From an uncultured Prevotellaceae bacterium (lineage in GTDB: Bacteria; Bacteroidota; Bacteroidia; Bacteroidales; Bacteroidaceae): a stretch of DNA of 64,000 nt. The position numbers were made by a program, and so were the translations under genes. Under the pieces are notes generated by a model. That model was not told the DNA's origin and did no database searches. It saw only the letters and a list, made by a program, of their open reading frames with translations. Shown piece after piece: positions 1 to 64,000 of the stretch. Each line of letters begins with the position of its first letter. The first letter of the stretch is position 1. The DNA is taken from the NCBI GenBank assembly GCA_900319225.1, contig ONNV01000004.1, forward strand, positions 115,971-179,970, in the 5' to 3' direction.

Positions 1-1583
1 ATACCGTTGAGCGGATGGCCGCTCTTGCTGTCAATAAGTTCCAGCTTGATATGCTCGTGGCCGCGACCCACAACCTTGCTGGTGCCGTAGTCATAGACGT
101 TACGGGTGCGGAATATGGGCTTGTGGTTATCGGGACCGAAGGGCTGGAATTTCTTGAGGTCGCGGAAGAACCTGGGTGTTATGTCCTTGAAGTCCAGGTC
201 GGCGTCAATATCTATCGATGCCTCAATCTGGTCCGGTTCGATGTGGTTTGAGACATATTCCTCAAAGCGGCGCTTGAACTCCTCCACGTTCTCTACCTTA
301 AGGGACAGGCCTGCCGCATAGGTGTGTCCGCCAAAATTCTCAAGCAGGTCCTTGCAGCTCTCTATGGCCTTGTATACGTCAAATCCCGATACGGAACGTG
401 CCGATCCTGTAGCCAGGTTGCCGGTTTTGGTAAGTACTACGGCAGGCTTGTAGAACACCTCGGTCAGACGTGAGGCCACGATACCTATCACGCCGCGTTT
501 CCACTCGGCATTGTAGAGCACGATTGCATGACGGTTCTCTCCGTCCTCAAGATTCATGACTATGTTGTTGGCCTCCTCGGTCATCTCCTTGTCATCTTTC
601 TTGCGGTCGTCATTCTCCTGGTCTATGCGCTCGGCCAGTTCAAGGGCGCGGTTAAAGTCCTTCTCAACCATCAGGTCTACGGCTTTCTTACCGCTGCTCA
701 TACGGCCTGCGGCATTCAGACGCGGCCCTATCTTGAATACTATGTCATTGATGGTCAGGTTCTTGTCAGAGAGCTTGCACACCTGTATGATGGCCTTGAG
801 CCCGGTGCAGGGGTTGCTGCTGAGCTGCTCCAGACCGTAGTGTGTAAGCACGCGGTTCTCGCCCATTATGGGTACTATGTCCGATGCGGTACTTACCGCT
901 ACCAGATCCAGACTGGGCAGCAGTTCGCTGAACGGTATGCCGTTGTCCAGTGCGTAGGCCTGCATGAGTTTGAATCCCACACCGCATCCTGAAAGATGCT
1001 TGAAAGGATAATGGGAGTCAAAACGCTTGGCGTTAAGTATGGCAACAGCAGGGGGCAGCTCATCATCGGGAACATGATGGTCACACACTATGAAGTCTAT
1101 GCCTTTCTCCTTGGCATAAGCTATCTCCTGAATCGCCTTGATGCCGCAGTCAAGTACAATGACCAGCTTGACTCCGGTTTCAAAAGCATAATCTACACCC
1201 TGGCGCGATACTCCGTAACCCTCATTGTAACGGTCCGGAATGTAATAGTCCAGGTTGTCATAATCCCTTTTAAGGAAGTTGTACACCAACGCAACGGCAG
1301 TGGTGCCGTCTACGTCATAATCACCGTAAACCAGAATGCGCTCGCCACGCTCTATGGCGCTGTTGATACGTGCCACCGCCTTGTCCATGTCATCCATGAG
1401 CCAAGGGTCAAGCAGCTCGTTCAGTTGCGGGTTGAAAAATTTCTGTACTTCGGTCTTACTTGTTATGCCTCTCTCAATCAAGAGCCTGCAGAGTATGGGG
1501 CTTATCCCTACAGCCTTTGACAAGTCACTGGCTGCCTCTGTTACCTCCGGGGTGGGGGGCACAAAGTTCCATCTGAAGTTCAT
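1..1583 (-). CDS. recJ: Single-stranded-DNA exonuclease RecJ (3' end outside window)
   Basis: RecJ degrades single-stranded DNA 5' to 3' in recombination and mismatch repair in the cytoplasm. About 527 residues are visible; the C-terminus runs off the left edge, so roughly the last 40-50 residues are missing if it has the usual family length. The DHH-phosphoesterase metal motifs are present: DYDVDG at about residues 88-93 and DHH at 168-170, followed by the DHHA1-type segment with a GGH motif near residue 418. The start is the ATG at 1581-1583 (MNFRWNFV), a typical Bacteroidetes RecJ N-terminus; about 100 bases separate it from a good -7/-33 promoter. Identification is firm from the motifs; nothing looks broken in the visible part. 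Confidence 0.96.
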   Translation of the reverse strand, partial: MNFRWNFVPPTPEVTEAASDLSKAVGISPILCRLLIERGITSKTEVQKFFNPQLNELLDPWLMDDMDKAVARINSAIERGERILVYGDYDVDGTTAVALVYNFLKRDYDNLDYYIPDRYNEGYGVSRQGVDYAFETGVKLVIVLDCGIKAIQEIAYAKEKGIDFIVCDHHVPDDELPPAVAILNAKRFDSHYPFKHLSGCGVGFKLMQAYALDNGIPFSELLPSLDLVAVSTASDIVPIMGENRVLTHYGLEQLSSNPCTGLKAIIQVCKLSDKNLTINDIVFKIGPRLNAAGRMSSGKKAVDLMVEKDFNRALELAERIDQENDDRKKDDKEMTEEANNIVMNLEDGENRHAIVLYNAEWKRGVIGIVASRLTEVFYKPAVVLTKTGNLATGSARSVSGFDVYKAIESCKDLLENFGGHTYAAGLSLKVENVEEFKRRFEEYVSNHIEPDQIEASIDIDADLDFKDITPRFFRDLKKFQPFGPDNHKPIFRTRNVYDYGTSKVVGRGHEHIKLELIDSKSGHPLNG

Positions 1584-1691
1584 TTTTTATGTTATTTTTT
1601 ATTTTATTCATTTTGAGTATGTTACGTTGCCTTTCTGAGCTCCGCTCCCGTTCCCGGGGGATATTCCGAAAGACTGGTTTGTTCCAAAATG

Positions 1692-1722
1692 CAAAGATAG
1701 CAAACGGGTTCTTTATTGTCAA
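1692..1722 (-). promoter_or_regulatory. Probable recJ promoter
   Basis: On the minus strand a TATCTTTG -7 box (1692-1699) lies 20 bases from a TTG -33 element (1720-1722). This is the Bacteroidetes sigma-ABfr form TTTG-N19-21-TAnnTTTG. The leader to the recJ ATG would be about 100 bases. Confidence 0.6.
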
Positions 1723-1745
1723 TACTTAACTCTAATTATATTTTA

Positions 1746-1785
1746 ATAAAAAAACGGCAGGAGCATTTGGGTCTGCTCCTGCCGT
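1746..1785 (-). terminator. Rho-independent terminator of the C1 peptidase gene
   Basis: A perfect 12-bp stem (1754-1765 with 1774-1785, ACGGCAGGAGCA) has an 8-base loop and is followed on the minus strand by a run of T. It lies 25 bases after the peptidase stop codon. Confidence 0.9.
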
Positions 1786-1809
1786 ATGACGAATGTAAAC
1801 GGTAATTGT

Positions 1810-2952
1810 TTACTTGATGCCAAGCTTCTTTCTGATATCCTTGGGTATGGCGTCCTTATGTACCAGGATGTTTATGGTCTTGTAGGCTACATAGGCGTCG
1901 CTGGCATACCAGATTCCGTTGTTTCCGGCGGTGGTGTTCCATGAGTTCTTGACCATGAAATACTCCTTGCCGTTCTGGTCCTTGGCAATACCGAATATCT
2001 GCATGCCGTGGTCATCGGTGGTCTCCCAGTTGTCATAACCCTCCTGACGCATCTCCTGGGTGATTGCCTTCTCGTCACCCGGCTCACGCAGGATCTTGTT
2101 CTCCTTGTCCTCATCGGTGGGGATCACGCAGATGGCGGGTTTGGAACGCAGGAATCCGGTCTCGGATACATCGGCACCCCAGGCAAATGTGTAACCGGTC
2201 TTGATGGCATTGTGCATGACCTGCATGAACTCGTCAAGCGGCAGGTTGTATGACGATGCCCAGCGCCAGTTGTCCTGGATCTCTATGATGAACTGCTCAT
2301 AGAAGGGGTGGTGGGTGAATGATGTGAGTGATACGTAATCATCCATGTTGAGTCCCAGGGATGCTGCGTATGACTGTGGGGTATACTCCTTTCCGTTGTA
2401 AGTGAATTTCTCAGGGCACTCACCTATGTAGGCATCATAGATCCCTGAGAATCCTTTCTGCCATACATCGGTCAGTTTCTTCTGGCTGCCTTTGGCAAGT
2501 GCGTCCACGTAAGCCTTTGCCACAGCGGTAAGCTCTGTGTGGTTGATGCGCTCGCTCTTGTAGAGCTTTCCGGGCATGACCTCCTGCGGAACCATACCGT
2601 AGTTCTTCCAGCAGTAGAGCACGTCGTAGAAACTGCCGCCCTGGGCAAATTCTATGTCTCCATGCAGGCGTACGGCGGCCTTGGCGCGGTCCTCCATGGT
2701 CTTGTGAACCACGAACATCTCGGCCAGGTCATGCTCGCCCTTGCCTATTCGTAACAGCTCGGACTCAAAGAAACCGATTGATGAGAATGACCAGCAGGTT
2801 CCTGACTGGGCCTGGTCCTTGACCGATGTTATGGCAAGTGAATCAACTGTGGTGAATACGTATCCTCTTGGCTTGGCAGGTTGTTCTGTCTCCTGTGCGT
2901 AGACGGCAGTGCAGGCCAGAATGAGTGACGCTGCGATAAATGCTTTCTTCAT
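1810..2952 (-). CDS. Secreted C1-family cysteine peptidase (aminopeptidase C / bleomycin-hydrolase-like)
   Basis: 380 residues. A cleavable signal peptide (MKKAFIAASLILACTAVYAQ) suggests export to the periplasm or surface, unlike the cytoplasmic PepC of lactic bacteria. The papain-fold catalytic set is visible: Gln47 and Cys53 in the Q-x5-CWSFSS block, a His in TTDDHGMQIFG near residue 314, and the Asn in VKNSWN near 336. Bacteroidetes carry many such exported C1 peptidases, which trim peptides. The gene is single, with its own promoter upstream and its own terminator downstream. Substrate specificity cannot be read from the sequence. Confidence 0.9.
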   Translation of the reverse strand: MKKAFIAASLILACTAVYAQETEQPAKPRGYVFTTVDSLAITSVKDQAQSGTCWSFSSIGFFESELLRIGKGEHDLAEMFVVHKTMEDRAKAAVRLHGDIEFAQGGSFYDVLYCWKNYGMVPQEVMPGKLYKSERINHTELTAVAKAYVDALAKGSQKKLTDVWQKGFSGIYDAYIGECPEKFTYNGKEYTPQSYAASLGLNMDDYVSLTSFTHHPFYEQFIIEIQDNWRWASSYNLPLDEFMQVMHNAIKTGYTFAWGADVSETGFLRSKPAICVIPTDEDKENKILREPGDEKAITQEMRQEGYDNWETTDDHGMQIFGIAKDQNGKEYFMVKNSWNTTAGNNGIWYASDAYVAYKTINILVHKDAIPKDIRKKLGIK

Positions 2953-2987
2953 ACCTAAAACTTGTGATTTTTTGATTTTCGTGATGC

Positions 2988-3018
2988 CAAATGTATTCTT
3001 TTTGCTCCATTAATCAAA
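2988..3018 (-). promoter_or_regulatory. Probable promoter of the C1 peptidase gene
   Basis: On the minus strand TTTG (3015-3018) is followed after 19 bases by TACATTTG (2988-2995), a full match to the Bacteroidetes -33/-7 pair, 36 bases before the start codon. Confidence 0.7.
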
Positions 3019-3070
3019 GTTTAAAGACTTAAAAACGCTATATTCGCGCCGGAATTTCCATGTAGGACAA

Positions 3071-4174
3071 ATGCAGTACCGATCTCATTCTGATGACAAC
3101 ATACTGATACAGACCTCCGGATGCCTTGATTCAGAAGGCATTGCCCTGGAGTCATGCTCCGTGCTGTCACTTAGGGATGCCATGATGCCTTTCCTGGAGC
3201 AGATGGAACTGCTGCTGGAGAACCTGCATGGAGTGATATCTTCTTGCGGAACTCCCGTATTTGTACGTTTCTTTCTTAGTGATCCGGCCAATCAGGCGGC
3301 AGTCTTGAACGGTCGTTTGGATCTGGATTGCCCGGTTTCGGTTATCGGCCAGACACCCCTTAATGGAACCAAGATTGCGGCTATGGTGTGGTGCAGGAGG
3401 GCAGCCGCCGTGGCCCGCTTATCGGACCGTATGTGCAAGGTGACTGAGAGGGGGATTGATGAATACTGGTACACGGGCGGCCTGTCTGATGCCGACGGTT
3501 CATACTGTCAGACCGTAGCCCTGCTGGATGACCTGGCAGGCAGTCTGCAGGCTCAGGGTCTTACGCTGCGTGACAACTGCATGCGCACCTGGCTGTTCGT
3601 TCAGAACATTGATGTCAATTACAAGGGTGTGGTTGACGGCCGTAATGATGTCTTTGACAATCATGACCTTACAGCCCGTACCCATTTCATATCCAGTACC
3701 GGAATAGAGGGACGTACGGCAAACCATATCAATAAAGTGATGCTTGATGCCGTTGCGGTATCGGGCGCCGGGGTGGGTGTCAAGTTCCTGTACGGACAGA
3801 GTCATCTTAACCGCACATCAGAGTACGGCGTAAGGTTTGAGCGCGGTACCGAGATTGATTACCCGGACCGCAAGCATGTCTATATTTCGGGCACTGCCAG
3901 CATAGACAACAAGGGGCAGATCATGTATGATGATGATATAGTTCGCCAGACCGCCCGCATGATTGAGAATGTGGAGGTCCTGCTCTCTGAGTCCGGCTGT
4001 AGTTTTGCCGATGTTGCGGCCATGACAGTCTATCTGCGTGATCCGTCAGATTACGCAGTTGTAAACCGCATATTCAGCGAGCGCTTTCCAAATCACCCGC
4101 GTGTCATCACCCAGGCACCCGTCTGCCGTCCCGGCTGGCTTATAGAGATGGAGTGCGTGGCTATATCCTGCTGA
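3071..4174 (+). CDS. RidA/YjgF-family (Rid-like) protein
   Basis: 367 residues, no signal peptide, so cytoplasmic. The C-terminal third (about 235-365) reads as a RidA/YjgF domain: HVYISGTASID, then QTARMIENVEVLLSESG, DVAAMTVYLRDPSDY and the final PGWLIEMECVA, the usual order of blocks in the family. The N-terminal two thirds look like a divergent second Rid-type region; double-length proteins of this kind are common in Bacteroidetes. RidA proteins hydrolyse reactive enamines/imines, but many distant members have unknown substrates, and I cannot say which applies. A weak -7-like TATATTCG lies at 3039-3046. It converges with the rubredoxin gene, leaving only 2 bases between the stop codons. 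Confidence 0.8.
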   Translation: MQYRSHSDDNILIQTSGCLDSEGIALESCSVLSLRDAMMPFLEQMELLLENLHGVISSCGTPVFVRFFLSDPANQAAVLNGRLDLDCPVSVIGQTPLNGTKIAAMVWCRRAAAVARLSDRMCKVTERGIDEYWYTGGLSDADGSYCQTVALLDDLAGSLQAQGLTLRDNCMRTWLFVQNIDVNYKGVVDGRNDVFDNHDLTARTHFISSTGIEGRTANHINKVMLDAVAVSGAGVGVKFLYGQSHLNRTSEYGVRFERGTEIDYPDRKHVYISGTASIDNKGQIMYDDDIVRQTARMIENVEVLLSESGCSFADVAAMTVYLRDPSDYAVVNRIFSERFPNHPRVITQAPVCRPGWLIEMECVAISC

Positions 4175-4176
4175 TT

Positions 4177-4335
4177 TCAGGCTTTTGAGAACTGGTCTTT
4201 ACCGGCTCCGCAGAGAGGGCAAACCCAATCATCGGGAAGGTCCTCAAATGATGTTCCGGGAGCGATGCCGCTGTCGGGATCGCCTACTGCGGGATCGTAC
4301 TCGTATCCGCACAGGTCACATACGTACTTACTCAT
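4177..4335 (-). CDS. Rubredoxin
   Basis: A 52-residue protein starting at the ATG at 4333-4335. It has the two iron-binding knuckles [10 protein letters not shown] at residues 6-15 and CPLCGAGK near residues 39-46, the conserved DP and the PDDWVCP block, and is the normal length of a rubredoxin. The single iron is held by four Cys; it carries one electron in the cytoplasm, typically to peroxide- or oxygen-detoxifying enzymes. It follows the epimerase gene on the same strand after 5 bases, so the two are probably co-transcribed, which is an unexpected pairing. Confidence 0.95.
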
Positions 4336-4340
4336 AATCA

Positions 4341-5381
4341 TTAAGGTTTTAATGGGTTAAGGTCAGATTTGAACCACTCTATGAATTTGCCTATTCCCTC
4401 ATGCAGGGTGGTGGTGGGCTTGTAGCCGCACTCACGCTCCAGTTTGGAGGTATCGGCATAGGTCTTAAGTACATCGCCCTGCTGCATGGGCAGGAATATC
4501 TTGTTTGCCTCAACGCCCAGAGCCGTCTCAATCTCATTTATGAAATCCATAAGCTGTACGGGCTTGGAGCAACCTATATTATATATCTTCCAAGGGACGT
4601 TGTTGGGACAGGCCTCGGCGTCCGGCTTGCGGTCAATCACCTGGATTGTGCCCTCAACTATGTCATCAATGTATGTGAAGTCGCGGCTCAGGTTACCGTT
4701 GTTGAATACCTTGATGGGCTCTCCCTTGCTGATAGCCGTGGCAAAGAGCATGGGTGCCATGTCGGGGCGGCCCCACGGACCGTATACGGTAAAGAACCTG
4801 AGGCCGGTTGTGGGCAGGCCGTAGAGCTTGCTGTATGAGTGGGCCATGAGCTCATTTGCCTTCTTGGTGGCGGCGTAGAGGCTTACCGGGTTGTCCACAC
4901 GGTCGTCCTCACTGAACGGAACCTTGTCATTCATTCCGTAGACCGATGATGATGACGCGTATACCAGATGCTTCACCTCATTGTTGCGGCAGCACTCCAG
5001 TACGTTCATGAATCCCACCAGGTTGCTGTCCAGATAGGCATAGGGGTTGGTTATGGAGTAACGTACTCCGGCCTGGGCTGCCAGGTTGACCACGATATCA
5101 AATTTCTCCTGCTGGAAGAACTCCGTCATCTGACCGCGGTCGGCCAGGTCCATCTTTATGAATCGGTAGTTGGTGAATCGGGTACTTTCGCGGACGGAGC
5201 CGTCAATATACCGGCCGCTGTGGGATACTATTCCGCACTGAGCCAGACGTCCCAACTTAAGGCGAATGTCATAATAATCATTTATGTTGTCAAGTCCTAC
5301 GACTTCATCTCCGCGCTCAGCCAGACGGTAAGCCAGTTTTGACCCGATGAATCCGGCCGCTCCAGTAACAAGTATCTTCAT
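4341..5381 (-). CDS. NAD-dependent sugar epimerase, UDP-glucuronate 4-epimerase-like
   Basis: Extended short-chain dehydrogenase of 345 residues from the ATG at 5379-5381 ([13 protein letters not shown]); a longer in-frame reading to 5432 runs into the promoter and is rejected. The Rossmann glycine motif GAAGFIG is at residues 6-12, a Ser-rich catalytic strand ([10 protein letters not shown]) and YxxxK (YAATKK) follow near 145-172. The LDNINDYYD block after the first strand and the [15 protein letters not shown] block are typical of the UDP-glucuronate/UDP-galacturonate epimerase group (CapI-like) which supplies UDP-galacturonate for surface polysaccharides. Related nucleotide-sugar epimerases are close enough that the exact substrate is not certain. 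Confidence 0.88.
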
Positions 5382-5400
5382 CCTTATTTCGTTTGATATG

Positions 5401-5408
5401 CAAATATA
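5401..5408 (-). promoter_or_regulatory. -7 box for the epimerase-rubredoxin pair
   Basis: TATATTTG on the minus strand, 20 bases before the start codon. The most likely -33 TTTG (5432-5435) lies inside the left arm of the neighbouring long inverted repeat, at a slightly long spacing of 23 bases. Confidence 0.5.
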
Positions 5409-5424
5409 CAAAAAGGGCTCAAAA

Positions 5425-5527
5425 AGGGGCACAAAAGGGACGGTTCTATCTGTGCCCTTAAGAAAAGGTTGAAAATAGTTGATTCAAATCAAAAGGGCAC
5501 AGATAGAACCGTCCCTTTTGTGCCCCT
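5425..5527. repeat. 35-bp perfect inverted repeat with core GGGACGGTTCT
   Basis: Positions 5425-5459 are the exact reverse complement of 5493-5527, with a 33-base AT-rich spacer. Each arm contains GGGACGGTTCT flanked by GGGCACA and TGTGCCC, so each arm is also a weak palindrome by itself. The same core occurs in two other long palindromes of this window. The rest of the 397-base gap between the epimerase and gdhA holds AT-rich sequence with TGCATA-type repeats and the gdhA promoter. Confidence 0.95.
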
Positions 5528-5674
5528 ATTGCCGGCTTCCTGACAAAATGAATACAAATATGTCCGGATGTTGCATATTTATGCTCAAACAGGGGCGGAA
5601 AATGCCGAATTCTGACGTTTATGCATAGCATTATGAATTATTTGCATAAATTACGTGAAAAATTTTGCGCATTC

Positions 5675-5706
5675 TTTGCTCGTTTTGATGACAAATAGTA
5701 ACTTTG
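5675..5706 (+). promoter_or_regulatory. gdhA promoter
   Basis: TTTG (5675-5678), 20 bases, TAACTTTG (5699-5706). The extended -7 AGTAACTTTGC is shared with the promoters in front of the DUF4143-type ATPase and purL. The leader to the gdhA ATG would be about 70 bases. Confidence 0.8.
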
Positions 5707-5778
5707 CGAGCGGTTTTGATAACAAATTCACATATTTGGAGCAGAAATCATACAAATTACATAAATTCACTCAAAATT

Positions 5779-7134
5779 ATGGACAAACAGGTTAAGAATT
5801 ACGTTGACAAATTCATGGCTGAGTTGATCGCCAAGAATCCCGGTGAGAAAGAATTCCACCAGGCAGTTAAGGAGGTTGTAGAGAGCGTTGCCCCTTACAT
5901 CCTTCAGAATCCTTACCTCCTGGATCAGAAGATCATGGAGCGTATTGTAGAGCCTGAGAGAGTAATCATGTTCCGTGTTCCTTGGATGGATGACAAAGGT
6001 GAGATTCACGTAAACCGCGGTTTCCGCGTTCAGATGAACAGCGCCATTGGCCCGTACAAAGGCGGTGTACGTTTCCACTCAAGCGTTAACCTGAGCATCA
6101 TGAAGTTCCTTGCTTTCGAGCAGACCTTCAAGAACAGCCTTACCACTCTGCCTATGGGTGGTGCCAAGGGTGGTTCAGACTTCAGCCCGCGTGGCAAGTC
6201 AGACGCTGAGGTAATGCGTTTCTGCCAGAGCTTCATCAACGAGCTCTATCGTCATATCGGTCCTGACACCGACGTACCTGCTGGTGATATAGGTGTAGGT
6301 GGTCGTGAGGTTGGTTTCATGTTCGGTCAGTACAAGAAGCTCAAGAACGAGTGGACTGGTACTTATACCGGTAAGGGTCAGTGCTGGGGCGGTAGCCTCC
6401 TGCGTCCTGAGGCAACCGGTTACGGTGCTTGCTACTTTGCTCAGGATATGCTTGCTACACGCGGCAAGAGCTTCAAGGGCCAGACAGTTGTTATCTCAGG
6501 TTCAGGTAACGTTGCACAGTTCGCTGCCGAGAAGGCTATGCGTCTTGGCGCCAAGGTTGTTACCTTCTCAGATTCAAACGGTTACATCTACGATCCCGAG
6601 GGCATGACCGAGGAGAAGATCGCTTATGTAAAGAACCTCAAGAACGTTATCCGTGGCCGTATCAAGGAGTATGTAAAGCAGTATCCTAACGCCAAGTACT
6701 TTGAGGGCGAGCGTCCTTGGGGCGTTAAGTGCGACATCGCTATGCCTTGCGCTACCCAGAACGAGATCGAGCTTAAGGATGCTGAGAAGCTGGTTGCCAA
6801 CGGTTGCTACTGCGTAACTGAGGGTGCTAACATGCCTACCACTCCTGATGCAATCGCTCTGTTCCAGAAGAACAAGATGCTGTACTCACCCGGTAAGGCT
6901 TCTAACGCCGGTGGTGTATCAACATCAGGTCTTGAGATGTCACAGAACTCAATGCGTCTCAAGTGGACCGCTGAGGAGGTTGACGAGAAGCTGCATCGCA
7001 TCATGTCAGATATCCACGCTGCCTGCGTTAAGTACGGTACCGAGGAGGATGGCTACATCAACTACGTGAAGGGTGCTAACATCGCTGGATTTATCAAGGT
7101 TGCTAACGCTATGTGCGAGCAGGGTCTTGTATAA
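5779..7134 (+). CDS. gdhA: NADP-type glutamate dehydrogenase
   Basis: 451 residues from the ATG at 5779 (MDKQVKNYVDKFM); the in-frame extension to 5704 overlaps the promoter. It makes glutamate from 2-oxoglutarate and ammonium in the cytoplasm, the main ammonium entry in gut Bacteroidetes. The dimerisation domain, the PMGGAKGGSDF substrate block with the catalytic Lys, the PAGDIGVGGREVGFMFGQY block and the Rossmann motif SGSGNVAQFAAEKA are all present, and length fits the hexameric NADP class. Codon use is strongly biased (GTT, GCT, CGT, TTC), as expected for a highly expressed gene. Confidence 0.97.
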   Translation: MDKQVKNYVDKFMAELIAKNPGEKEFHQAVKEVVESVAPYILQNPYLLDQKIMERIVEPERVIMFRVPWMDDKGEIHVNRGFRVQMNSAIGPYKGGVRFHSSVNLSIMKFLAFEQTFKNSLTTLPMGGAKGGSDFSPRGKSDAEVMRFCQSFINELYRHIGPDTDVPAGDIGVGGREVGFMFGQYKKLKNEWTGTYTGKGQCWGGSLLRPEATGYGACYFAQDMLATRGKSFKGQTVVISGSGNVAQFAAEKAMRLGAKVVTFSDSNGYIYDPEGMTEEKIAYVKNLKNVIRGRIKEYVKQYPNAKYFEGERPWGVKCDIAMPCATQNEIELKDAEKLVANGCYCVTEGANMPTTPDAIALFQKNKMLYSPGKASNAGGVSTSGLEMSQNSMRLKWTAEEVDEKLHRIMSDIHAACVKYGTEEDGYINYVKGANIAGFIKVANAMCEQGLV

Positions 7135-7153
7135 TACCTTATAAATTGATAAT

Positions 7154-7188
7154 TTTGGGCTGGCTTAGAGATTCTGGGCCGGCCCAAA
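7154..7188 (+). other. Hairpin between gdhA and the PEP/pyruvate-binding gene
   Basis: Stem TTTGGGCTGGC / GCCGGCCCAAA (one G-T pair) with a 13-base loop, 20 bases after the gdhA stop. It lacks a clean T run, so it could be a weak terminator, an attenuator or a 3'-end stabilising structure. Confidence 0.5.
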
Positions 7189-7198
7189 TTATTTATTG

Positions 7199-10153
7199 AT
7201 GATGGAAGAGAATGAAAGACATAACGTGGAGTTGATGTCCCGCAGGATACGCCGTATCCTGTTGGTATGTAACAACTATGACAGCTATACCCTTGAGGAG
7301 GACGGACACATAGAGGCTCAGATTGCCGAGGACTATGCATCCCTGAACCTGAGCAACCCGCCTGAAATCGTAAGGGCCGAGACTACATTCGAGGCTCTGG
7401 AGAAGGTACGTGAAGGAGAGCGTTTTGACCTTGTCATAACCATGTATAACGTGGGTGAGGTGAGCGTGTTTGATTTCTCCTGCCAGCTTAAGTCCATCGC
7501 TCCCGATACTCCCATCGTGCTGCTGGCATCATTCTCACGTGAGATATACCACCGCATCCAGGATCATGACACATCGGCCATTGACTGGTTTTTCTGCTGG
7601 AACAACTCCACAGACCTTATCATTGCCATCATCAAACTGCTTGAGGACCGCATGAATGCTGAGCATGACATCCTGGAGGAGGGTGTTCGTGCCATTCTTC
7701 TCATAGAGGACTCGGTACGTTATTATTCCAGTTACCTGCCTACGCTTTACCGTCTGGTTCTGCGCCAGAACAGTGATGCCATCAGTGACACGCTCAATGA
7801 GAAGCAGCAGATAGCCCGTAAACGTTCGCGTCCCAAAATCCTTATGGCAAGCTGCTATGACGATGCGGTGGAACTCTATGAGCGTTACAAACAGAATATA
7901 CTGGGTGTGATATCGGACATAGGTTTCGTAGTTCACCGCGACGATCCCCCTGAGAAAGAGAAACTGGATGCGGGCATAGACCTGTGCCATCATATACGTA
8001 AGGATAATCCCACCATGCCCATACTGATGCAATCGTCGCAGGAGAGCATGCGTGAGGTGGCCCGCGAGCTGGGTGTGGGCTTTGTGCTCAAGACATCCAA
8101 GACGCTGACCCATGACCTGTCGGAGTACATAGGCCGGGAGTTCGGATTTGGTGATTTTGTGGTTACAGACCCGCAGACGGGCGAGGAACTCTTCCGTGCC
8201 AAGGACTTGTACGGATTTGAGAAGATAATCAAGGAGATATCGGACAGTGATTTTCGCCGTCTAAGTGACAAGAATTATATCTCCCGATGGCTCTTTGCAC
8301 GCGGCCTCTTTTCACTTGGCAAGCAGCTGCGTCCGCTCACCATCCGTGATGACTCTGACCTGCCCGAGATACGCCGCTTGAACCTGAGTATCATCCATGA
8401 CTTCCGCATCATGCAGGGAGTGGGAGTGGTAGCCAGGTTTAACCCCGCCACATACAATGACACAATAAGGTTCTCTCGTCTGGGCTCCGGATCGCTGGGA
8501 GGTAAGGGCCGTGGCCTGGCGTTCCTCAATCACGTTCTGGTAAAGTATGACATGTATGACAAGTATGAGGACGTGCGCATAACGGTTCCGCGTACACTTG
8601 TCATCACCACCGAGTATTTTGACCGTTTCATCATAGACAACGGCCTCCAGTATGTGATCAATTCCGATATCTCAGACTCCGAGATACTGTCAGAGTTTGT
8701 GGCATCGACCCTGCCTCAGGAACTGACCGATGCGCTCAAGGTGTTCATACACAAGGTACGCAAGCCTCTGGCCGTACGTTCATCATCCAAGCTTGAGGAT
8801 TCTTACTACCAGCCCTTTGCGGGTGTCTACTCCACCTATATGATTCCCCGCACGGAGAATGAGGACCAGCAGCTCAGGCTGCTCTCCAAGGCAATCAAGA
8901 GCGTATATGCATCCATATTCTACGCATCGTCACGTAGCTACATCACCGCTACGGCCAATATGATATCCGAGGAGAAGATGGCCATCATCCTGCAGGAGAT
9001 ATGCGGCAGCAGCGACCAGGGTTATTTCTTCCCCACACTCTCAGGTGTAGCCCGCTCCGTGAACTTTTATCCCATAGGTCATGAGAAGGCCGAGGACGGT
9101 ATCGTGAAGGTGGCGTTCGGTCTGGGTAAGGCCGTTGTGGACGGCGACCTGGTGCTCCGATTCTCGCCCAAGTACCCCAAGCACGTGTTGCAGACATCAA
9201 CCATTGAGCAGGTAATGACCGAGACCCAGAAGCAGATGTTCGCCTTGAACCTGAATCCGGAGAAGTTCAAGACATCAATCGATGATGCCGTGAACCTGGA
9301 GCATCTGGACATATCGGCCTGTGAGAAGTTCCGCAACCTTAAGTATGTGGTATCCACCTGGGATCTTGAGAATCAGCGAATGGTGGATTCGGCTTATCCT
9401 ACCGGCCCCCGATTCGTGACGTTCGCCCAGATGCTCAAATACAAGACATTCCCGCTGGCTGAGATTGTCCAGGACCTGCTTGACATTGCTGCACGTGAGA
9501 TGAAATGCGGCGTTGAGATAGAGTTCGCGGCCGATCTGGACCGCGGCGGCGACTCCAACAAACTGCCCAAGTTCCAGGTGCTGCAGATACGCCCCATATC
9601 GGTTGACAGCCGTAACGTTGACGTGGACTGGGATGAGATTGATACCAGCGGCGCCATGCTCAAGTCAGACAGTGCGCTGGGTACAGGCTGGATAAAGGGT
9701 GTCCATGACGTGATATATCTCAAGAAAGATGCGTTTGATACCCAGAAGACCACCGAGATGGGCCGCCAGCTTACCGCAATCAACACGCGTATGCGTACAG
9801 AGGGTAAGAATTATGTCCTGATAGGATTCGGCCGATGGGGTTCCAGTATCCCGTCATTAGGCGTTCCGGTGCAGTGGAGCAACATATCCGAAGCAAAGGT
9901 CATAGTGGAGTGCAGCCTTGAGGATTTCCGCGTGGACCCCAGCCAGGGAACCCATTTCTTCCAGAACCTTACATCGTTTAACGCCGGCTACATAAATGTT
10001 GATCCTTACGGAGGCAAAGGTGATGTGATGGATTTTACGGAGCTTGATAAACTGCCTGCTGTTGAGGAGACCGAGTATCTGCGTCATGTCAGGTTTGACC
10101 GCGAGCTTGAAATCTGCATTGACGGTCGCTCCAGCAAGGCGTTCATTAAATAG
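7199..10153 (+). CDS. PEP/pyruvate-binding (PPDK N-domain) protein with receiver-like N-terminus
   Basis: 984 residues from ATG 7199 (a second ATG follows directly). Residues about 18-145 and 165-325 look like two CheY-like receiver folds (IRRILLVCNNYDSY...VLLAS; AILLIEDS...GVISDIGF). From about 425 to 830 it has the pyruvate-phosphate-dikinase N-terminal ATP-grasp region: GSLGGKGRGLAFLNHVL, PRTLVITTEYFDRF, KPLAVRSSSKLEDS, and LQIRPIS at the end. I see no swivelling phosphohistidine domain with a TSHAA-type motif and no TIM-barrel PEP domain, so a full PEP synthase reaction is unlikely. Such proteins are widespread in Bacteroidales and usually annotated as phosphoenolpyruvate synthase. It lies 64 bases after gdhA, and a perfect terminator follows. 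Confidence 0.8.
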   Translation: MMEENERHNVELMSRRIRRILLVCNNYDSYTLEEDGHIEAQIAEDYASLNLSNPPEIVRAETTFEALEKVREGERFDLVITMYNVGEVSVFDFSCQLKSIAPDTPIVLLASFSREIYHRIQDHDTSAIDWFFCWNNSTDLIIAIIKLLEDRMNAEHDILEEGVRAILLIEDSVRYYSSYLPTLYRLVLRQNSDAISDTLNEKQQIARKRSRPKILMASCYDDAVELYERYKQNILGVISDIGFVVHRDDPPEKEKLDAGIDLCHHIRKDNPTMPILMQSSQESMREVARELGVGFVLKTSKTLTHDLSEYIGREFGFGDFVVTDPQTGEELFRAKDLYGFEKIIKEISDSDFRRLSDKNYISRWLFARGLFSLGKQLRPLTIRDDSDLPEIRRLNLSIIHDFRIMQGVGVVARFNPATYNDTIRFSRLGSGSLGGKGRGLAFLNHVLVKYDMYDKYEDVRITVPRTLVITTEYFDRFIIDNGLQYVINSDISDSEILSEFVASTLPQELTDALKVFIHKVRKPLAVRSSSKLEDSYYQPFAGVYSTYMIPRTENEDQQLRLLSKAIKSVYASIFYASSRSYITATANMISEEKMAIILQEICGSSDQGYFFPTLSGVARSVNFYPIGHEKAEDGIVKVAFGLGKAVVDGDLVLRFSPKYPKHVLQTSTIEQVMTETQKQMFALNLNPEKFKTSIDDAVNLEHLDISACEKFRNLKYVVSTWDLENQRMVDSAYPTGPRFVTFAQMLKYKTFPLAEIVQDLLDIAAREMKCGVEIEFAADLDRGGDSNKLPKFQVLQIRPISVDSRNVDVDWDEIDTSGAMLKSDSALGTGWIKGVHDVIYLKKDAFDTQKTTEMGRQLTAINTRMRTEGKNYVLIGFGRWGSSIPSLGVPVQWSNISEAKVIVECSLEDFRVDPSQGTHFFQNLTSFNAGYINVDPYGGKGDVMDFTELDKLPAVEETEYLRHVRFDRELEICIDGRSSKAFIK

Positions 10154-10175
10154 CATGATAATCATGATTAATTGG

Positions 10176-10204
10176 CGCAGGAGACAACTCCTGCGTTTTT
10201 TTTT
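10176..10204 (+). terminator. Rho-independent terminator
   Basis: Stem CGCAGGAG / CTCCTGCG with loop ACAA, followed by nine T. It ends the gdhA/PEP-binding unit. Confidence 0.95.
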
Positions 10205-10241
10205 GAGCCCCTGATTTTCAATGTGATTCTATAAAATTTTG

Positions 10242-10272
10242 TTGACATTATTCAATATTTTTTATAATTTTG
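10242..10272 (+). promoter_or_regulatory. Promoter of the giant LamG/Fn3 protein
   Basis: TTG (10242-10244), 20 bases, TAATTTTG (10265-10272). The spacing and -7 match the Bacteroidetes consensus. The leader to the first ATG is about 55 bases. Confidence 0.65.
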
Positions 10273-10333
10273 CGCGTTATTTGTTCAGTAGTCCCGATGT
10301 ACGGAAAAATCTCAATAAACCTATAAATCAATT

Positions 10334-13300
10334 ATGTTTCATCCATTGTCAGGGGAGCACAAGGACACTCCCATGAGAAAGGGCGTCTTTTTAGGGCGTC
10401 TGTTAGCGTTTTTAGTTATCCTATTTTTAGGAAATCTCAGTGCCAAGGCTGATTGCTGGCACTTTAGGGGTAACGGTAACCACGCAGTGATTAACCACCC
10501 TTCATTTGACCGTCCGTACCTTAGGTTTACGGCCATGTTCTTTGACAAGACGGGAAATAACAACGGTTATTTTGTAAAACAGAAACCTACACAGAACGGT
10601 GCCATTCCCAGTAGCGCAGCTGCAGGTCCGGCCATCTTCATCAACGGACAGTATGCTTGTTCGCCCATCTATGAGTTTGGTTGGGATGGTGACGGTGACG
10701 GTGCATGGAGTGCCTGCGGAAATGATACTTGGTGGGGAAATACCTACAAGGCTACCATTGACGGCATAACCTACACCATCAAGTTCTACAACCCGTATCA
10801 TGACGGCGACAGCAAGCGTATGTATGTGAACGTCGTGATATTCCCCAATGCCCTGCCTCATGGCCAGACCACGACCGTAAAGATTGCGGGTATGTGGAAG
10901 ATGAACAGGGACCAGAAGACTCCGGTCGAGGAGGCATACACCTGGACTTTCAACGGTCTGGGAACTTTTGGCGTATCAAGTCCTACTGCTGTTACATATG
11001 ACTACAACAACATCAAGATAAGCGGTAACCTGAAAGCCGGATACGGAACAAACACTGTAGGTTCTTTCCAGGGAGCCAATCTCAACAATATCTCATGGAA
11101 ACAGAAACTGACTACATCGGCAAATTATGCTTCCACCCTCACCACATTCAACGGTCAGGTGCTGGAGTTCAAGGGCAGAACTGATTACTATAATGAGGTC
11201 AAGACTTACGTTGAGTATATAATATCACGTACAGGCTATACTCCCGCCGAGCTGAATCCTCTGCCGGATAACCAGAAACAGAGCATGAACTACTATATGT
11301 GGTATGTTGTATATGTGCCCGGTTACATGCGCGCCAAGGACCTTCAGGCATCAACGGCAAATATCTGGAACAAGGAGGTGAACCTTACCTGGGGAGTAGA
11401 GGGAAAGGACGGTGACGGTACATGGAGCATATACCGTTATGATGATGCCGATCTCAAGAACCGCGTACTGGTAAAAGACGGCTTGGAGAAAGCTGCCCGC
11501 AGTTTTGCAGTAGTCAATCCTGAGTATGACAAGACATATACATATGAAGTCTCTTTCATTCCGCGTAACGGTGAGCGCCGCGATGAGCTGTCTGTCCGCA
11601 CCACAAGTTGCCTTAACCGCGAGTGGTCATTCAGTAATTTCAAGGCCGAAGTCCCTGAAACCGGTGACAAGATCAACCTCTCATGGAACCACACTCCTAT
11701 AGGAAATGCCGGAGACAAGACCTATACACTCCATATACAGCGTTCTACAGATTATGATGTGACTGATCCTACCAAGGCAACATGGCAGGATGTCAATACT
11801 GTAGCTATTACGAGTAAGGAAACAAACAGCGGTACATATACAGACCAGACAGGTCTTACAGCCAACCATACATATTTCTACCGCTTGGTCGTAAATGTGA
11901 TGGATGCTGATATTACCAGTCAGGTTGTCAACAAGAAACTGGGCGGTTCACAGATCGTGTCATTCTCTGCTACAAGAGGATCATACAACAATATGGTCAA
12001 GGTAAAATGGACCGTGCAGCAGGTTGGATCAAACGTAACCAACTTCATTATCCAGCGTCGTCCTCTGGGCAGTAACGATGAGTCTGCCTGGGCCGATATC
12101 TACTCTACCAGCGGTACTGCATCGGGCTACAGCTATGATGATGTGACCGCTCTGCCCGGAACTTATAATGAGTATAAGGTGGTGGTTTGGAGCCAGGACG
12201 GTGACAAGGTTTCATATGATGATTCCGATGTGGCCGACGGATTCAGTCTCTCTACCGGAACACTTAGCGGTAACATCACTTACGGAACCGGAACTGCCGT
12301 TGCAGGCGCAAAGGTGGTACTTAAGCGTCAGGATGAGGAAGGAGGCATTTCATCGGGTATGCATTCCGTAAGGTTTACCGGAAACGGTACCGGTTTCAAG
12401 TATGAATGTGACACTACCGTACTCAAGAAACTGTTTGAAAAGGATTTCTCAGTCCAGATGTACATCAATCCTGATTCTTCGACCATGAATGGAGACATGA
12501 GATATCAGATGCTTGATGTTTTCTGCAGCCTTACATTCTTTGTATCCTATGACAACAATAAGAAAGTTTATCATCCCGGAGTATACCTGGACGGAACCAA
12601 TTATAATACCGGCTTGTCTCTGGAGCCGGGAGAGTGGCATCATCTGACACTTTCACATAAGCAGGGTGGCTATACCGCCATATCCGTTACAAGGGGTGAC
12701 AGCATCATTGCCGATACCCTTAAGACCAATTCGGGAGTTTATGTAAAGAGTAATGTCACCATTGACAGCCGTGCAAACTGCATCTCAATTGCAAATAATG
12801 CCGACTTCAACGGTAAGGAGTACTATAATGGTTACATGGATGAGCTCCGTTTGTTCACACGTGCACTTACGGGCCAGGAGATCCTTAAGAACTACAATCA
12901 TCCTCTTACCGGAAACGAGAAGGATCTGGCTCTCTATTATCCGTTTGACGAGGGTATGACCGTACAGAGTCTGGCATATGACCTGTCCAAGACCAACAAT
13001 GTAAGCAACGGCCGTCATGGCTTGTCCAAGATTCCGGCATCAAGCAGTAACTATATTCCCAATGAGGACCAGCTGAGTCTGATGGCATATACTGACAGTC
13101 TGGGATACTATGAGGTTCGCGGTATTCCTTACTCAGGTGAGGGAACCAGCTACAGCGTTATCCCCAAGTTGGGAATACATGAGTTCTCACCTGTTTCCAA
13201 GTCCCGTTTTGTAAGTCAGGCTTCACTTATACACAACGGTGTTGACTTTGAGGATGTATCATCATTCCCTGTAAGCGGTAAGATATTATACTCAGGTACC

Positions 13301-16300
13301 GATTATCCCGTTGAGGGTGCCAACCTCTATGTGGACGGAATGATCTGCGCCAGTGACGGCAAGATCATTGAAAGTGCCGAGGACGGAACGTTCACCATTA
13401 GCGTACCCATAGGAAACCACTTCATTGAGGTTGCCAAGAGCGGTCACGTGTTTGCCAACGGCCGTTATCCTGCCGATCCTGAGGGTCGTGGAGTTAAGAA
13501 GAATTTCAACCAGGCCATAAGCGGACTTGAGTTCCGTGATACCACTCTTGTCAACTATACCGGACGTGTAGTAGGTGGTGACATTGAGGGTGACAAACCT
13601 GTAGGATTCGGACAGAGCCATAACAACATCGGTGTTACCAAGCTTGTGCTCACACCCCTGAATGACCTCTACCGCATGAATGTGGTTAAGCAGAAGAGGG
13701 GAGAGACATCATTCTCATATGAGACCAATGATGAGACTGTTCAAGTGGCATCGGCCTCAAATAAGATCAACAGCAAGTCCTGGCGTGGAGCCGGAACAGC
13801 TGACTGCCGTAAGATTATCATTCTTACAGACTCCCTTACCGGTGAGTTCTCAGCCATGTTGCCTCCTCTGCAGTATAAGGTATCGGCTCCTGTAGTGGTT
13901 GCCCTGGACTCTGTTCTGGGTGACTCTAAGGAGTCAGCTCTGGCAGACCTCTCCAAACCTCTGGTTACTTACAAGGATTCTCTTGCCAATAAGGACGGAG
14001 GTTACGATTACTATGAGTACAACACTCTGTACAAGAAGACATGTCACAGCAAACCCATATTTACCGTTGAACAGTCTGACCACGATGACGGCTGTTTCGG
14101 TATAAAGGAGTATGAGGTTAAGGATGCTCAGGGCAGCATTGTCCTGAAAGACTTCTATGATCCTTACGAACCTGACAAAGATAAGGTATATAAATATGGT
14201 GGCGCCGTCTTCATTATGAAGGATACCTACAAGTTCAACATCTCCGGTAGGGAGGAGTACCGTAACTTTGACGCCAACATAAATGATCCTGAGGTATCGG
14301 TTGTTCCTCTTGCCGGAACGATTGTAACCATTGACAACGCCCTGTCATCAGAGCAGGCTGTCTATATTGAAGGCAATAGCGCCGGTAAGGAGGCCGGATC
14401 AGTAAGCGAGCTCAAGAGCAACCAGCTTACTCTTGACAGCCTTGGTCTGGCTACATATATATGGAAGGCCGGATATCCCAATATCTGCGCTCCCTATACA
14501 CGTACCATATCTATAACATATGATATAGACAACAAGACCTACAAATGGAATGACGGCGATGCTCTGAACGGTATCGTGCTGGGTTCACTGCCTACGGGTA
14601 ACAACTTTATCACGGCAGGTCCCGATATACTTGACATGGTGCTGCGTGATCCCCCCGGAACAAAGTCCAAGACCGAGTGGACATCGGGTACCGTCATCAC
14701 TAAATCACAGTCAACAGGTGCTGTCTGGAACAGTGAGAACAATGTTGAGACCCAGACCAAACTGGGACCCAAGGTTGAGACCGTTACAGGTATAGGACTT
14801 GCCATCATCGAGGACCTGGAGAGCAAGGTTGACCTTACCGTAGGTGCCAAGGTTACCGTTGAGGGTGAGGATGCATCATCCTGGAGCCGTTCAATCACCG
14901 CTACCAGGACAATCAGCACATCCGATGAAGCTGAGTATGTAGGTGCCCAGGGTGACGTATTCATAGGCAGCTCCACCAACATCATATTCGGTATGGCACG
15001 CAACGTGGGATTCACACGCGTGGGTACTACAAGTGATGTGGAACTGACCCTGACTGATATCCTGACAACCGGACTCTCATTCGGTACAGAGTTTGCATAC
15101 ACCCAGAACTATATTGAGAATGTGCTCATTCCCAACCTTAAGAAACTGCGTGACGGCATGCTCAAGACCGTGGAGCAGATTCCCGGTTATGTGAATGACG
15201 GCAAGTATCCGGTTTACATCACTACCATGAGTCCCGGTGATGCAGGATTCGGAGCCAGCAACAATGATAAGGATCTGTTCGGTGCAAGCGCCACTCCCGG
15301 ACCTTCAACAGAGGGCCCGTCATACAAGATGGTTGTGCCCAACGGTTCAAAGGAGAACTATACTGACAGTGTGGAGTGGTGCAATACACAGATCCGCAAC
15401 TGGGAGAAACATCTGGCCAACAACGAGATGCAGAAGGTAAGGGCCTTTAAGCTGGCCGAAGCCAAGAGCGACAGCGTTACAGCCACAAACCTCTCATTTG
15501 ACTCAGGTACCAGCCTGACCATCACCAAGGAGACTGAGGATAAGACCGGATCAAAATATGAGAATACCGTATCGGCCGCTGCCATCATAGGCGCCACCAC
15601 CGGCTTTGCCATCAATAGTGTAGGCGTTCAGTTTGATATCAAGACTGAGACCGGAGGCGGTGAGCACATTGAGCGTGAGGAGGAAGAGAGTCATACCGCA
15701 AGCTTCAGCTACACTCTGGCTGAGGAGGGTGATGACGATGCCATTACGGTCGATGTATATGAGTACGGCAAGTTCGGTCCCATATTCCGCACCCGTGGCG
15801 GTCAGACTTGCGGCCCGTACGAGGGTAAGGTTGTAACCAAGTACTACAAGCCCGGTACTACCATCATGGAGGCTACAATGCAGGTTGAGGTTCCGCAGAT
15901 TGATGTTGACGTAAGGACTATGACCGATGTACCGTCGGGTGGAACTGCCAACTACGTTCTCAGACTCTCAAATGCATCTCAGATTGATGAGGATGTATAT
16001 TACCGTCTGCTGGTCAACGATGAGACCAACCCCAACGGTGCCAACCTGATGATTGACGGAAAGCCCATCACAGACAGCCGTATCATCAAGATCCCGGCCG
16101 GTACAACCGTTACCAAGGCTCTCCAGCTCAAGCAGACTGATCCCAGTATCCTCAAGTATGAGCATATCGAGATAGTACTTGCATCACAGAGCCAGTATGA
16201 TCCTACCAGCACATGGGATGTGATTGCTGACACCGTTGACGTAACGGCCTATTTCGTTCCCTCATCATCTCCTGTTGAGATGGATCTGTCAAATACCGTA

Positions 16301-19300
16301 ATGAATAACGAGACCGGCAGCAAGCTCAGGATCTCATTCTTCGGTTTTGACCGCAACTACAACGGCCTCAAGGCATTCCGCCTGCAGTATAAGAGAGAGG
16401 GCGGTCTGGATTGGACCCGCATCCATGAGTTTGTGGCCAATGCCAAGTATATGGAGCCCGGAAACGATATGCTGCCTTCATCGGGTACACAAGTTGACTA
16501 TACCTTCAACATGAATTCATTGCCCGATGGTGATTACCTGTTCCGCGTGGTATCAGTAAGCACCGACGGTGATGATGAGGTTTACAGATACAGTAATGAG
16601 ATGGCTCTTGTCAAGGATATGCAGAGCCCGCGTTCAATGGGACAGCCTGAGCCCAGCGACGGCGTGCTTGACATTGGCGATGAGCTTAGCGTGACATTCA
16701 ACGAGCCTATCCTTAAGGGCCGCATCACTGCCGAGTCCAACTTTATCGTAACCGGCGTGCTTAACGGCAGCAAGATTGAGCATGAGACTGCACTCAGCCT
16801 TAAGGGCGGATCAAACGCAAAGGCTCTGGCAAGTACTGAGGTTGGAATCAACCTGGCCAAGAAGGACTTTGCAATTGATGCATGGGTCAACATAGCTTCT
16901 GCAGGTACACTCTTCAGCCACGGTCAGGGCGCACAGAGACTGACTGCCGGTGTTGATGCTGCCGGTCATCTGATCGTGACGGTTGCAGACAGCGTATGCA
17001 CATCTTCAAAGAGTATTCCTTTCAACCAGTGGATATTCCTGACCATGAGTCTTACAAAGGATGGCGCACTGACTGCCGAGGCTGCCGTTGACGATGACTT
17101 TGTTCTTCTGTTCAGCGGCCTCAAGACTATGCCTTATGAGGGTAACGGCCGCCTGAGCGTAGGTTGCGGTGCCGATGCCGCCATCCATGAGCTGCTGCTC
17201 TGGGATGAGGCTCATGACATGACTGCAGCCCTGCTGAACCGCTCCGTAACCAAGAGTCCTTCAACCCGTCATCTGATAGGTTACTGGAAGATGAATGAGG
17301 GTGAGGGTACCTCTATACGTGACTACAGCCGCAACCGTCATATGGCTATGACAGATGAGTCATGGTATATCAATAATGAGAACCTCTCAGTAAGTCTGGA
17401 CGGTGACCACTTCATAGAGATGAGTGCTGCAAGCCTGCCGGTAGTTGCATCCGGTGACTATGTAGTTGAGTTCTGGATGCGTGCCGCCAAGCAGAATGCC
17501 GATGCCCAGCTGCTGCAGATGGGTGATATAGCCTTCTGGCTCAATGCAGCCGGTGAGCTGCAGTTCACAGCCAAGGGCGCTTATCTGCCCGCCGGTACCA
17601 GCCAGGATATGGCCGTATCGGGAGTTGTCCTGAATGATAACACATGGCATCATGTGGCACTGAGCGTGCTGCGTCAGGGTGCCGCCTCAGTATACGTGGA
17701 CGGTGTACGCCGCCTGACCGTAACTGAGTCCAATGTCGGCAGTATCGTAACCAATAGCCTGATTGCAGGTGCCCGCCGCGTCACCGTATCGGCCGAGAAT
17801 GCCGAGTATGAATATGACCGCGCTTACGTAGGATTCCTGGATGAGATCCGTATCTGGGCTGCAACTCTTAACAGTAACCTGATAGTAAGCAACCGCAAGG
17901 TTCGCTTTACCGGAAAGGAGAGCGGTCTTGCTGCCTACTATCCGTTTGAGATAAATGACCTTGACGGATTCAACCAGGTTGTTACCAAGGGTGAGGTCAA
18001 GGATCTGTGTGGCAATGGTGGAGACGCAGCCATGAGAACGATATCGGGCGGTGCTCAGTCTGATCCGTTATTCGCCGATGACGCTCCCGCATTGCGTACC
18101 AAACCTACCGAGACCAACGTAAACTTCAGCTACGTGGCATCGGATGAGAAGATAATCATCAACATTGATGAGAAACCTGAGCGCATTGAGGGTTGCACAC
18201 TGAACTTCACCGTACGTGACCTGCTTGACAAGAACGGCAACTATTCAGAGAATGCAATATGGAGCGCCTTTGTGAACCGCAAGGAGCTGGCATGGCAGGA
18301 TGAGGCCGTAAGCGTTGAGCAGAAGGTCAAGGAGGAGAGCAGCTTTAGCGTGGCAATGGAGAACCTGGGCGGCCAGCAGCAGATGTGGACCATCTCCGGT
18401 CTGCCTTCATGGCTCACCGCAAGTGCTGACTACGGTGTTGTGAACCCGCGCAGCAAGAGCACCATTACCTTTACCGTAAGCCCCTCAACGCCTATCGGCA
18501 AGTATGAGGAGACCATCTACCTTAAGGGTAACAACGGTATCGAGACTCCGCTCACAGTCAATGTCAAGGTTAACGGTCAGACTCCTGAGTGGAATGTCAA
18601 CCCCAGAGAGTATGAGAACTCAATGAGTATCATTGCAACCCTTGACCTGCTGGGTCTGCAGAGCGAGGATGAGGATGATATCGTAGCAGCCTTCATAGGT
18701 GAGGAGTGCCGCGGTATTGCACATCCGGTATACAGGGAGCGTTATGACTCATACTTTGTGACCATGGATATCTACGGCAACAGTGAGGCCGGAGAGCCTG
18801 TCACATTCCGCGCATTCGATGCATCTACCGGAACACTCTATCCTGAGGTCGTTGCCGATAAGGATATCAACTTTGACCTGCTTGACCTGAACGGCACCTA
18901 CTCTGATCCCGTCAAGCTGACAGCTCTTGATAAGATTGAGCAGATAATCAAGCTCAAGGAGGGTTGGAACTGGGTATCACTCTATGTCAAGAGCGATATT
19001 ATGACCGTTGCTTCACTGTTGGCCCAGATTGCCGATGACGTACTGATGATAAAGAGTCAGAACGCATATCTGGTATATGAGAACGGTTCATGGGGCGGTA
19101 ACCTTAAGGGTAGCCTTAACAACACCGAGATGTATGCCGTCAAGATGAAGAAGGACCGCGAGCTGCGTCTGGTAGGTCAGCGTCTTGAGATAGATGCCAA
19201 TCCTATTACGCTCTATAAGGGCTGGAACTGGATCTCATACTACGGCCGTCAGGTTGCAACCCTTGAGGATGCCTATGCAGGACTTGCTCCTGTCACCGGT

Positions 19301-19939
19301 GATGTTGTCAAGGCACAGAGCGGTGTCGCTTATTATGACGAGTACGAGTGGGTAGGTTCACTCCGTCTGCTTGAGCCCGGCCAGGGTTACAAGCTTAAGA
19401 GTGTGGTAGACGGTTCACGCATATTCAGCTATCCCGGATCACTGGTATCATACGGTCCCAGCTTTGTACAGGCAAGAAACGTTGCCGGTAAGAGCCATAT
19501 GTTCCAGGCTGTTGATTTCCGCACTTACTCAAACAACCTGACCATGGCAGCCAAGCTCATCAAGGATGGCAAGCCTCTGGCAAATGCAGAACTCGGCTTG
19601 TTTGCCGACAGTGAGTGCCGTGCATCGGAAATCACTGATGAGAACGGTATGATATACCTTGCCGTACCCGGCGACAACAACGTTGAGTTGACAATGAAGG
19701 TTGCTCTGGGCGCAGAGATAATTCCTCTTAAGGGTAGTCTGGAGTATGTATCGGATGCAATCCTGGGTACTCCCCAGAATCCGCTCATGCTTGACATGGA
19801 TTCACCCACCGGTATGGGCCTGATAAACGTATCTGACGGTAACGGCATATCTTATGACATGCAGGGCCGTGAGATATCAGATGATGCTGATATCCAGGGT
19901 AAGATCATTATCAGCGACCGTAAGAAGCTCTATCGTTGA
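10334..19939 (+). CDS. Giant secreted LamG/fibronectin-type-III surface protein
   Basis: 3201 residues if started at ATG 10334; a second ATG at 10373 puts MRKGVFLGRLLAFLVILFL directly at the start of a signal peptide and may be the true start. In order (first-ATG numbering): a unique N-domain; Fn3-like modules at about 340-430, 430-540 and 540-640; a carboxypeptidase-regulatory-like beta domain starting near 642 and interrupted by a LamG domain (about 675-875); another such domain near 978-1045; a large unknown region with a helical stretch near 1590-1720; a Big_5-like domain near 2100; LamG domains at about 2150-2320 and 2350-2540; two GWNW repeats near 2875 and 2961; and a C-terminal YDMQGREIS...KIIISDRKKLYR tail that resembles type IX sorting domains. 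Likely exported and surface-bound, binding glycans or proteins. Single-gene unit with its own promoter and terminator. No catalytic motif seen. Confidence 0.9.
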   Translation: MFHPLSGEHKDTPMRKGVFLGRLLAFLVILFLGNLSAKADCWHFRGNGNHAVINHPSFDRPYLRFTAMFFDKTGNNNGYFVKQKPTQNGAIPSSAAAGPAIFINGQYACSPIYEFGWDGDGDGAWSACGNDTWWGNTYKATIDGITYTIKFYNPYHDGDSKRMYVNVVIFPNALPHGQTTTVKIAGMWKMNRDQKTPVEEAYTWTFNGLGTFGVSSPTAVTYDYNNIKISGNLKAGYGTNTVGSFQGANLNNISWKQKLTTSANYASTLTTFNGQVLEFKGRTDYYNEVKTYVEYIISRTGYTPAELNPLPDNQKQSMNYYMWYVVYVPGYMRAKDLQASTANIWNKEVNLTWGVEGKDGDGTWSIYRYDDADLKNRVLVKDGLEKAARSFAVVNPEYDKTYTYEVSFIPRNGERRDELSVRTTSCLNREWSFSNFKAEVPETGDKINLSWNHTPIGNAGDKTYTLHIQRSTDYDVTDPTKATWQDVNTVAITSKETNSGTYTDQTGLTANHTYFYRLVVNVMDADITSQVVNKKLGGSQIVSFSATRGSYNNMVKVKWTVQQVGSNVTNFIIQRRPLGSNDESAWADIYSTSGTASGYSYDDVTALPGTYNEYKVVVWSQDGDKVSYDDSDVADGFSLSTGTLSGNITYGTGTAVAGAKVVLKRQDEEGGISSGMHSVRFTGNGTGFKYECDTTVLKKLFEKDFSVQMYINPDSSTMNGDMRYQMLDVFCSLTFFVSYDNNKKVYHPGVYLDGTNYNTGLSLEPGEWHHLTLSHKQGGYTAISVTRGDSIIADTLKTNSGVYVKSNVTIDSRANCISIANNADFNGKEYYNGYMDELRLFTRALTGQEILKNYNHPLTGNEKDLALYYPFDEGMTVQSLAYDLSKTNNVSNGRHGLSKIPASSSNYIPNEDQLSLMAYTDSLGYYEVRGIPYSGEGTSYSVIPKLGIHEFSPVSKSRFVSQASLIHNGVDFEDVSSFPVSGKILYSGTDYPVEGANLYVDGMICASDGKIIESAEDGTFTISVPIGNHFIEVAKSGHVFANGRYPADPEGRGVKKNFNQAISGLEFRDTTLVNYTGRVVGGDIEGDKPVGFGQSHNNIGVTKLVLTPLNDLYRMNVVKQKRGETSFSYETNDETVQVASASNKINSKSWRGAGTADCRKIIILTDSLTGEFSAMLPPLQYKVSAPVVVALDSVLGDSKESALADLSKPLVTYKDSLANKDGGYDYYEYNTLYKKTCHSKPIFTVEQSDHDDGCFGIKEYEVKDAQGSIVLKDFYDPYEPDKDKVYKYGGAVFIMKDTYKFNISGREEYRNFDANINDPEVSVVPLAGTIVTIDNALSSEQAVYIEGNSAGKEAGSVSELKSNQLTLDSLGLATYIWKAGYPNICAPYTRTISITYDIDNKTYKWNDGDALNGIVLGSLPTGNNFITAGPDILDMVLRDPPGTKSKTEWTSGTVITKSQSTGAVWNSENNVETQTKLGPKVETVTGIGLAIIEDLESKVDLTVGAKVTVEGEDASSWSRSITATRTISTSDEAEYVGAQGDVFIGSSTNIIFGMARNVGFTRVGTTSDVELTLTDILTTGLSFGTEFAYTQNYIENVLIPNLKKLRDGMLKTVEQIPGYVNDGKYPVYITTMSPGDAGFGASNNDKDLFGASATPGPSTEGPSYKMVVPNGSKENYTDSVEWCNTQIRNWEKHLANNEMQKVRAFKLAEAKSDSVTATNLSFDSGTSLTITKETEDKTGSKYENTVSAAAIIGATTGFAINSVGVQFDIKTETGGGEHIEREEEESHTASFSYTLAEEGDDDAITVDVYEYGKFGPIFRTRGGQTCGPYEGKVVTKYYKPGTTIMEATMQVEVPQIDVDVRTMTDVPSGGTANYVLRLSNASQIDEDVYYRLLVNDETNPNGANLMIDGKPITDSRIIKIPAGTTVTKALQLKQTDPSILKYEHIEIVLASQSQYDPTSTWDVIADTVDVTAYFVPSSSPVEMDLSNTVMNNETGSKLRISFFGFDRNYNGLKAFRLQYKREGGLDWTRIHEFVANAKYMEPGNDMLPSSGTQVDYTFNMNSLPDGDYLFRVVSVSTDGDDEVYRYSNEMALVKDMQSPRSMGQPEPSDGVLDIGDELSVTFNEPILKGRITAESNFIVTGVLNGSKIEHETALSLKGGSNAKALASTEVGINLAKKDFAIDAWVNIASAGTLFSHGQGAQRLTAGVDAAGHLIVTVADSVCTSSKSIPFNQWIFLTMSLTKDGALTAEAAVDDDFVLLFSGLKTMPYEGNGRLSVGCGADAAIHELLLWDEAHDMTAALLNRSVTKSPSTRHLIGYWKMNEGEGTSIRDYSRNRHMAMTDESWYINNENLSVSLDGDHFIEMSAASLPVVASGDYVVEFWMRAAKQNADAQLLQMGDIAFWLNAAGELQFTAKGAYLPAGTSQDMAVSGVVLNDNTWHHVALSVLRQGAASVYVDGVRRLTVTESNVGSIVTNSLIAGARRVTVSAENAEYEYDRAYVGFLDEIRIWAATLNSNLIVSNRKVRFTGKESGLAAYYPFEINDLDGFNQVVTKGEVKDLCGNGGDAAMRTISGGAQSDPLFADDAPALRTKPTETNVNFSYVASDEKIIINIDEKPERIEGCTLNFTVRDLLDKNGNYSENAIWSAFVNRKELAWQDEAVSVEQKVKEESSFSVAMENLGGQQQMWTISGLPSWLTASADYGVVNPRSKSTITFTVSPSTPIGKYEETIYLKGNNGIETPLTVNVKVNGQTPEWNVNPREYENSMSIIATLDLLGLQSEDEDDIVAAFIGEECRGIAHPVYRERYDSYFVTMDIYGNSEAGEPVTFRAFDASTGTLYPEVVADKDINFDLLDLNGTYSDPVKLTALDKIEQIIKLKEGWNWVSLYVKSDIMTVASLLAQIADDVLMIKSQNAYLVYENGSWGGNLKGSLNNTEMYAVKMKKDRELRLVGQRLEIDANPITLYKGWNWISYYGRQVATLEDAYAGLAPVTGDVVKAQSGVAYYDEYEWVGSLRLLEPGQGYKLKSVVDGSRIFSYPGSLVSYGPSFVQARNVAGKSHMFQAVDFRTYSNNLTMAAKLIKDGKPLANAELGLFADSECRASEITDENGMIYLAVPGDNNVELTMKVALGAEIIPLKGSLEYVSDAILGTPQNPLMLDMDSPTGMGLINVSDGNGISYDMQGREISDDADIQGKIIISDRKKLYR

Positions 19940-19957
19940 GATAACTGACTGAAAGTA

Positions 19958-20003
19958 AATATCCCTTCTGCCACAAAAAAGTGACAGGGGGGATATTTTT
20001 TTA
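19958..20003 (+). terminator. Rho-independent terminator of the giant surface protein gene
   Basis: A 17-bp stem with one mismatch (19958-19974 with 19981-19997) closes a six-A loop and runs into a T tract. It begins 18 bases after the stop codon. Confidence 0.9.
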
Positions 20004-20004
20004 T

Positions 20005-20012
20005 TATTTTTG
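20005..20012 (+). promoter_or_regulatory. -7 box in front of the CstA-like gene
   Basis: TATTTTTG directly after the preceding terminator, 28 bases before the start codon. Its -33 would fall inside the terminator stem and is not clear. Confidence 0.5.
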
Positions 20013-20040
20013 TGCCCTGATTGTTCAAGGCATATAAGAT

Positions 20041-21468
20041 ATGGTAACATTCGCGATAGCTTTGATAGCCCTGGTTCTGGGTTATGTGTTCTACGGAAAG
20101 TTTATTGAACGTCTGTTTGGTGCCGATCCCAAGCGTGAGGTGCCCGCTACATCAATGGCCGACGGCGTGGATTACATTGCCATGCCCACATGGAAGGCCT
20201 ACATGATCCAGTTCCTGAACATTGCAGGTCTGGGCCCGATATTCGGTGCCATCATGGGTGCCAAGTTCGGTACGGGCGCATATCTGTGGATCGTGTTCGG
20301 TACCATATTTGCCGGTAGCGTGCATGACTATCTCTCAGGTATGATATCCATGCGTCACGGAGGTGAGAGCCTGCCGCAGCTTATTGGCCGTTATCTGGGT
20401 GGTCCGGTCCAGAAGGTTTTTGTAATCTTCTCAATGGTGCTGCTGGTGCTGGTGGGCGCGGTATTCGTATCACAGCCGGCCGATATCCTGGCACGCCTTA
20501 CTCCCGATACCATGGGCGTGAACCTGTGGATCATCATCATCTTCATCTATTATCTGCTTGCAACCCTGTTCCCCATAGACAAGATCATTGGTAAGTTCTA
20601 TCCCATATTCGGTGCCGCCCTGCTGTTTATGGCGTTCGGCATAATGCTGGCCCTGTTCGTAAACCGTCCGGAACTGCCCGAGATGTGGAACGGGTTCGGC
20701 ACCAAGTATGACAAGAACCCCATATTTCCCATGATGTTCATATCAATCGCCTGCGGTGCCATCAGCGGGTTCCACGCTACACAGTCACCTCTTATGGCGC
20801 GTTGCATGACCAATGAGACCAAGGGTCGTCTGGTGTTCTACGGTGCTATGATTTCCGAGGGTATCGTGGCTCTGGTATGGGCTGCTGCCGCTACCGCTTA
20901 CTTTGGTGAACACGGAACGGATCAGGGTGCCGCTGCTATCGTTCTTGAGATATCCAAGACCTGGCTGGGTAAGGTGGGTGGCCTGCTGGCCATTATCGGT
21001 GTTGTGGTTGCACCTATCTCATCGGGCGATACCGCATTACGTTCAGCACGTCTTATCGTGGCTGATTTCTTCCATCTCAAGCAGAAATCAATAGGCAGCC
21101 GTTTGGCTATCAGCATACCGCTGTTCATCATCACCTTGGGCGCTTTGCTTTACAGCCTGCGTGACAAGGAGGGATTCAATATCATCTGGCGTTACTTTGC
21201 TTGGTCAAACCAGGTTCTGTCAGTATTCACGCTGTGGGCCATTACAGTCTATCTGCAGTCCAAGGGCAAGAACATCCTGGTTACCCTTATCCCTGCCATG
21301 TTCATGAGCACGGTAACCTGCGTCTACATCCTGATGGCCAAGGAGGGACTGAACCTGCCCGTCTATATGGCTTACGCAGGCGGTGCCCTGTTCACCCTCA
21401 TCCTGCTTTCCCTGTTCCTTATCTGGCGCGGTAAACTCAAAAAGGGACTGGTGCAGCCAAAAGAATGA
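20041..21468 (+). CDS. CstA-family carbon starvation transporter
   Basis: 475 residues, a polytopic inner-membrane protein with about 12-13 hydrophobic segments. The family signatures are visible: GLGPIFGAIMGAKFG and the following GSVHDYLSGMISMRHGGESLPQLIGRYLG, FISIACGAISGFHATQSPLMARC, and APISSGDTALRSARL. CstA/BtsT proteins import peptides or pyruvate using an ion gradient. It is the short form common in Bacteroidetes, lacking the long C-terminal part of the enterobacterial protein. Monocistronic by position; the substrate here is unproven. Confidence 0.92.
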   Translation: MVTFAIALIALVLGYVFYGKFIERLFGADPKREVPATSMADGVDYIAMPTWKAYMIQFLNIAGLGPIFGAIMGAKFGTGAYLWIVFGTIFAGSVHDYLSGMISMRHGGESLPQLIGRYLGGPVQKVFVIFSMVLLVLVGAVFVSQPADILARLTPDTMGVNLWIIIIFIYYLLATLFPIDKIIGKFYPIFGAALLFMAFGIMLALFVNRPELPEMWNGFGTKYDKNPIFPMMFISIACGAISGFHATQSPLMARCMTNETKGRLVFYGAMISEGIVALVWAAAATAYFGEHGTDQGAAAIVLEISKTWLGKVGGLLAIIGVVVAPISSGDTALRSARLIVADFFHLKQKSIGSRLAISIPLFIITLGALLYSLRDKEGFNIIWRYFAWSNQVLSVFTLWAITVYLQSKGKNILVTLIPAMFMSTVTCVYILMAKEGLNLPVYMAYAGGALFTLILLSLFLIWRGKLKKGLVQPKE

Positions 21469-21510
21469 TTTCGTCGCTTTATAAAGGGTTGGGAGAGGTA
21501 TTCTAGCACC

Positions 21511-21742
21511 GCCGGACTATCCCCTTTGGGGACGCAACGTTCCGTGGCTACGCTGCGCGTAGCCCAGCCTTGTTTTATTTTGCTACGCAAAAGGCCTCCC
21601 TTCCGGACCCTAAACGTCGAACTCCTCCTTATAGCCCCTTCGGGGTCTAACGTTCGTCAAACATGCGCCGTTCTTAACGCCACCCTCCAGGGCTCTCGCT
21701 TAACGCCACTTCACTGATGGTCCCCAAAGGGGGTAGTCCGGC
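21511..21742. mobile_element. 232-bp element with 23-bp terminal inverted repeats (MITE-like or structured RNA)
   Basis: The 23 bases at 21511-21533 match the reverse complement of 21720-21742 with one mismatch (ends GCCGGACTAT / GTAGTCCGGC). Inside are short hairpins (GCTACGCTGCGCGTAGC near 21547; CCCCTTCGGGG near 21635) and two copies of CTTAACGCCAC (near 21673 and 21699). No ORF of note and no clear target duplication. It fills most of the 426-base gap between the CstA-like gene and the lipoprotein gene. Its ends could also pair as one long RNA stem, so a non-coding RNA is an alternative. Confidence 0.6.
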
Positions 21743-21770
21743 TCCTGCAACTGGAAACATTATCAAACAC

Positions 21771-21807
21771 TCTCAAAATTTACAAAATTGTCTCAGAATC
21801 TTCAAAA
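21771..21807 (+). promoter_or_regulatory. AraC-type tandem operator, site A
   Basis: Two copies of TCTCARAATYTWCAAAA start at 21771 and 21791, exactly 20 bases (two helix turns) apart, as expected for AraC-family dimers. GTCTCAGA (from 21790) also pairs with TCTGAGAC (21815-21822). The surrounding 85 bases are about 85 per cent identical to the region before the lipoprotein gene at 27037. Confidence 0.7.
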
Positions 21808-21832
21808 ATAGGGGTCTGAGACGCTTTGCCTA

Positions 21833-21862
21833 TTGGAAAATGGGCCAAGGAGGTGTAACTTG
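21833..21862 (+). promoter_or_regulatory. Probable promoter of the duplicated-domain lipoprotein gene
   Basis: TTG (21833-21835), 20 bases, TAACTTG (21856-21862). The -7 lies 65 bases from the start of the second operator copy, the same distance as in the homologous region at 27005, which has a perfect TATTTTTG. Confidence 0.5.
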
Positions 21863-21894
21863 CCGGTTAAGGAATCTTAAAAAAGGACATTAAA

Positions 21895-23427
21895 ATGAAA
21901 AAAGCGTATTTGGTCATCGCCCTGATGATGAGTATATCCTTGGTGGGATGCGAAAAAGAAAACACTCAGGTAGAACCCGATCGTGATGTAGCAAATAAAA
22001 TCATTGGCAAATGGATTACCGCCGAGAGCGACAGCAAGGTCCTTCCTACTAACGAGAAAGTCGTTCTCGATTTCGTCTCTGCCACCGAGGCCTATGAGAG
22101 CCTGTCTTTCACCGAGACTACGAATGGTGGAACCCCTTGGAGTGTACGGGATGATGTTGATGTGGACATTGTCGGCAACGATATCATTCTCACTCACAAC
22201 CCTGAACCCGGTACGACAGTTATCGTTGGACTCCATGTCGAAGTTCTCACGAATTCGGCTATGGTCGCCAAGCGCACCGTAACCATCCGGAAAGACGGCG
22301 GTCTGGTCAGGTCCGAAGAAGATATTGTTCGCTTCGAGAAGCTGGACGTGGACTACAGCACGAAGATCGTGGGTTTCTGGGAAGGCAAGATGACGAGTGA
22401 ACAGTCTGCGTTCGACGACGGTCAGGAGCACCGCTGGGAGTTCAAGGATGACGGAAGCTTCGTGTTCTACATCAAGAACGACAAGGGTATCTGGGAGGCG
22501 AAGGATGATGAGTATGCCGAATACTTCGTGGCAGGCAACCTGCTCTGTACCCGCTGGAAGAATACAGGCGAGGGCTCCGTGGAAAACCGTGAATGGTGGG
22601 AGATTGCAACGGTAGGCGATAAATCCATGGTCTGGACCGCTCTGCGCGAGAATGCAGACGGCAGCCAGTACACCGCTGCTTTCACCATGCAGAAGCTCAG
22701 CGTCCCCACACAGGACGAGGTAGAGAAGGCCATCGTCGGTAAATGGATCACCGCCCAAGCCGACGGGAAGGCCCTGCCGACCAACGAGAAAATCGTTTTC
22801 GACATAGTCTCCCCCACCGAGGCCTATGTGAGTCTTTCCATTCAGGATAGAACGGCAGAAGACACCCCTTGGAGAGATAGGGAAGAGGTCGATGTGGAAA
22901 TAGATGGCAATGACGTGGTCCTCTCCCATAGTCCTAAACCCGGCATGATTGTGATGGTTGCACTCCACATCGAGTCCATCACGGACGCGACCCTGATCGC
23001 CAAGCGCACCGTTACCATCCGGCAAGACGGCGGTTTGGTGAGATCCACAGAGAACATGGTCCGCTACGAAAAGCTGAACGTGGATTACAGAAATGCCATC
23101 TGTGGCATGTGGGAAGGTATGAGCACTGGCAGCGCAGAATCCGAGTTTGACGACGGCGAGCACCATCTCTGGGAGTATAAGGCTGACGGCACTTTCGTCT
23201 ATTATGTGAAGGACGGCAACAACTGGGTGGCCAGCGCCAACACGCTGAACGAGTACTTTGTGGCCGGCAACCTGCTCTGCACACGCTGGGTGGACAATGG
23301 CGTCGAGTACCGCGAATGGTGGGAAATCCTCAACATCGGGAACGGCACGATGATCTGGATCGCCCTGCGCGAGGACGAACAGGGCAACAGCTATGTCGCA
23401 TCATTCGCGATGAACAAAGTAAACTAA
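21895..23427 (+). CDS. Lipoprotein with internal duplication (lipocalin-like modules)
   Basis: 510 residues. A SPII signal with lipobox SLVGC puts the mature protein on a membrane. The mature part is two repeats of about 240 residues (about 30-270 and 271-510). Each repeat has two halves: an A module beginning I(I/V)GKWITA with VLPTNEK-type sequence and ending KRTVTIR-DGGLVRS, and a B module beginning (G)FWEG/MWEG and containing EYFVAGNLLCTRW and REWWEI. The pattern GKW/GxW at module starts resembles lipocalin-like DUFs of Bacteroidetes, but no function is known to me. It is transcribed from the operator-bearing promoter and is followed after 38 bases by the flavin reductase gene, probably as one operon. 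Confidence 0.8.
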   Translation: MKKAYLVIALMMSISLVGCEKENTQVEPDRDVANKIIGKWITAESDSKVLPTNEKVVLDFVSATEAYESLSFTETTNGGTPWSVRDDVDVDIVGNDIILTHNPEPGTTVIVGLHVEVLTNSAMVAKRTVTIRKDGGLVRSEEDIVRFEKLDVDYSTKIVGFWEGKMTSEQSAFDDGQEHRWEFKDDGSFVFYIKNDKGIWEAKDDEYAEYFVAGNLLCTRWKNTGEGSVENREWWEIATVGDKSMVWTALRENADGSQYTAAFTMQKLSVPTQDEVEKAIVGKWITAQADGKALPTNEKIVFDIVSPTEAYVSLSIQDRTAEDTPWRDREEVDVEIDGNDVVLSHSPKPGMIVMVALHIESITDATLIAKRTVTIRQDGGLVRSTENMVRYEKLNVDYRNAICGMWEGMSTGSAESEFDDGEHHLWEYKADGTFVYYVKDGNNWVASANTLNEYFVAGNLLCTRWVDNGVEYREWWEILNIGNGTMIWIALREDEQGNSYVASFAMNKVN

Positions 23428-23465
23428 CTACAAAGATCGTTTGACCAATTAAGATACACACAACA

Positions 23466-25667
23466 ATGAAGAAACTGTTTATGGTGCTTGCCGTCATCCT
23501 GTTCTGCGGCTGCAAACAAGAGGTATCGATGACGTTTCAAGCAGGAACCTACGAGGTGACTACTCAGGGGCAAAACGGCGACATACGTCTGAGCGTGACG
23601 TTCAGCGACTCGTGCATCACGGATATAAAGGTGCTGGATCAGCACGAGACGCCCCACATAGGCGACATCGTGTATGACGAGCTGATTCCACAGATTATCA
23701 AGGCCAACGGAACTGGCGTGGATGCTTTGACGGGTGCCACAGTGACGAGCCGTGCACTGATAAAAGGCGTGACAGAGGCGGCTAACATGGCCAACGTGTC
23801 AGACAGTGAGCAGTTCAAGAAAGCCTCTTTGCCCAAAGCGGAGCAGCAGCCAGTGGAAGGCGTTTGGGATGTGGTTATAGTAGGTGCCGGAGGTGCCGGA
23901 CTGGCTGCAGCTGCCGAGGCAGCTCAGCAGGGCAACACGGTGCTGGTGATAGAGAAAAACGCAGAAATTGGCGGCAATACCTTGGTATCAGGCGGCATCT
24001 TCCAGAGTGTAATGCCGTATTTGGTATGGGATCCTGCCCATCCCGACGCCAAGACTGGAGTGGGCTATGACGGCAAGACCTATGAGAAGGCAAAGTCGGG
24101 CCCAGGTTGTATCAAGGACCTGGAGACCATCCTTGCATGGGACGAGAAGGTGTTTGATGCCGCCTACTACCAGGCGCACCCTTACGAGCCGGGCAACATC
24201 GAGGAGCTGGCGCCTCACGGCGTACACGCTGAATACCTGCCCGTGCTGAAGGCGCTCAAGAAGGAGATTACTGCCTACTTGGCATGGGCAAGGCCCAAAT
24301 TGGCACGCGGTGTGCCAGAGACTGACCTGACGCTATTCTCTACCAAGAACCTGCACATATTCCAGACCTATTACGGCGGTCTGCGCCAGAGTGCCGACAA
24401 ACAGGAGTGGGTATATAGTGACCTGCCCATGGTGAACCAGATGGTGGAGCAGGGTCAGGAACTGAAACCCTGGCTGGCCAATATGGGCGTCACATTCCTG
24501 GAACGGCAGATCATCATTGTGGGTGCCCTGTGGTTTAGAGGCAACAAGATGCTGGGGGCCGACATCGATACAGATGGCGACGGCACACCTGAACACTACG
24601 ACGGTAACTGGGGCGCCTACATTATGGCTCCTTACACGACATTCATACGTGCCAACAAGGAAAACCGCGTCCTGAAATCGACCGCTGCAAAGGAACTAAT
24701 CGAGGAGGGCGGACGTATAAGGGGCGTGAAGGCTGTGATGGCCGACGGCACACCTGTGACAGCACATGCCCGCAAGGGAGTAATCATAGCTACAGGCGGT
24801 TATGCTGCAAATATCCGCAAGGTGATTGACACAAACCGTTACTGGAACCAGGATAACCTCACTATGCGTATGGCCTCGACCAACCGCAATTCACAACGCG
24901 GCGACGGTCTGGACATGGCAGAGAAAGCTGGAGCTGCCCTGACCGGTATGGGCTGGACACAGTTAATGCCTCTGTCATATACCGATTATGGCAATCTCGC
25001 CTTTGGCAGCGTATCGGATGCCGTATTCATCAGTCCCAAGAACGGACGGCGCTTTGTGGACGAGTCATTGGAGCGTGACGTGCTTTCAGCAAAGGCATTT
25101 GAGAACGGCGTCAGCCTCTACGGCAAACGGGGTGTCTATCTCTATATTGGCGGAGAGGAGACCACCGAGCCCAATGAGACGCGTGGTGTGGACGTACCCG
25201 GCAAACAGTATGCATGCAAGCCTGCACAACTGCCTGAGCTGCTGAAGTCATTGAGGATTAATGTGAGTGCTGATTCTATTTTGAATACCATCCGCGACTA
25301 CGATATGGCTGTGATGAACGGAGGTCAGCCTGCCGATGTGAACAAGCGCTATGCCACAAACACTATCGGTAATGTGACGCGCCGTAAAGACGGCACCTAC
25401 GACAAGTCAACCTATTCACTTGAAAATACCACGCTGACCATACGCCCGCTGGCTCCGGCCACACACCATACCATGGGCGGACTGGTGGTGGATGACAAGC
25501 GCCACGTGCTGGATGCCAACGGCATGCCTATACCCGGCCTCTATGCCGCAGGCGAGGTGACGGGCGGCATCCACGGCGGCAACCGTCTGGGTGGCAATGC
25601 ACTCACGGAGATTCTGGTTTCCGGGCGTATTGCGGCTAGCAGTGTTACAAGGGATGGGAAGAAATAG
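23466..25667 (+). CDS. Exported FMN/FAD-dependent reductase lipoprotein (fumarate/urocanate reductase-like)
   Basis: 733 residues with lipobox LFCGC, so membrane-anchored outside the cytoplasm. Residues about 22-110 are an FMN-binding domain with DALTGAT at 86-92; this fits the D-x-x-(S/T)-G-A-(S/T) motif where ApbE attaches FMN covalently, at Thr92. Residues about 130-733 are a FAD_binding_2 domain with GAGGAGLAAAAEA, IEKNAEIGGNT, HHTMGGLVVD and GLYAAGEVTGGIHGGNRLGGNAL. The architecture matches soluble flavocytochrome-c-like reductases such as urocanate, fumarate or acrylate reductases that act as terminal electron acceptors, but there are no haem CxxCH motifs. The substrate is unknown. Operon partner of the preceding lipoprotein; the membrane AraC-type regulator follows. 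Confidence 0.88.
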   Translation: MKKLFMVLAVILFCGCKQEVSMTFQAGTYEVTTQGQNGDIRLSVTFSDSCITDIKVLDQHETPHIGDIVYDELIPQIIKANGTGVDALTGATVTSRALIKGVTEAANMANVSDSEQFKKASLPKAEQQPVEGVWDVVIVGAGGAGLAAAAEAAQQGNTVLVIEKNAEIGGNTLVSGGIFQSVMPYLVWDPAHPDAKTGVGYDGKTYEKAKSGPGCIKDLETILAWDEKVFDAAYYQAHPYEPGNIEELAPHGVHAEYLPVLKALKKEITAYLAWARPKLARGVPETDLTLFSTKNLHIFQTYYGGLRQSADKQEWVYSDLPMVNQMVEQGQELKPWLANMGVTFLERQIIIVGALWFRGNKMLGADIDTDGDGTPEHYDGNWGAYIMAPYTTFIRANKENRVLKSTAAKELIEEGGRIRGVKAVMADGTPVTAHARKGVIIATGGYAANIRKVIDTNRYWNQDNLTMRMASTNRNSQRGDGLDMAEKAGAALTGMGWTQLMPLSYTDYGNLAFGSVSDAVFISPKNGRRFVDESLERDVLSAKAFENGVSLYGKRGVYLYIGGEETTEPNETRGVDVPGKQYACKPAQLPELLKSLRINVSADSILNTIRDYDMAVMNGGQPADVNKRYATNTIGNVTRRKDGTYDKSTYSLENTTLTIRPLAPATHHTMGGLVVDDKRHVLDANGMPIPGLYAAGEVTGGIHGGNRLGGNALTEILVSGRIAASSVTRDGKK

Positions 25668-25771
25668 GACCCCGACAAAAACCCGAGTGGGGGAACCACG
25701 AGGGGAGCTATCACGAGTAGAGTTTGCGTTCAGATTAAGATGGTCAAATAACACTTTCCCGTAATAAAGAT

Positions 25772-25779
25772 TATCTTTG
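25772..25779 (+). promoter_or_regulatory. -7 box of membrane AraC-type regulator 1
   Basis: TATCTTTG, 24 bases before the ATG at 25804. It rules out an earlier in-frame start at 25777. The -33 is weak (a TTTC near 25755). Confidence 0.55.
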
Positions 25780-25803
25780 CAGCTGCAGGCCATAGAATGC
25801 CTA

Positions 25804-26901
25804 ATGGAAGCGCAAGAGATACTTCAAGACATAGTATTTGTCATCCTTTACGGAGTGGTAATGGGACTGAGCATAGCAGCAGCACTCTACCTGCTGCTAC
25901 GGCGCGGTAATGCCATTGCTCCGGGGGTGACGCCTCCATTGCGCCTGCGCCTATGGGCGGCGGCCATTATGCTGGAGAACGTGTTCAGTCACGTTTTATG
26001 GCTTTGGTATTTCTGCCATCCTTCAGCTCTTGTTTACATTATTGTCTGCGCTCTGGACTTCCTGCTGCTCATACCCATCATAGCCGGCATTCTGCTCTCT
26101 ATGCTGCAGGACAGGCGTCGGCCCGTATGGCCTGTGGCTGTGGCGTTGGTTCCAGCCATTGTGTTGACGGCATTGAATATCATATACAAGGAAAACGCAT
26201 TCCTGACTTGGCAGAGCATTTATGTCATTGCAGTATACGCTGTATTAATGGTGTATATGTACTTTGCAGTCCGTCAATATGGACGCTGGCTTAGGGATAA
26301 CTATGCCGATCTTGAGAATAAGGAGGTCTGGCAGTGTTTTCTGATACTGGCAGTGTTTATGCTGCTTTCTGTCCTTTACCTATTCACCTCCGGACAGACC
26401 AAGGTACTGATCTATCTTCTGGAATTTGTGTGTGTCATTATTATGGGCCTGGTGCTGTGGCGTGTGGAAACGCTGCAGTCACTGAGTGAGAGTGTCACGG
26501 CCGATGTAGAGGAGCCAGCCGAAGAGGCACGTAAGACATCGGCACCGACGGCCACCCCCACCAAGATGGACATACTCCTGAAAAAGCACTGCGAGGATAA
26601 TCAGCTTTACTTGCAGAATGATCTTACTCTGGCCCAGCTGGCCAATATCATCGGCACAAACCGGACTTATCTGAGCCAGCATTTTGCCCAGCAGGGGCTC
26701 ACATTCAACGCTTATATCAACAGTCTTCGTATAGACCATTTCATCCGCCTGTACAGGGAGGCAGCTGCCGAAAGCCGCATTGTCACCGCCCAGCAATTCT
26801 CTTTCAAAAGCGGATTCCATAGCTACAGCACCTTCAGCGCCGCATTCAAGCAGAAGACGGGAAAGACCGTGAAGGCGTGGATGCAATCCCTTGAGGAGTA
26901 G
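25804..26901 (+). CDS. Membrane-anchored AraC-family regulator 1
   Basis: 365 residues from ATG 25804. About six to seven hydrophobic segments fill residues 5-220 (starting VFVILYGVVMGLSIAAALYLLL), followed by a polar linker and a C-terminal AraC-type double helix-turn-helix at about 260-360: LTLAQLANIIGTNRTYLSQHFAQQG, FNAYINSLRIDHFIRLYRE, and AQQFSFKSGFHSYSTFSAAFKQKTGKT. Membrane HTH proteins of this form are known in Bacteroidetes; the sensing signal is presumably perceived in or across the inner membrane. Its neighbours on both sides carry the same tandem operator, making it the best candidate binder. A paralogue is encoded at 60424-61500. Confidence 0.88.
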   Translation: MEAQEILQDIVFVILYGVVMGLSIAAALYLLLRRGNAIAPGVTPPLRLRLWAAAIMLENVFSHVLWLWYFCHPSALVYIIVCALDFLLLIPIIAGILLSMLQDRRRPVWPVAVALVPAIVLTALNIIYKENAFLTWQSIYVIAVYAVLMVYMYFAVRQYGRWLRDNYADLENKEVWQCFLILAVFMLLSVLYLFTSGQTKVLIYLLEFVCVIIMGLVLWRVETLQSLSESVTADVEEPAEEARKTSAPTATPTKMDILLKKHCEDNQLYLQNDLTLAQLANIIGTNRTYLSQHFAQQGLTFNAYINSLRIDHFIRLYREAAAESRIVTAQQFSFKSGFHSYSTFSAAFKQKTGKTVKAWMQSLEE

Positions 26902-26919
26902 TTCTTCAAAACATTTCAC

Positions 26920-26956
26920 TCTCAAAATTTTCAAAACAGTCTCTGAATCTTCAAAA
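26920..26956 (+). promoter_or_regulatory. AraC-type tandem operator, site B
   Basis: Copies of the 17-bp motif start at 26920 and 26940: the first fits TCTCARAATYTWCAAAA apart from one base, the second has TCTCTGAATCTTCAAAA. Spacing is again exactly 20. It begins 19 bases after the regulator 1 stop codon. Confidence 0.7.
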
Positions 26957-26981
26957 ACAGCATTCTGAGACCTCTTGCCTA

Positions 26982-27012
26982 TTGGGAATTGGACCAGAGG
27001 GTGGTATTTTTG
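26982..27012 (+). promoter_or_regulatory. Promoter of the SusE/F-like lipoprotein gene
   Basis: TTG (26982-26984), 20 bases, TATTTTTG (27005-27012), then the ATG at 27037. The -33 lies 25 bases downstream of operator site B. Confidence 0.65.
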
Positions 27013-27036
27013 AGCTACATTCAAAAACAAAGGACA

Positions 27037-27714
27037 ATGAAAAAGAAATTTTCTATTCTCGCAATCGCAGCGGTGGCTGCCCTTGCTTTTGTATCCTGCA
27101 GCAAGGAAAAGGAAGAGGGAACAGCTCCTCTTCAGGGTATCTCGATCGCCCCTGATTCCACAAGCGTTAAGGTTGGTTCACCTCTTACTCTAAAAGTTGT
27201 TTACAATCCTAAGAATGCTGCCGAAAAGCCCCAGGCAGTATGGAGCTGCTCCGACACTATCCTGGCCGTTGTGGCGAACGGCAAAGTGACTTCAAAGAGA
27301 GCAGGTGAAGTAGTCATTACAGCTACCGCAGGCGAATTTTCTGCCAATTGCAAAGTCACTATAGAGAATGACGTACCCATAGAAGGTACCTCAAACGTCT
27401 CTCTCGTTGGCACTTTCTTGGGTAATGGGGAAGATGGTTGGGATATGGACTATATGCTCGCCGAAGTCAAATCTGGCGTATATGTTATCAGACATGTTAC
27501 ACTGACCGAATACGACAAGTTCAAAATCCGCTTTGACAAAAGTTGGGACTTAAATCGTGGCGGAACCTTTGTAGAGCTCGGCAAGGGGTTTGCTGTAGTA
27601 GAGGATGGAGCTAATATTAGACCTTACCTGAACGGTACCTTTGATATCTGGTACAACAAAGAAAAAGAGCAGATGGCTGTTACGGTAAAGGACGGCACAC
27701 CTGCTTGGAATTAA
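27037..27714 (+). CDS. SusE/SusF-like lipoprotein with Big_2 domain
   Basis: 225 residues from ATG 27037; lipobox FVSCS. Residues about 30-115 read as a bacterial Ig-like (Big_2) domain: ISIAPDSTSVKVGSPLTLKVVYNP, WSCSDTILAVVANGKVTSKRAGEVVITATAG. The C-terminal half (SLVGTFLGNGEDGWDMDYML...YKFKIRFDKSWDLNRGG, approximate) has the pattern of the beta-sandwich carbohydrate-binding modules of SusE/SusF, with FKIRFDKSWDLNRGG near residue 165. Likely outer-membrane and surface-exposed. No SusC/SusD pair lies nearby, so a starch- or glycan-uptake role is only suggested by the fold. Controlled by operator site B. Confidence 0.75.
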   Translation: MKKKFSILAIAAVAALAFVSCSKEKEEGTAPLQGISIAPDSTSVKVGSPLTLKVVYNPKNAAEKPQAVWSCSDTILAVVANGKVTSKRAGEVVITATAGEFSANCKVTIENDVPIEGTSNVSLVGTFLGNGEDGWDMDYMLAEVKSGVYVIRHVTLTEYDKFKIRFDKSWDLNRGGTFVELGKGFAVVEDGANIRPYLNGTFDIWYNKEKEQMAVTVKDGTPAWN

Positions 27715-27746
27715 ATTAATCGTTTCTAACGACAAAAAGCATTAAA

Positions 27747-27766
27747 TTGCAAAGTCCACTTTGCAA
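27747..27766. promoter_or_regulatory. Inverted repeat overlapping the -33 box of the ATPase gene
   Basis: TTGCAAAG-TCCA-CTTTGCAA, a perfect 8-bp inverted repeat. Its right half contains the -33 TTTG (27760-27763), so a protein bound here would compete with RNA polymerase. Confidence 0.55.
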
Positions 27767-27792
27767 AATGTGGATTATTTGTAGTAACTTTG
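27760..27792 (+). promoter_or_regulatory. Promoter of the DUF4143-type ATPase gene
   Basis: TTTG (27760-27763), 21 bases, TAACTTTG (27785-27792). The leader can fold GTCCGTGCAC with GTGCGCGGAC (27796-27819). Confidence 0.75.
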
Positions 27793-27829
27793 CAGTCCGT
27801 GCACACGAGTGCGCGGACGTGCAGTATAT

Positions 27830-29008
27830 ATGGAACAGTTTTTCAGGACACATGATTATCTGGTTGAGCACTTGCAGGCATCTGTAAGGCGTGACCTCAT
27901 GGATGAGATTGACTGGTCCAGCCGCATGATAGGAATCAAGGGTACCCGTGGGGTGGGTAAGACTACATTTCTGCTTCAGTACGCCAAGGAGAAGTTTGGC
28001 CGCGACCGTTCCTGCCTGTACATAAACATGAATAACCTCTACTTCCAGGGTCACGGCATCGCGGAGTTTGCCGGTGAGTTCCACAAGCTGGGAGGTAAGG
28101 TGCTGCTCATAGACCAGGTGTTCAAACATCCTGACTGGAGCAAGGAGCTGCGCAAGTGCTACGATATGTATCCCGGCCTCAAGATCATATTCACCGGATC
28201 ATCGGTGATGCGTCTTAAGGAGGAGAATCCTGAACTTAACGGAATTGTAAGCTCATATAACCTGCGCGGTTTCTCATTCCGTGAGTTCCTTAACCTCAAG
28301 GCGGGCACACAGTTCAAGGCACACCGTCTGGATGACATTCTCAAGAATCATGTACAGATAGCACGTGACATCCTGCAACAGGTAAATCCGCTGGATTATT
28401 TCCAGGATTACGTGCATCACGGCTTCTATCCGTTCTTTTTGCAGCAGCGTAATTTCAGCGAGAACCTGCTCAAGACCATGAACATGATGATTGAGGTGGA
28501 TATACTGCTCATCAAACAGATTGACCTCAAGTATCTGGCCAAGATCAAGAAGCTGTTCTACCTGATGGCGGTGCAGGGTACATCGGCCCCCAATGTAAGC
28601 CAGCTGGCTGCAGAGACCGAGACATCACGCGCCACCGTTATGAACTACATAAAGTACCTGGCTGATGCACGACTCATCAATATGGTTTATGCCAAGGGTG
28701 ACAGCTTCCCCAAGAAACCGTGCCGTGTGCTGATGCACAACTCAAACCTTATCTACACCATCTATCCTCCGCGTCAGGACCGTCAGGATGTGATTGATAC
28801 ATTCTTTGTCAACTCCATGTGGAAGGATCATGTGGTGCACAAGGGTGCCAAGGGATGGTCATTCCTGGTGGATGGAGACATAAACTTCAAGGTCTCGACT
28901 ACAGAGGGTAAGACTCGCCAGCAGCCGGATTCGTTCCATGCCGTTGACGGACTTGATATAGGACATGACAACGTGATTCCGTTGTGGATGTTCGGAATGC
29001 TTTATTGA
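27830..29008 (+). CDS. AAA-type ATPase with DUF4143-like C-terminus
   Basis: 392 residues from ATG 27830; an upstream ATG reading from 27809 is less likely. Walker A is GTRGVGKTT near residues 36-44, Walker B VLLIDQVF near 85-92, and the sensor block IIFTGSSVMRL near 120. The C-terminal half has a winged-helix segment (VSQLAAETETSRATVMNYIKYLADARLI) and the DUF4143 pattern. These ATPases are abundant and mobile in Bacteroidetes and archaea; proposed roles include toxin-antitoxin or defence-like functions, but none is firmly shown. nifJ begins 30 bases after the stop codon and may be partly transcribed with it. Confidence 0.85.
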   Translation: MEQFFRTHDYLVEHLQASVRRDLMDEIDWSSRMIGIKGTRGVGKTTFLLQYAKEKFGRDRSCLYINMNNLYFQGHGIAEFAGEFHKLGGKVLLIDQVFKHPDWSKELRKCYDMYPGLKIIFTGSSVMRLKEENPELNGIVSSYNLRGFSFREFLNLKAGTQFKAHRLDDILKNHVQIARDILQQVNPLDYFQDYVHHGFYPFFLQQRNFSENLLKTMNMMIEVDILLIKQIDLKYLAKIKKLFYLMAVQGTSAPNVSQLAAETETSRATVMNYIKYLADARLINMVYAKGDSFPKKPCRVLMHNSNLIYTIYPPRQDRQDVIDTFFVNSMWKDHVVHKGAKGWSFLVDGDINFKVSTTEGKTRQQPDSFHAVDGLDIGHDNVIPLWMFGMLY

Positions 29009-29038
29009 TACACAAGATTTTCAACACTATAAAAAACT

Positions 29039-32000
29039 ATGGCAAAGAAATTTATCACTTGTGATGGTAACGAGGCTGCAGCTCACGTGAGCTATATGTT
29101 CTCGGAGGTAGCTGCTATCTACCCCATCACCCCGTCATCACCTATGGCGGAGCATGTTGACGAGTGGGCTGCCCGTGGTCGTAAGAACCTCTGGGGCCAG
29201 ACCGTCACAGTACAGGAAATGCAGTCTGAGGCCGGTGCCGCAGGTGCAGTGCACGGTTCACTTCAGGCCGGTGCTCTGACAACCACTTTCACCGCTTCTC
29301 AGGGTCTTCTGCTGATGATTCCTAATATGTACAAGATTGCAGGTGAGTTGATCCCCTGCGTGTTCGATGTATCGGCACGTACTCTGGCATCTCACGCTCT
29401 GTGCATATTCGGTGACCATCAGGATGTTATGGCATGCCGCCAGACAGGTTTCGCAATGCTTTGCGAGGGTTCTGTTCAGGAGGTAATGGATATGACAGCT
29501 GCCGCTCACCTTGCTTCACTTGAGACCTGCGTTCCTTTCGTGAACTTCTTTGACGGTTTCCGCACATCACACGAGTATCACAAGATTGAGCTTCTGGATC
29601 AGGAGGATGTACGTCCTCTGGTTAAGGAGGAGTATATCAAGCGCTTCCGTGACCGCGCTATGAGTCCTGAGCGTCCTATCACCCGTGGTACTGCCGAGAA
29701 CCCTGAGACATTCTTCACACACCGTGAGGCCAGCAACCCCTACTACGATGCAGTTCCTGATGTAGTAGAGAAGTACCTGGGTGAGCTCTCCAAGATCACC
29801 GGTCGTGAGTACCATCTGTTCTCATACTATGGTGCCAAGGATGCTGACCGCATGATCATCCTGATGGGTTCTGCTACCGATGCAGCCCGTGAGGCTATCG
29901 ACTACCTGAACGCCAACGGCCAGAAGGTAGGTATGATCTCAGTTCATCTGTATCGTCCGTTCTCAGTTAAGCACCTACTCGCTTCAGTTCCCAAGACTGT
30001 TAAGCGTATTGCCGTTCTGGATCGTACCAAGGAGCCCGGCGCAAACGGCGAGCCTCTGTATCTGGATGTAAAGGATGCTTTCTACGATGTTCAGGACCGT
30101 CCTCTCATCGTTGGCGGCCGTTACGGTCTGGGTTCACACGATACCACTCCCGCTCAGATCATCAGCGTATTCAACAACCTGGCTATGCCGGAGCCCAAGA
30201 ACCACTTCACCGTAGGTATTGTTGATGATGTTACATTCACATCACTGCCCGAGGTTGAGGAGATTGCACTTGGTGGCGAGGGTATGTTCCAGGCTAAGTT
30301 CTACGGTCTGGGTGCCGACGGTACTGTAGGTGCCAACAAGAACTCAGTTAAAATCATCGGTGATAACACTGACAAGTATTGCCAGGCTTACTTCTCATAT
30401 GACTCAAAGAAGTCAGGCGGTTTCACCTGCTCACACCTGCGTTTCGGTGATACCCCCATCCGTTCAACTTATCTGGTAACCACACCTAACTTCGTTGCAT
30501 GCCACGTTCAGGCTTACCTGCACATGTACGATGTTACACGCGGTCTGCAGAAGAACGGTCAGTTCCTGCTCAACACCATCTTTGAGGGCGACGAGCTGGA
30601 GAAGTTCATGCCTAACAAGGTAAAGCGTTACTTCGCTAAGAACAATATCACTGTTTATACCATCAACGCTACCAAGATTGCTCAGGAGATTGGTCTGGGT
30701 AACCGTACCAACACCATCCTTCAGTCTGCTTTCTTCCGCATCACAGGTGTTATTCCTGTAGAGCTTGCAGTTGAGAAGATGAAGGCTGCCGCCCTGAAGT
30801 CTTACGGAGCAAAGGGTCAGGATGTAGTTGACCTGAACTACGCCGCTATCGACCGTGGTGGTGAGTACAAGCAGCTTGTTGTTAAGCCCGAGTGGGCTAA
30901 CCTGCCCGATGATGAGGCCAAGAAGGATGATGCACCCGCATTCGTTAAGGAGCTGGTTCGTCCTATCAACGCTCAGGCCGGTGACCTGCTCAAGGTTTCT
31001 GACTTTACAAAGCATGGCACAGTTGACGGTTCATGGGAGGTTGGTACCGCTGCTTATGAGAAGCGTGGTGTTGAGGCCTTCGTTCCCGCTTGGAACAAAG
31101 ACAACTGTATCCAGTGCAACCAGTGCGCATACATCTGTCCTCACGCTGCTATCCGTCCGTTCGTCCTGACCGATGACGAGCTCAAGGGCTTTGATGGTCT
31201 CGACACTATCGAGATGAAGGCTCCCGCCGCAATGAAGGGTATGCACTTTGTTATCGAGCCCTCTGTTCTTGACTGCCTTGGTTGCGGCAACTGCGCCGAC
31301 ATCTGCCCGGGCAACCCCAAGACCGGCAAGGCCCTCACAATGGTTCCGTTCAACCCCGATGCTGCCGATATGAAGAAGATGGCTGCCGACTGGGACAAGC
31401 TTGTTAAGGTTCCCTCAAAGCAGGATCTTGTTGACATCAAGTCAAACGTTAAGAACTCACAGTTCGCTCAGCCTCTGTTCGAGTTCTCAGGCGCTTGCTC
31501 AGGTTGCGGTGAGACTCCGTACGTTAAGCTGCTCTCACAGCTGTTCGGTGACCGTCAGATGATCGCCAACGCTACCGGTTGCTCATCAATCTATTCAGCT
31601 TCTATTCCTTCAACTCCTTACACCAAGAACGAGAAGGGTCAGGGTCCTGTATTCAACAACTCACTGTTTGAGGACTTCTGCGAGTTCGGTCTGGGTATGG
31701 CTCTTGGTAACAAGAAGATGAAAGAGCGTGTTGCCAAGCTGCTCCAGGAGATGATTGACTCTGACAAGACCAGCGCTGAGTACAAGGAGCTGGCTGCTGA
31801 GTGGATCGCCAACAAGGAGGATGCCGATAAGACCAAGGAGATTGCTCCCAAACTGCGTGCTTGCATCGCTGACGGTGCTGCCAAGGGTTGCCCCGTATGC
31901 ACTGAGCTCAAGACTCTTGACCACTACCTGGTTAAGCGTTCACAGTGGATCATTGGTGGTGACGGTGCATCATACGATATAGGTTACGGTGGTCTTGATC

Positions 32001-32605
32001 ACGTAATTGCCAGCGGTGAGGACGTTAACATCCTGGTACTTGATACTGAGGTTTACTCTAACACCGGTGGTCAGGCCTCTAAGGCTACTCCTCTGGGTGC
32101 TATCGCTCAGTTCGCCGCTCAGGGTAAGCGTATCCGCAAGAAGGATCTTGGTATGATCGCTACCACCTACGGTTATGTATATGTTGCTCAGATTGCTATG
32201 GGTGCAGACCACGCACAGTGTCTCAAGGCTATCCGCGAGGCCGAGGCTTGGCACGGTCCTTCAATCGTAATCGCTTACGCTCCCTGTATCAACCACGGTC
32301 TTAAGGCCAAGGGCGGCATGGGTAAGAGCCAGGCTGAGGAGAAGAAGGCTGTCGAGTGTGGTTACTGGCACTTGTGGCGTTACAATCCCGCTCTTGCTGA
32401 GGAGGGTAAGAATCCGTTCTCACTCGACTCAAAGGAGCCTAACTGGGCTAACTTCCATGACTTCCTGCTGGGTGAGGTTCGTTACCTCTCAGTTAAGAAG
32501 GCATATCCCAATGAGGCCGAGGAGCTCTTTGCTGAGGCACAGAAGATGGCTCAGCTCCGCTACAAGAGCTACATCCGCAAGAGCCAGGAAAATTGGGGCG
32601 AGTAA
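29039..32605 (+). CDS. nifJ: Pyruvate:ferredoxin (flavodoxin) oxidoreductase
   Basis: 1188 residues, the full length of a single-chain PFOR. It converts pyruvate and CoA to acetyl-CoA, CO2 and reduced ferredoxin in the cytoplasm. In order: the POR N-domain (AAAHVSYMFSEVAAIYPITPSSPMAEH), the CoA-binding region, the gamma domain (GLGADGTVGANKNSVKIIG), two ferredoxin-type 4Fe-4S motifs (CIQCNQCAYICP near 690, CLGCGNCADICP near 745), the CSGCGETPYVKLL block with cluster-ligating Cys near 820, and the thiamine-diphosphate domain GDGASYDIGYGGLDH with TEVYSNTGGQASKATP near 975-1020. Codon bias is extreme, so expression must be high. Confidence 0.98.
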   Translation: MAKKFITCDGNEAAAHVSYMFSEVAAIYPITPSSPMAEHVDEWAARGRKNLWGQTVTVQEMQSEAGAAGAVHGSLQAGALTTTFTASQGLLLMIPNMYKIAGELIPCVFDVSARTLASHALCIFGDHQDVMACRQTGFAMLCEGSVQEVMDMTAAAHLASLETCVPFVNFFDGFRTSHEYHKIELLDQEDVRPLVKEEYIKRFRDRAMSPERPITRGTAENPETFFTHREASNPYYDAVPDVVEKYLGELSKITGREYHLFSYYGAKDADRMIILMGSATDAAREAIDYLNANGQKVGMISVHLYRPFSVKHLLASVPKTVKRIAVLDRTKEPGANGEPLYLDVKDAFYDVQDRPLIVGGRYGLGSHDTTPAQIISVFNNLAMPEPKNHFTVGIVDDVTFTSLPEVEEIALGGEGMFQAKFYGLGADGTVGANKNSVKIIGDNTDKYCQAYFSYDSKKSGGFTCSHLRFGDTPIRSTYLVTTPNFVACHVQAYLHMYDVTRGLQKNGQFLLNTIFEGDELEKFMPNKVKRYFAKNNITVYTINATKIAQEIGLGNRTNTILQSAFFRITGVIPVELAVEKMKAAALKSYGAKGQDVVDLNYAAIDRGGEYKQLVVKPEWANLPDDEAKKDDAPAFVKELVRPINAQAGDLLKVSDFTKHGTVDGSWEVGTAAYEKRGVEAFVPAWNKDNCIQCNQCAYICPHAAIRPFVLTDDELKGFDGLDTIEMKAPAAMKGMHFVIEPSVLDCLGCGNCADICPGNPKTGKALTMVPFNPDAADMKKMAADWDKLVKVPSKQDLVDIKSNVKNSQFAQPLFEFSGACSGCGETPYVKLLSQLFGDRQMIANATGCSSIYSASIPSTPYTKNEKGQGPVFNNSLFEDFCEFGLGMALGNKKMKERVAKLLQEMIDSDKTSAEYKELAAEWIANKEDADKTKEIAPKLRACIADGAAKGCPVCTELKTLDHYLVKRSQWIIGGDGASYDIGYGGLDHVIASGEDVNILVLDTEVYSNTGGQASKATPLGAIAQFAAQGKRIRKKDLGMIATTYGYVYVAQIAMGADHAQCLKAIREAEAWHGPSIVIAYAPCINHGLKAKGGMGKSQAEEKKAVECGYWHLWRYNPALAEEGKNPFSLDSKEPNWANFHDFLLGEVRYLSVKKAYPNEAEELFAEAQKMAQLRYKSYIRKSQENWGE

Positions 32606-32621
32606 CCCAAGCGAGCAAAAG

Positions 32622-32749
32622 GGGGCCAAAGGGGACGGTTCTTTTTGGCTCCTTTTTCAAGATAAGGAACAGCAGCTTGAATATGAGCTGCTGTTCTTTT
32701 TTGTAGTTGTATAAATAAGGAGCCAAAAAGAACCGTCCCCTTTGGCCCC
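32622..32749. repeat. 33-bp perfect inverted repeat (core GGGGACGGTTCT) enclosing the nifJ terminator
   Basis: 32622-32654 is the exact reverse complement of 32717-32749. Each arm has GGGGCCAAA, then GGGGACGGTTCT, then TTTTTGGCTCC, so the arm ends are complementary to each other too. The 62-base loop holds the nifJ terminator hairpin. Confidence 0.95.
32667..32702 (+). terminator. nifJ rho-independent terminator
   Basis: Perfect 11-bp stem GAACAGCAGCT / AGCTGCTGTTC (32667-32677 with 32686-32696), 8-base loop, six T. It sits within the loop of the larger inverted repeat. Confidence 0.92.
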
Positions 32750-32821
32750 TTGAAAAAAATTGCAGAAATTTGCGCCGGTTTTCTAGTATTATAGTCCGAA
32801 TTAACATTTCATATTGTCACA

Positions 32822-34246
32822 ATGAATAACCGTATTGTAAAATCCGGCAGCAGATTGTGTTTCCATTTAATTGCTGCTATCTGTGCGTTTTCTGTAATGT
32901 CAGTGTTTTCATCTTGCGATAAAGATGAGGATGAAGATGTACAGGCTCTTAAGAGCGGAAGCCTGGAGTTTGTCATTGATAATGCTTCTCTATATGAGAA
33001 ACTGGGTATCACTGATCTGATCGATACCGTCCTAATCGAAAATCTGATGGTATTTACAGATTCTGTCCTGGTTTATGACAAATCAGGGAACCTGGTCTGC
33101 AAAACCGGTGCTCAGTCCGCCGGAATTGAGACGGTGATCCTTAGGGCAGATTCTCTTTCTGCTGGAGAATATACGGTTTTGATGTGGCAGTCAATCCTTA
33201 CAATTCCCGATAATCAGAAACCCTGGATCCTGAGCGGAGAGGAAAAACTCTCTACAGTTAATATATCAACCCTCTATTCGTTAATGGATCTCTCGGGTGC
33301 TTTGGGCATAGCCCAATCAGTTGTGAAGCTTAATGGAGGTGTTACGCGTATGAATCTTACTCCTAAGGCTGTAGGTAGTATCGTTAATTTCAGACTTGAC
33401 GGTTTTACAGACGGATTTGAAGATGATGAAAAGGCGATGTGCCTGTTTAATGACAGCAAAAGTATGAAAGGCATGTATCTGGATCCTTCACTATCAGATT
33501 CGGACCGTTGGATTGTCGATGACAGGAACTATTCTGGGCATGAAGGTGTTATAGGTGCCATTAATCTTGGACGTAGTTGGTTTCCGAGTTTTGTGCTGGA
33601 TCATGGTAATGATATGACACTGTCTCTATGGAGTGTGGATAGTGCATATGATACTATCGGTTGTTATACAGTGTATAACCATGTGGAACTGAATCCGGGT
33701 GACAATAAAGTCTTTTATATGGATTTGGGACGTCGTGGTTATACTCCGCCGTTCTTTGGTACTGCGGACAGTCTTGACAAATGGCTTGAAGCGCGTAACA
33801 GAGATTCGATTGTGCTTGATCCGTATCTTGATTGGGGCTGTGATTTTGATGATGTAGACCAATATATGAATGGGCATCAGTGGGTATTTTCGGATGTAGA
33901 TTCTTTATATCCCGCTGTTGGCTTCTGGGCTTATGAATATCTTACTGCCAGCAAGTTTAAACAAGAGTACCTTTTTGAGACGAAAGATGGTAAGAATTTA
34001 AGACAGATATATGCCGCATATATGGGTGATGACCTGTCAATTGATGTTTTTAATGACCTTTTGGTGAAACAGGGATACATATATAACGGCATTTTTAATA
34101 ATGCCCTATCTCCTGTCACTGATATATATTTCTCGGCCGACGGTAAGGATGAGGTTCAAACGTATGTCCAGAAAGATGGTACTATCATAATTTTTTATCA
34201 GCCTACAGATCCGGATGACTTCCAGTATATTGTAGAGCCTAAGTGA
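32822..34246 (+). CDS. Lipoprotein of unknown function
   Basis: 474 residues. The signal sequence ends in a lipobox (VFSSC near residue 32) followed by an acidic stretch DKDEDEDV, a combination often seen on surface lipoproteins of Bacteroidetes. The mature part is beta-rich, with segments such as VLVYDKSGNLVCKTGAQSAG and LNPGDNKVFYMDLG that loosely recall fimbrillin-like (FimB/Mfa2-type) anchor proteins, but the resemblance is weak. Codon use is more relaxed and AT-richer than in nifJ upstream. It ends just before a 76-bp perfect palindrome that separates it from convergent hsp20. Confidence 0.75.
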   Translation: MNNRIVKSGSRLCFHLIAAICAFSVMSVFSSCDKDEDEDVQALKSGSLEFVIDNASLYEKLGITDLIDTVLIENLMVFTDSVLVYDKSGNLVCKTGAQSAGIETVILRADSLSAGEYTVLMWQSILTIPDNQKPWILSGEEKLSTVNISTLYSLMDLSGALGIAQSVVKLNGGVTRMNLTPKAVGSIVNFRLDGFTDGFEDDEKAMCLFNDSKSMKGMYLDPSLSDSDRWIVDDRNYSGHEGVIGAINLGRSWFPSFVLDHGNDMTLSLWSVDSAYDTIGCYTVYNHVELNPGDNKVFYMDLGRRGYTPPFFGTADSLDKWLEARNRDSIVLDPYLDWGCDFDDVDQYMNGHQWVFSDVDSLYPAVGFWAYEYLTASKFKQEYLFETKDGKNLRQIYAAYMGDDLSIDVFNDLLVKQGYIYNGIFNNALSPVTDIYFSADGKDEVQTYVQKDGTIIIFYQPTDPDDFQYIVEPK

Positions 34247-34262
34247 TGTGAAGGGGGCCAAA

Positions 34263-34338
34263 GGGGACGGTTCTAAACGCAAAGGGGACGGTTCTGTTCG
34301 CGAACAGAACCGTCCCCTTTGCGTTTAGAACCGTCCCC
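34263..34338. repeat. 76-bp perfect palindrome with four GGGGACGGTTCT cores
   Basis: 34263-34300 is the exact reverse complement of 34301-34338 with no spacer. Each 38-base arm has two copies of GGGGACGGTTCT separated by AAACGCAAA. It lies between the lipoprotein gene and hsp20, which converge, and could serve as a bidirectional terminator. Confidence 0.95.
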
Positions 34339-34347
34339 GGTGAGACG

Positions 34348-34791
34348 TTATGAAATTGCAATGCTCTGTACGGCCTGGGCTTGCTTTTCGGCAGGCAGCT
34401 TGGGTACGTCGATTGTCAGTACGCCGTTCTCAACTTTGGCCGATATTTTCTCGCGGTCTGCATCATCGGGTAGGATGTAGCTCTGGTTGAACTCCTGATA
34501 AGAGAATTCACGACGGATGTAGTTGCGTTTCTTGTCTTCCTTGTTATCCTCGTTCTTGTGGACCATAGAGATTGACATTACGCCGTCAGAGTCAACCTGC
34601 AGGTTCAGCTCCTCTTTCTTGAGACCCGGAACAGCGAACTCAAGTTCGTAGTTCTTCTCATTCTCGATTACGTTCAGAGCCGGTACACTGGCTGCGGTGC
34701 GGGTAGTGAACCAATCGTCATTCATAAAATCGTTGAACAGACTGGGTAACCAATTCTGATTGTAATTCTGATTTCTTCTTGCGAGTAACAT
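34348..34791 (-). CDS. Small heat-shock protein (Hsp20 family)
   Basis: 147 residues, cytoplasmic ATP-independent holdase. The alpha-crystallin domain is at about 35-140: YELEFAVPGLKKEELNLQVDSDGVMSIS, then EFSYQEFNQSYILPDDADREKISAKVENGVLTIDVPK. The last motif is the usual GVLTI/DVPK signature. The N-terminus MLLARRNQNYNQNWLPSLFNDFMNDDW is typical of Bacteroidetes Hsp20. The start has a strong Shine-Dalgarno sequence, which is unusual for this phylum. Confidence 0.95.
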   Translation of the reverse strand: MLLARRNQNYNQNWLPSLFNDFMNDDWFTTRTAASVPALNVIENEKNYELEFAVPGLKKEELNLQVDSDGVMSISMVHKNEDNKEDKKRNYIRREFSYQEFNQSYILPDDADREKISAKVENGVLTIDVPKLPAEKQAQAVQSIAIS

Positions 34792-34799
34792 AGTTGTAA

Positions 34800-34805
34800 C
34801 CTCCT
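34800..34805 (-). promoter_or_regulatory. Strong Shine-Dalgarno sequence before hsp20
   Basis: AGGAGG on the minus strand, 8 bases from the ATG. Most other genes in the window lack one. Confidence 0.7.
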
Positions 34806-34885
34806 ATACTTTAATTGTTAAACATTTCTTTTTATCCGGCTCCCTATCGGGGCGCCTTCGCAGTATAAGAGACAAATGTGGTGCC

Positions 34886-34918
34886 AATAAAAAACACATG
34901 ACAAAATGTCATGTGTTT
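34886..34918 (-). terminator. Terminator of the YihY/BrkB gene
   Basis: A 12-bp perfect stem AAACACATGACA / TGTCATGTGTTT with loop AAA; on the minus strand it runs into T-rich sequence, 22 bases after the stop codon. Confidence 0.85.
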
Positions 34919-34940
34919 ATGTTCTTAATCTGACAAGCTG

Positions 34941-36290
34941 TCAAAGGTCGGCCAGCGGTGTGGACCAAATGTCACCTGAGAGGGTCTTGCGTTCATTGTC
35001 AATCTTGAGCAGAGCCTCACGGATTTCACTGTTCAGGGCGTGGTCAAGGTCGCAGTAGCCGCTTTGGTTGATTGCTGACAGCACCTTTATAACGGTGATT
35101 TTATGCGTATCGGTGGCAGGTACATATGCCGGCTCGCGTTCATCGTCCTGCAGCACAGTCTCAAGCAGACCGGCCTCAGTGAGGGTGTCAAGTGATGCGA
35201 TTACGTAACGTAGCGGTATCTGCAGCTCATTGCCAATCTCCCTGCGGTTAAGTGCTGGCTGGTGCTGGTTGAACCTTTTGCAGATATATGTCATGACCAT
35301 GAGGCAGTAGAAATCCTCATGACGGCGGCTAATCTTGTCGGGCTCCTTGAAGTAGTTGAAATTGTCATTGTTCTGTGCCACGTATGCCAGCTGGCAACCA
35401 AAGAGTATGATTGACCATGAGATGTTGCACCAGAACAGGAACAGCGGCAGGGCGGCGAAACCTCCGTATATCTGGTTGTAACTTGACAGGGCCAACTGAC
35501 CGTCAAAATAGAGGTTCTGGAGTGCCTGGAACAGGCAGCCTGCTATGATTCCCGGTATGATTGCATACTTGAACTTGACCTTGGTGTTGGGCATGAAGAT
35601 GTAAAAACCGGTCAGGATCAGACTGGCCACCATGTATGGCAGCGCATCGTCAAGCAGGAACTTGAGGAATCCTCCAAGCAGCAGGAACCCCTCGGTACGT
35701 GTAATGAACCAGGATGTCAGTTTTGATGTACCGCACAGGCAGATGATGCCAATCGGGATAAGAATTACCAGAGAGAAATAGTCCGTTATCTTGCGGGCCA
35801 TGCCTCTGGCTTTCTTGACATGCCAAATGGCGTTGAGGTTGGTCTCAATTCCATCGGCCAGTGAGTAGACGGTGAATAGCAGGAACAGCAGGCCGATACC
35901 CACGAACGCGCCGCTTGATACATACTGCATGTATCCGTCTATGAACTCCATTACGGAGTCAAGGCCTTCTATCTTGTCTAACTCTATTGTGCCGCTCTCC
36001 TTTATCAGGTCAAAGATGTTGCCGAATCCGAATCCGCGTGCAACTGCGAATATCAGCGCCAGGATAGGTACGATGGCAAACAGCGTGGAGTAGGTGAGTG
36101 CGGCCGCCTTGGTCATGACCTTGTCATCCAGGAATGTGCGGACAGCAATTACTATAACTTTTACGGTGTTGCCTATTGCGCGGCGCAACAGTCCTTTCTT
36201 GCTTAAATCAAATGACCAGATATCCTTGGTGAGGAAGTTGTTGAGACGCTCCTTGAATGAACACTCGCCTTCATTCTTTTTCTTTGCCAT
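34941..36290 (-). CDS. YihY/BrkB-family inner-membrane protein
   Basis: 449 residues. Six hydrophobic segments lie between about 40 and 300, with family blocks AAALTYSTLFAIVPILALIFAVARGFGF, LLFLLFTVYSLADGIETNLNAIWHVKKARG and YNQIYGGFAALPLFLFWCNISWSIILFGCQLAYV. The last 130 residues form a soluble tail with a winged-helix-like stretch (LNRREIGNELQIPLRYVIASLDTLTEAGLLE), as in the longer members of the family. Once called ribonuclease BN in error; the true role is unknown, possibly transport. It lies upstream of hsp20 on the same strand but has its own terminator. Confidence 0.9.
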   Translation of the reverse strand: MAKKKNEGECSFKERLNNFLTKDIWSFDLSKKGLLRRAIGNTVKVIVIAVRTFLDDKVMTKAAALTYSTLFAIVPILALIFAVARGFGFGNIFDLIKESGTIELDKIEGLDSVMEFIDGYMQYVSSGAFVGIGLLFLLFTVYSLADGIETNLNAIWHVKKARGMARKITDYFSLVILIPIGIICLCGTSKLTSWFITRTEGFLLLGGFLKFLLDDALPYMVASLILTGFYIFMPNTKVKFKYAIIPGIIAGCLFQALQNLYFDGQLALSSYNQIYGGFAALPLFLFWCNISWSIILFGCQLAYVAQNNDNFNYFKEPDKISRRHEDFYCLMVMTYICKRFNQHQPALNRREIGNELQIPLRYVIASLDTLTEAGLLETVLQDDEREPAYVPATDTHKITVIKVLSAINQSGYCDLDHALNSEIREALLKIDNERKTLSGDIWSTPLADL

Positions 36291-36331
36291 GATAAATTCT
36301 TATAAGCCAATGGCAAAAATAGGCATTTTTT

Positions 36332-39157
36332 TCAAAGTTTGTCCTTTAGGAAGCGGCCGGTGTAGGATTCAGGGCAGGCGGCAACCTCCTCGGGGGTGCC
36401 GCAGACAACAAGATGTCCGCCGCGCTTGCCGCCTTCAGGGCCCAGGTCAATCACGTGGTCGGCACACTTTATCACGTCCATGTTGTGCTCAATGATGATC
36501 ACGGTGTGGCCGCGGCGTATCAGGGCGTCGAATGACTCCAGCAGTTTGCGGATATCATGGAAGTGCAGACCGGTGGTGGGCTCATCAAATATGAATATGG
36601 TGGGGTCGGCCTTTTCAAGACTCAGGAAATAGGCCAGTTTGACGCGCTGGCTCTCACCGCCCGACAGCGTTGATGATGACTGTCCCAGCTTTACATAGCC
36701 TAGGCCTACCTGCTGCAGGGGCTCCAGTTTCTTGACTATGCGGCGCTCGGCGGCATCGCCCGTGGAGAAGAACTCGATTGCCTGGTTTACGGTCATCTCC
36801 AGGATGTCCCATATGTTCTTGCCTCGGTAGGTGACCTCCAGAATGTCATTCTTGAAACGGTGTCCGTGGCAACTCTCGCAAACCATCTGCAGGTCTGACA
36901 TGAACTGCATGGATACGGTAACTACGCCCTCGCCCTTGCACTCCTCGCAGCGTCCGCCCTCGGAGTTGAATGAGAAGTGTGTGGGACGGTATCCCATCTG
37001 GTGTGACAGCGGCTGGTCGGCAAACAGCTTGCGTATCTCATCGTAAGCCTTTACGTAGGTGACGGGGTTGGAACGGGTGGTCTTGCCTATGGGGTCCTGA
37101 TCAACAAACTCCACTGCGCGTACCATTCCGGTATCGCCTTCAATGCCCATGCACTCGCCCGGGCGCTCGCCGGACTCGCCGTATATGTTCTTGAGGTGAC
37201 GGTACAGCACATCGCGTACCAATGTGCTCTTGCCCGATCCGCTTACGCCCGTAACAACAGTCATCACGTTGAGCGGGAACTTTACGTCAATTCCGTCCAG
37301 ATTGTTCTGGCGCGCTCCAACTACCTTTATATAATTATTCCACGGTCGGCGTGACTGCGGTACGGGTATGCACTCCTCGCCGGTAAGGTACTTTACCGTC
37401 CAACTGCCGCTGTTCTTTTCAAGCTGGCTGGTAGGCCCCTGATATATAATCTCACCGCCGTGACGTCCGGCCTCCGGTCCTACATCTATTATGTAGTCCG
37501 ATGCGCGGATAATCTCCTCGTCATGCTCCACTACAACCACGGTGTTGCCTATCTCTTGCAACTGACGCAGCACCTTGATAAGTTTGTCAGTGTCGCGGCT
37601 GTGCAGACCTATGCTTGGCTCGTCAAGTACGTAGAGTGAACCCATCAGGCTGCTGCCCAGTGATGTGACCAGATTTATGCGCTGGCTCTCGCCGCCCGAA
37701 AGCGTGGCGCTGGCACGGTTCAGGGTGAGGTATTCCAGACCTACATCCAGCATGAACTGTATACGGCTGTTTATCTCTATGAGCAGACGCTTGGCTGCCT
37801 TGGCCTCATGCTCTGGCAGTGTGAGCGTGTCAAAGTATTTCTTTAGTTCCGATATGGGCATCTCAACCAGCTCATTGATGGACTTGCCGCCCACCTGTAC
37901 GTAACCGGCCTCCTTGCGCAGACGTGTTCCGTGGCACACGGGGCATATGGTCTTGCCGCGGTATCGGGCCAGCATCACGCGGTACTGGATCTTGTACTGG
38001 CTCTTCTCCAGCATCTTGAAGAAGTTGTCGATGCAGGTCTCCTCCCAGCCGCGCTCGTCAACGCCGCGTCCGGTTCCGTGCCACAGGTAATCCTTCTGCT
38101 CCTGGGTGAGCTGGTAATATGGTGTGAATATGGGGAAATCATGCTCCTGAGCGTGCAGGATAAAGTCATCCTTCCACCCGGTCATCACATCTCCGCGCCA
38201 GCAGACCACCGCTCCGTCATAGACGCTCAGCGCACGGTTGGGGATGACCAGCGACTCGTCAATTCCTATTATACGGCCAAATCCCTCGCACTTGGGGCAC
38301 GCGCCTACGGGCGAGTTGAATGAGAACAGGTTGTCGGTTGGCTCCTCAAACTTGATGCCGTCGGCCTCAAAGCGGTTGCTGAACTTATGGAGTGATGTGT
38401 CAGGAGTATCGTAAAGACGCAGTGCGCACTGGCCGCCGCCCTCAAAGAAAGCGGTCTCAACTGAGTCCGTGAACCGGCTCAGGGTCTCCTTTGAGTCATC
38501 GGTAGTGAGGCGGTCTATGAGCAGGTAAATCTCCTTGGTGTGTTTGGAGAGTTCAGCCAGTTGCTTGCTGTCGGCCAAAAGGTCCTCAATACGGATCATA
38601 TCGGCCTTGTATTCAATGCGGGTGAATCCCTCCTTGAGCGATGTGCGCAATTGCTCCTCCAGGTTTCGGCCGCCGCGCATGGGCATGGGCGCCAAAACAG
38701 TAAAGCGTACTCCTTTAGGCTGTGAGAGCATGAAACTGACCACATCCTCCACGCTGTGCTTGCGCACCTCCTTGCCGCTTACGGGCGATATGGTATGGCC
38801 TATGCGGGCAAACAGCAGTTTGAGATACTCGTAAATCTCAGTCTGAGTGCCTACGGTTGATCGGGGGTTGCGGTTGCCGGAACGCTGCTCTATGGCAATT
38901 GTAGGCGGCAGGCCTTCAATATAATCGCACTCGGGCTTTTTCATACGGCCCAGAAACTGGCGGGCATATGATGAGAGTGACTCCACATAACGGCGCTGGC
39001 CCTCGGCATACAGCGTATCAAAGGCAAGTGAAGACTTGCCTGATCCTGAAAGACCCGTTATGACGGTAAAGGTGTCACGCGGAATATCAACCGATATGTT
39101 CTTCAGGTTGTTAACCCTGGCACCCTTAACCCTTATTGAATTGTTGTCGCTCTCCAC
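36332..39157 (-). CDS. uvrA: Excinuclease ABC subunit A
   Basis: 941 residues, GTG start at 39155-39157. UvrA finds bulky DNA lesions and loads UvrB in nucleotide-excision repair. Two ABC ATPase modules are complete: Walker [10 protein letters not shown] near 35 and GVSGSGKST near 645, signature [10 protein letters not shown] in both halves, and Walker B blocks ([24 protein letters not shown]). The zinc-binding modules are seen at CPKCEGFG...CPVCHGTRL and CEECKGEG...CESCHGHRF. Length is normal. The next gene on the strand is the YihY-family gene after 41 bases. Confidence 0.98.
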
Positions 39158-39176
39158 CTTTGCAATTTTGGACTTG

Positions 39177-39184
39177 CAAAGTTA
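39177..39184 (-). promoter_or_regulatory. -7 box for uvrA
   Basis: TAACTTTG on the minus strand, 19 bases before the GTG start. No convincing -33. It supports the GTG as start because little leader remains. Confidence 0.55.
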
Positions 39185-39207
39185 ATGCATAATCAGCAAA
39201 AATGGTT

Positions 39208-39215
39208 TATATTTG
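39208..39215 (+). promoter_or_regulatory. -7 box for the thioredoxin-fold lipoprotein gene
   Basis: TATATTTG on the plus strand, 25 bases before ATG 39241; it excludes the in-frame start at 39202. Confidence 0.55.
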
Positions 39216-39240
39216 TCAACCTACTAAACCTATTTTACAT

Positions 39241-40782
39241 ATGAAGCGCCTTTTCCTTTTTGGGTTGACAGCCCTTGCTTGCATTCTTGTCTTTTCGTGT
39301 AAGAATAACTCTGAACTTCCCTATGAACTTACCGATATCATCAGCGATCTTTCGGTGACATCGGCCCCGGAGGCTGATTATACCAGGCCGGCAATAATTA
39401 CCGGACATATCAGCAACCGTCAGGTTTATCCCGACACCAGGGAGGTGAGACTGACCATCCCCACACTGGGCAGTGTTCCTATAACCATTGATTCGCCCAT
39501 CTGGGGTGACAATTCCTTCTCGTTCCAGTTTACACCCTATGCCTTGCGGCAGGTCTCAATCAACCCGTATATGCCCGAGATTATTATCGGCCCGGGTGAT
39601 TCGCTCCATTTTGAGATAGATTTTGCAGACCTTCTGAATATATCCTGCACCGGAAAGGGGGCCGATAACAACGCAAAACTGATAATATTCCACAACCGTT
39701 ACTACCTGCGCAACTGGTCCGGCCTGAGTTCGATCCGTTATGCTCAGGAAGAAGACCTGGCCGGAAGATTAATGCAGGAGTACAACAAACGCCGCAGTGA
39801 CTATTTGGACAAACTGGACAGTTTCATTAAAAATGAGAATCCCAGTGATGAACTTGCCGAATTCTGCCGCAAGGAGATAGAGACGGATTATTACTCATTC
39901 GTAAATTATCTTTATGAAATGGAGCAGAATGGAGGTGATGTCTCAAACCTGATCAATCTGAAGGAGTTTGAGAAACTGTTTGAGAATCCCTGCCTGAACG
40001 GCAACCTTTACGGTGTGGTAAACGGATTAAACGACTGGCTGAATTACATTTATTACAAAGACCATCAGGACTTGTCAAAAGAAGAGCGTTTTGTGGGCTA
40101 CATGGATTACCTCAAGAAAAACACCCGGAAAGGTATGCTCCGTCAGGCTCTGATAACGGACAACTTCAATAGGTTCATTGACCGTAATGAAACCGAGAGG
40201 TTTGAGCAGTTATATTCATTCTTTACCCAAAACGTGGATAACCCCATACTGAAACTCTCCACCCGTGACCGATACCTCTCACGTAAGTCTTTCAAGGATG
40301 ATCCCCGGGCACTGACCAACGCCGTTCTCTATCCCGACAGGCGCAGCGATATGCCGGGTACATCGGCCCCGGTCAATGACGGCGTCAGGTTTCTGCGTGA
40401 CAGGGTGGAGCAGAACCAGGGCAAGGTCATCTACATCAACATAGGCGCCCACTGGTGTCGCGGATGCGTTGAGGAGAGGCCTTACATGTGGAAAATGGCC
40501 AGGACTTTAAAGGATGAGCCGCTTAAGATTGTGAATATTATCATAGGCGCCCAACTCTACCCCGACAGGGACAGCGTATCGACCTTTGGATCCATGGTTG
40601 AGGATTATCTGCTGACCGAAGAGCAGTTCTACGGAATAGACCACATCCTCAAGTTGGGAAACAACGGAATCCCGTACTACATCCTTATAAACAAAGAAGG
40701 GCTGATTGTGGATTACGGCGGTCATCTGAGGCCGTCATCCCAATCAACCCTTGATAAAATCAGAGCCCTTCTTGCTGAATGA
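39241..40782 (+). CDS. Thioredoxin-fold lipoprotein (TlpA/ResA-like)
   Basis: 513 residues from ATG 39241; lipobox VFSCK near residue 20. The N-terminal 130 residues resemble the DUF4369-like beta domain that often precedes TlpA domains in Bacteroidetes; the middle is helical; the C-terminal about 130 residues form a thioredoxin domain with IYINIGAHWCRGCVEERP containing the redox WCRGC motif, and a later cis-Pro region GIPYYILINKEG. Likely an envelope disulfide reductase. Monocistronic, divergent from uvrA. Confidence 0.88.
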   Translation: MKRLFLFGLTALACILVFSCKNNSELPYELTDIISDLSVTSAPEADYTRPAIITGHISNRQVYPDTREVRLTIPTLGSVPITIDSPIWGDNSFSFQFTPYALRQVSINPYMPEIIIGPGDSLHFEIDFADLLNISCTGKGADNNAKLIIFHNRYYLRNWSGLSSIRYAQEEDLAGRLMQEYNKRRSDYLDKLDSFIKNENPSDELAEFCRKEIETDYYSFVNYLYEMEQNGGDVSNLINLKEFEKLFENPCLNGNLYGVVNGLNDWLNYIYYKDHQDLSKEERFVGYMDYLKKNTRKGMLRQALITDNFNRFIDRNETERFEQLYSFFTQNVDNPILKLSTRDRYLSRKSFKDDPRALTNAVLYPDRRSDMPGTSAPVNDGVRFLRDRVEQNQGKVIYINIGAHWCRGCVEERPYMWKMARTLKDEPLKIVNIIIGAQLYPDRDSVSTFGSMVEDYLLTEEQFYGIDHILKLGNNGIPYYILINKEGLIVDYGGHLRPSSQSTLDKIRALLAE

Positions 40783-40800
40783 TGCAGGGAGGAGATTCTT

Positions 40801-41643
40801 TTAGAGAGCGCGGAAATTGAAGCGGAATGCAATCTGAGGATAGATGGGGAATTTATCCAGATACTCCACAGCTGTCTTGGCTGCATCGCCAAACTGCTCT
40901 GCTGCATCACCCATGTCAACCTCCTTCTCCTGGAAATAGAATCCTGTTGAATGGTAGATCATTGTACCCAGCTCAAACTGGAAACCTATCAGCTTGTTAG
41001 GGATGCTGCGTCCAAAACCAAATCCAACATAGTATTTCAGGGGGTCAATCTTGTAGTCGGCCTGCAGATAACCCTTGCCGTCCTTCTCCATGATGGCATA
41101 TTTCTCGTTACCTATCTCAAGTGATATGTCATAATCGACACCGCTCTTGTCGCGCAGTTCCTGCAATGCAGCCCAGTCATTCTCGGTGGTGTTACCGCTT
41201 ATTCTCAGGAATGGTTTGTCATCATCCTTGGGAGCGTAATACAAACCGCCGGCCAGATAGAAGTTGCTGGACTTGAAGGGATACCAGTTAAGCATGAGCT
41301 TGAAGTTTGACAGGCCAACCTGAGCTCCTGCAGATACAACAGCCTCATCGCCGAACTTGTTCTGGAACTGATAGCTGGTTAAAGCGGTGTACTGCTCCTG
41401 AGCCTCCTTAAGGTCCTTTGTATCGGCACTTACATCAGTTTTTACAAGTTCTGATGACGGGAACCAGTTGTAACCTGCCTTAACTACCAGGCTGGGGAGA
41501 ACCGGCATGGCAACTTCAATACCAACTCCGTGAAGTCCGGCCTCAACGCCGACTGAGAAATGACGGAACGGTTCCATGTTCTCCTGTGCGGAGATTCCTA
41601 ACGTAAAAAGCGTAGCTAATGATAAAACGAATAGCCTTTTCAT
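40801..41643 (-). CDS. Outer-membrane beta-barrel protein of unknown function
   Basis: 280 residues with a clear signal peptide (MKRLFVLSLATLFTLGISAQ). Alternating hydrophobic/polar strands such as VEAGLHGVGIEVAMPVLPSLVVKAGYNW, AQVGLSNFKLMLNWYPF and NFYLAGGLYYAP, and a C-terminal IAFRFNFRAL ending in an aromatic-rich strand, indicate an 8- to 12-stranded barrel in the outer membrane. No closer family can be named. It converges with the thioredoxin-fold lipoprotein gene. Confidence 0.8.
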   Translation of the reverse strand: MKRLFVLSLATLFTLGISAQENMEPFRHFSVGVEAGLHGVGIEVAMPVLPSLVVKAGYNWFPSSELVKTDVSADTKDLKEAQEQYTALTSYQFQNKFGDEAVVSAGAQVGLSNFKLMLNWYPFKSSNFYLAGGLYYAPKDDDKPFLRISGNTTENDWAALQELRDKSGVDYDISLEIGNEKYAIMEKDGKGYLQADYKIDPLKYYVGFGFGRSIPNKLIGFQFELGTMIYHSTGFYFQEKEVDMGDAAEQFGDAAKTAVEYLDKFPIYPQIAFRFNFRAL

Positions 41644-41774
41644 AAATCAATTGTTTAGGTTAATAATCGGTTGTTTGTTGTAATTGCAAGTACATTACGA
41701 TTGCAATAATAAACATTTTTCATCTTTTTTGCATCATTTAGCGATAAGAAAAGTGACTGACCCTAATGTGCCAT

Positions 41775-42629
41775 TCAGGATAAATTATGCGCTATGCAGT
41801 TCTTGATGTATTCAATCAGTTCGGGATTATTCGTGGGATGCAGGTAGCTGGTACGGATTATGTCCAGTGCGGCGTAGGGGCGGAGCTCGCGGTTAAGTGC
41901 TTCAATATCAGTCGCTCCGGTATAAGCTTTTGCAAATGCGTTCCAGAAGTCAATCATCTGCTGCCGCGTCATGTGAGTCAGGTCCTGAACCTGAGGAATC
42001 ATGCTGTCCTCTATCAACATCTTGTAGTTATGGGCCAGATCCATCATATACCATCCCTGTGACAACCACCCCAGGTCTATCCAGAAGTGCTGTCCGCCGG
42101 CCATTATTATGTTGCCGGGCTGGAAATCGCCATGCAGGCAGTTCTGTGTATCCGGCATGGCATCCACTAAGACCGATAAGCGCTCACGTTGCTCATCGGT
42201 CACAATCGGAGATGACTGCAAGGCATTTTTAAGCAGCGTTTTCATGGGTATGACATACTCGTTCGGGGCAATGGGCGTATTGTGGAGCGCTTTTCCGTAC
42301 TCCGCCATCATTTGGGCGTATTCCGATATGCGGTCGGGGACGTCGGCACACAAGCGGGCAATTGATTTCTTGCCCTCAACTACCTGACACAGATATCCAT
42401 GATAATTGCCGTTGCGTACTATCTCGTAAACCTGCGGCGTAGGCAAGCCCGTCTCATAGGCCGTCTTGGCTGCATAGAATTCCTGCTCAACTTTCAGCGC
42501 ACTGCCCAAATCACTTGTAACCAGCTTAAGCATTACACCGGGGTGAGCATCGGACACAAACGCCTGTCCGTTAAAGCCTTCACCCACCTTTTTCCATTCA
42601 CTAAGTTCAATCTGCCGATAATCACTCAT
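41775..42629 (-). CDS. Aminoglycoside-phosphotransferase-like kinase
   Basis: 284 residues from the ATG at 42627-42629 (MSDYRQIELSEWKKVGEGFNGQAFV). Eukaryotic-like kinase fold: glycine loop VGEGFNGQAF, VAIK-like Lys in VMLKLV near 45, the catalytic block CLHGDFQPGNIIM near 190 and the metal-binding IDLGWLSQG near 208. This matches a paralogous APH-like family common in Bacteroidales and Fibrobacter (TIGR02172 type). The substrate is unknown; antibiotic resistance should not be assumed. A paralogue is at 58205-59065 and a remnant at 57818-57967. Confidence 0.85.
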   Translation of the reverse strand: MSDYRQIELSEWKKVGEGFNGQAFVSDAHPGVMLKLVTSDLGSALKVEQEFYAAKTAYETGLPTPQVYEIVRNGNYHGYLCQVVEGKKSIARLCADVPDRISEYAQMMAEYGKALHNTPIAPNEYVIPMKTLLKNALQSSPIVTDEQRERLSVLVDAMPDTQNCLHGDFQPGNIIMAGGQHFWIDLGWLSQGWYMMDLAHNYKMLIEDSMIPQVQDLTHMTRQQMIDFWNAFAKAYTGATDIEALNRELRPYAALDIIRTSYLHPTNNPELIEYIKNCIAHNLS

Positions 42630-42745
42630 AGCCCTAAACATCAGTGTCCTTTGCAAATATAAACAATTAGAGCCTGTTAATTGGATCAAGTATCAAGTAA
42701 AAGTTGTATTATTGCAATATCTAATCACTAAAAGAAATACGCAAA

Positions 42746-42910
42746 ATGGGCACATCTACACAGAAACAATACACTATAGAGGAGATACGAGCTCGTATTG
42801 ATCAGGCTGAGCGCGAATCAGCTTTAGGTCTTGGAATAGACGGCGAAGAGATGATTCGTGAATTGGAAGCCGAATTTGCTAAAGAAGATATCAAATCAAA
42901 TCTAAACTAA
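42746..42910 (+). CDS. 54-residue acidic protein, possibly antitoxin-like
   Basis: The ORF starts MGTSTQKQYTIEEIRARID and has RELEAEFAKED near the end; it is predicted to be helical and acidic. Small Bacteroidetes proteins of this kind often precede a RelE/ParE-type toxin gene, but no toxin ORF follows here; instead the convergent ORF6N gene begins, and the first palindrome copy starts 4 bases after the stop codon. Either a solitary small protein or the orphan half of a lost module. Function unassigned. Confidence 0.6.
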   Translation: MGTSTQKQYTIEEIRARIDQAERESALGLGIDGEEMIRELEAEFAKEDIKSNLN

Positions 42911-42913
42911 TAA

Positions 42914-42930
42914 GGTCACAATTTGTGATC
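42914..42930. promoter_or_regulatory. ORF6N-associated palindrome, copy 1
   Basis: GGTCACAATTTGTGATC, 5 bases beyond the ORF6N stop codon. Confidence 0.7.
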
Positions 42931-42935
42931 GCATA

Positions 42936-43559
42936 TTATTTGAAGCCGATGGGCGGACGCGGGTTGTTCTTCTTTTCCTCGATACGTGAAGCAAGTTCTC
43001 CGATTGCCAAATAGAGATTGTCTATGTCTTTGCGGACATCCTCTGACAGATCATTGACGGCAGCCAGATTCTCCTCTTGTTGGAGTTGAAGTAAATCAAC
43101 CTTTGCTCTGAGTTCCTTCAGTTCTGCCGATAGAGTAGAGGTGGTCATCAGGTATTCCCTGACTTGTACAAAGGCTCGCATTATTGCGATGTTTGCAGCG
43201 ATTGCAACATCACTTTTTAGAACTGATGATAGCATTGCAACTCCTTGTTCGGTAAAGGCAAAAGGAGCGTATTTGGGGTATTTGCCACGTCCTTTTTCTA
43301 AGGTCACAAATTGTGACCTTATATTGAGTATCAATGAGTTATACTCAGAATCGGAGAGCGTGAACATAAAATCAGGCGGAAATCTTTCAATGTTTCGTCT
43401 AACAGCTTGTTTCAAAACTTTGGTTTCAATTTGATACAATTTCGCCAAATCAAAATCCAGCATAACTCTCTTGCCACGAATCTCATAGATAAGATTTTGG
43501 ACTACTGTAATAGGATTATTATCCATATTACTCTCTAATTCTTTGTTTTTAGTTGTCAT
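42936..43559 (-). CDS. ORF6N-domain DNA-binding protein
   Basis: 207 residues. The ORF6N domain at about 18-105 is clear: LIYEIRGKRVMLDFDLAKLYQIETKVLKQAVRRNIERFPPDFMFTLSDSE and APFAFTEQGVAMLSSVL. The rest is a coiled coil (about 135-190) and a tail RPPIGFK typical of the chromosomal Bacteroidetes members. ORF6N is a DNA-binding domain first seen in phages (KilA-N related). Start could be the second Met (MDNNPITV, 43526). The gene contains one perfect GGTCACAAATTGTGACC palindrome inside its coding region (codons for SQFVTL) and three others surround it, suggesting that the protein binds them. Confidence 0.88.
   Translation of the reverse strand: MTTKNKELESNMDNNPITVVQNLIYEIRGKRVMLDFDLAKLYQIETKVLKQAVRRNIERFPPDFMFTLSDSEYNSLILNIRSQFVTLEKGRGKYPKYAPFAFTEQGVAMLSSVLKSDVAIAANIAIMRAFVQVREYLMTTSTLSAELKELRAKVDLLQLQQEENLAAVNDLSEDVRKDIDNLYLAIGELASRIEEKKNNPRPPIGFK
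43300..43320. promoter_or_regulatory. ORF6N-associated palindrome, copy 2 (intragenic, perfect)
   Basis: A 21-bp perfect palindrome (10-base arms, one central base) centred on GGTCACAAATTGTGACC, inside the ORF6N coding region. Confidence 0.75.
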
Positions 43560-43662
43560 AAAACAAACAAGTATAATTAGGTTAACATGATATCAAACAA
43601 CAAAGGGCACCCCAACCTGACACCTCTATGTCTTGCGGAACACCCTCTGGTATCAGATACTG

Positions 43663-43693
43663 CAAATATAGCAAAATGTGGAAGCGATACAAA
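43663..43693 (-). promoter_or_regulatory. ORF6N gene promoter
   Basis: On the minus strand TTTG (43690-43693), 19 bases, TATATTTG (43663-43670). The leader would be about 100 bases. Palindrome copy 3 begins 16 bases upstream of the -33. Confidence 0.65.
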
Positions 43694-43709
43694 ACAGAAC
43701 CATCTTTTC

Positions 43710-43730
43710 AAGGTCACATATTGTGATCTT
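43710..43730. promoter_or_regulatory. ORF6N-associated palindrome, copy 3 (promoter-proximal)
   Basis: GGTCACATATTGTGATC with extended arms (TTCAAG / CTTGAA), directly upstream of the ORF6N promoter. Confidence 0.7.
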
Positions 43731-43800
43731 GAAGATGTCAACGATTAGCGATTATTAAGGATATCCTCAAAAATGTGGCGCAGAAGTACTTTTGGTGCAT

Positions 43801-43821
43801 GCGGTCACAAATTGTGATCGC
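43801..43821. promoter_or_regulatory. ORF6N-associated palindrome, copy 4
   Basis: GGTCACAAATTGTGATC with complementary extensions ATGC / GCAT, 9 bases beyond the stop codon of the helicase-nuclease gene. Confidence 0.7.
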
Positions 43822-43830
43822 ATAAGCAAT

Positions 43831-46800
43831 TCAGAACGTTCCGTTCTTCTCCATCTCATCCAGCAGAGACAACTGCGTATTAGCCAAATCTTTTGAACTC
43901 AAGATGATTTCACGGAGCTGCTCATAAGACTTGACGAAAGTGTTGGGTATCATCAGGAAGGTGATGTTCTTTTTGTCGCAGATTTCTGATTTGCGTTTGT
44001 CGGCAGCCTCGCGGGCTTTGTTGCCAAAATGTTCTCCGCCGTTTATCTCAATCACAATTTTTGGGATAGGAGTGCGTGAGAACCACCTCTTTTCATACAG
44101 CACGCAGTCAAACTCGTATTGGAGTTGACTTAGTTCATTGTCATCGGCAAAGATTGTGCTGAATGGTACATTTCTCTTTGCTTCAAATGTCTGGTGGACA
44201 GAGCAGAACTGTGAAATGGTTTTGTAGAACTCTTTTTCGTAGTAACTGTTGTTGGATTTACCTAATTCAACTTTCAGCTCCTCATTAAGTGGCACTTCCG
44301 TTTTTCCTTGACTCTTTACATATTGGACAAGGTCAACAAGATCGCTATGCTCGCCTTTGGCCAACTTGGACAATACTTCTTCATCGCATGCCAAAACGAG
44401 TTTCTTCTTTGCTCTTGTAACAGCAACATTAATTAGTTCAGTGTTGTTCTTTATCCATTCAAAAGTTTTGTCTCTTGTGGTGGTAGATAGGGCTGTTGAC
44501 AGAATAATCGTGTCGCTTTCACCACCTTGCATAGCATGAACGGTTTCACAAGTTATGCCTTCTATGTTTGCCTCCTTAAGCCGTTCATTGATTAACTCGC
44601 GTTGATTTGCAAAAGGCGTTATGATTTTGGTGTTGGTATATCCGTTTCTCTTCAGGTAGTCGATAATGGCATCAACTTCTTCCCAGGCTTGATTCTTAAC
44701 AACACTGTTCACGTTCTTGACGTTCATCAGTATCAGTTCACCATTTTCTTTAATGGGAGTCAAGTCCAGTTTTGATTCGTAGTACTTTTTGTTTGAGAAG
44801 TTGATGATGCTTCGGCCGCATCTATAGTGGTATTTCAGTAATACGTACTGGGAAATGGAGTCGTGATTACGCATTACGTCAAGAATGGAATTTCTCTTGT
44901 AATCGTAATCCTGAGGAATGGAATGCTTTTCGCGGAGCATCATATTAATTGAATCCTCAATCACCACTATGGGTCGTAGTTGTTCGGGGTCACCAACCAG
45001 TAATAATGAATTGGCTTTGGTTACAGGAATTAACGCGTGTGATACGTTGCACTGCCCGGCTTCATCCATCACTACCAGGTCAAACATGCAATCTGGTGTG
45101 CCCAGTCTTTGGGCCGATATGTTAGTCGTAAATATGACAGGGAAGACCTTTGTGAAACGTTTCATGTTTTCATCAATGGCCATCCAATCGTTGAATGAAC
45201 GTATCCTGATATCCTTGTCCTCAATCTCGCATATGGCACGTAAATCATTGTATGAGGACTTTTGCAGAAGCCTTATGTGCTTTAGAGATGTAAAGTACAT
45301 CCATTGAATCAGTTGGGGATCCTTCTGTAATGGAGTGAACAGTTTCAAAACCTCCTCATTCTTGACTTCAGGATTCTTGACTAATTCTGTTTCCAGTTCC
45401 TGAATGTGTATGGATATGTTTTTTGAGAACTGGTTGTTGATGCCCATTGCATTTACATTTTTCTGCAACTGAACGGCATCCTTATAGAAACTTTCCAGTT
45501 TTACATGTTTCTCCTGTCGTTTAAGAATCTCACAAAGTTGTCCGTTCTTAGTATTTGTGGACGATTTGATGCGATCAATCTTCTCGTCATTGGGCTCATA
45601 ATTTGATGTGTATGAGAATAACTCTTTGATTTTATCCAGAGCCTTGTCAACTTGGTCCATATTGCCCAGTCTTAAGAACGGGAATGGGATGGGCTTATTC
45701 CAGTATTCTATCTGGAGCTTTTCCAGAATACCGTCAACGGGCTTGTTGTTCGATGAACAGACAATCATAGTCCTGTCGTTGTAGAAACCATTGAGGACTA
45801 CATTCAAGATCGTTTGTGTCTTTCCTGTTCCTGGAGGGCCTTGTACATATGTGACAGGTTGCTTCATTGCGTTGTAAAGCACTCGTGTCTGATCCACATT
45901 TATCTTTTCATCGCAAATGATGATATTGGGCTCCTTGCGGCGTTGGTTGTCGCGTCCGGTTATCATTCCAAAGAATGACTTAAGAGGAACATTCAACTTG
46001 CCGTTATCGTATCTGTCCAGGATCGCGTCAAATGTCGTCCTTACATCAACGGGCATATCACGCTCTATTATCATCATGTTCGGCATAGTGTCAATTATCT
46101 CGCCGAACCTGAGATTATCCTGTATTACCTCCATACCCCAAGCCGGGTTCTCTTTGTATTGCTCTATGAATTTGTCTACATCCATATCGGTGTATTGGAG
46201 CAAAGTAGCCCTGGCTTCACTTGACATTGTGCTGATTTCAGTCAGCTTCTTAAACAAGAAAGTCTTGTTAAAGCGTAGGGTCTTGTCCAAATTTAAGACA
46301 CCTTCTTTGGGGTTGTAATAGACGTTGTTGTAGGAGACAATATATATCCTGTTGTTGCTTGTCTTGCTTATTGCCAATCTGGAAATGGCAAACTCATAGA
46401 AAAGTGATGGCTTGTCGTTCCTGGCGTATCCTTTGTATAACTTGGTGAGGAGCGTTTTTTGCTCAGTACTAAGTGCGAAGGATTTGTCTTTGAGCAGAAC
46501 ATTATAATCGATGCCCGGAATGGTAATGTGTTCCTTTTGATATGGATCTTTATCGAACCAGTTGCATTCTTCATAGTAATCAAGCAAATAGCTGATATCT
46601 TGTTCATACTTCAGCCATTCGTATCTGTTCATGTTCTGCTCCAGTTTGTTTAAGAGCTTATCAGGAACATCATATTCAGTGAAATCAAGAATCTTTGCTG
46701 TCAGAATCTTGTTGAAGTAAAGCTTGGTCTGTTTTGCTTCGTCAACATTCTTGTCCGGATTGTACATTGATACGGAAAGTCGTATTTCCGGGCCGAGCTC

Positions 46801-46920
46801 TACGTCTTCGACCGAAATCCAGAAATATGTCTTGGCTTCTCCGTTACTCGCATAGGTGATATATACCCACTTTCCAGTGCGTATAGCTTTTACTAATACC
46901 TTTCCTATGCTCTCTTTCAT
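43831..46920 (-). CDS. SF1 helicase fused to a restriction-endonuclease-like domain
   Basis: 1029 residues from the ATG at 46918-46920. The central part is a UvrD/DNA2-like SF1 helicase: Walker A YVQGPPGTGKTQTILN near 360, Walker B DLVVMDEAGQCNVSHAL near 620, GDPEQLRPIV, the late motifs HAMQGGESDTIILSTALS near 800 and INVAVTRAKKKLVLA near 850. The C-terminal about 130 residues resemble a DUF559/DUF2726-type nuclease (KIVIEINGGEHFGNKAREAADKRKSEICDKKNITFLMIP). The N-terminal 330 residues are unassigned. Helicase-nuclease fusions of this type are often found in defence islands; here the only accessory neighbour is the ORF6N gene, so a defence role is inference. A minus-strand -7 (TAAGTTTG, 47025-47032) lies about 105 bases upstream. 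Confidence 0.85.
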   Translation of the reverse strand: MKESIGKVLVKAIRTGKWVYITYASNGEAKTYFWISVEDVELGPEIRLSVSMYNPDKNVDEAKQTKLYFNKILTAKILDFTEYDVPDKLLNKLEQNMNRYEWLKYEQDISYLLDYYEECNWFDKDPYQKEHITIPGIDYNVLLKDKSFALSTEQKTLLTKLYKGYARNDKPSLFYEFAISRLAISKTSNNRIYIVSYNNVYYNPKEGVLNLDKTLRFNKTFLFKKLTEISTMSSEARATLLQYTDMDVDKFIEQYKENPAWGMEVIQDNLRFGEIIDTMPNMMIIERDMPVDVRTTFDAILDRYDNGKLNVPLKSFFGMITGRDNQRRKEPNIIICDEKINVDQTRVLYNAMKQPVTYVQGPPGTGKTQTILNVVLNGFYNDRTMIVCSSNNKPVDGILEKLQIEYWNKPIPFPFLRLGNMDQVDKALDKIKELFSYTSNYEPNDEKIDRIKSSTNTKNGQLCEILKRQEKHVKLESFYKDAVQLQKNVNAMGINNQFSKNISIHIQELETELVKNPEVKNEEVLKLFTPLQKDPQLIQWMYFTSLKHIRLLQKSSYNDLRAICEIEDKDIRIRSFNDWMAIDENMKRFTKVFPVIFTTNISAQRLGTPDCMFDLVVMDEAGQCNVSHALIPVTKANSLLLVGDPEQLRPIVVIEDSINMMLREKHSIPQDYDYKRNSILDVMRNHDSISQYVLLKYHYRCGRSIINFSNKKYYESKLDLTPIKENGELILMNVKNVNSVVKNQAWEEVDAIIDYLKRNGYTNTKIITPFANQRELINERLKEANIEGITCETVHAMQGGESDTIILSTALSTTTRDKTFEWIKNNTELINVAVTRAKKKLVLACDEEVLSKLAKGEHSDLVDLVQYVKSQGKTEVPLNEELKVELGKSNNSYYEKEFYKTISQFCSVHQTFEAKRNVPFSTIFADDNELSQLQYEFDCVLYEKRWFSRTPIPKIVIEINGGEHFGNKAREAADKRKSEICDKKNITFLMIPNTFVKSYEQLREIILSSKDLANTQLSLLDEMEKNGTF

Positions 46921-47024
46921 CAATTGGCTTGACCTTAATATGGGATCAATGGTCGTAATCCCGTTTCCAGGCCATTATTATGAATACATATCAAAACCTC
47001 ATATAGAGGAATGTATTTCTGCTG

Positions 47025-47032
47025 CAAACTTA
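47025..47032 (-). promoter_or_regulatory. -7 box for the helicase-nuclease gene
   Basis: TAAGTTTG on the minus strand; no clear -33. It is the only signal I see in the first half of the 437-base gap before purL. Confidence 0.45.
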
Positions 47033-47081
47033 AACAAAACATTTAATTACCTTGCATGGAGCACAAAAAAACGCGCAAAAC

Positions 47082-47297
47082 AGCGCTCGGCCCGAAGGGA
47101 CGCTTTCACCGCTCGACGCTTTGCGGCGCTTATTCGAGCGAAGCGAGTCTTAAGAAAGCGAAGCGACTGAAAGAAGGTTTAGCTCGACGGCCCGAAGGGA
47201 AAAGTCAACCGTCTCCAATTGCGCGAAAAATGAGCAAAAAAGCGCTCGGCCCGAAGGGACGCTTTCACAAAGCGAAGCGACTGAAAGAACCGTCCCT
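47082..47297. repeat. Modular direct repeats before purL
   Basis: A 28-base unit (47082-47109, starting AGCGCTCGGCCCGAAGGG) recurs exactly at 47241-47268; a 21-base unit (starting AAAGCGAAGCGACTGAAAG) at 47155-47175 recurs exactly at 47269-47289. In the second copy the units abut; in the first they are separated by 45 bases. GGCCCGAAGGGA occurs a third time at 47189-47200. The end AGAACCGTCCC (47287-47297) matches the palindrome core seen elsewhere in the window. Short reading frames across it are artefacts of the repeat. Confidence 0.85.
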
Positions 47298-47326
47298 GAT
47301 TGCGCGCCTAATTGCACAAAAAGTAG

Positions 47327-47334
47327 TAACTTTG
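47327..47334 (+). promoter_or_regulatory. -7 box of purL
   Basis: TAACTTTG within GTAGTAACTTTGCA, the same extended form as at the ATPase gene; 23 bases before the purL ATG. The -33 is not clear. Confidence 0.6.
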
Positions 47335-47357
47335 CACATCAAAATTTTGCAACTGAA

Positions 47358-50300
47358 ATGATTATCTTTTTCAAGAACCCTACGGGCACGATTGTTGCCA
47401 CTGAGACTGTTTCAAAACTGCAGGCAGAGGATGTTAAGAAACTGAGCTGGCTTTATGGTAATGCCACGGCTCTGGATCAGGAATCACTGGAAGGTTTCTT
47501 TGTGGGACCGCGCCGTGAGATGATCACCCCTTGGAGTACAAACGCCGTTGAGATAACCCAGAACATGGGTCTTAAGGGCATAAGCCGTATTGAGGAGTAT
47601 TTCCCCGTAGCCAGTGCCGATGCCGACTACGACCCCATGCTGCAGCGCCTGTACAAGGGTCTTGACCAGAAGATTTTCACTGTCGATATCAAGCCGCAGC
47701 CCATTCTCTTTATCGATGACCTGGACTCTTACAACGAGCAGGAGGGTCTGGCACTCTCCAAGGAGGAGATTGACTACCTGCACAAGGTAGAGGGTGAGCT
47801 GGGCCGCAAGCTGACTGACAGCGAGGTGTTCGGCTTTGCCCAGATAAACTCGGAGCACTGCCGCCACAAGATATTTGGCGGAAAGTTCATTATTGACGGC
47901 AAGGAGATGGAGTCTTCACTGTTCAGTCTCATTAAGAAGACCACACAGGAGAACCCCAACCGCATCCTTTCGGCTTATAAAGACAATGTGGCATTTGCAC
48001 AGGGTCCGGTCGTAGAGCAGTTCGCTCCAGCCGACCACTCAACATCCGACTGGTTTATAATCAAGAATATTGAGACCGTAATATCAATCAAGGCTGAGAC
48101 ACATAACTTCCCCACCACGGTTGAGCCGTTCAACGGCGCATCAACAGGTACCGGCGGTGAGATCCGCGACCGTATGGGTGGCGGTACAGGTTCATGGCCT
48201 ATAGCAGGTACTGCAGTCTATATGACATCATACCCCCGCAATGATGAGAAACGCACCTGGGAGAAAAGCATGAAGGAGCGCAAGTGGCTCTATCAGACCC
48301 CTGAGCAGATACTTATCAAGGCATCTAACGGTGCATCGGATTTTGGAAACAAGTTCGGACAGCCGCTTATCTGCGGTTCACTGCTTACATTTGAGCATCA
48401 GGAGAACGGCGAGCAGTACGGTTACGACAAGGTAATCATGCTGGCCGGCGGCGTGGGCTACGGTACCAAGCGCGACTGTATCAAGGGCACTCCCAAGAAG
48501 GGCAACAAGATTGTGGTGCTGGGTGGTGACAACTACCGCATCGGTCTGGGTGGCGGATCGGTTTCATCGGTTGAGACCGGACGTTACTCATCAGGTATTG
48601 AGCTGAACGCCGTACAGCGTGCCAATGCCGAGATGCAGAAACGTGCCTACAACGTGACTCGCGCTCTGTGCGAGGAGGATACCAACCCCATAGTTTCAAT
48701 CCACGACCACGGATCGGCCGGACACGTGAACTGCCTCTCCGAGCTGGTTGAGGAGTGCGGCGGTCTGATTGACATGAGCAAGCTGCCGGTTGGTGACAAG
48801 ACCCTTTCATCAAAGGAGATTATAGCCAACGAGTCACAGGAGCGTATGGGACTTCTGATTGATGAGAAGCATATTGAGCATGTACGCAAGATTGCCGAGC
48901 GTGAGCGCGCCCCGATGTACGTGGTTGGTGAGACCACCGGCGATGCCCGCTTTGCCTTTGAGCAGGCTGATGGCGTACGTCCGTTTGACCTGGCAGTGAG
49001 CCAGATGTTCGGTTCGTCACCCAAGACCTATATGGTTGACGAGACTGTTGAGCGCAAGTATGAGAATGTAACATACAGTGACGATAAGATAGAGGAGTAC
49101 CTGGGTAATGTGCTGCAGCTGGAGGCTGTGGCATGTAAGGACTGGCTCACTAACAAGGTGGACCGCTCCGTAACCGGTAAGATTGCCCGTCAGCAGTGTC
49201 AGGGTAAGCTGCAGTTGCCGCTCTCTGACTGCGGTGTGGTTGCTCTTGACTACCGTGGCAAGAAGGGTATCGCAACAGCCATCGGTCATGCTCCGCAGGC
49301 CGGTCTGGCAAATCCCGCCGCAGGTTCAGTCCTGTCAGTTGCCGAGTCACTGACCAACATCGTGTTCGCTCCTTTGGCACAGGGACTCAAGACCGTATCG
49401 CTCTCTGCCAACTGGATGTGGCCCTGCCGCTCACAGAAGGGTGAGGATGCGCGTCTGTATCAGGGCGTCAAGGCTCTGTCAGATTTCTGCCTTGAGTTAG
49501 GCATAAACGTTCCTACCGGTAAGGACTCTCTGTCCATGACCCAGAAGTATCCCGACGGAAGCAAGATCATCAGCCCGGGTACCGTGATAGTTTCATCGGG
49601 CGGTGAGGTATCGGATATACGTAAGGTGGTGTCACCTGTACTTGCAGACCGCAAGGACAGCGTACTCATTCATATCGATTTCAGTTTTGATGAGCAGCGT
49701 CTGGGCGGTTCGGCTCTGGCTCAGTCACTTGACCGCATAGGCAGTGACGTTCCCACAGTAAAGAACGCCGAGTATTTTGCCGATGCATTCAACGCAGTAC
49801 AGAAACTCATTGACAAGCGTCAGGTTCTGGCCGGTCATGATATATCGGCCGGCGGTCTGATTGTTACTCTGCTTGAGATGTGCTTTGCCAATCCTCAGGG
49901 CGGTCTGGAGATCAGTCTGGACAAGCTGACCGGCAAGGATCTTACAAGCATGCTGTTTGCCGAGAATCCGGGCGTTGTGCTGCAGGTTGAGAGCAAGAAG
50001 CTGGATGCCGTAAGTTCATATCTTGATGAGGCAGGTGTTGGTTACGCAGTAATTGGTCGTCCGGCCGATGCACGCACACTCTACATCCGTCGCGGCAAGA
50101 AGGATATCACCATCGATATTGACAAGATGCGTGACCTCTGGTACAAGACCTCATATCTGCTGGACCGCAAGCAGTCCATGAACGGCTGTGCCGACAAGCG
50201 CTACAAGAACTACTCAAAGCAGCCCATGGACATCAAGATTGCCTACAACTTTACAGGCAAGCTGAGTCAGTTCGGACTGGATCCCGACCGCCGCACACCG

Positions 50301-51056
50301 AGCGGTGTCAAGGCTGCCATCATACGTGAGAAGGGTACCAACGGTGAGCGTGAGATGGCTTACACACTGTGGCTTGCCGGATTCGATGTAAAGGACGTAA
50401 CCATGACCGACTTGGTAAGCGGCCGTGAGACTCTGGATGACATCAATATGATTGTGTTCTGCGGCGGATTCTCCAACTCTGATGTTCTGGGTTCTGCCAA
50501 GGGCTGGGCCGGCGCATTCCTGTTCAACCCCAAGGCCAAGGAGACACTGGACCGCTTCTATGCACGTAAGGACACTCTGTCACTGGGTATCTGCAATGGC
50601 TGCCAGCTGATGATTGAGCTGGGACTTATCAATCCCGATTATGAGAAACAGGCTCACATGCTGCATAATGACTCGCACAAGTTTGAGTCGGCATTCCTGG
50701 GCTTGACAATACCGCAGAACGAGAGCGTGATGTTCAAGACTCTGGGCGGAAGCCGCTTAGGCGTGTGGGTAGCTCACGGAGAGGGCAAGTTCTCACTGCC
50801 TTACCCCGAGGATAAGTACAATGTGATAGCCAAGTATACATACGCCGATTATCCCGCCAATCCCAACGGATCGGACTACAATGTGGCCGGTATTGCAAGT
50901 GCCGACGGACGTCATGTAGCCATGATGCCGCATCCCGAGCGCGCCATATTCCCGTGGCAGTGCGGATACTATCCCGCCGAGCGTCAGGATGATGAGATCA
51001 CCCCGTGGATTGAGGCATTCGTGAATGCCCGCAAGTGGGTTGAGGCTCAAAAGTAA
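47358..51056 (+). CDS. purL: Phosphoribosylformylglycinamidine synthase (single chain)
   Basis: 1232 residues, large PurL type. It converts FGAR, glutamine and ATP to FGAM in purine synthesis. The N-terminal PurS-like part, the two AIRS-like halves (INSEHCRHKIFGGKF near 165; KAETHNFPTTVEPFNGASTGTGGEIRDRMGGGTGS near 250; LAGHDISAGGLIVTLLEM near 830) and the C-terminal glutaminase domain are complete. The glutaminase shows FCGGFSNSDVLGSAKGWA, the nucleophile Cys in LGICNGCQLM near 1077 and the catalytic His/Glu in MPHPERAIFPW near 1195. The chromate-transporter pair starts 3 bases after the stop. Confidence 0.98.
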   Translation: MIIFFKNPTGTIVATETVSKLQAEDVKKLSWLYGNATALDQESLEGFFVGPRREMITPWSTNAVEITQNMGLKGISRIEEYFPVASADADYDPMLQRLYKGLDQKIFTVDIKPQPILFIDDLDSYNEQEGLALSKEEIDYLHKVEGELGRKLTDSEVFGFAQINSEHCRHKIFGGKFIIDGKEMESSLFSLIKKTTQENPNRILSAYKDNVAFAQGPVVEQFAPADHSTSDWFIIKNIETVISIKAETHNFPTTVEPFNGASTGTGGEIRDRMGGGTGSWPIAGTAVYMTSYPRNDEKRTWEKSMKERKWLYQTPEQILIKASNGASDFGNKFGQPLICGSLLTFEHQENGEQYGYDKVIMLAGGVGYGTKRDCIKGTPKKGNKIVVLGGDNYRIGLGGGSVSSVETGRYSSGIELNAVQRANAEMQKRAYNVTRALCEEDTNPIVSIHDHGSAGHVNCLSELVEECGGLIDMSKLPVGDKTLSSKEIIANESQERMGLLIDEKHIEHVRKIAERERAPMYVVGETTGDARFAFEQADGVRPFDLAVSQMFGSSPKTYMVDETVERKYENVTYSDDKIEEYLGNVLQLEAVACKDWLTNKVDRSVTGKIARQQCQGKLQLPLSDCGVVALDYRGKKGIATAIGHAPQAGLANPAAGSVLSVAESLTNIVFAPLAQGLKTVSLSANWMWPCRSQKGEDARLYQGVKALSDFCLELGINVPTGKDSLSMTQKYPDGSKIISPGTVIVSSGGEVSDIRKVVSPVLADRKDSVLIHIDFSFDEQRLGGSALAQSLDRIGSDVPTVKNAEYFADAFNAVQKLIDKRQVLAGHDISAGGLIVTLLEMCFANPQGGLEISLDKLTGKDLTSMLFAENPGVVLQVESKKLDAVSSYLDEAGVGYAVIGRPADARTLYIRRGKKDITIDIDKMRDLWYKTSYLLDRKQSMNGCADKRYKNYSKQPMDIKIAYNFTGKLSQFGLDPDRRTPSGVKAAIIREKGTNGEREMAYTLWLAGFDVKDVTMTDLVSGRETLDDINMIVFCGGFSNSDVLGSAKGWAGAFLFNPKAKETLDRFYARKDTLSLGICNGCQLMIELGLINPDYEKQAHMLHNDSHKFESAFLGLTIPQNESVMFKTLGGSRLGVWVAHGEGKFSLPYPEDKYNVIAKYTYADYPANPNGSDYNVAGIASADGRHVAMMPHPERAIFPWQCGYYPAERQDDEITPWIEAFVNARKWVEAQK

Positions 51057-51059
51057 GAT

Positions 51060-51596
51060 ATGCTGCTGACCCTTTTCATCACCTTCTTCAAGATCGGACT
51101 CTTCACCATCGGTGGAGGTTACGCTATGATTCCGCTCATAGAGCGTGAGGTGGTGGAGCGCAAGGGCTGGATTTCACGTGAAGACTTCCTGGACTTGCTG
51201 GCCATTGCCCAGTCTGCCCCGGGAGTCTTTGCTGTAAACATATCCATATTCATAGGCTACAGGATGCGTAAGTCCATCGGCAGTATATTCTGTGCGCTGG
51301 GTACCGTCCTGCCCTCCATTATCATTATCCTGGCCATTGCCCTGTTCCTGGGCAATTATCGGGACAACAGGATAGTTGAGAACGTATTCAAGGGCATCCG
51401 CCCGGCTGTTATAGCCCTGATTCTTACTCCTACCATCCGTCTTGCATCCAAGTCCGGCCTGAACAAGTGGACCTGGTGGGTTCCGGTAGTGACAGCTCTG
51501 CTTATATGGTGGCTTGGAGTATCGCCAGTGTGGATCATATTCGCCGCGATCATTGGCGCAGTCCTGTATTACATCCTTAAACTTAGGAAGGCATGA
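51060..51596 (+). CDS. Chromate-transporter-family half protein 1
   Basis: 178 residues, about five to six membrane segments. The family block FFKIGLFTIGGGYAMIPLIEREVVERKGWIS and LAIAQSAPGVFAVNISIFIGYR are present. It is a short-chain CHR protein that works as a pair with the next gene, together equal to one full-length ChrA. Family members export chromate, but paired short forms in anaerobes may carry other anions. Directly after purL and overlapping the next gene by 4 bases. Confidence 0.92.
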   Translation: MLLTLFITFFKIGLFTIGGGYAMIPLIEREVVERKGWISREDFLDLLAIAQSAPGVFAVNISIFIGYRMRKSIGSIFCALGTVLPSIIIILAIALFLGNYRDNRIVENVFKGIRPAVIALILTPTIRLASKSGLNKWTWWVPVVTALLIWWLGVSPVWIIFAAIIGAVLYYILKLRKA

Positions 51597-52186
51597 GTGC
51601 AGTGGTATTATATCTCAAACTCTTCTGGACCTTCTTCAAGATAGGCCTGTTCGGATTCGGAGGCGGATACGGAATGCTCTCGCTCATCCAGAATGAGGTG
51701 GTAGAGAACCATCAGTGGATCAGCAACTCTGAGTTTACCGATATCGTAGCAGTAAGCCAGATGACTCCAGGTCCGATAGGCATAAACTCTGCTACATACG
51801 TAGGCTACAAGGCAATTGAGAATGTAGACATGTCGCGATCGCAGGCTGTATTCGGTTCCCTGCTGGCATCATTCTCAGTAATGCTGCCGTCATTCATACT
51901 GATGCTCCTTATCAGCGCCTTCTTTATGCGCTACAAGGACCACAATTCCGTACAGACCGTACTCGCGTGGCTTCGCCCCGTGGTGGTGGGTATGCTGGCG
52001 GCTGCGGTGCTGCTCCTTCTCAATGAGGAGAATCTGGGCGTGTTCCAAAGGGATAACCTGCAGCTTTATGTAAGTATAGGCCTGTTTATACTGGCATTCA
52101 TAGCAACCTACTATTGGAAGGTAGGTCCAATTAAAATGATTCTGCTGGCCGGCTTATTCGGCGGAATTTTCTACAGTATCTTTTAA
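51593..52186 (+). CDS. Chromate-transporter-family half protein 2
   Basis: 197 residues with the same fold: FFKIGLFGFGGGYGMLSLIQNEVVENHQWIS, VAVSQMTPGPIGINSATYVGYK, then a longer C-terminal membrane part. The ATG overlaps the stop of its partner (ATGA), so translation is likely coupled. Its 3' end overlaps the convergent tcdA gene by 33 bases. Confidence 0.92.
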   Translation: MSAVVLYLKLFWTFFKIGLFGFGGGYGMLSLIQNEVVENHQWISNSEFTDIVAVSQMTPGPIGINSATYVGYKAIENVDMSRSQAVFGSLLASFSVMLPSFILMLLISAFFMRYKDHNSVQTVLAWLRPVVVGMLAAAVLLLLNEENLGVFQRDNLQLYVSIGLFILAFIATYYWKVGPIKMILLAGLFGGIFYSIF

Positions 52187-52963
52187 GACTAAGCCTGCAA
52201 GGGTGAATCCGAAGATGGCGGTGATATGAGCAAGTGTGCCGTTTATCTGCGCTTTGGATGAACACCACTCATGATTGAGCAATTCCGGATTGCCCGGGCC
52301 CAGTTTGGCCTTGGGACACATGCACTTCTCTGTGCCGCAGGTGGTGTTGTGCCCTTTGTTTTGAAGCAGTTCATCAGAATAGACGCATTTGAATTTGCGG
52401 CGCGGGTACTGGTCGTTCTGCTTGAAACGTTTGCGCAGGGCGCGGGCCAGAGGATCTCCTTTTACCTGCCAGAACTCTGCCACGCGGATGCGGGTGGGGT
52501 CCAGTTTGAGGGCGGCTCCCATTGATGAATAGAACCTGGCCTTAGTGCGGGTGGCCATCATTATAAGCAACGCCTTGTCTTTAAGGGAATCTATTGCGTC
52601 AATTATATAATCGTAGCTGCCTATATCAAAAGAATCTGCAGTCTCCTCTGTGAATATTTGCTGCAGGGCTGTAATATCGGCCTTGGGGTTTATGCTGAGC
52701 AAGCGCTCCTTGAGTACATCAACCTTTACCTGCCCGACTGTCCTGGCGGTGGCCATGAGCTGGCGGTTGATGTTGGTTATGCATACGCGGTCGGAGTCAA
52801 CGATGGTGAGATGGCGGATGCCGGAGCGTATCAGGCTCTCTGCGCACCATGAGCCTACGCCTCCAACTCCGAATATGATGACCCGCTTGCTGGCGATCCC
52901 TTCCATGGCTTGGGTTCCCAGAAGCAGTTCTGACCGTCTGAATATTGCATCTTCTATTGCCAC
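52154..52963 (-). CDS. tcdA: tRNA threonylcarbamoyladenosine dehydratase with Cys-rich insertion
   Basis: 269 residues, GTG start at 52961-52963. An E1-like (ThiF/MoeB) enzyme that cyclises t6A37 of tRNA using ATP. The nucleotide motif IFGVGGVGSWCAESLIRSG is at about 30-48, DSDRVCITNINRQ near 56-68, and DYIIDAIDSLKDKALLI near 115. Near residues 205-245 there is an insertion with CGTEKCMC...HEWCSS, four to five Cys, which could bind a metal; a degraded relative at 58023-58208 lacks it. A -7 box overlaps the start so closely that the mRNA may be leaderless. It is the last gene of the GH51-GH43 strand run. Confidence 0.9.
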   Translation of the reverse strand: MAIEDAIFRRSELLLGTQAMEGIASKRVIIFGVGGVGSWCAESLIRSGIRHLTIVDSDRVCITNINRQLMATARTVGQVKVDVLKERLLSINPKADITALQQIFTEETADSFDIGSYDYIIDAIDSLKDKALLIMMATRTKARFYSSMGAALKLDPTRIRVAEFWQVKGDPLARALRKRFKQNDQYPRRKFKCVYSDELLQNKGHNTTCGTEKCMCPKAKLGPGNPELLNHEWCSSKAQINGTLAHITAIFGFTLAGLVLKDTVENSAE

Positions 52964-52967
52964 GATG

Positions 52968-52975
52968 CAAAGTTA
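52968..52975 (-). promoter_or_regulatory. -7 box overlapping the tcdA start
   Basis: TAACTTTG on the minus strand, only 4 bases before the GTG start and overlapping the GH43 stop codon. Confidence 0.5.
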
Positions 52976-53989
52976 CAGATTTATTATCGGCCAGCCATCT
53001 TTATCCCATACTATCTGACGGGTTATGAGCATGCTGTTGTAACGGCGTGTCTTGTCATAGCCGTGCATGAATATGTAATCCTTGCCGTCAAAGGTTACCA
53101 CAGCGCAGTGTCCTACACCGACGTAGCGGTCATTGCTCTGGGCCACTATAGTACCGCCACCATTTGTTGCAAGTTTGCCGTCACGGTCCAGATAGGGGCC
53201 GGTAACGCTTTTACTGCGGGCTACTGCAACCTTGTAGTTGCTGTTCTCGCCGCGGCAGCATAGGTCAAGTGATGCGAACAGGTAGTACCAGCCGTCATGA
53301 CGGAATATGAACGGGGCCTCCACAGCACCGTCTCCCGGCTCTGACTTAAGGTCCATCTTGCCGGACATGAGTTCCGGTCTGTGCCAGAGCGGATGCCACT
53401 CCTGGGGGTCGGATAGTTTAAGCATGCTTTCGTCAAGCCTTGTAATCTTTAATCCGTCCCAGAATGAGCCGAAAGCCATCCATGGAGTTCCTTCTTCATC
53501 AATGATTATATTGGGGTCTATGGCGTTCCATTTGTCACGGTTGGGAACCGACTGGATTATCATGCCGTGATCGGTCCATTTGAAATCGGGCGATTCCGGG
53601 TTAAGCGTCTTGTTGGTGGCTACACCTATACAAGATCCGTTGCTGGCAAAGGTGGAGCAGGAGTAGTAGAGATACCACAGTCCGTTGTGATAGATTATAT
53701 CTGGAGCCCAGGTATGTCCGTTGTAACCGGGTACGGCCTTGACTGCCCATTCGGGGATGGGGTCCAGTACCTGTTTCTCAAAACTCCAGTTTTTCATGTC
53801 GTCACTGGACATTACGCTGATACCCATACCGGTTGAGAACATATAATATCGGCCATCGCAGAATGCAACGACGGGGTCATGGACTGGAGTATACTCGGGT
53901 GTAATTGCCGGCCTTCCGGGTGCCTGACCGTAGGCTGCCATACTGAATATGGCAGCCATAACGGTAAGCAATATAGAAGTCTTTTTCAT
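52973..53989 (-). CDS. GH43-family arabinanase/arabinosidase
   Basis: 338 residues with signal peptide (MKKTSILLTVMAAIFSMAAYGQ). Five-bladed beta-propeller glycosidase. The catalytic Asp is in PVHDPVVAFCDGRYYMFST, the pKa-modulating Asp in WNAIDPNIIIDEEGTPWMAFGSFWDG, and the proton-donor Glu in DGAVEAPFIFRHDGWYYLFAS. This spacing fits endo- or exo-arabinanases. It follows the GH51 gene after 29 bases, so the two are an operon that could break arabinan to arabinose outside the cytoplasm. Confidence 0.92.
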   Translation of the reverse strand: MKKTSILLTVMAAIFSMAAYGQAPGRPAITPEYTPVHDPVVAFCDGRYYMFSTGMGISVMSSDDMKNWSFEKQVLDPIPEWAVKAVPGYNGHTWAPDIIYHNGLWYLYYSCSTFASNGSCIGVATNKTLNPESPDFKWTDHGMIIQSVPNRDKWNAIDPNIIIDEEGTPWMAFGSFWDGLKITRLDESMLKLSDPQEWHPLWHRPELMSGKMDLKSEPGDGAVEAPFIFRHDGWYYLFASLDLCCRGENSNYKVAVARSKSVTGPYLDRDGKLATNGGGTIVAQSNDRYVGVGHCAVVTFDGKDYIFMHGYDKTRRYNSMLITRQIVWDKDGWPIINL

Positions 53990-54018
53990 GATTGTCGGAA
54001 TGAATTTGCTAACTGAAA

Positions 54019-55989
54019 TTATTCTATTGTCAAAACAAATATGCTGAAACTGAGCGGATTGATGGAGGCCTGAATGCTCTGTCCCTTTCCGTCAAAACCG
54101 TTTTCAACGGGAACGATGTTTACCGGAGCCTCAATTGAGTTGTCCTCATAGAGTTTGTCACTTGACAGGTCAACACGCTTTGACGCCGCCATAACGGCCT
54201 TTTTCTTGAGCCCGTTGAAATTGAATGTCAGCTGCTGCTCCTTATCGGAAGTGTTTGCAACCTTGATATAAATCTGATTACCCTCACGTACAGCGCTGGC
54301 AAACAGACCGTTCTGGCCGTCCTGTCCGGCTACGGGTTTTCCGTTCATGGTGAGTCCTACCACGTTGTCACCCTTGTACAGGCTGTAGAGTTGCTGTACA
54401 TACCAGCTTACGGTACGGAATGAGTGCAGATTATCATACCAGATAAGGTCCGGACGCCACTGCCATCCTTCTACATGGGCAAACAGCGGGGCGTATGTGG
54501 CCATATGAACTATATCGGCGTTGCGCTCCAGGTCTGTCATGAATGCGGCCTCAAGCAGAGATGCATAGTAGTGGTTCCACTTCTTGCCTGTAGCATGGCA
54601 GGCATACTCTCCTGCGAAAACCTTTGGACCCTTGCGGTCATAGTTGTCATAGCGGGTGCCCTGACTCAGGAACCACTCATAGGGACGATAGAAATGCTCA
54701 TCTACCAGGTCGGCTCCCAGGCGTTTCATTTCGGGCCACAGGTAGTCAAACTGGTCACCCTCGGAGTTGGGCCCCGATGAACCTACAATCTTTATGTTGG
54801 GGTAAGCCTTGCGGATAGCCTTGATGAACGGCTCCAGACGCTCGGGATAGAGGGCGTCCCACTGCTCATTGCCTATACCTATATATTTAAGGTTGAATGG
54901 TTCGGGGTGTCCCATATCGGCGCGTACCTTACCCCACTTGAAATCGGCAGGGCCGTTGGCAAACTCAATCAGGTCCAGAGCATCCTGGATATAGGGGTCA
55001 AGCTGGTCAACCGGAACGTGCGCGTTGATATCATCGTTCTGGAACTGGCATGCCAGACCGCATGACAGGATAGGCAGGGGCTCTGCACCTATATCCTCAC
55101 TCAGCTGGAAGAACTCAAAGAATCCCAGTCCGTAGCTCTGGAAATAGTCGGGATAGAAACGGTGGGGGAATGTGTACTCCCAACGGTTCTCGTTGAGCGG
55201 ACGGTTCTCAACAGGGCCAACTGTATTCTTCCAGTTGTAACGGGTCTCCAGATCGGTGCCTTCTACAATGCAGCCGCCGGGGAAACGGAATATTCCGGGA
55301 TGAAGGTCGGCAAGTGCCTGTGCCAGATCCTTACGCAGTCCGCCCTCGCGGCCTTTCCATGTGTCGGCAGGGAAGAGTGATATATGCTCCAGGTCAACGC
55401 TGGCACCGCTGCGGGTCTCCATGAAGATACGCAGTGTGGCCTTTTCAAGTGTCTGGTTGGGTCTAAGGGTTATCTTGTATTGTTTCCACTCCTGGCCGTT
55501 TACGGTAAGACGCTGCTGGCATACATAATGGTTCTCACCCATAGAGGTGGTGTTGACCAGCTCCACACGTAAGGTAACGGGGCGGTCGGCACGTGCCCAT
55601 ACTGAGAAGTTGTAGGTCTGACCTCTTTTTATGCCTATTCCAAAGAATCCTTCATTGTCCAGGCCGGTGTGCTTGTGGGCATGTCCGGGATCTGATAGAC
55701 GTACGTAATGCGGGTTGCGCTCAAAGGGACCGTCATCGAGCACCTGAACGTTTCCGAATATCTTCCATCCCTGCAGGGCGTTGGGGAACTCAAATGAGCG
55801 GTTCTTGACCAGCTCAGCGTATAGGCCGCCGTCGGCAGCATAGTTGATGTCCTCAAAGAATATGCCGTACATGGTGCTCTGAATGGATGCACCACTCTTT
55901 TTAAGGTCTATGTCAAAAGAGTTGTTTTCTGCTTTTGCCGGCATTGCTGTCATTACGGCGATGGCTGCTAATAGGCTGATAGGTCTCAT
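54019..55989 (-). CDS. GH51 alpha-L-arabinofuranosidase 1
   Basis: 656 residues with signal peptide ending MPAKAEN. Order: N-terminal beta segment with a CBM-like domain (about 75-200: FPNALQGWKIFGNVQVLDDGP, PHYVRLS), TIM barrel and C-terminal beta domain. The acid/base Glu is in YIGIGNEQWDALYPERL near 380 and the nucleophile Glu in KVFAGEYACHATG near 463. Such enzymes remove terminal arabinofuranose from arabinan and arabinoxylan. First gene of the GH51-GH43 operon; a -7 (TATTTTTG, 56018-56025) lies about 30 bases upstream. Paralogue at 61552. Confidence 0.94.
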   Translation of the reverse strand: MRPISLLAAIAVMTAMPAKAENNSFDIDLKKSGASIQSTMYGIFFEDINYAADGGLYAELVKNRSFEFPNALQGWKIFGNVQVLDDGPFERNPHYVRLSDPGHAHKHTGLDNEGFFGIGIKRGQTYNFSVWARADRPVTLRVELVNTTSMGENHYVCQQRLTVNGQEWKQYKITLRPNQTLEKATLRIFMETRSGASVDLEHISLFPADTWKGREGGLRKDLAQALADLHPGIFRFPGGCIVEGTDLETRYNWKNTVGPVENRPLNENRWEYTFPHRFYPDYFQSYGLGFFEFFQLSEDIGAEPLPILSCGLACQFQNDDINAHVPVDQLDPYIQDALDLIEFANGPADFKWGKVRADMGHPEPFNLKYIGIGNEQWDALYPERLEPFIKAIRKAYPNIKIVGSSGPNSEGDQFDYLWPEMKRLGADLVDEHFYRPYEWFLSQGTRYDNYDRKGPKVFAGEYACHATGKKWNHYYASLLEAAFMTDLERNADIVHMATYAPLFAHVEGWQWRPDLIWYDNLHSFRTVSWYVQQLYSLYKGDNVVGLTMNGKPVAGQDGQNGLFASAVREGNQIYIKVANTSDKEQQLTFNFNGLKKKAVMAASKRVDLSSDKLYEDNSIEAPVNIVPVENGFDGKGQSIQASINPLSFSIFVLTIE

Positions 55990-56017
55990 ATCCGGTTATT
56001 TAGGATTGTTCTGTTAG

Positions 56018-56025
56018 CAAAAATA
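56018..56025 (-). promoter_or_regulatory. -7 box of the GH51-GH43 operon
   Basis: TATTTTTG on the minus strand, 28 bases before the GH51 start. The -33 is not clear. Confidence 0.5.
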
Positions 56026-56224
56026 CAACTTAAAAACCAGATTGGGCGTAAAAAAGAATAGAGCGGCATCTTTTTGCCCCCAAAGGCGCCTTGTTATGGC
56101 TGGGGTAAAAGATCCGTAAAAGCTGCTTTTACCCCTATATTTTGATTTTTACCCCTTAATAAGCCTTTTGGTCACTCTGCCGGCGGGTGCATCCCTTTTA
56201 TTTTCAACCCTCTTTTCCAGACCA

Positions 56225-56232
56225 TATCTTTG
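56225..56232 (+). promoter_or_regulatory. -7 box of the SGNH hydrolase gene
   Basis: TATCTTTG, 12 bases before ATG 56245 and 27 before ATG 56260; it excludes the start at 56230. Confidence 0.5.
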
Positions 56233-56244
56233 TGCTGTAAATCA

Positions 56245-56958
56245 ATGTTTAAACAGTTTATGGAAAGCATTTTTGCATTAGGTGATTCGGTAATGAAAGG
56301 GATAGTCGAGGACTGTTCCAGGGCTGCGGGCTCAATTAAATATATGATAAGCAACTTGAGCTTTGCGGAGATTTGCCGAAAGAGACTTGGTATAGAGATT
56401 GTCAATCTGGCCCGTTTTGGCGGAACCATTGATCAGGGACTGGGTCTGGTGGAGAGACATAAGGAATTAGTAAATGAATCAAATTATTGTGTAATAGAAT
56501 ATGGTGGCAATGATTGTTCTTATCATTGGAGTGATATATCGGAGGACCCTACATCGGTCCATAAGCCGTTGACGATGCTGGATGATTTCCGCATCCAGTA
56601 CTCACATCTTATTGACATCCTCAAGCAGAAGGGGACACGGCCTGTGCTGCTGTCGCTCCCGCTTATAGACAGCGAGCGTTATTTCAACCATATATCAAAA
56701 GGGCTCAACGCGCAGAATATCCTTGAGTGGCTTGGCGGCGACGTTGACTTTATTGGTCACTGGCACGATATGTACAACATGGCGGTGTGGGGGCTTGGGG
56801 CCGAAAAGCGTATCCCGGTCATTGACATAACATCACCCTTCCTTAAGCGCAAGGACTACCGTGATTACCTGTGCAGTGACGGCATCCATCCCAATGAGGA
56901 CGGACACAGGCTTATAGCCGATGCCATCTGTGATTACGTTAACACACAGAAGGGGTAG
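56245..56958 (+). CDS. SGNH/GDSL-family hydrolase
   Basis: 237 residues from ATG 56245, or 232 from ATG 56260, which leaves a more normal leader. No signal peptide, so cytoplasmic. Block I is FALGDSVMKG with the catalytic Ser, block III is YGGNDCSYHW, block V is DGIHPNEDGHRL with the catalytic Asp and His. It is an esterase/deacetylase-type enzyme. The neighbourhood of arabinosidases suggests deacetylation of a sugar or oligosaccharide, but this is only positional. Confidence 0.85.
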   Translation: MFKQFMESIFALGDSVMKGIVEDCSRAAGSIKYMISNLSFAEICRKRLGIEIVNLARFGGTIDQGLGLVERHKELVNESNYCVIEYGGNDCSYHWSDISEDPTSVHKPLTMLDDFRIQYSHLIDILKQKGTRPVLLSLPLIDSERYFNHISKGLNAQNILEWLGGDVDFIGHWHDMYNMAVWGLGAEKRIPVIDITSPFLKRKDYRDYLCSDGIHPNEDGHRLIADAICDYVNTQKG

Positions 56959-56969
56959 TTCCTATAGTG

Positions 56970-57815
56970 CTATTTCTCCAGATAACGTTCCCTGAGACTG
57001 AGAATGTCCTGGTCTGTAAGGCCGATGGGGCCTTTCAGGTAGGCTTCCATTGAACCGAACTCACGGTTAATGCTGTCCAGGGCTTTTATGAAATTGTCAG
57101 TATTGGCACCTAAGAATGATTTGACAGTGGCAATCTCATTCTCCTTACCTCCCATAAGGAGTACGTTCTGGCAGCATTGGCGCACATCCTCCTCATAAAC
57201 GCGGTTGGTGGCGTCAAAATCGGCCACGATGGTATCTCTGTCTGCTCCTAAGGCTGCCAGGATCAGGGCCGATGCAAATCCGGTGCGGTCCTTTCCCTGT
57301 GTGCAGTGGTACAGGATGGCGCCGTTTGCGGTATCCAGAATTAGGCGGAAGAACTGTTTGAACTGTTTGCGGCATTCCGGATCGTTGGTAAGATTGGGGT
57401 ACATCTGTTGCGCAATTCTCTGTGCCATGGGATTGAACGCGGCCATAACCATGAACTTTTTTACGTCAAACTGCTTGTTGCCGGTAAAAAGCCTCTTCTC
57501 GTCTTCGGTGGCTTGTGATACTATCTTTCCGCTGGCGTCTATTTCAAGGCGGATGTATTCGGCTCCCGGGACCATGCGGTCTGTCTTGCCGTTCATCTCT
57601 ATATCCTTTCTGAAATCTATGACTTTGGAGATTGGAATGGAGGATAGGTATTGCAGGTCTTCGTCGCTGGCATCGGCCAGATGTGCGGAGCGTATGAGCA
57701 TGCCGTCACGCAGACGTCGGCCGTCCTGCATTATGTAACCGCCCAGGTCTCTGGCGTTGATGATGCCGTTGACCGGTATGAACTGCTGTCTTAATCCTGA
57801 AGTTGAAATGCGCAT
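56970..57815 (-). CDS. Tyrosine-specific protein phosphatase family protein
   Basis: 281 residues, no signal peptide. The N-terminal block VNGIINARDLGGYIMQDGRRLRDGMLIRSAHLADAS and the P-loop HCTQGKDRTGFASALILAALG (CX5R, catalytic Cys and Arg, near 170-178) define the Y_phosphatase3 family, which has activity on phosphotyrosine, phosphoinositides or small phosphates. It converges with the SGNH hydrolase gene. The substrate is unknown. Confidence 0.9.
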   Translation of the reverse strand: MRISTSGLRQQFIPVNGIINARDLGGYIMQDGRRLRDGMLIRSAHLADASDEDLQYLSSIPISKVIDFRKDIEMNGKTDRMVPGAEYIRLEIDASGKIVSQATEDEKRLFTGNKQFDVKKFMVMAAFNPMAQRIAQQMYPNLTNDPECRKQFKQFFRLILDTANGAILYHCTQGKDRTGFASALILAALGADRDTIVADFDATNRVYEEDVRQCCQNVLLMGGKENEIATVKSFLGANTDNFIKALDSINREFGSMEAYLKGPIGLTDQDILSLRERYLEK

Positions 57816-57817
57816 GT

Positions 57818-57967
57818 TTACAGGTAGAATTCTTTGATTTGACGCTTGAAATATACGGCGAAGAACAGTTTTTCAAACTGACTGCACTTTTGGAATATAT
57901 ATCTCAGGCCTACGTCAAACATGGGGCCTTTGTAGGCAATGCTGTCAATGTCTTTATATGTGCTCAT
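57818..57967 (-). pseudogene. C-terminal remnant of an APH-like kinase gene
   Basis: A 49-codon frame whose last 35 residues (PMFDVGLRYIFQKCSQFEKL...FKRQIKEFYL) align with the last 35 residues of the intact kinase at 58205 (ACFDMILRYEFQKCSLLEKM...IKRLIKAFYL). No kinase motifs are left. It is a fragment of a further paralogue, translated or not. Confidence 0.75.
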
Positions 57968-58022
57968 AACAGGTGGGTAATAATTCCCGATAGACAAATA
58001 TACGCTTTAATTTGTATTTTTT

Positions 58023-58208
58023 GCACTCAGAAAGAAATTCAAACATCTTGGAGAGTACCCCAAGCGCAAGTTCAAGTGCGTCTTTAGCGATGAACTTATA
58101 CCGGAAGGAAGGGGCGAAACCGCATGCGGAACTGTGGCCCATATTACCGCCATATTCGGCTTCATGCTGGCCAGCCTGGTCATACAGAATGACGTCAGTG
58201 AGTCCTAA
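58023..58208 (+). pseudogene. C-terminal remnant of a second tcdA gene
   Basis: Plus-strand frame LRKKFKHLGEYPKRKFKC continuing VFSDELI...HITAIFGFMLASLVIQ to a TAA at 58206. It aligns with LRKRFKQNDQYPRRKFKC and the following C-terminus of the intact tcdA at 52154-52963, but lacks its Cys-rich insertion. There is a stop codon just upstream (near 58008) and nothing of the ATP-binding domain. Together with the kinase remnant it fills the 389-base gap between the phosphatase and kinase genes. Confidence 0.75.
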
Positions 58209-59065
58209 AGGTAGAAGGCCTTGATGAGGCGTTTTATGTATACGCCAAAGAACATCTTCTCCAGAAGGCTGCATTTCTGGAATTCATATCTCAGTATCAT
58301 ATCAAAGCAGGCAAACCTACCGGCCTGACAGTCAAATTCACTATGGTCTTCCTGTCCGGTATATGCTTTTGCAAAAGCAACCCAGAACAGACCCAGTTGC
58401 TGCTCTGTCATGTGGAAAATATCCTGTACCTGTTTCATAGGCGCATACACATTGCAGATCTGATATAGATGGCCGATGTCAAACATCGGGTCTCCGTAGC
58501 CAAAGCGGTCCAGGTCTATCCATACCGGCTTATCACCTGAAAGTACAAGATTCCCCATGTTGAAATCACCGTGACTGCAGGTCTTGATATCCTGTATTGT
58601 CTGGGCAAAATCTTTAAGAATCTGTCGGTTCTTGCGGCTTATGAATTGTACCTTGTCCAACGCTCTCATCAATTGCTCTTTACGGCTTGGAAAGAAATCG
58701 GTGTTGCATTGGGTGCTGAACAAATCCTTACCCATACGGCACATAAGCCGCGCCATCTCTTCTATGCGCTGCGGCTCATCGTGGCATATGCGTGAAAGTG
58801 ATTTCTTATCCTTTATGCGGTCAGATATGGTCGCGTACAGGTCTCCCACACGTACCATCTCACGCATCTTAGGGGTAGGCAGTCCCAGGGCTTCCACAGC
58901 CTTTGATACCTCAAACTCATGCCTGACAAACTCCAGAGTGTTTATCTGCTTTTTATCAACTTTCAGAATTAAATCCGGCTGGGACGGATTCTCATAAGTT
59001 GTTCCGTTGCCACCCTGTCCAACTTGAATCCAGTCGCTCAAATCAATGACTCTATACTCACTCAT
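58205..59065 (-). CDS. Aminoglycoside-phosphotransferase-like kinase, paralogue
   Basis: 286 residues from the ATG at 59063-59065 (MSEYRVIDLSDWIQVGQGGNGTTYENPS). Same family as the protein at 41775-42629: glycine loop VGQGGNGTTY, the Lys in LILKVDKK, catalytic HGDFNMGNLVL near 190 and IDLDRFGYGDPMFDIGHLYQ near 207. The HMTEQQLGLFWVAFAKAYTG segment matches HMTRQQMIDFWNAFAKAYTG of its paralogue. Its stop codon overlaps the tcdA remnant by 4 bases. A minus-strand TATTTTTG at 59103-59110 may be its -7. Confidence 0.85.
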   Translation of the reverse strand: MSEYRVIDLSDWIQVGQGGNGTTYENPSQPDLILKVDKKQINTLEFVRHEFEVSKAVEALGLPTPKMREMVRVGDLYATISDRIKDKKSLSRICHDEPQRIEEMARLMCRMGKDLFSTQCNTDFFPSRKEQLMRALDKVQFISRKNRQILKDFAQTIQDIKTCSHGDFNMGNLVLSGDKPVWIDLDRFGYGDPMFDIGHLYQICNVYAPMKQVQDIFHMTEQQLGLFWVAFAKAYTGQEDHSEFDCQAGRFACFDMILRYEFQKCSLLEKMFFGVYIKRLIKAFYL

Positions 59066-59149
59066 AAATGTCCTTTTTACAATGAAGAGAATGTAACTAC
59101 AGCAAAAATAGTAAAAAAGGGAACAAAAGACCATATTGGCATTTAATAT

Positions 59150-59181
59150 GAAAATGCGCCTTTAACACGAGACGCATTTTC
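59150..59181. repeat. 9-bp inverted repeat between divergent kinase and FISUMP genes
   Basis: GAAAATGCG (59150-59158) and CGCATTTTC (59173-59181), 14-base spacer, in a divergent intergenic region. It may be an operator or a hairpin. Confidence 0.5.
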
Positions 59182-59225
59182 CGTATCAATCAGTTTAGAT
59201 AGCAAATGAACCAATCAATTGCATT

Positions 59226-60272
59226 ATGAGAAAACGTGTCCTTTTGCTTGCATTGACATTCATGATGATGTCACTCTGCATTCCTGCATTTGCCCGGCAG
59301 CCTGAGCGTGATACCACTGTGGCCCTTAGAAACAATCCTGCTGAACTTATTGAAAAGGTCAAGTCTTATGATATGACCCATGAGGAAGAGATTGAATTTC
59401 ATAAGAAGTTAGTAGAATCTGAGTATGTCATTGAGATAGGTAAGATATCCAAAAAGACAAAGGCAACCTCGGATGAATATAAAAACTACAGCAACAAAAA
59501 GACCTATAAGGTACCGGAGGGGATATCATTGAAAGAACTGATCGCCAGACTGCCTGGCGTAAAAACAGATAAGGACGGTAAGTTGATTATGTCGCAAAGA
59601 AAAGATACTGTTGAAATATTTAATTTCAATAATCATCTGGCGGACACTGAATATTGGAGGCTTCCATTATATGTGTTTGGTACATATAGGAAACCTGTTT
59701 ATACTTTGGATTCTAAAATCAGGAATGGAACTGCTTTTGTAAAGATAGTAAACAACTCTTCGCCGGTAAGAAACTCCAACCATGCAAATATTGTAATATA
59801 TTATTATCAGAATGTGGCGTATGACGCAATAGGTGGTAACTCGGAGTATGTTGACCTGGGCTTGAGTGTAAAGTGGGCCTCACGTAACGTAGGTGCAGCC
59901 GGGCCGGAAGAGATGGGAGATTTATATCTCCGGGATTACGTTGACGATGATGTATTGGGTGACAGTTGGCGCATGCCCACAACAGATGAGATAAATGAGC
60001 TCATAGAATACTGTACTTGGACCAGGGCATCAGTGAACGGACAGATAGGTTTCCTCATAACAAGTAATAAACCCGGTTATACTGACCGCTCCATTTTCCT
60101 TCCTTATTTCTTCTTTGGTACTTCGGGTGACATGGGGTACTGGGCCGATTCGTCTGATCCGGGTTCTTCCGATAGAAGTGCCACTCTCTGGATCAATTTG
60201 TATGAAGACCACTTTAATTCAGGCTACTGTTACCGCCACTGGAAGCTGCCTGTCCGTCCCGTATGTCCGTAG
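59226..60272 (+). CDS. Secreted protein with FISUMP-type domain
   Basis: 348 residues with signal peptide ending IPAFARQ. The N-terminal 200 residues are unassigned and include a segment LKELIARLPGVKTDKDGKLI that resembles the loop of plug-like CarboxypepD/TonB-linked proteins. The last 145 residues match the Fibrobacter major paralogous (FISUMP) pattern: EYVDLGLSVKWASRNVGA, then GDSWRMPTTDEINELIEYCTW and ending HWKLPVRPVCP. The domain is common in Bacteroidales surface proteins; its role is unknown. Operator site C and regulator 2 follow. Confidence 0.82.
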   Translation: MRKRVLLLALTFMMMSLCIPAFARQPERDTTVALRNNPAELIEKVKSYDMTHEEEIEFHKKLVESEYVIEIGKISKKTKATSDEYKNYSNKKTYKVPEGISLKELIARLPGVKTDKDGKLIMSQRKDTVEIFNFNNHLADTEYWRLPLYVFGTYRKPVYTLDSKIRNGTAFVKIVNNSSPVRNSNHANIVIYYYQNVAYDAIGGNSEYVDLGLSVKWASRNVGAAGPEEMGDLYLRDYVDDDVLGDSWRMPTTDEINELIEYCTWTRASVNGQIGFLITSNKPGYTDRSIFLPYFFFGTSGDMGYWADSSDPGSSDRSATLWINLYEDHFNSGYCYRHWKLPVRPVCP

Positions 60273-60316
60273 TTTTTTTCCGATGCAGATGCCTTTGGAG
60301 ATCTCAGAAACGCACT

Positions 60317-60353
60317 TTTTGTACTATATGGGAATTTTTTGTAAATTCTGAGA
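60317..60353 (-). promoter_or_regulatory. AraC-type tandem operator, site C (reverse orientation)
   Basis: Read on the minus strand: TCTCAGAATTTACAAAA (60337-60353) is a full match to the motif of sites A and B; a second copy 20 bases on, TCCCATATAGTACAAAA (60317-60333), matches 12 of 17. It ends 17 bases upstream of the -33 of regulator 2. Confidence 0.65.
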
Positions 60354-60370
60354 GTCTGCGGATGTATGTT

Positions 60371-60404
60371 TTTGTTATTCTTTTTTCAAAATCCCGTACC
60401 TTTG
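60371..60404 (+). promoter_or_regulatory. Promoter of membrane AraC-type regulator 2
   Basis: TTTG (60371-60374), 22 bases, TACCTTTG (60397-60404); ATG follows 19 bases on. Confidence 0.6.
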
Positions 60405-60423
60405 CAAGCAAATGTGAGTCGCA

Positions 60424-61500
60424 ATGTACGGACGTCAGGGCCTGGAGGATATCCTTTTTTTAATGTTGTATGGCGGAGCCGGTTTCCTGGCTGTTGCAGC
60501 AGGACTGTATCTGTTGCTTAGACGCAATAACGCGGTTGCGTCAGGCGTCAACTCACCTTTAATATTAAGACGATGGACCGCAGCCTTTTTTGGTTCAATG
60601 GTATTGAGCCATATCTGGTGGTATGTGCTGGGTAACGTATGGCTTACTGATGATAAGTTGGTGCGTTATATGCTGACAATAGCTCTTGACCGTATAACGC
60701 TGGTGCCGTTGGCCTTTGCGGTGCTCCTGCGTATGCTTCAGGACCGTGAACGTAAACTCTGGCCCTGGTTCTTTCTGCATATTCCTGTTGTCTTGGCGGC
60801 AGCCTGGGGCATAGCTACGCGTAATGAGGGTGCGCAGACGGTCATGAAGATATGGCAGATATGCGTTATGGTAGTATTTGGAGGCTACTACATCCGCTCT
60901 TTGGTACAGTACAGCCACTGGTTGAATGACAATTACGCTGACTTGCAGAACAAGGAGGTTTGGCAGAGCCTGTTGTTTGCCAGCTGTCTCTTTGCCATTT
61001 ATTCCGTCTATGGGTCAAATATGGGTCAGATGCTAATGGAGTATCTTTCGCAGGTGGAATCATTTCTGGTTATCGGATTCTTTTTGTGGAGGGTGGAGAC
61101 GCTGGATACACTTGAGGAAAGAGATGATGTCATGCCGGTTGATGTGGCTCCTGTTCCAACGGTCAACATTCCTGAAAACATAGGTAAACTGCTGGAACGT
61201 AAATGTGAAGGTGATAAACTCTATCTTCAGCATGACCTAAACCTGCGCCAGCTGGCTCTTGCCATAGGTACCAACCGTACATACCTGAGTTCCTACTTTG
61301 CACAGCAAGGTGAGACCTATAATGCTTATATCAACCGATTGAGAATAGATTATTTCATCCGTTTGTATCGCGAGAATCCCACTGCTACGGCTCAGCAACT
61401 GAGTTGGGAGAGCGGTTACAGCTGTTACAGCACCTTTGCATCGGTATTCAAGAAGATGACAGGCACAAATGTTACCTCTTGGATGAAAAAGAACAGGTGA
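60424..61500 (+). CDS. Membrane-anchored AraC-family regulator 2
   Basis: 358 residues, clear paralogue of regulator 1 (25804). Membrane segments fill about 10-210 (MLYGGAGFLAVAAGLYLLLRRNNAVASGVN aligns with ILYGVVMGLSIAAALYLLLRRGNAIAPGV, cited in parts), with the shared WLNDNYADLQNKEVWQSLL block. The C-terminal HTH domain (about 255-356) has LNLRQLALAIGTNRTYLSSYFAQQG and QQLSWESGYSCYSTFASVFKKMTGTN. DNA-contacting helices (GTNRTYLS; YSTFxxxFK) are nearly identical in the two regulators, so both may read the same operator. The second GH51 gene follows after 51 bases. Confidence 0.88.
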   Translation: MYGRQGLEDILFLMLYGGAGFLAVAAGLYLLLRRNNAVASGVNSPLILRRWTAAFFGSMVLSHIWWYVLGNVWLTDDKLVRYMLTIALDRITLVPLAFAVLLRMLQDRERKLWPWFFLHIPVVLAAAWGIATRNEGAQTVMKIWQICVMVVFGGYYIRSLVQYSHWLNDNYADLQNKEVWQSLLFASCLFAIYSVYGSNMGQMLMEYLSQVESFLVIGFFLWRVETLDTLEERDDVMPVDVAPVPTVNIPENIGKLLERKCEGDKLYLQHDLNLRQLALAIGTNRTYLSSYFAQQGETYNAYINRLRIDYFIRLYRENPTATAQQLSWESGYSCYSTFASVFKKMTGTNVTSWMKKNR

Positions 61501-61551
61501 TATGGGTAAAAATTGCTATATTCGTGCAATTTTTTCACCAACTAACTTAAT

Positions 61552-63537
61552 ATGAACAGAAAACTTATTGCCATGGCAGTGATAGCATCACTCGCTGTGG
61601 GGGCAACAGCTGCCAAGCCTGTCAAGGCTCCTGCCGGCGGCAAGAAAATCAGTAACGAACTTATAGGAATATTCTTTGAGGATATCAGCTCATCGGCCGA
61701 TGGCGGTCTGTGCGCCGAGCTTATCCAGAACGGTTCTTTTGAGTTCAGTCCCAGCGAACGCGACGGATGGGGCCCCGGAACCGCATGGCGTACGGTACGT
61801 CCCGGTCACTCTCTGGGTTACATTGAGCCCAGACAGCAGGATCCCATACATCCCAACAACCCCAACTACATGCGTCTTAACATTGAGCGTGTAGGCCATT
61901 ACTATGATTACAACGGCTGGACAGGAGTAGGTATTCAGAATGACGGTTATGACGGCATCCTGCTCAAGGGTGGTGAAAAGTATGATTTCTCAGTGTTCCT
62001 GCGCAATCCGGACGGTAAGGACAAGGAGGTTCGCGCCGTGCTGATGGTTCCCGGACGCGGATTCCGTGCTCAGGCTACCGTGTTGGCCGATACCACCTTC
62101 ACTGTTTCAGGCAAGGAGTGGAAAAAGTATGAGTATACCCTGACTGCATCACAGGATTGCCCCAACGCATCACTGCAGCTGCTCTCACTGACCACCGGTG
62201 TGATGGATATTGATATGGTGTCAATATTCCCGCAGGATACCTATAAGGGTCACGGTCTGCGTAAGGACCTGGCTCAGGCTCTTGTTGACCTGAACCCCAA
62301 GTTCATGAGATTCCCCGGCGGTTGCGTCGTACACGGTGGCGGTGACGGATTCTGGGATACATACCGCTGGAAGACTACTGTCGGCCCGCGTGAGACCCGC
62401 AAGGGCATCAAGAATACCTGGGGGTATCATCAGAGTATGGAGATGGGATTCTTTGAGTACTTCCAGTTCTGCGAGGATGCAGGCATGGAGCCTCTGCCTA
62501 TCCTGCCTTGCGGTGTAAGCTGCCAGGGAACCAACGGCGGTTGGAACATGCGTACTCAGGCTCAGGATGCCATTCCCATGGAGGATATGCAGGAGTGGGC
62601 CGATGAGGCACTTGACCTGATTGAGTGGGCTAACGGTCCTGCCGATTCCAAGTGGGGTAAGGTTCGTGCCGATGCCGGTCATCCGGAGCCTTTCAACCTC
62701 AAGTATCTGGGTTTGGGTAATGAGGAGAAGATCACTCCTGAGTTTGAGGAGCGTTTCAAGTTCATATATGACCAGGTTCGTGCCAAGTATCCCGATATCG
62801 TTATTGTAGGTACCGCAGGTCCCGGTTCACATCCCGGCAACGGTGACTATGAGGAGGGTTGGAAATTTGCGACTGAGTTGGGTGTCGACATCCTTGACGA
62901 GCACTACTATGAGCAGCGCAACTATTTCCTTACCAGCCGTCAGTATGACTCTTATCCCCGCGACCGTAACACCAAGGTTTACCTGGGTGAGTATGCCGCC
63001 AAGGACAAGAAGCTGATCGATGCTCTGGCTGAGGGCCTCTATCTGCTCCATGTGGAGCGTAACGCCGACGTGGTTGTAATGACATCATACGCACCGCTGT
63101 TTGCCCGCAAGAACACCAATAACTGGAACCCGGACCTGATCTATTTTGACAACGAGCGTCCGTTCCTTACCTGCAGCTACTACGTTCAGCAGATGTTCGG
63201 ACAGTCCAGCGGTGACTACTATTACGGTGACTGCGTAAGTTTTGACCGTGCCGATGACAACCTGCTGGGTCAGTCAGTAGTGCTTGATACCCAGGCCCGC
63301 AAGCTCTATCTCAAGGTTTGCAATGCCGGTGAGAACGCAGCCAAGGCTACAATAGACCTGTCACGTTTTGGCGGACTCAAGAATGTGACCAAGACGGTGA
63401 TCAAGGGTAATCCCAATGATGAGAACAACTTTGATGAGCAGCCTATAGCTCCTGTCAAGGAGAGTGTAAAGCTTAAGAGTAAAGCTACTCTTGATGTAGA
63501 ACCCTACTCCATTACACTTTACTCAATCAGTCTCTGA
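61552..63537 (+). CDS. GH51 alpha-L-arabinofuranosidase 2
   Basis: 661 residues with signal peptide (MNRKLIAMAVIASLAVGATAAK). Same architecture as the enzyme at 54019: ISNELIGIFFEDISSSADGGL at the N-terminus, CBM-like segment, RFPGGCVVHG, acid/base Glu in YLGLGNEEKITPEFEERF near 390, and nucleophile Glu in KVYLGEYAAKDKK near 478. Codon bias is stronger than in the first GH51 gene, suggesting higher expression. It lies behind regulator 2 on the same strand, so that regulator may affect it, and it ends with its own terminator. Confidence 0.94.
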   Translation: MNRKLIAMAVIASLAVGATAAKPVKAPAGGKKISNELIGIFFEDISSSADGGLCAELIQNGSFEFSPSERDGWGPGTAWRTVRPGHSLGYIEPRQQDPIHPNNPNYMRLNIERVGHYYDYNGWTGVGIQNDGYDGILLKGGEKYDFSVFLRNPDGKDKEVRAVLMVPGRGFRAQATVLADTTFTVSGKEWKKYEYTLTASQDCPNASLQLLSLTTGVMDIDMVSIFPQDTYKGHGLRKDLAQALVDLNPKFMRFPGGCVVHGGGDGFWDTYRWKTTVGPRETRKGIKNTWGYHQSMEMGFFEYFQFCEDAGMEPLPILPCGVSCQGTNGGWNMRTQAQDAIPMEDMQEWADEALDLIEWANGPADSKWGKVRADAGHPEPFNLKYLGLGNEEKITPEFEERFKFIYDQVRAKYPDIVIVGTAGPGSHPGNGDYEEGWKFATELGVDILDEHYYEQRNYFLTSRQYDSYPRDRNTKVYLGEYAAKDKKLIDALAEGLYLLHVERNADVVVMTSYAPLFARKNTNNWNPDLIYFDNERPFLTCSYYVQQMFGQSSGDYYYGDCVSFDRADDNLLGQSVVLDTQARKLYLKVCNAGENAAKATIDLSRFGGLKNVTKTVIKGNPNDENNFDEQPIAPVKESVKLKSKATLDVEPYSITLYSISL

Positions 63538-63563
63538 TCCTGTTTCAGAGTGAGATAAAAATT

Positions 63564-63601
63564 GAAGGAGCCGGGCTTCACAGCCTGACTCCTTCTTTAC
63601 T
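63564..63601 (+). terminator. Terminator of the second GH51 gene
   Basis: Stem GAAGGAG / CTCCTTC with inner GGCT / AGCC pairing and a short T run, 26 bases after the stop codon. Confidence 0.75.
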
Positions 63602-63640
63602 TAATAACCCTAAACTTATGAAAATCTAATATGTGTCTTA

Positions 63641-63985
63641 TTACTTTGCTACGCGGTTGTTGATGTAGTCCATAGGAATGCTGTTGATAGCAACCTCATT
63701 CTGGGCTGTAACCAGGATCTCGCTGAACATGTCGGTGTAAATCTCCTTGATGTCGTCAATCTTGGCGGTCTTCTTGTCATCATTTTCCTCAGTGCGGCAT
63801 ACACTCTCAATCTCGGTAAGCATCTTCTGATACATGGGGATGAACTGAAGTGCGTCTGCCTGGCTGAGCTCAGCAACTACGTCTGCAACGGTTGCGTTGG
63901 TCTCGTTGTTGTCATTAACACTCTGAGCGTTTGCTCCAAATCCGATGAACAGTGCTGCAACGGCAGCGATGATAGTCTTTTTCAT
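63641..63985 (-). CDS. Small secreted protein of unknown function
   Basis: 114 residues with a signal peptide (MKKTIIAAVAALFIGFGANAQ). The mature 90 residues are acidic and mostly helical (VADVVAELSQADALQFIPMYQKM, then KTAKIDDIKEIYTDMFSEIL). A periplasmic helical protein; the general look resembles small stress-type proteins but I recognise no family. Its promoter lies beyond the right edge of the window. Confidence 0.75.
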   Translation of the reverse strand: MKKTIIAAVAALFIGFGANAQSVNDNNETNATVADVVAELSQADALQFIPMYQKMLTEIESVCRTEENDDKKTAKIDDIKEIYTDMFSEILVTAQNEVAINSIPMDYINNRVAK

Positions 63986-64000
63986 AATTCTTATTTTTTT

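What the first reader, a model, noticed from the sequence alone, without database searches (positions are those of the whole stretch)
42914..43821. ORF6N gene bracketed and pierced by four copies of one palindrome
GGTCACAAATTGTGACC-type palindromes lie after the stop codon, inside the coding region (a perfect 21-bp copy), just upstream of the promoter, and next to the adjacent gene end. The variable arm ends (AAG/CTT or GCG/CGC) again covary. I did not notice this palindrome elsewhere in the window. The protein probably binds them, giving autoregulation or a looped, silenced or mobile unit. ORF6N proteins in chromosomes have no known target site as far as I know.
Basis: partly seen in the sequence, partly recalled or inferred. 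Interest (0 to 1): 0.75.

Follow-up and report, generated by a model that had tools for sequence, protein, structure and literature searches.

The report
DNA palindrome embedded inside ORF6N-type genes
A family of mobile bacterial and phage genes carries, at one fixed spot inside its protein-coding sequence, a DNA palindrome that is kept symmetrical even when this forces changes in the protein, which suggests that these genes contain their own binding site.

Summary
The four palindromes are real (8 strand matches, 0.25 expected). In the 2.5-Mb genome all five copies with two mismatches or fewer lie at its two ORF6N loci.

The internal palindrome is a rule. At one codon position it beats codon resampling (p<0.05) in 134 of 140 ORF6N copies, 29 of 32 from plasmids and another class and 32 of 35 from viral contigs. 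Arms differ, but both sides change together and amino acids follow. Ser codon 61 is TCA with Val64 (72/72), TCG with Ala64 or Ser64 (21/21). It occurs in two reading frames. Mismatches show no G·U preference, so symmetry is kept in duplex DNA.

Bro-N (15/18), RhuM (24/31) and DUF1016/YhcG (28/32) genes do the same. In whole-gene tests KilA-N does not (2/24 at p<0.05), nor do ordinary genes (strict criterion 1/360, this ORF6N).

Flanking copies are the exception; P4 here is probably a relic of another ORF6N gene.

Best reading: a portable intragenic operator bound by a dimer, probably the gene's own product. Binding is inferred, not shown.

The parts
42936..43559 (-). ORF6N gene, 207 aa
   Evidence: PF10543 E 5.7e-33; ORF
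43299..43321 (.). P2, internal 23-bp perfect odd palindrome, codons 80-87 (I)RSQFVTL; centre is the first base of the Phe84 codon
   Evidence: L012: score 11, 0 of 300 resamplings reach it; the only one of 360 background genes with score >=10 and p<=0.02
42911..42937 (.). P1, palindrome just beyond the stops of the small + ORF and of ORF6N; hybrid arms AAGG / CGC
   Evidence: a near-identical element lies downstream of ORF6N in G128 (L348)
43709..43735 (.). P3, palindrome about 150 bp upstream of the ORF6N start codon
   Evidence: part of 43693-43818, conserved at 94% in G143 (L343)
43770..43826 (-). P4 palindrome (43799-43823) plus about 30 bp, probable remnant of another ORF6N gene (reads RSQIVTACTKSTSAPHF, then a stop)
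   Evidence: 57 bp at 82% identity to the coding region of L058 (E 2.7e-11, palindrome included); the profile alone is weak (iE 0.41)
43540..43678 (-). ORF6N 5' region with promoter-like TATATTTGC (Bacteroidetes -7 consensus, recalled), conserved in the genus
   Evidence: 81-88% identity over 82-144 bp in 6 of 20 fetched loci, 3 of them beside ORF6N coding matches (more rows); no Rfam match
42746..42910 (+). small 54-aa ORF; at the G129 locus its homologue is followed by an ORF that reads like a RelE/ParE toxin, with no ORF6N gene there
   Evidence: read; alignment; toxin name is by eye, not from a domain search
43831..46923 (-). neighbouring helicase gene (AAA_11/AAA_12; DUF2726 below cut-off)

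Best explanation
ORF6N genes carry a dyad-symmetric duplex-DNA site inside their own coding sequence, at the codons for HMM positions 57-69 (RSQ[IF]VTS, or VANCD in the other frame). It is selected at the DNA level (shown). In the window protein the encoded residues overlap a loop of low predicted confidence (shown), so amino acids can probably follow the palindrome. The likeliest job is a portable operator: a dimer binds it, probably the gene's own product or a close sister, and lowers transcription of the gene by road-block (inferred). Neighbours of these genes are diverse. An operator inside the coding region would let the control travel with the gene wherever it lands. Bro-N, RhuM and DUF1016/YhcG genes have the same arrangement (shown). 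Stand-alone copies between genes, several in loci that look like restriction-modification or toxin-antitoxin loci, would be further sites of the same kind (inferred).
For: Palindrome beats codon resampling with the protein fixed: 134/140, 29/32, 32/35. In a whole-gene test it is the gene's best palindrome, p<0.05, in 23 of 23 ORF6N genes (score >=10 in 15), against score >=10 in 0 and p<0.05 in 2 of 24 KilA-N genes. In 464 kb of own genome 1 of 360 genes has score >=10 and p<=0.02, this ORF6N (3 of 360 at p<=0.02 alone). Both sides change together, amino acids too (RSQFVT, RCQFGT, RTQIAS, RSQFGS, KSKFST, VSQIVIP, NSSQIVMT). Ser61 wobble base follows residue 64 in 93 of 93. Two reading frames, 118 and 12 of 130. 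No G-U preference: 16 G-T against 23 A-C mismatches. Invariant centre (A-T at pair 2 in 118/118) with variable arms, as expected for a protein site. Residues 84-92 are the only segment of three or more with pLDDT <50. Same arrangement in RhuM, DUF1016 and Bro-N. Diverse neighbours: no Pfam family in more than 4 of 59 upstream or 2 of 55 downstream. An upstream copy with the arms of the internal one in L153/L016, L236 and RhuM of L163.
Against: No binding data. Own core not enriched upstream (p 0.62). Core sequence follows the C-terminal half of the domain (r 0.44) more than the helix-turn-helix half (r 0.29; partial 0.06). Paralogues in one genome are no more different in core than genes of different genomes (5.83 against 5.79 of 19 bases), so there is no sign of insulation. 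Stand-alone palindromes occur in G018, G072 and G076, where one search found no ORF6N gene. Foldseek gave no PDB match with E <=0.001, so a DNA-binding fold is not confirmed. Some genes lack a palindrome beyond chance: 12 of 207 ORF6N tests, 7 of 31 RhuM, 4 of 32 DUF1016, 3 of 18 Bro-N. On the strict whole-gene criterion the Bro-N loci gave only 2 of 91 genes (8 at p<=0.02).
Confidence: 0.5

Rival explanations
1. The palindrome is a site for recombination or for movement of the gene: breaks, deletions or integration happen at it, flanking copies are scars, and the gene halves can be exchanged.
For: Relative to the same locus in G129, which has no ORF6N gene there, the unaligned window DNA is 42896-43827, with P1 (from 42911) and P4 (to 43823) near its ends. 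In G128 the ORF6N gene is deleted from within about 10 bp of the right edge of its palindrome, and in G143 an ORF6N relic ends at that edge. P1 has hybrid arms. Some ORF6N genes lie next to integrases: 3 of 59 upstream neighbours match Phage_integrase; L238 and L239 directly, L232 behind a recombinase gene.
Against: The site is symmetrical through its centre, unlike recombinase core sites (recalled). Fragment ends are only mildly clustered: 10 of 16 N-only ends at HMM 55-72, 3 of 11 C-only starts at 53-72. N and C parts of the domain still correlate (r 0.57). Palindromes are fragile DNA, so breaks there may be a side effect.
Confidence: 0.15
2. The site is bound by a third party (another KilA/Bro-type regulator, a host factor or a defence protein) that silences or senses incoming genes of these families.
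For: Stand-alone palindromes of the ORF6N kind lie in genomes without a PF10543 match (G018, G072, G076), and several lie in loci that look like restriction-modification or toxin-antitoxin loci (gene names mostly by eye). Core does not track the ORF6N helix-turn-helix half.
Against: A gene under silencing pressure should lose the site, but it is kept in 195 of 207 tests. The families have different centres.
Confidence: 0.15
3. Self-recognition by a toxic or nucleolytic protein: the gene's own DNA site acts as antidote, copy sensor or self mark, so that loss of the gene or arrival of a different allele is punished.
For: DUF1016/YhcG has a PDDEXK nuclease domain (L152 protein); pneumococcal Bro is described as a toxin (PMC4257102, passages); RhuM is proposed to be a toxin of R-M loci (PMC3710099, passages). 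Cores diversify while symmetry stays.
Against: No activity data for ORF6N. No excess core divergence between paralogues of a genome.
Confidence: 0.1
4. An mRNA hairpin in the coding region (processing, attenuation or translation control).
For: Perfect inverted repeats form strong hairpins; some stand-alone copies look like terminators (A and T tracts, L152, L154, L168).
Against: G-U is not tolerated above A-C (16 against 23). Pair 4 is A-T 73, G-C 26, C-G 18 and G-T 1. Thr65 opposite AGG/CGG is ACC in 57 and ACT in 1.
Confidence: 0.07
5. Coincidence of a conserved protein motif and codon usage.
For: RSQ[IF]VTS is common among the proteins.
Against: Codon resampling with the protein fixed; two reading frames; variable motif with paired changes.
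Confidence: 0.02

Closest known systems
Lambda O protein and ori-lambda (iterons inside the O gene)
   [quoted passage not shown] passages read).
   Different: One palindrome in the window gene, not four repeats. No replication role is known. The site is kept symmetrical with paired amino-acid changes across several gene families.
Rickettsia palindromic elements in protein-coding genes
   Same: Palindromic DNA read as protein.
   [quoted passage not shown] Here it is about 20-30 bp, at one fixed codon position, at only two loci of the own genome.
Coding palindromes of Nematomorpha mitochondria
   Same: Compromise between inverted repeat and protein (PMC6649704, abstract and section list seen).
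   Different: Those are up to 284 bp in mitochondrial genes, not in a DNA-binding family.
Autorepression through a palindromic operator (e.g. phd-doc)
   Same: Dyad operator of the own product, postulated for the pneumococcal pair (PMC4257102, passages).
   Different: That operator is at the promoter; here it lies inside the coding region.
parS inside parB/spo0J
   Same: Palindromic site of a DNA-binding protein within its own gene (recalled, no call).
   Different: parS is nearly invariant and acts in chromosome partition (recalled); here the arms vary freely.

Membership tests
ORF6N domain protein (PF10543) | Pfam match above cut-off | tested here: met
   113.5 bits against 27.8
Lambda-O type initiator with intragenic origin | several repeats in the gene | tested here: not met
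   one internal site in the window gene; some DUF1016 genes have several (L151, L219, L220)
Lambda-O type initiator with intragenic origin | own product binds the internal site | not testable with these tools
   needs gel shift or DAP-seq
Promoter-proximal autorepressor operator | copy of the site at the own promoter | tested here: not met
   not a rule: 10 of 122 genes have an upstream palindrome, 7 ORF6N-like by eye; own core not enriched. The window gene has P3 about 150 bp upstream of its start
Dispersed palindromic repeat (REP, MITE, RPE) | many copies spread over the genome | tested here: not met
   two loci in 2.5 Mb
Structured RNA element | G-U pairs tolerated on the coding strand | tested here: not met
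   16 G-T against 23 A-C
Structured RNA element | match to a described RNA family | tested here: not met
   no Rfam match up to E 1 in 42600-44000
Site-specific recombination site | rearrangement boundaries at the site | tested here: inconclusive
   three suggestive loci, weak statistics
Restriction-linked accessory gene | neighbouring R-M genes | tested here: not met
   not a rule: 4 of 59 upstream neighbours N6_Mtase, 2 of 55 downstream Methylase_S; the window neighbour scanned is a helicase

The most novel reading that the evidence does not exclude
A general class of self-recognising genes: several families of mobile, phage- and defence-associated genes carry in their own reading frame the DNA site that their product reads. 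The product uses it as a self mark (copy sensor, antidote or licence), so that site and protein diversify together and each allele knows itself from others. Part of what looks like a conserved protein motif in these families is then a DNA site read as protein.
Probability: 0.15. Interest if true: 0.95.

Novelty: new variant of a known kind. Interest (0 to 1): 0.82.

Why it matters
ORF6N, Bro-N, RhuM and DUF1016/YhcG genes are common in the genomes searched (45 of 119, 28 of 60, 25 of 41 and 28 of 41) and poorly characterised. The embedded palindrome gives each gene a concrete candidate target that can be tested at once and links four families otherwise filed apart. It is also a rare case where a DNA site shapes the protein motif of a whole family, so conservation there should not be read as protein function alone.

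Searches that could have found a description; some searches were for precedents. All are in open PMC papers only, and mostly only listings were seen. mostly returned unrelated words beginning with 'rhum', so it is weak. None showed this palindrome.

Tried and rejected
RNA hairpin: disfavoured by mismatch types. Protein-motif coincidence: rejected by codon resampling and two frames. Dispersed repeat: rejected by the genome count. Own-core operator upstream as a rule: not found. Insulation between paralogues: not found. Site tracking the helix-turn-helix half: not found. Breakpoints at the palindrome: suggestive loci but weak statistics. Fold search: no significant PDB match. Sequence searches of PDB: nothing convincing for ORF6N, one DUF1016 and one RhuM protein. 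Rfam: nothing. PADLOC scan of the 59 upstream neighbours: type I methyltransferase models in up to 4, mad2 in 5; downstream neighbours were not scanned with it. Named phages: 3 and 5 unannotated records matched; their DNA was not examined. The KilA-N part stopped with a script error and was replaced by the whole-gene test.

Counts and drops. One search tested 140 of 168 domain hits; hits without HMM positions 50 and 62, with N, or too near a sequence end were left out, the truncated second copy of the own genome among them. Searches used 130 genes with palindrome score >=6 after removing duplicates, so their pair statistics exclude genes without a palindrome; one search used 102 of these. One search was given 24 of the 29 ORF6N loci L014-L042 (L020, L021, L035, L038 and L041 left out; L041 fails) and tested 23 (L036 had no open frame there), and 24 of 30 KilA-N loci (the others are partial hits). 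One search tested 32 of 34 DUF1016 genes. Searches skipped 2 and 1 fragments. L360-L362 repeat L078, L079, L081; L075 and L076 are one sequence; the three ORF6N tallies are therefore not fully independent.

Full report
1. Observation. The internal copy P2 is a perfect 23-bp odd palindrome (43299-43321). It is read as (I)RSQFVTL, codons 80-87 of a 207-aa ORF6N protein (PF10543, E 5.7e-33). P1 has unlike arms; from the letters, P4 has one mismatched pair and P3 two. In the whole genome (17 contigs, 2.53 Mb) all hits with two mismatches or fewer lie at this locus or at C9:226787. The latter is beside the only other PF10543 match, a truncated copy with its own internal variant GGTCGCAAAATGCGACC.

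2. The internal palindrome is a rule. ORF6N genes were collected from 119 genomes of the order (45 with a match) and from 40 loci of genome contigs, with more DNA. A profile built from them placed the site at HMM positions 57-69. For 140 copies the best palindrome there was compared with 300 codon-resampled versions of the same protein: p<0.05 in 134, p<0.01 in 124, none of 300 in 95. By record title the set includes Elusimicrobia, a Nitrospira, Termititenax and Duganella. Ten plasmid loci, loci of three genomes reached by handle and of Duganella's class (12 of 185 genomes with a match) gave 29 of 32. Viral contigs gave 32 of 35. In a whole-gene test the site was the gene's best palindrome, at p<0.05, in 23 of 23 ORF6N genes. 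The best palindrome reached score 10 in 0 of 24 KilA-N genes and p<0.05 in 2 of 24. In 464 kb of the own genome, one gene of 360 combined score >=10 with p<=0.02: the ORF6N gene of this finding; two others had p<=0.02 with lower scores.

3. The symmetry is kept in DNA. Among 118 frame-1 genes, pair 2 is A-T in 118, pair 3 is paired in 118 and pair 4 in 117, while the letters of pairs 4-12 vary. The third base of a TCN codon for Ser61 follows residue 64 in 93 of 93 genes (TCA with Val 72, TCG with Ala 16, TCG with Ser 5). Amino acids change in pairs: RSQFVTS, RCQFGTS, RTQIASS, RSQFGSS, KSKFSTS, VSQIVIP, NSSQIVMT. A second group reads the same kind of palindrome in another frame, two bases away (VANCD; 12 of 130 genes). 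Mismatches inside the arms are G·T 16 and A·C 23, so coding-strand RNA pairing is not favoured. These pair counts are on genes selected for having a palindrome.

4. Other families. Stand-alone hits led to loci where I read type I R-M and toxin-antitoxin genes by eye. Pfam confirmed there RhuM (L150, L163), DUF1016_N (L151, L152; YhcG nuclease domain in L152), integrases (L146, L152) and DUF6364 (L155). RhuM and DUF1016 carry internal palindromes of their own at fixed positions: 24 of 31 and 28 of 32. Bro-N genes do so in 15 of 18, again in two frames (ELVTNCNQLKM and AKGWVQFVPTLW). On the strict whole-gene criterion only 2 of the 91 genes of the Bro-N loci pass, and 8 at p<=0.02. Centres are family-specific by eye: AAnTT in most ORF6N, Bro-N and RhuM genes, CAsTG in many DUF1016 genes; arms vary freely.

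5. Where it lies in the protein. An AlphaFold2 model from 32 sequences (pLDDT 79.9) has one segment of three or more residues below 50, residues 84-92. The palindrome-encoded residues 81-87 end the helix 70-81 and enter that segment, before the strand 100-103. The protein can thus probably accept what the palindrome dictates. Foldseek found no PDB match with E <=0.001.

6. Copies outside genes. A pattern search of the same 119 genomes gave 94 strand hits against 3 for the reversed control, in 36 genomes. Of these 36, 29 carry ORF6N (45 of 119 overall) and 7 do not. Palindromes of score 8 or more with no PF10543 match in the genome occur in G018, G072 and G076. Thirteen stand-alone sites share 24-40 bp at 90-100% identity with ORF6N genes. 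Outside the palindrome, 6 of 13 show no flank match at E<=0.05; in 4 the flank match is a neighbouring palindrome; 3 have weak flank matches (L154, L160, L166). L160 lies beside an ORF6N fragment, and L163 has a weak profile match (iE 0.0022), so these two may be relics. Upstream palindromes of ORF6N genes are a minority (10 of 122; 6 of 126 in the matching downstream bin), and upstream DNA does not match the own gene better than others. Individual cases do match: L016/L153, Butyrivibrio L236, and RhuM of L163.

7. The window copies. P4 and about 30 bp beside it read like a piece of another ORF6N gene (RSQIVTACTKSTSAPHF and a stop) and align with L058 over 57 bp at 82%, palindrome included. 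The profile score alone is weak. At the G129 locus the place between the small ORF and the helicase holds a RelE/ParE-like ORF (named by eye), with no ORF6N gene and no such palindrome. The window DNA that does not align there is 42896-43827, with P1 and P4 near its two ends. In G128 an ORF6N gene is cut within about 10 bp of the right edge of its palindrome, and in G143 a relic ends at that edge. This suggests that palindromes are weak points or sites of rearrangement. Statistics on fragments are only mildly in favour.

8. Mechanism. Shown: a dyad site in duplex DNA, fixed position, paired change, several families. Inferred: a dimeric protein binds it; the binder is the gene's own product or a sister; binding lowers transcription. 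Nearest neighbours of ORF6N genes are diverse (59 upstream, 55 downstream; no Pfam family in more than 4 or 2 of them). An operator inside the gene would be a control that always travels with it. Against this: no upstream partner site as a rule, no tracking of the helix-turn-helix half, no insulation between paralogues, palindromes in genomes without ORF6N, and no binding data.

9. What is known. Lambda O binds iterons inside its own gene (PMC3985674, passages), the closest precedent in working. Rickettsia palindromic elements and Nematomorpha coding palindromes are palindromes read as protein, but longer and of another kind (PMC4316617 passages; PMC6649704 abstract). RhuM is proposed, and pneumococcal Bro described, as a toxin (PMC3710099, PMC4257102, passages). 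Passages of PMC6591296 and PMC8263062 were also seen; they mention ORF6N or Bro-N genes but no such palindrome. No paper on this palindrome was found in the searches listed under Why it matters; the library holds open PMC papers only.

Noticed in passing
window 43540-43678: The 5' region of the ORF6N gene is conserved at 81-88% in 6 of 20 fetched loci of the genus and has no Rfam match; it may be a regulatory leader.
   Followed up: partly
L340 950-1670 (G129): The homologous locus of a related genome has the small ORF followed by a RelE/ParE-like ORF (by eye) where the window has ORF6N.
   Followed up: partly
L151 2697-2866: A DUF1016_N gene with four palindromes in tandem, about 50 bp apart, of two or more different sequences.
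   Followed up: no
L161 2220-2324: Three different ORF6N-type palindromes in a row (by eye) in what reads like a type I R-M locus; a similar row precedes DUF1016 in L152.
   Followed up: partly
L230 and L231: Segatella copri plasmids of 2955 and 4140 bases whose only genes in the PLSDB table (which is incomplete) are a replication protein and ORF6N.
   Followed up: no
L051 3517-3537 and L071 2426-2446: The same other palindrome CGTTGAAAAACTTTTTCAACG lies upstream of ORF6N genes in two different records.
   Followed up: no
L011 1212-1265, 2313-2341; L246 near 19930: GGGGACTGTCCCC / GGGGACAGTCCCC palindromes recur at other places of the same genome, once inside an ORF.
   Followed up: no
L018, L015 and L205: Tandem ORF6N (L018, L015) or DUF1016 (L205) genes whose internal palindromes differ from each other.
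   Followed up: no
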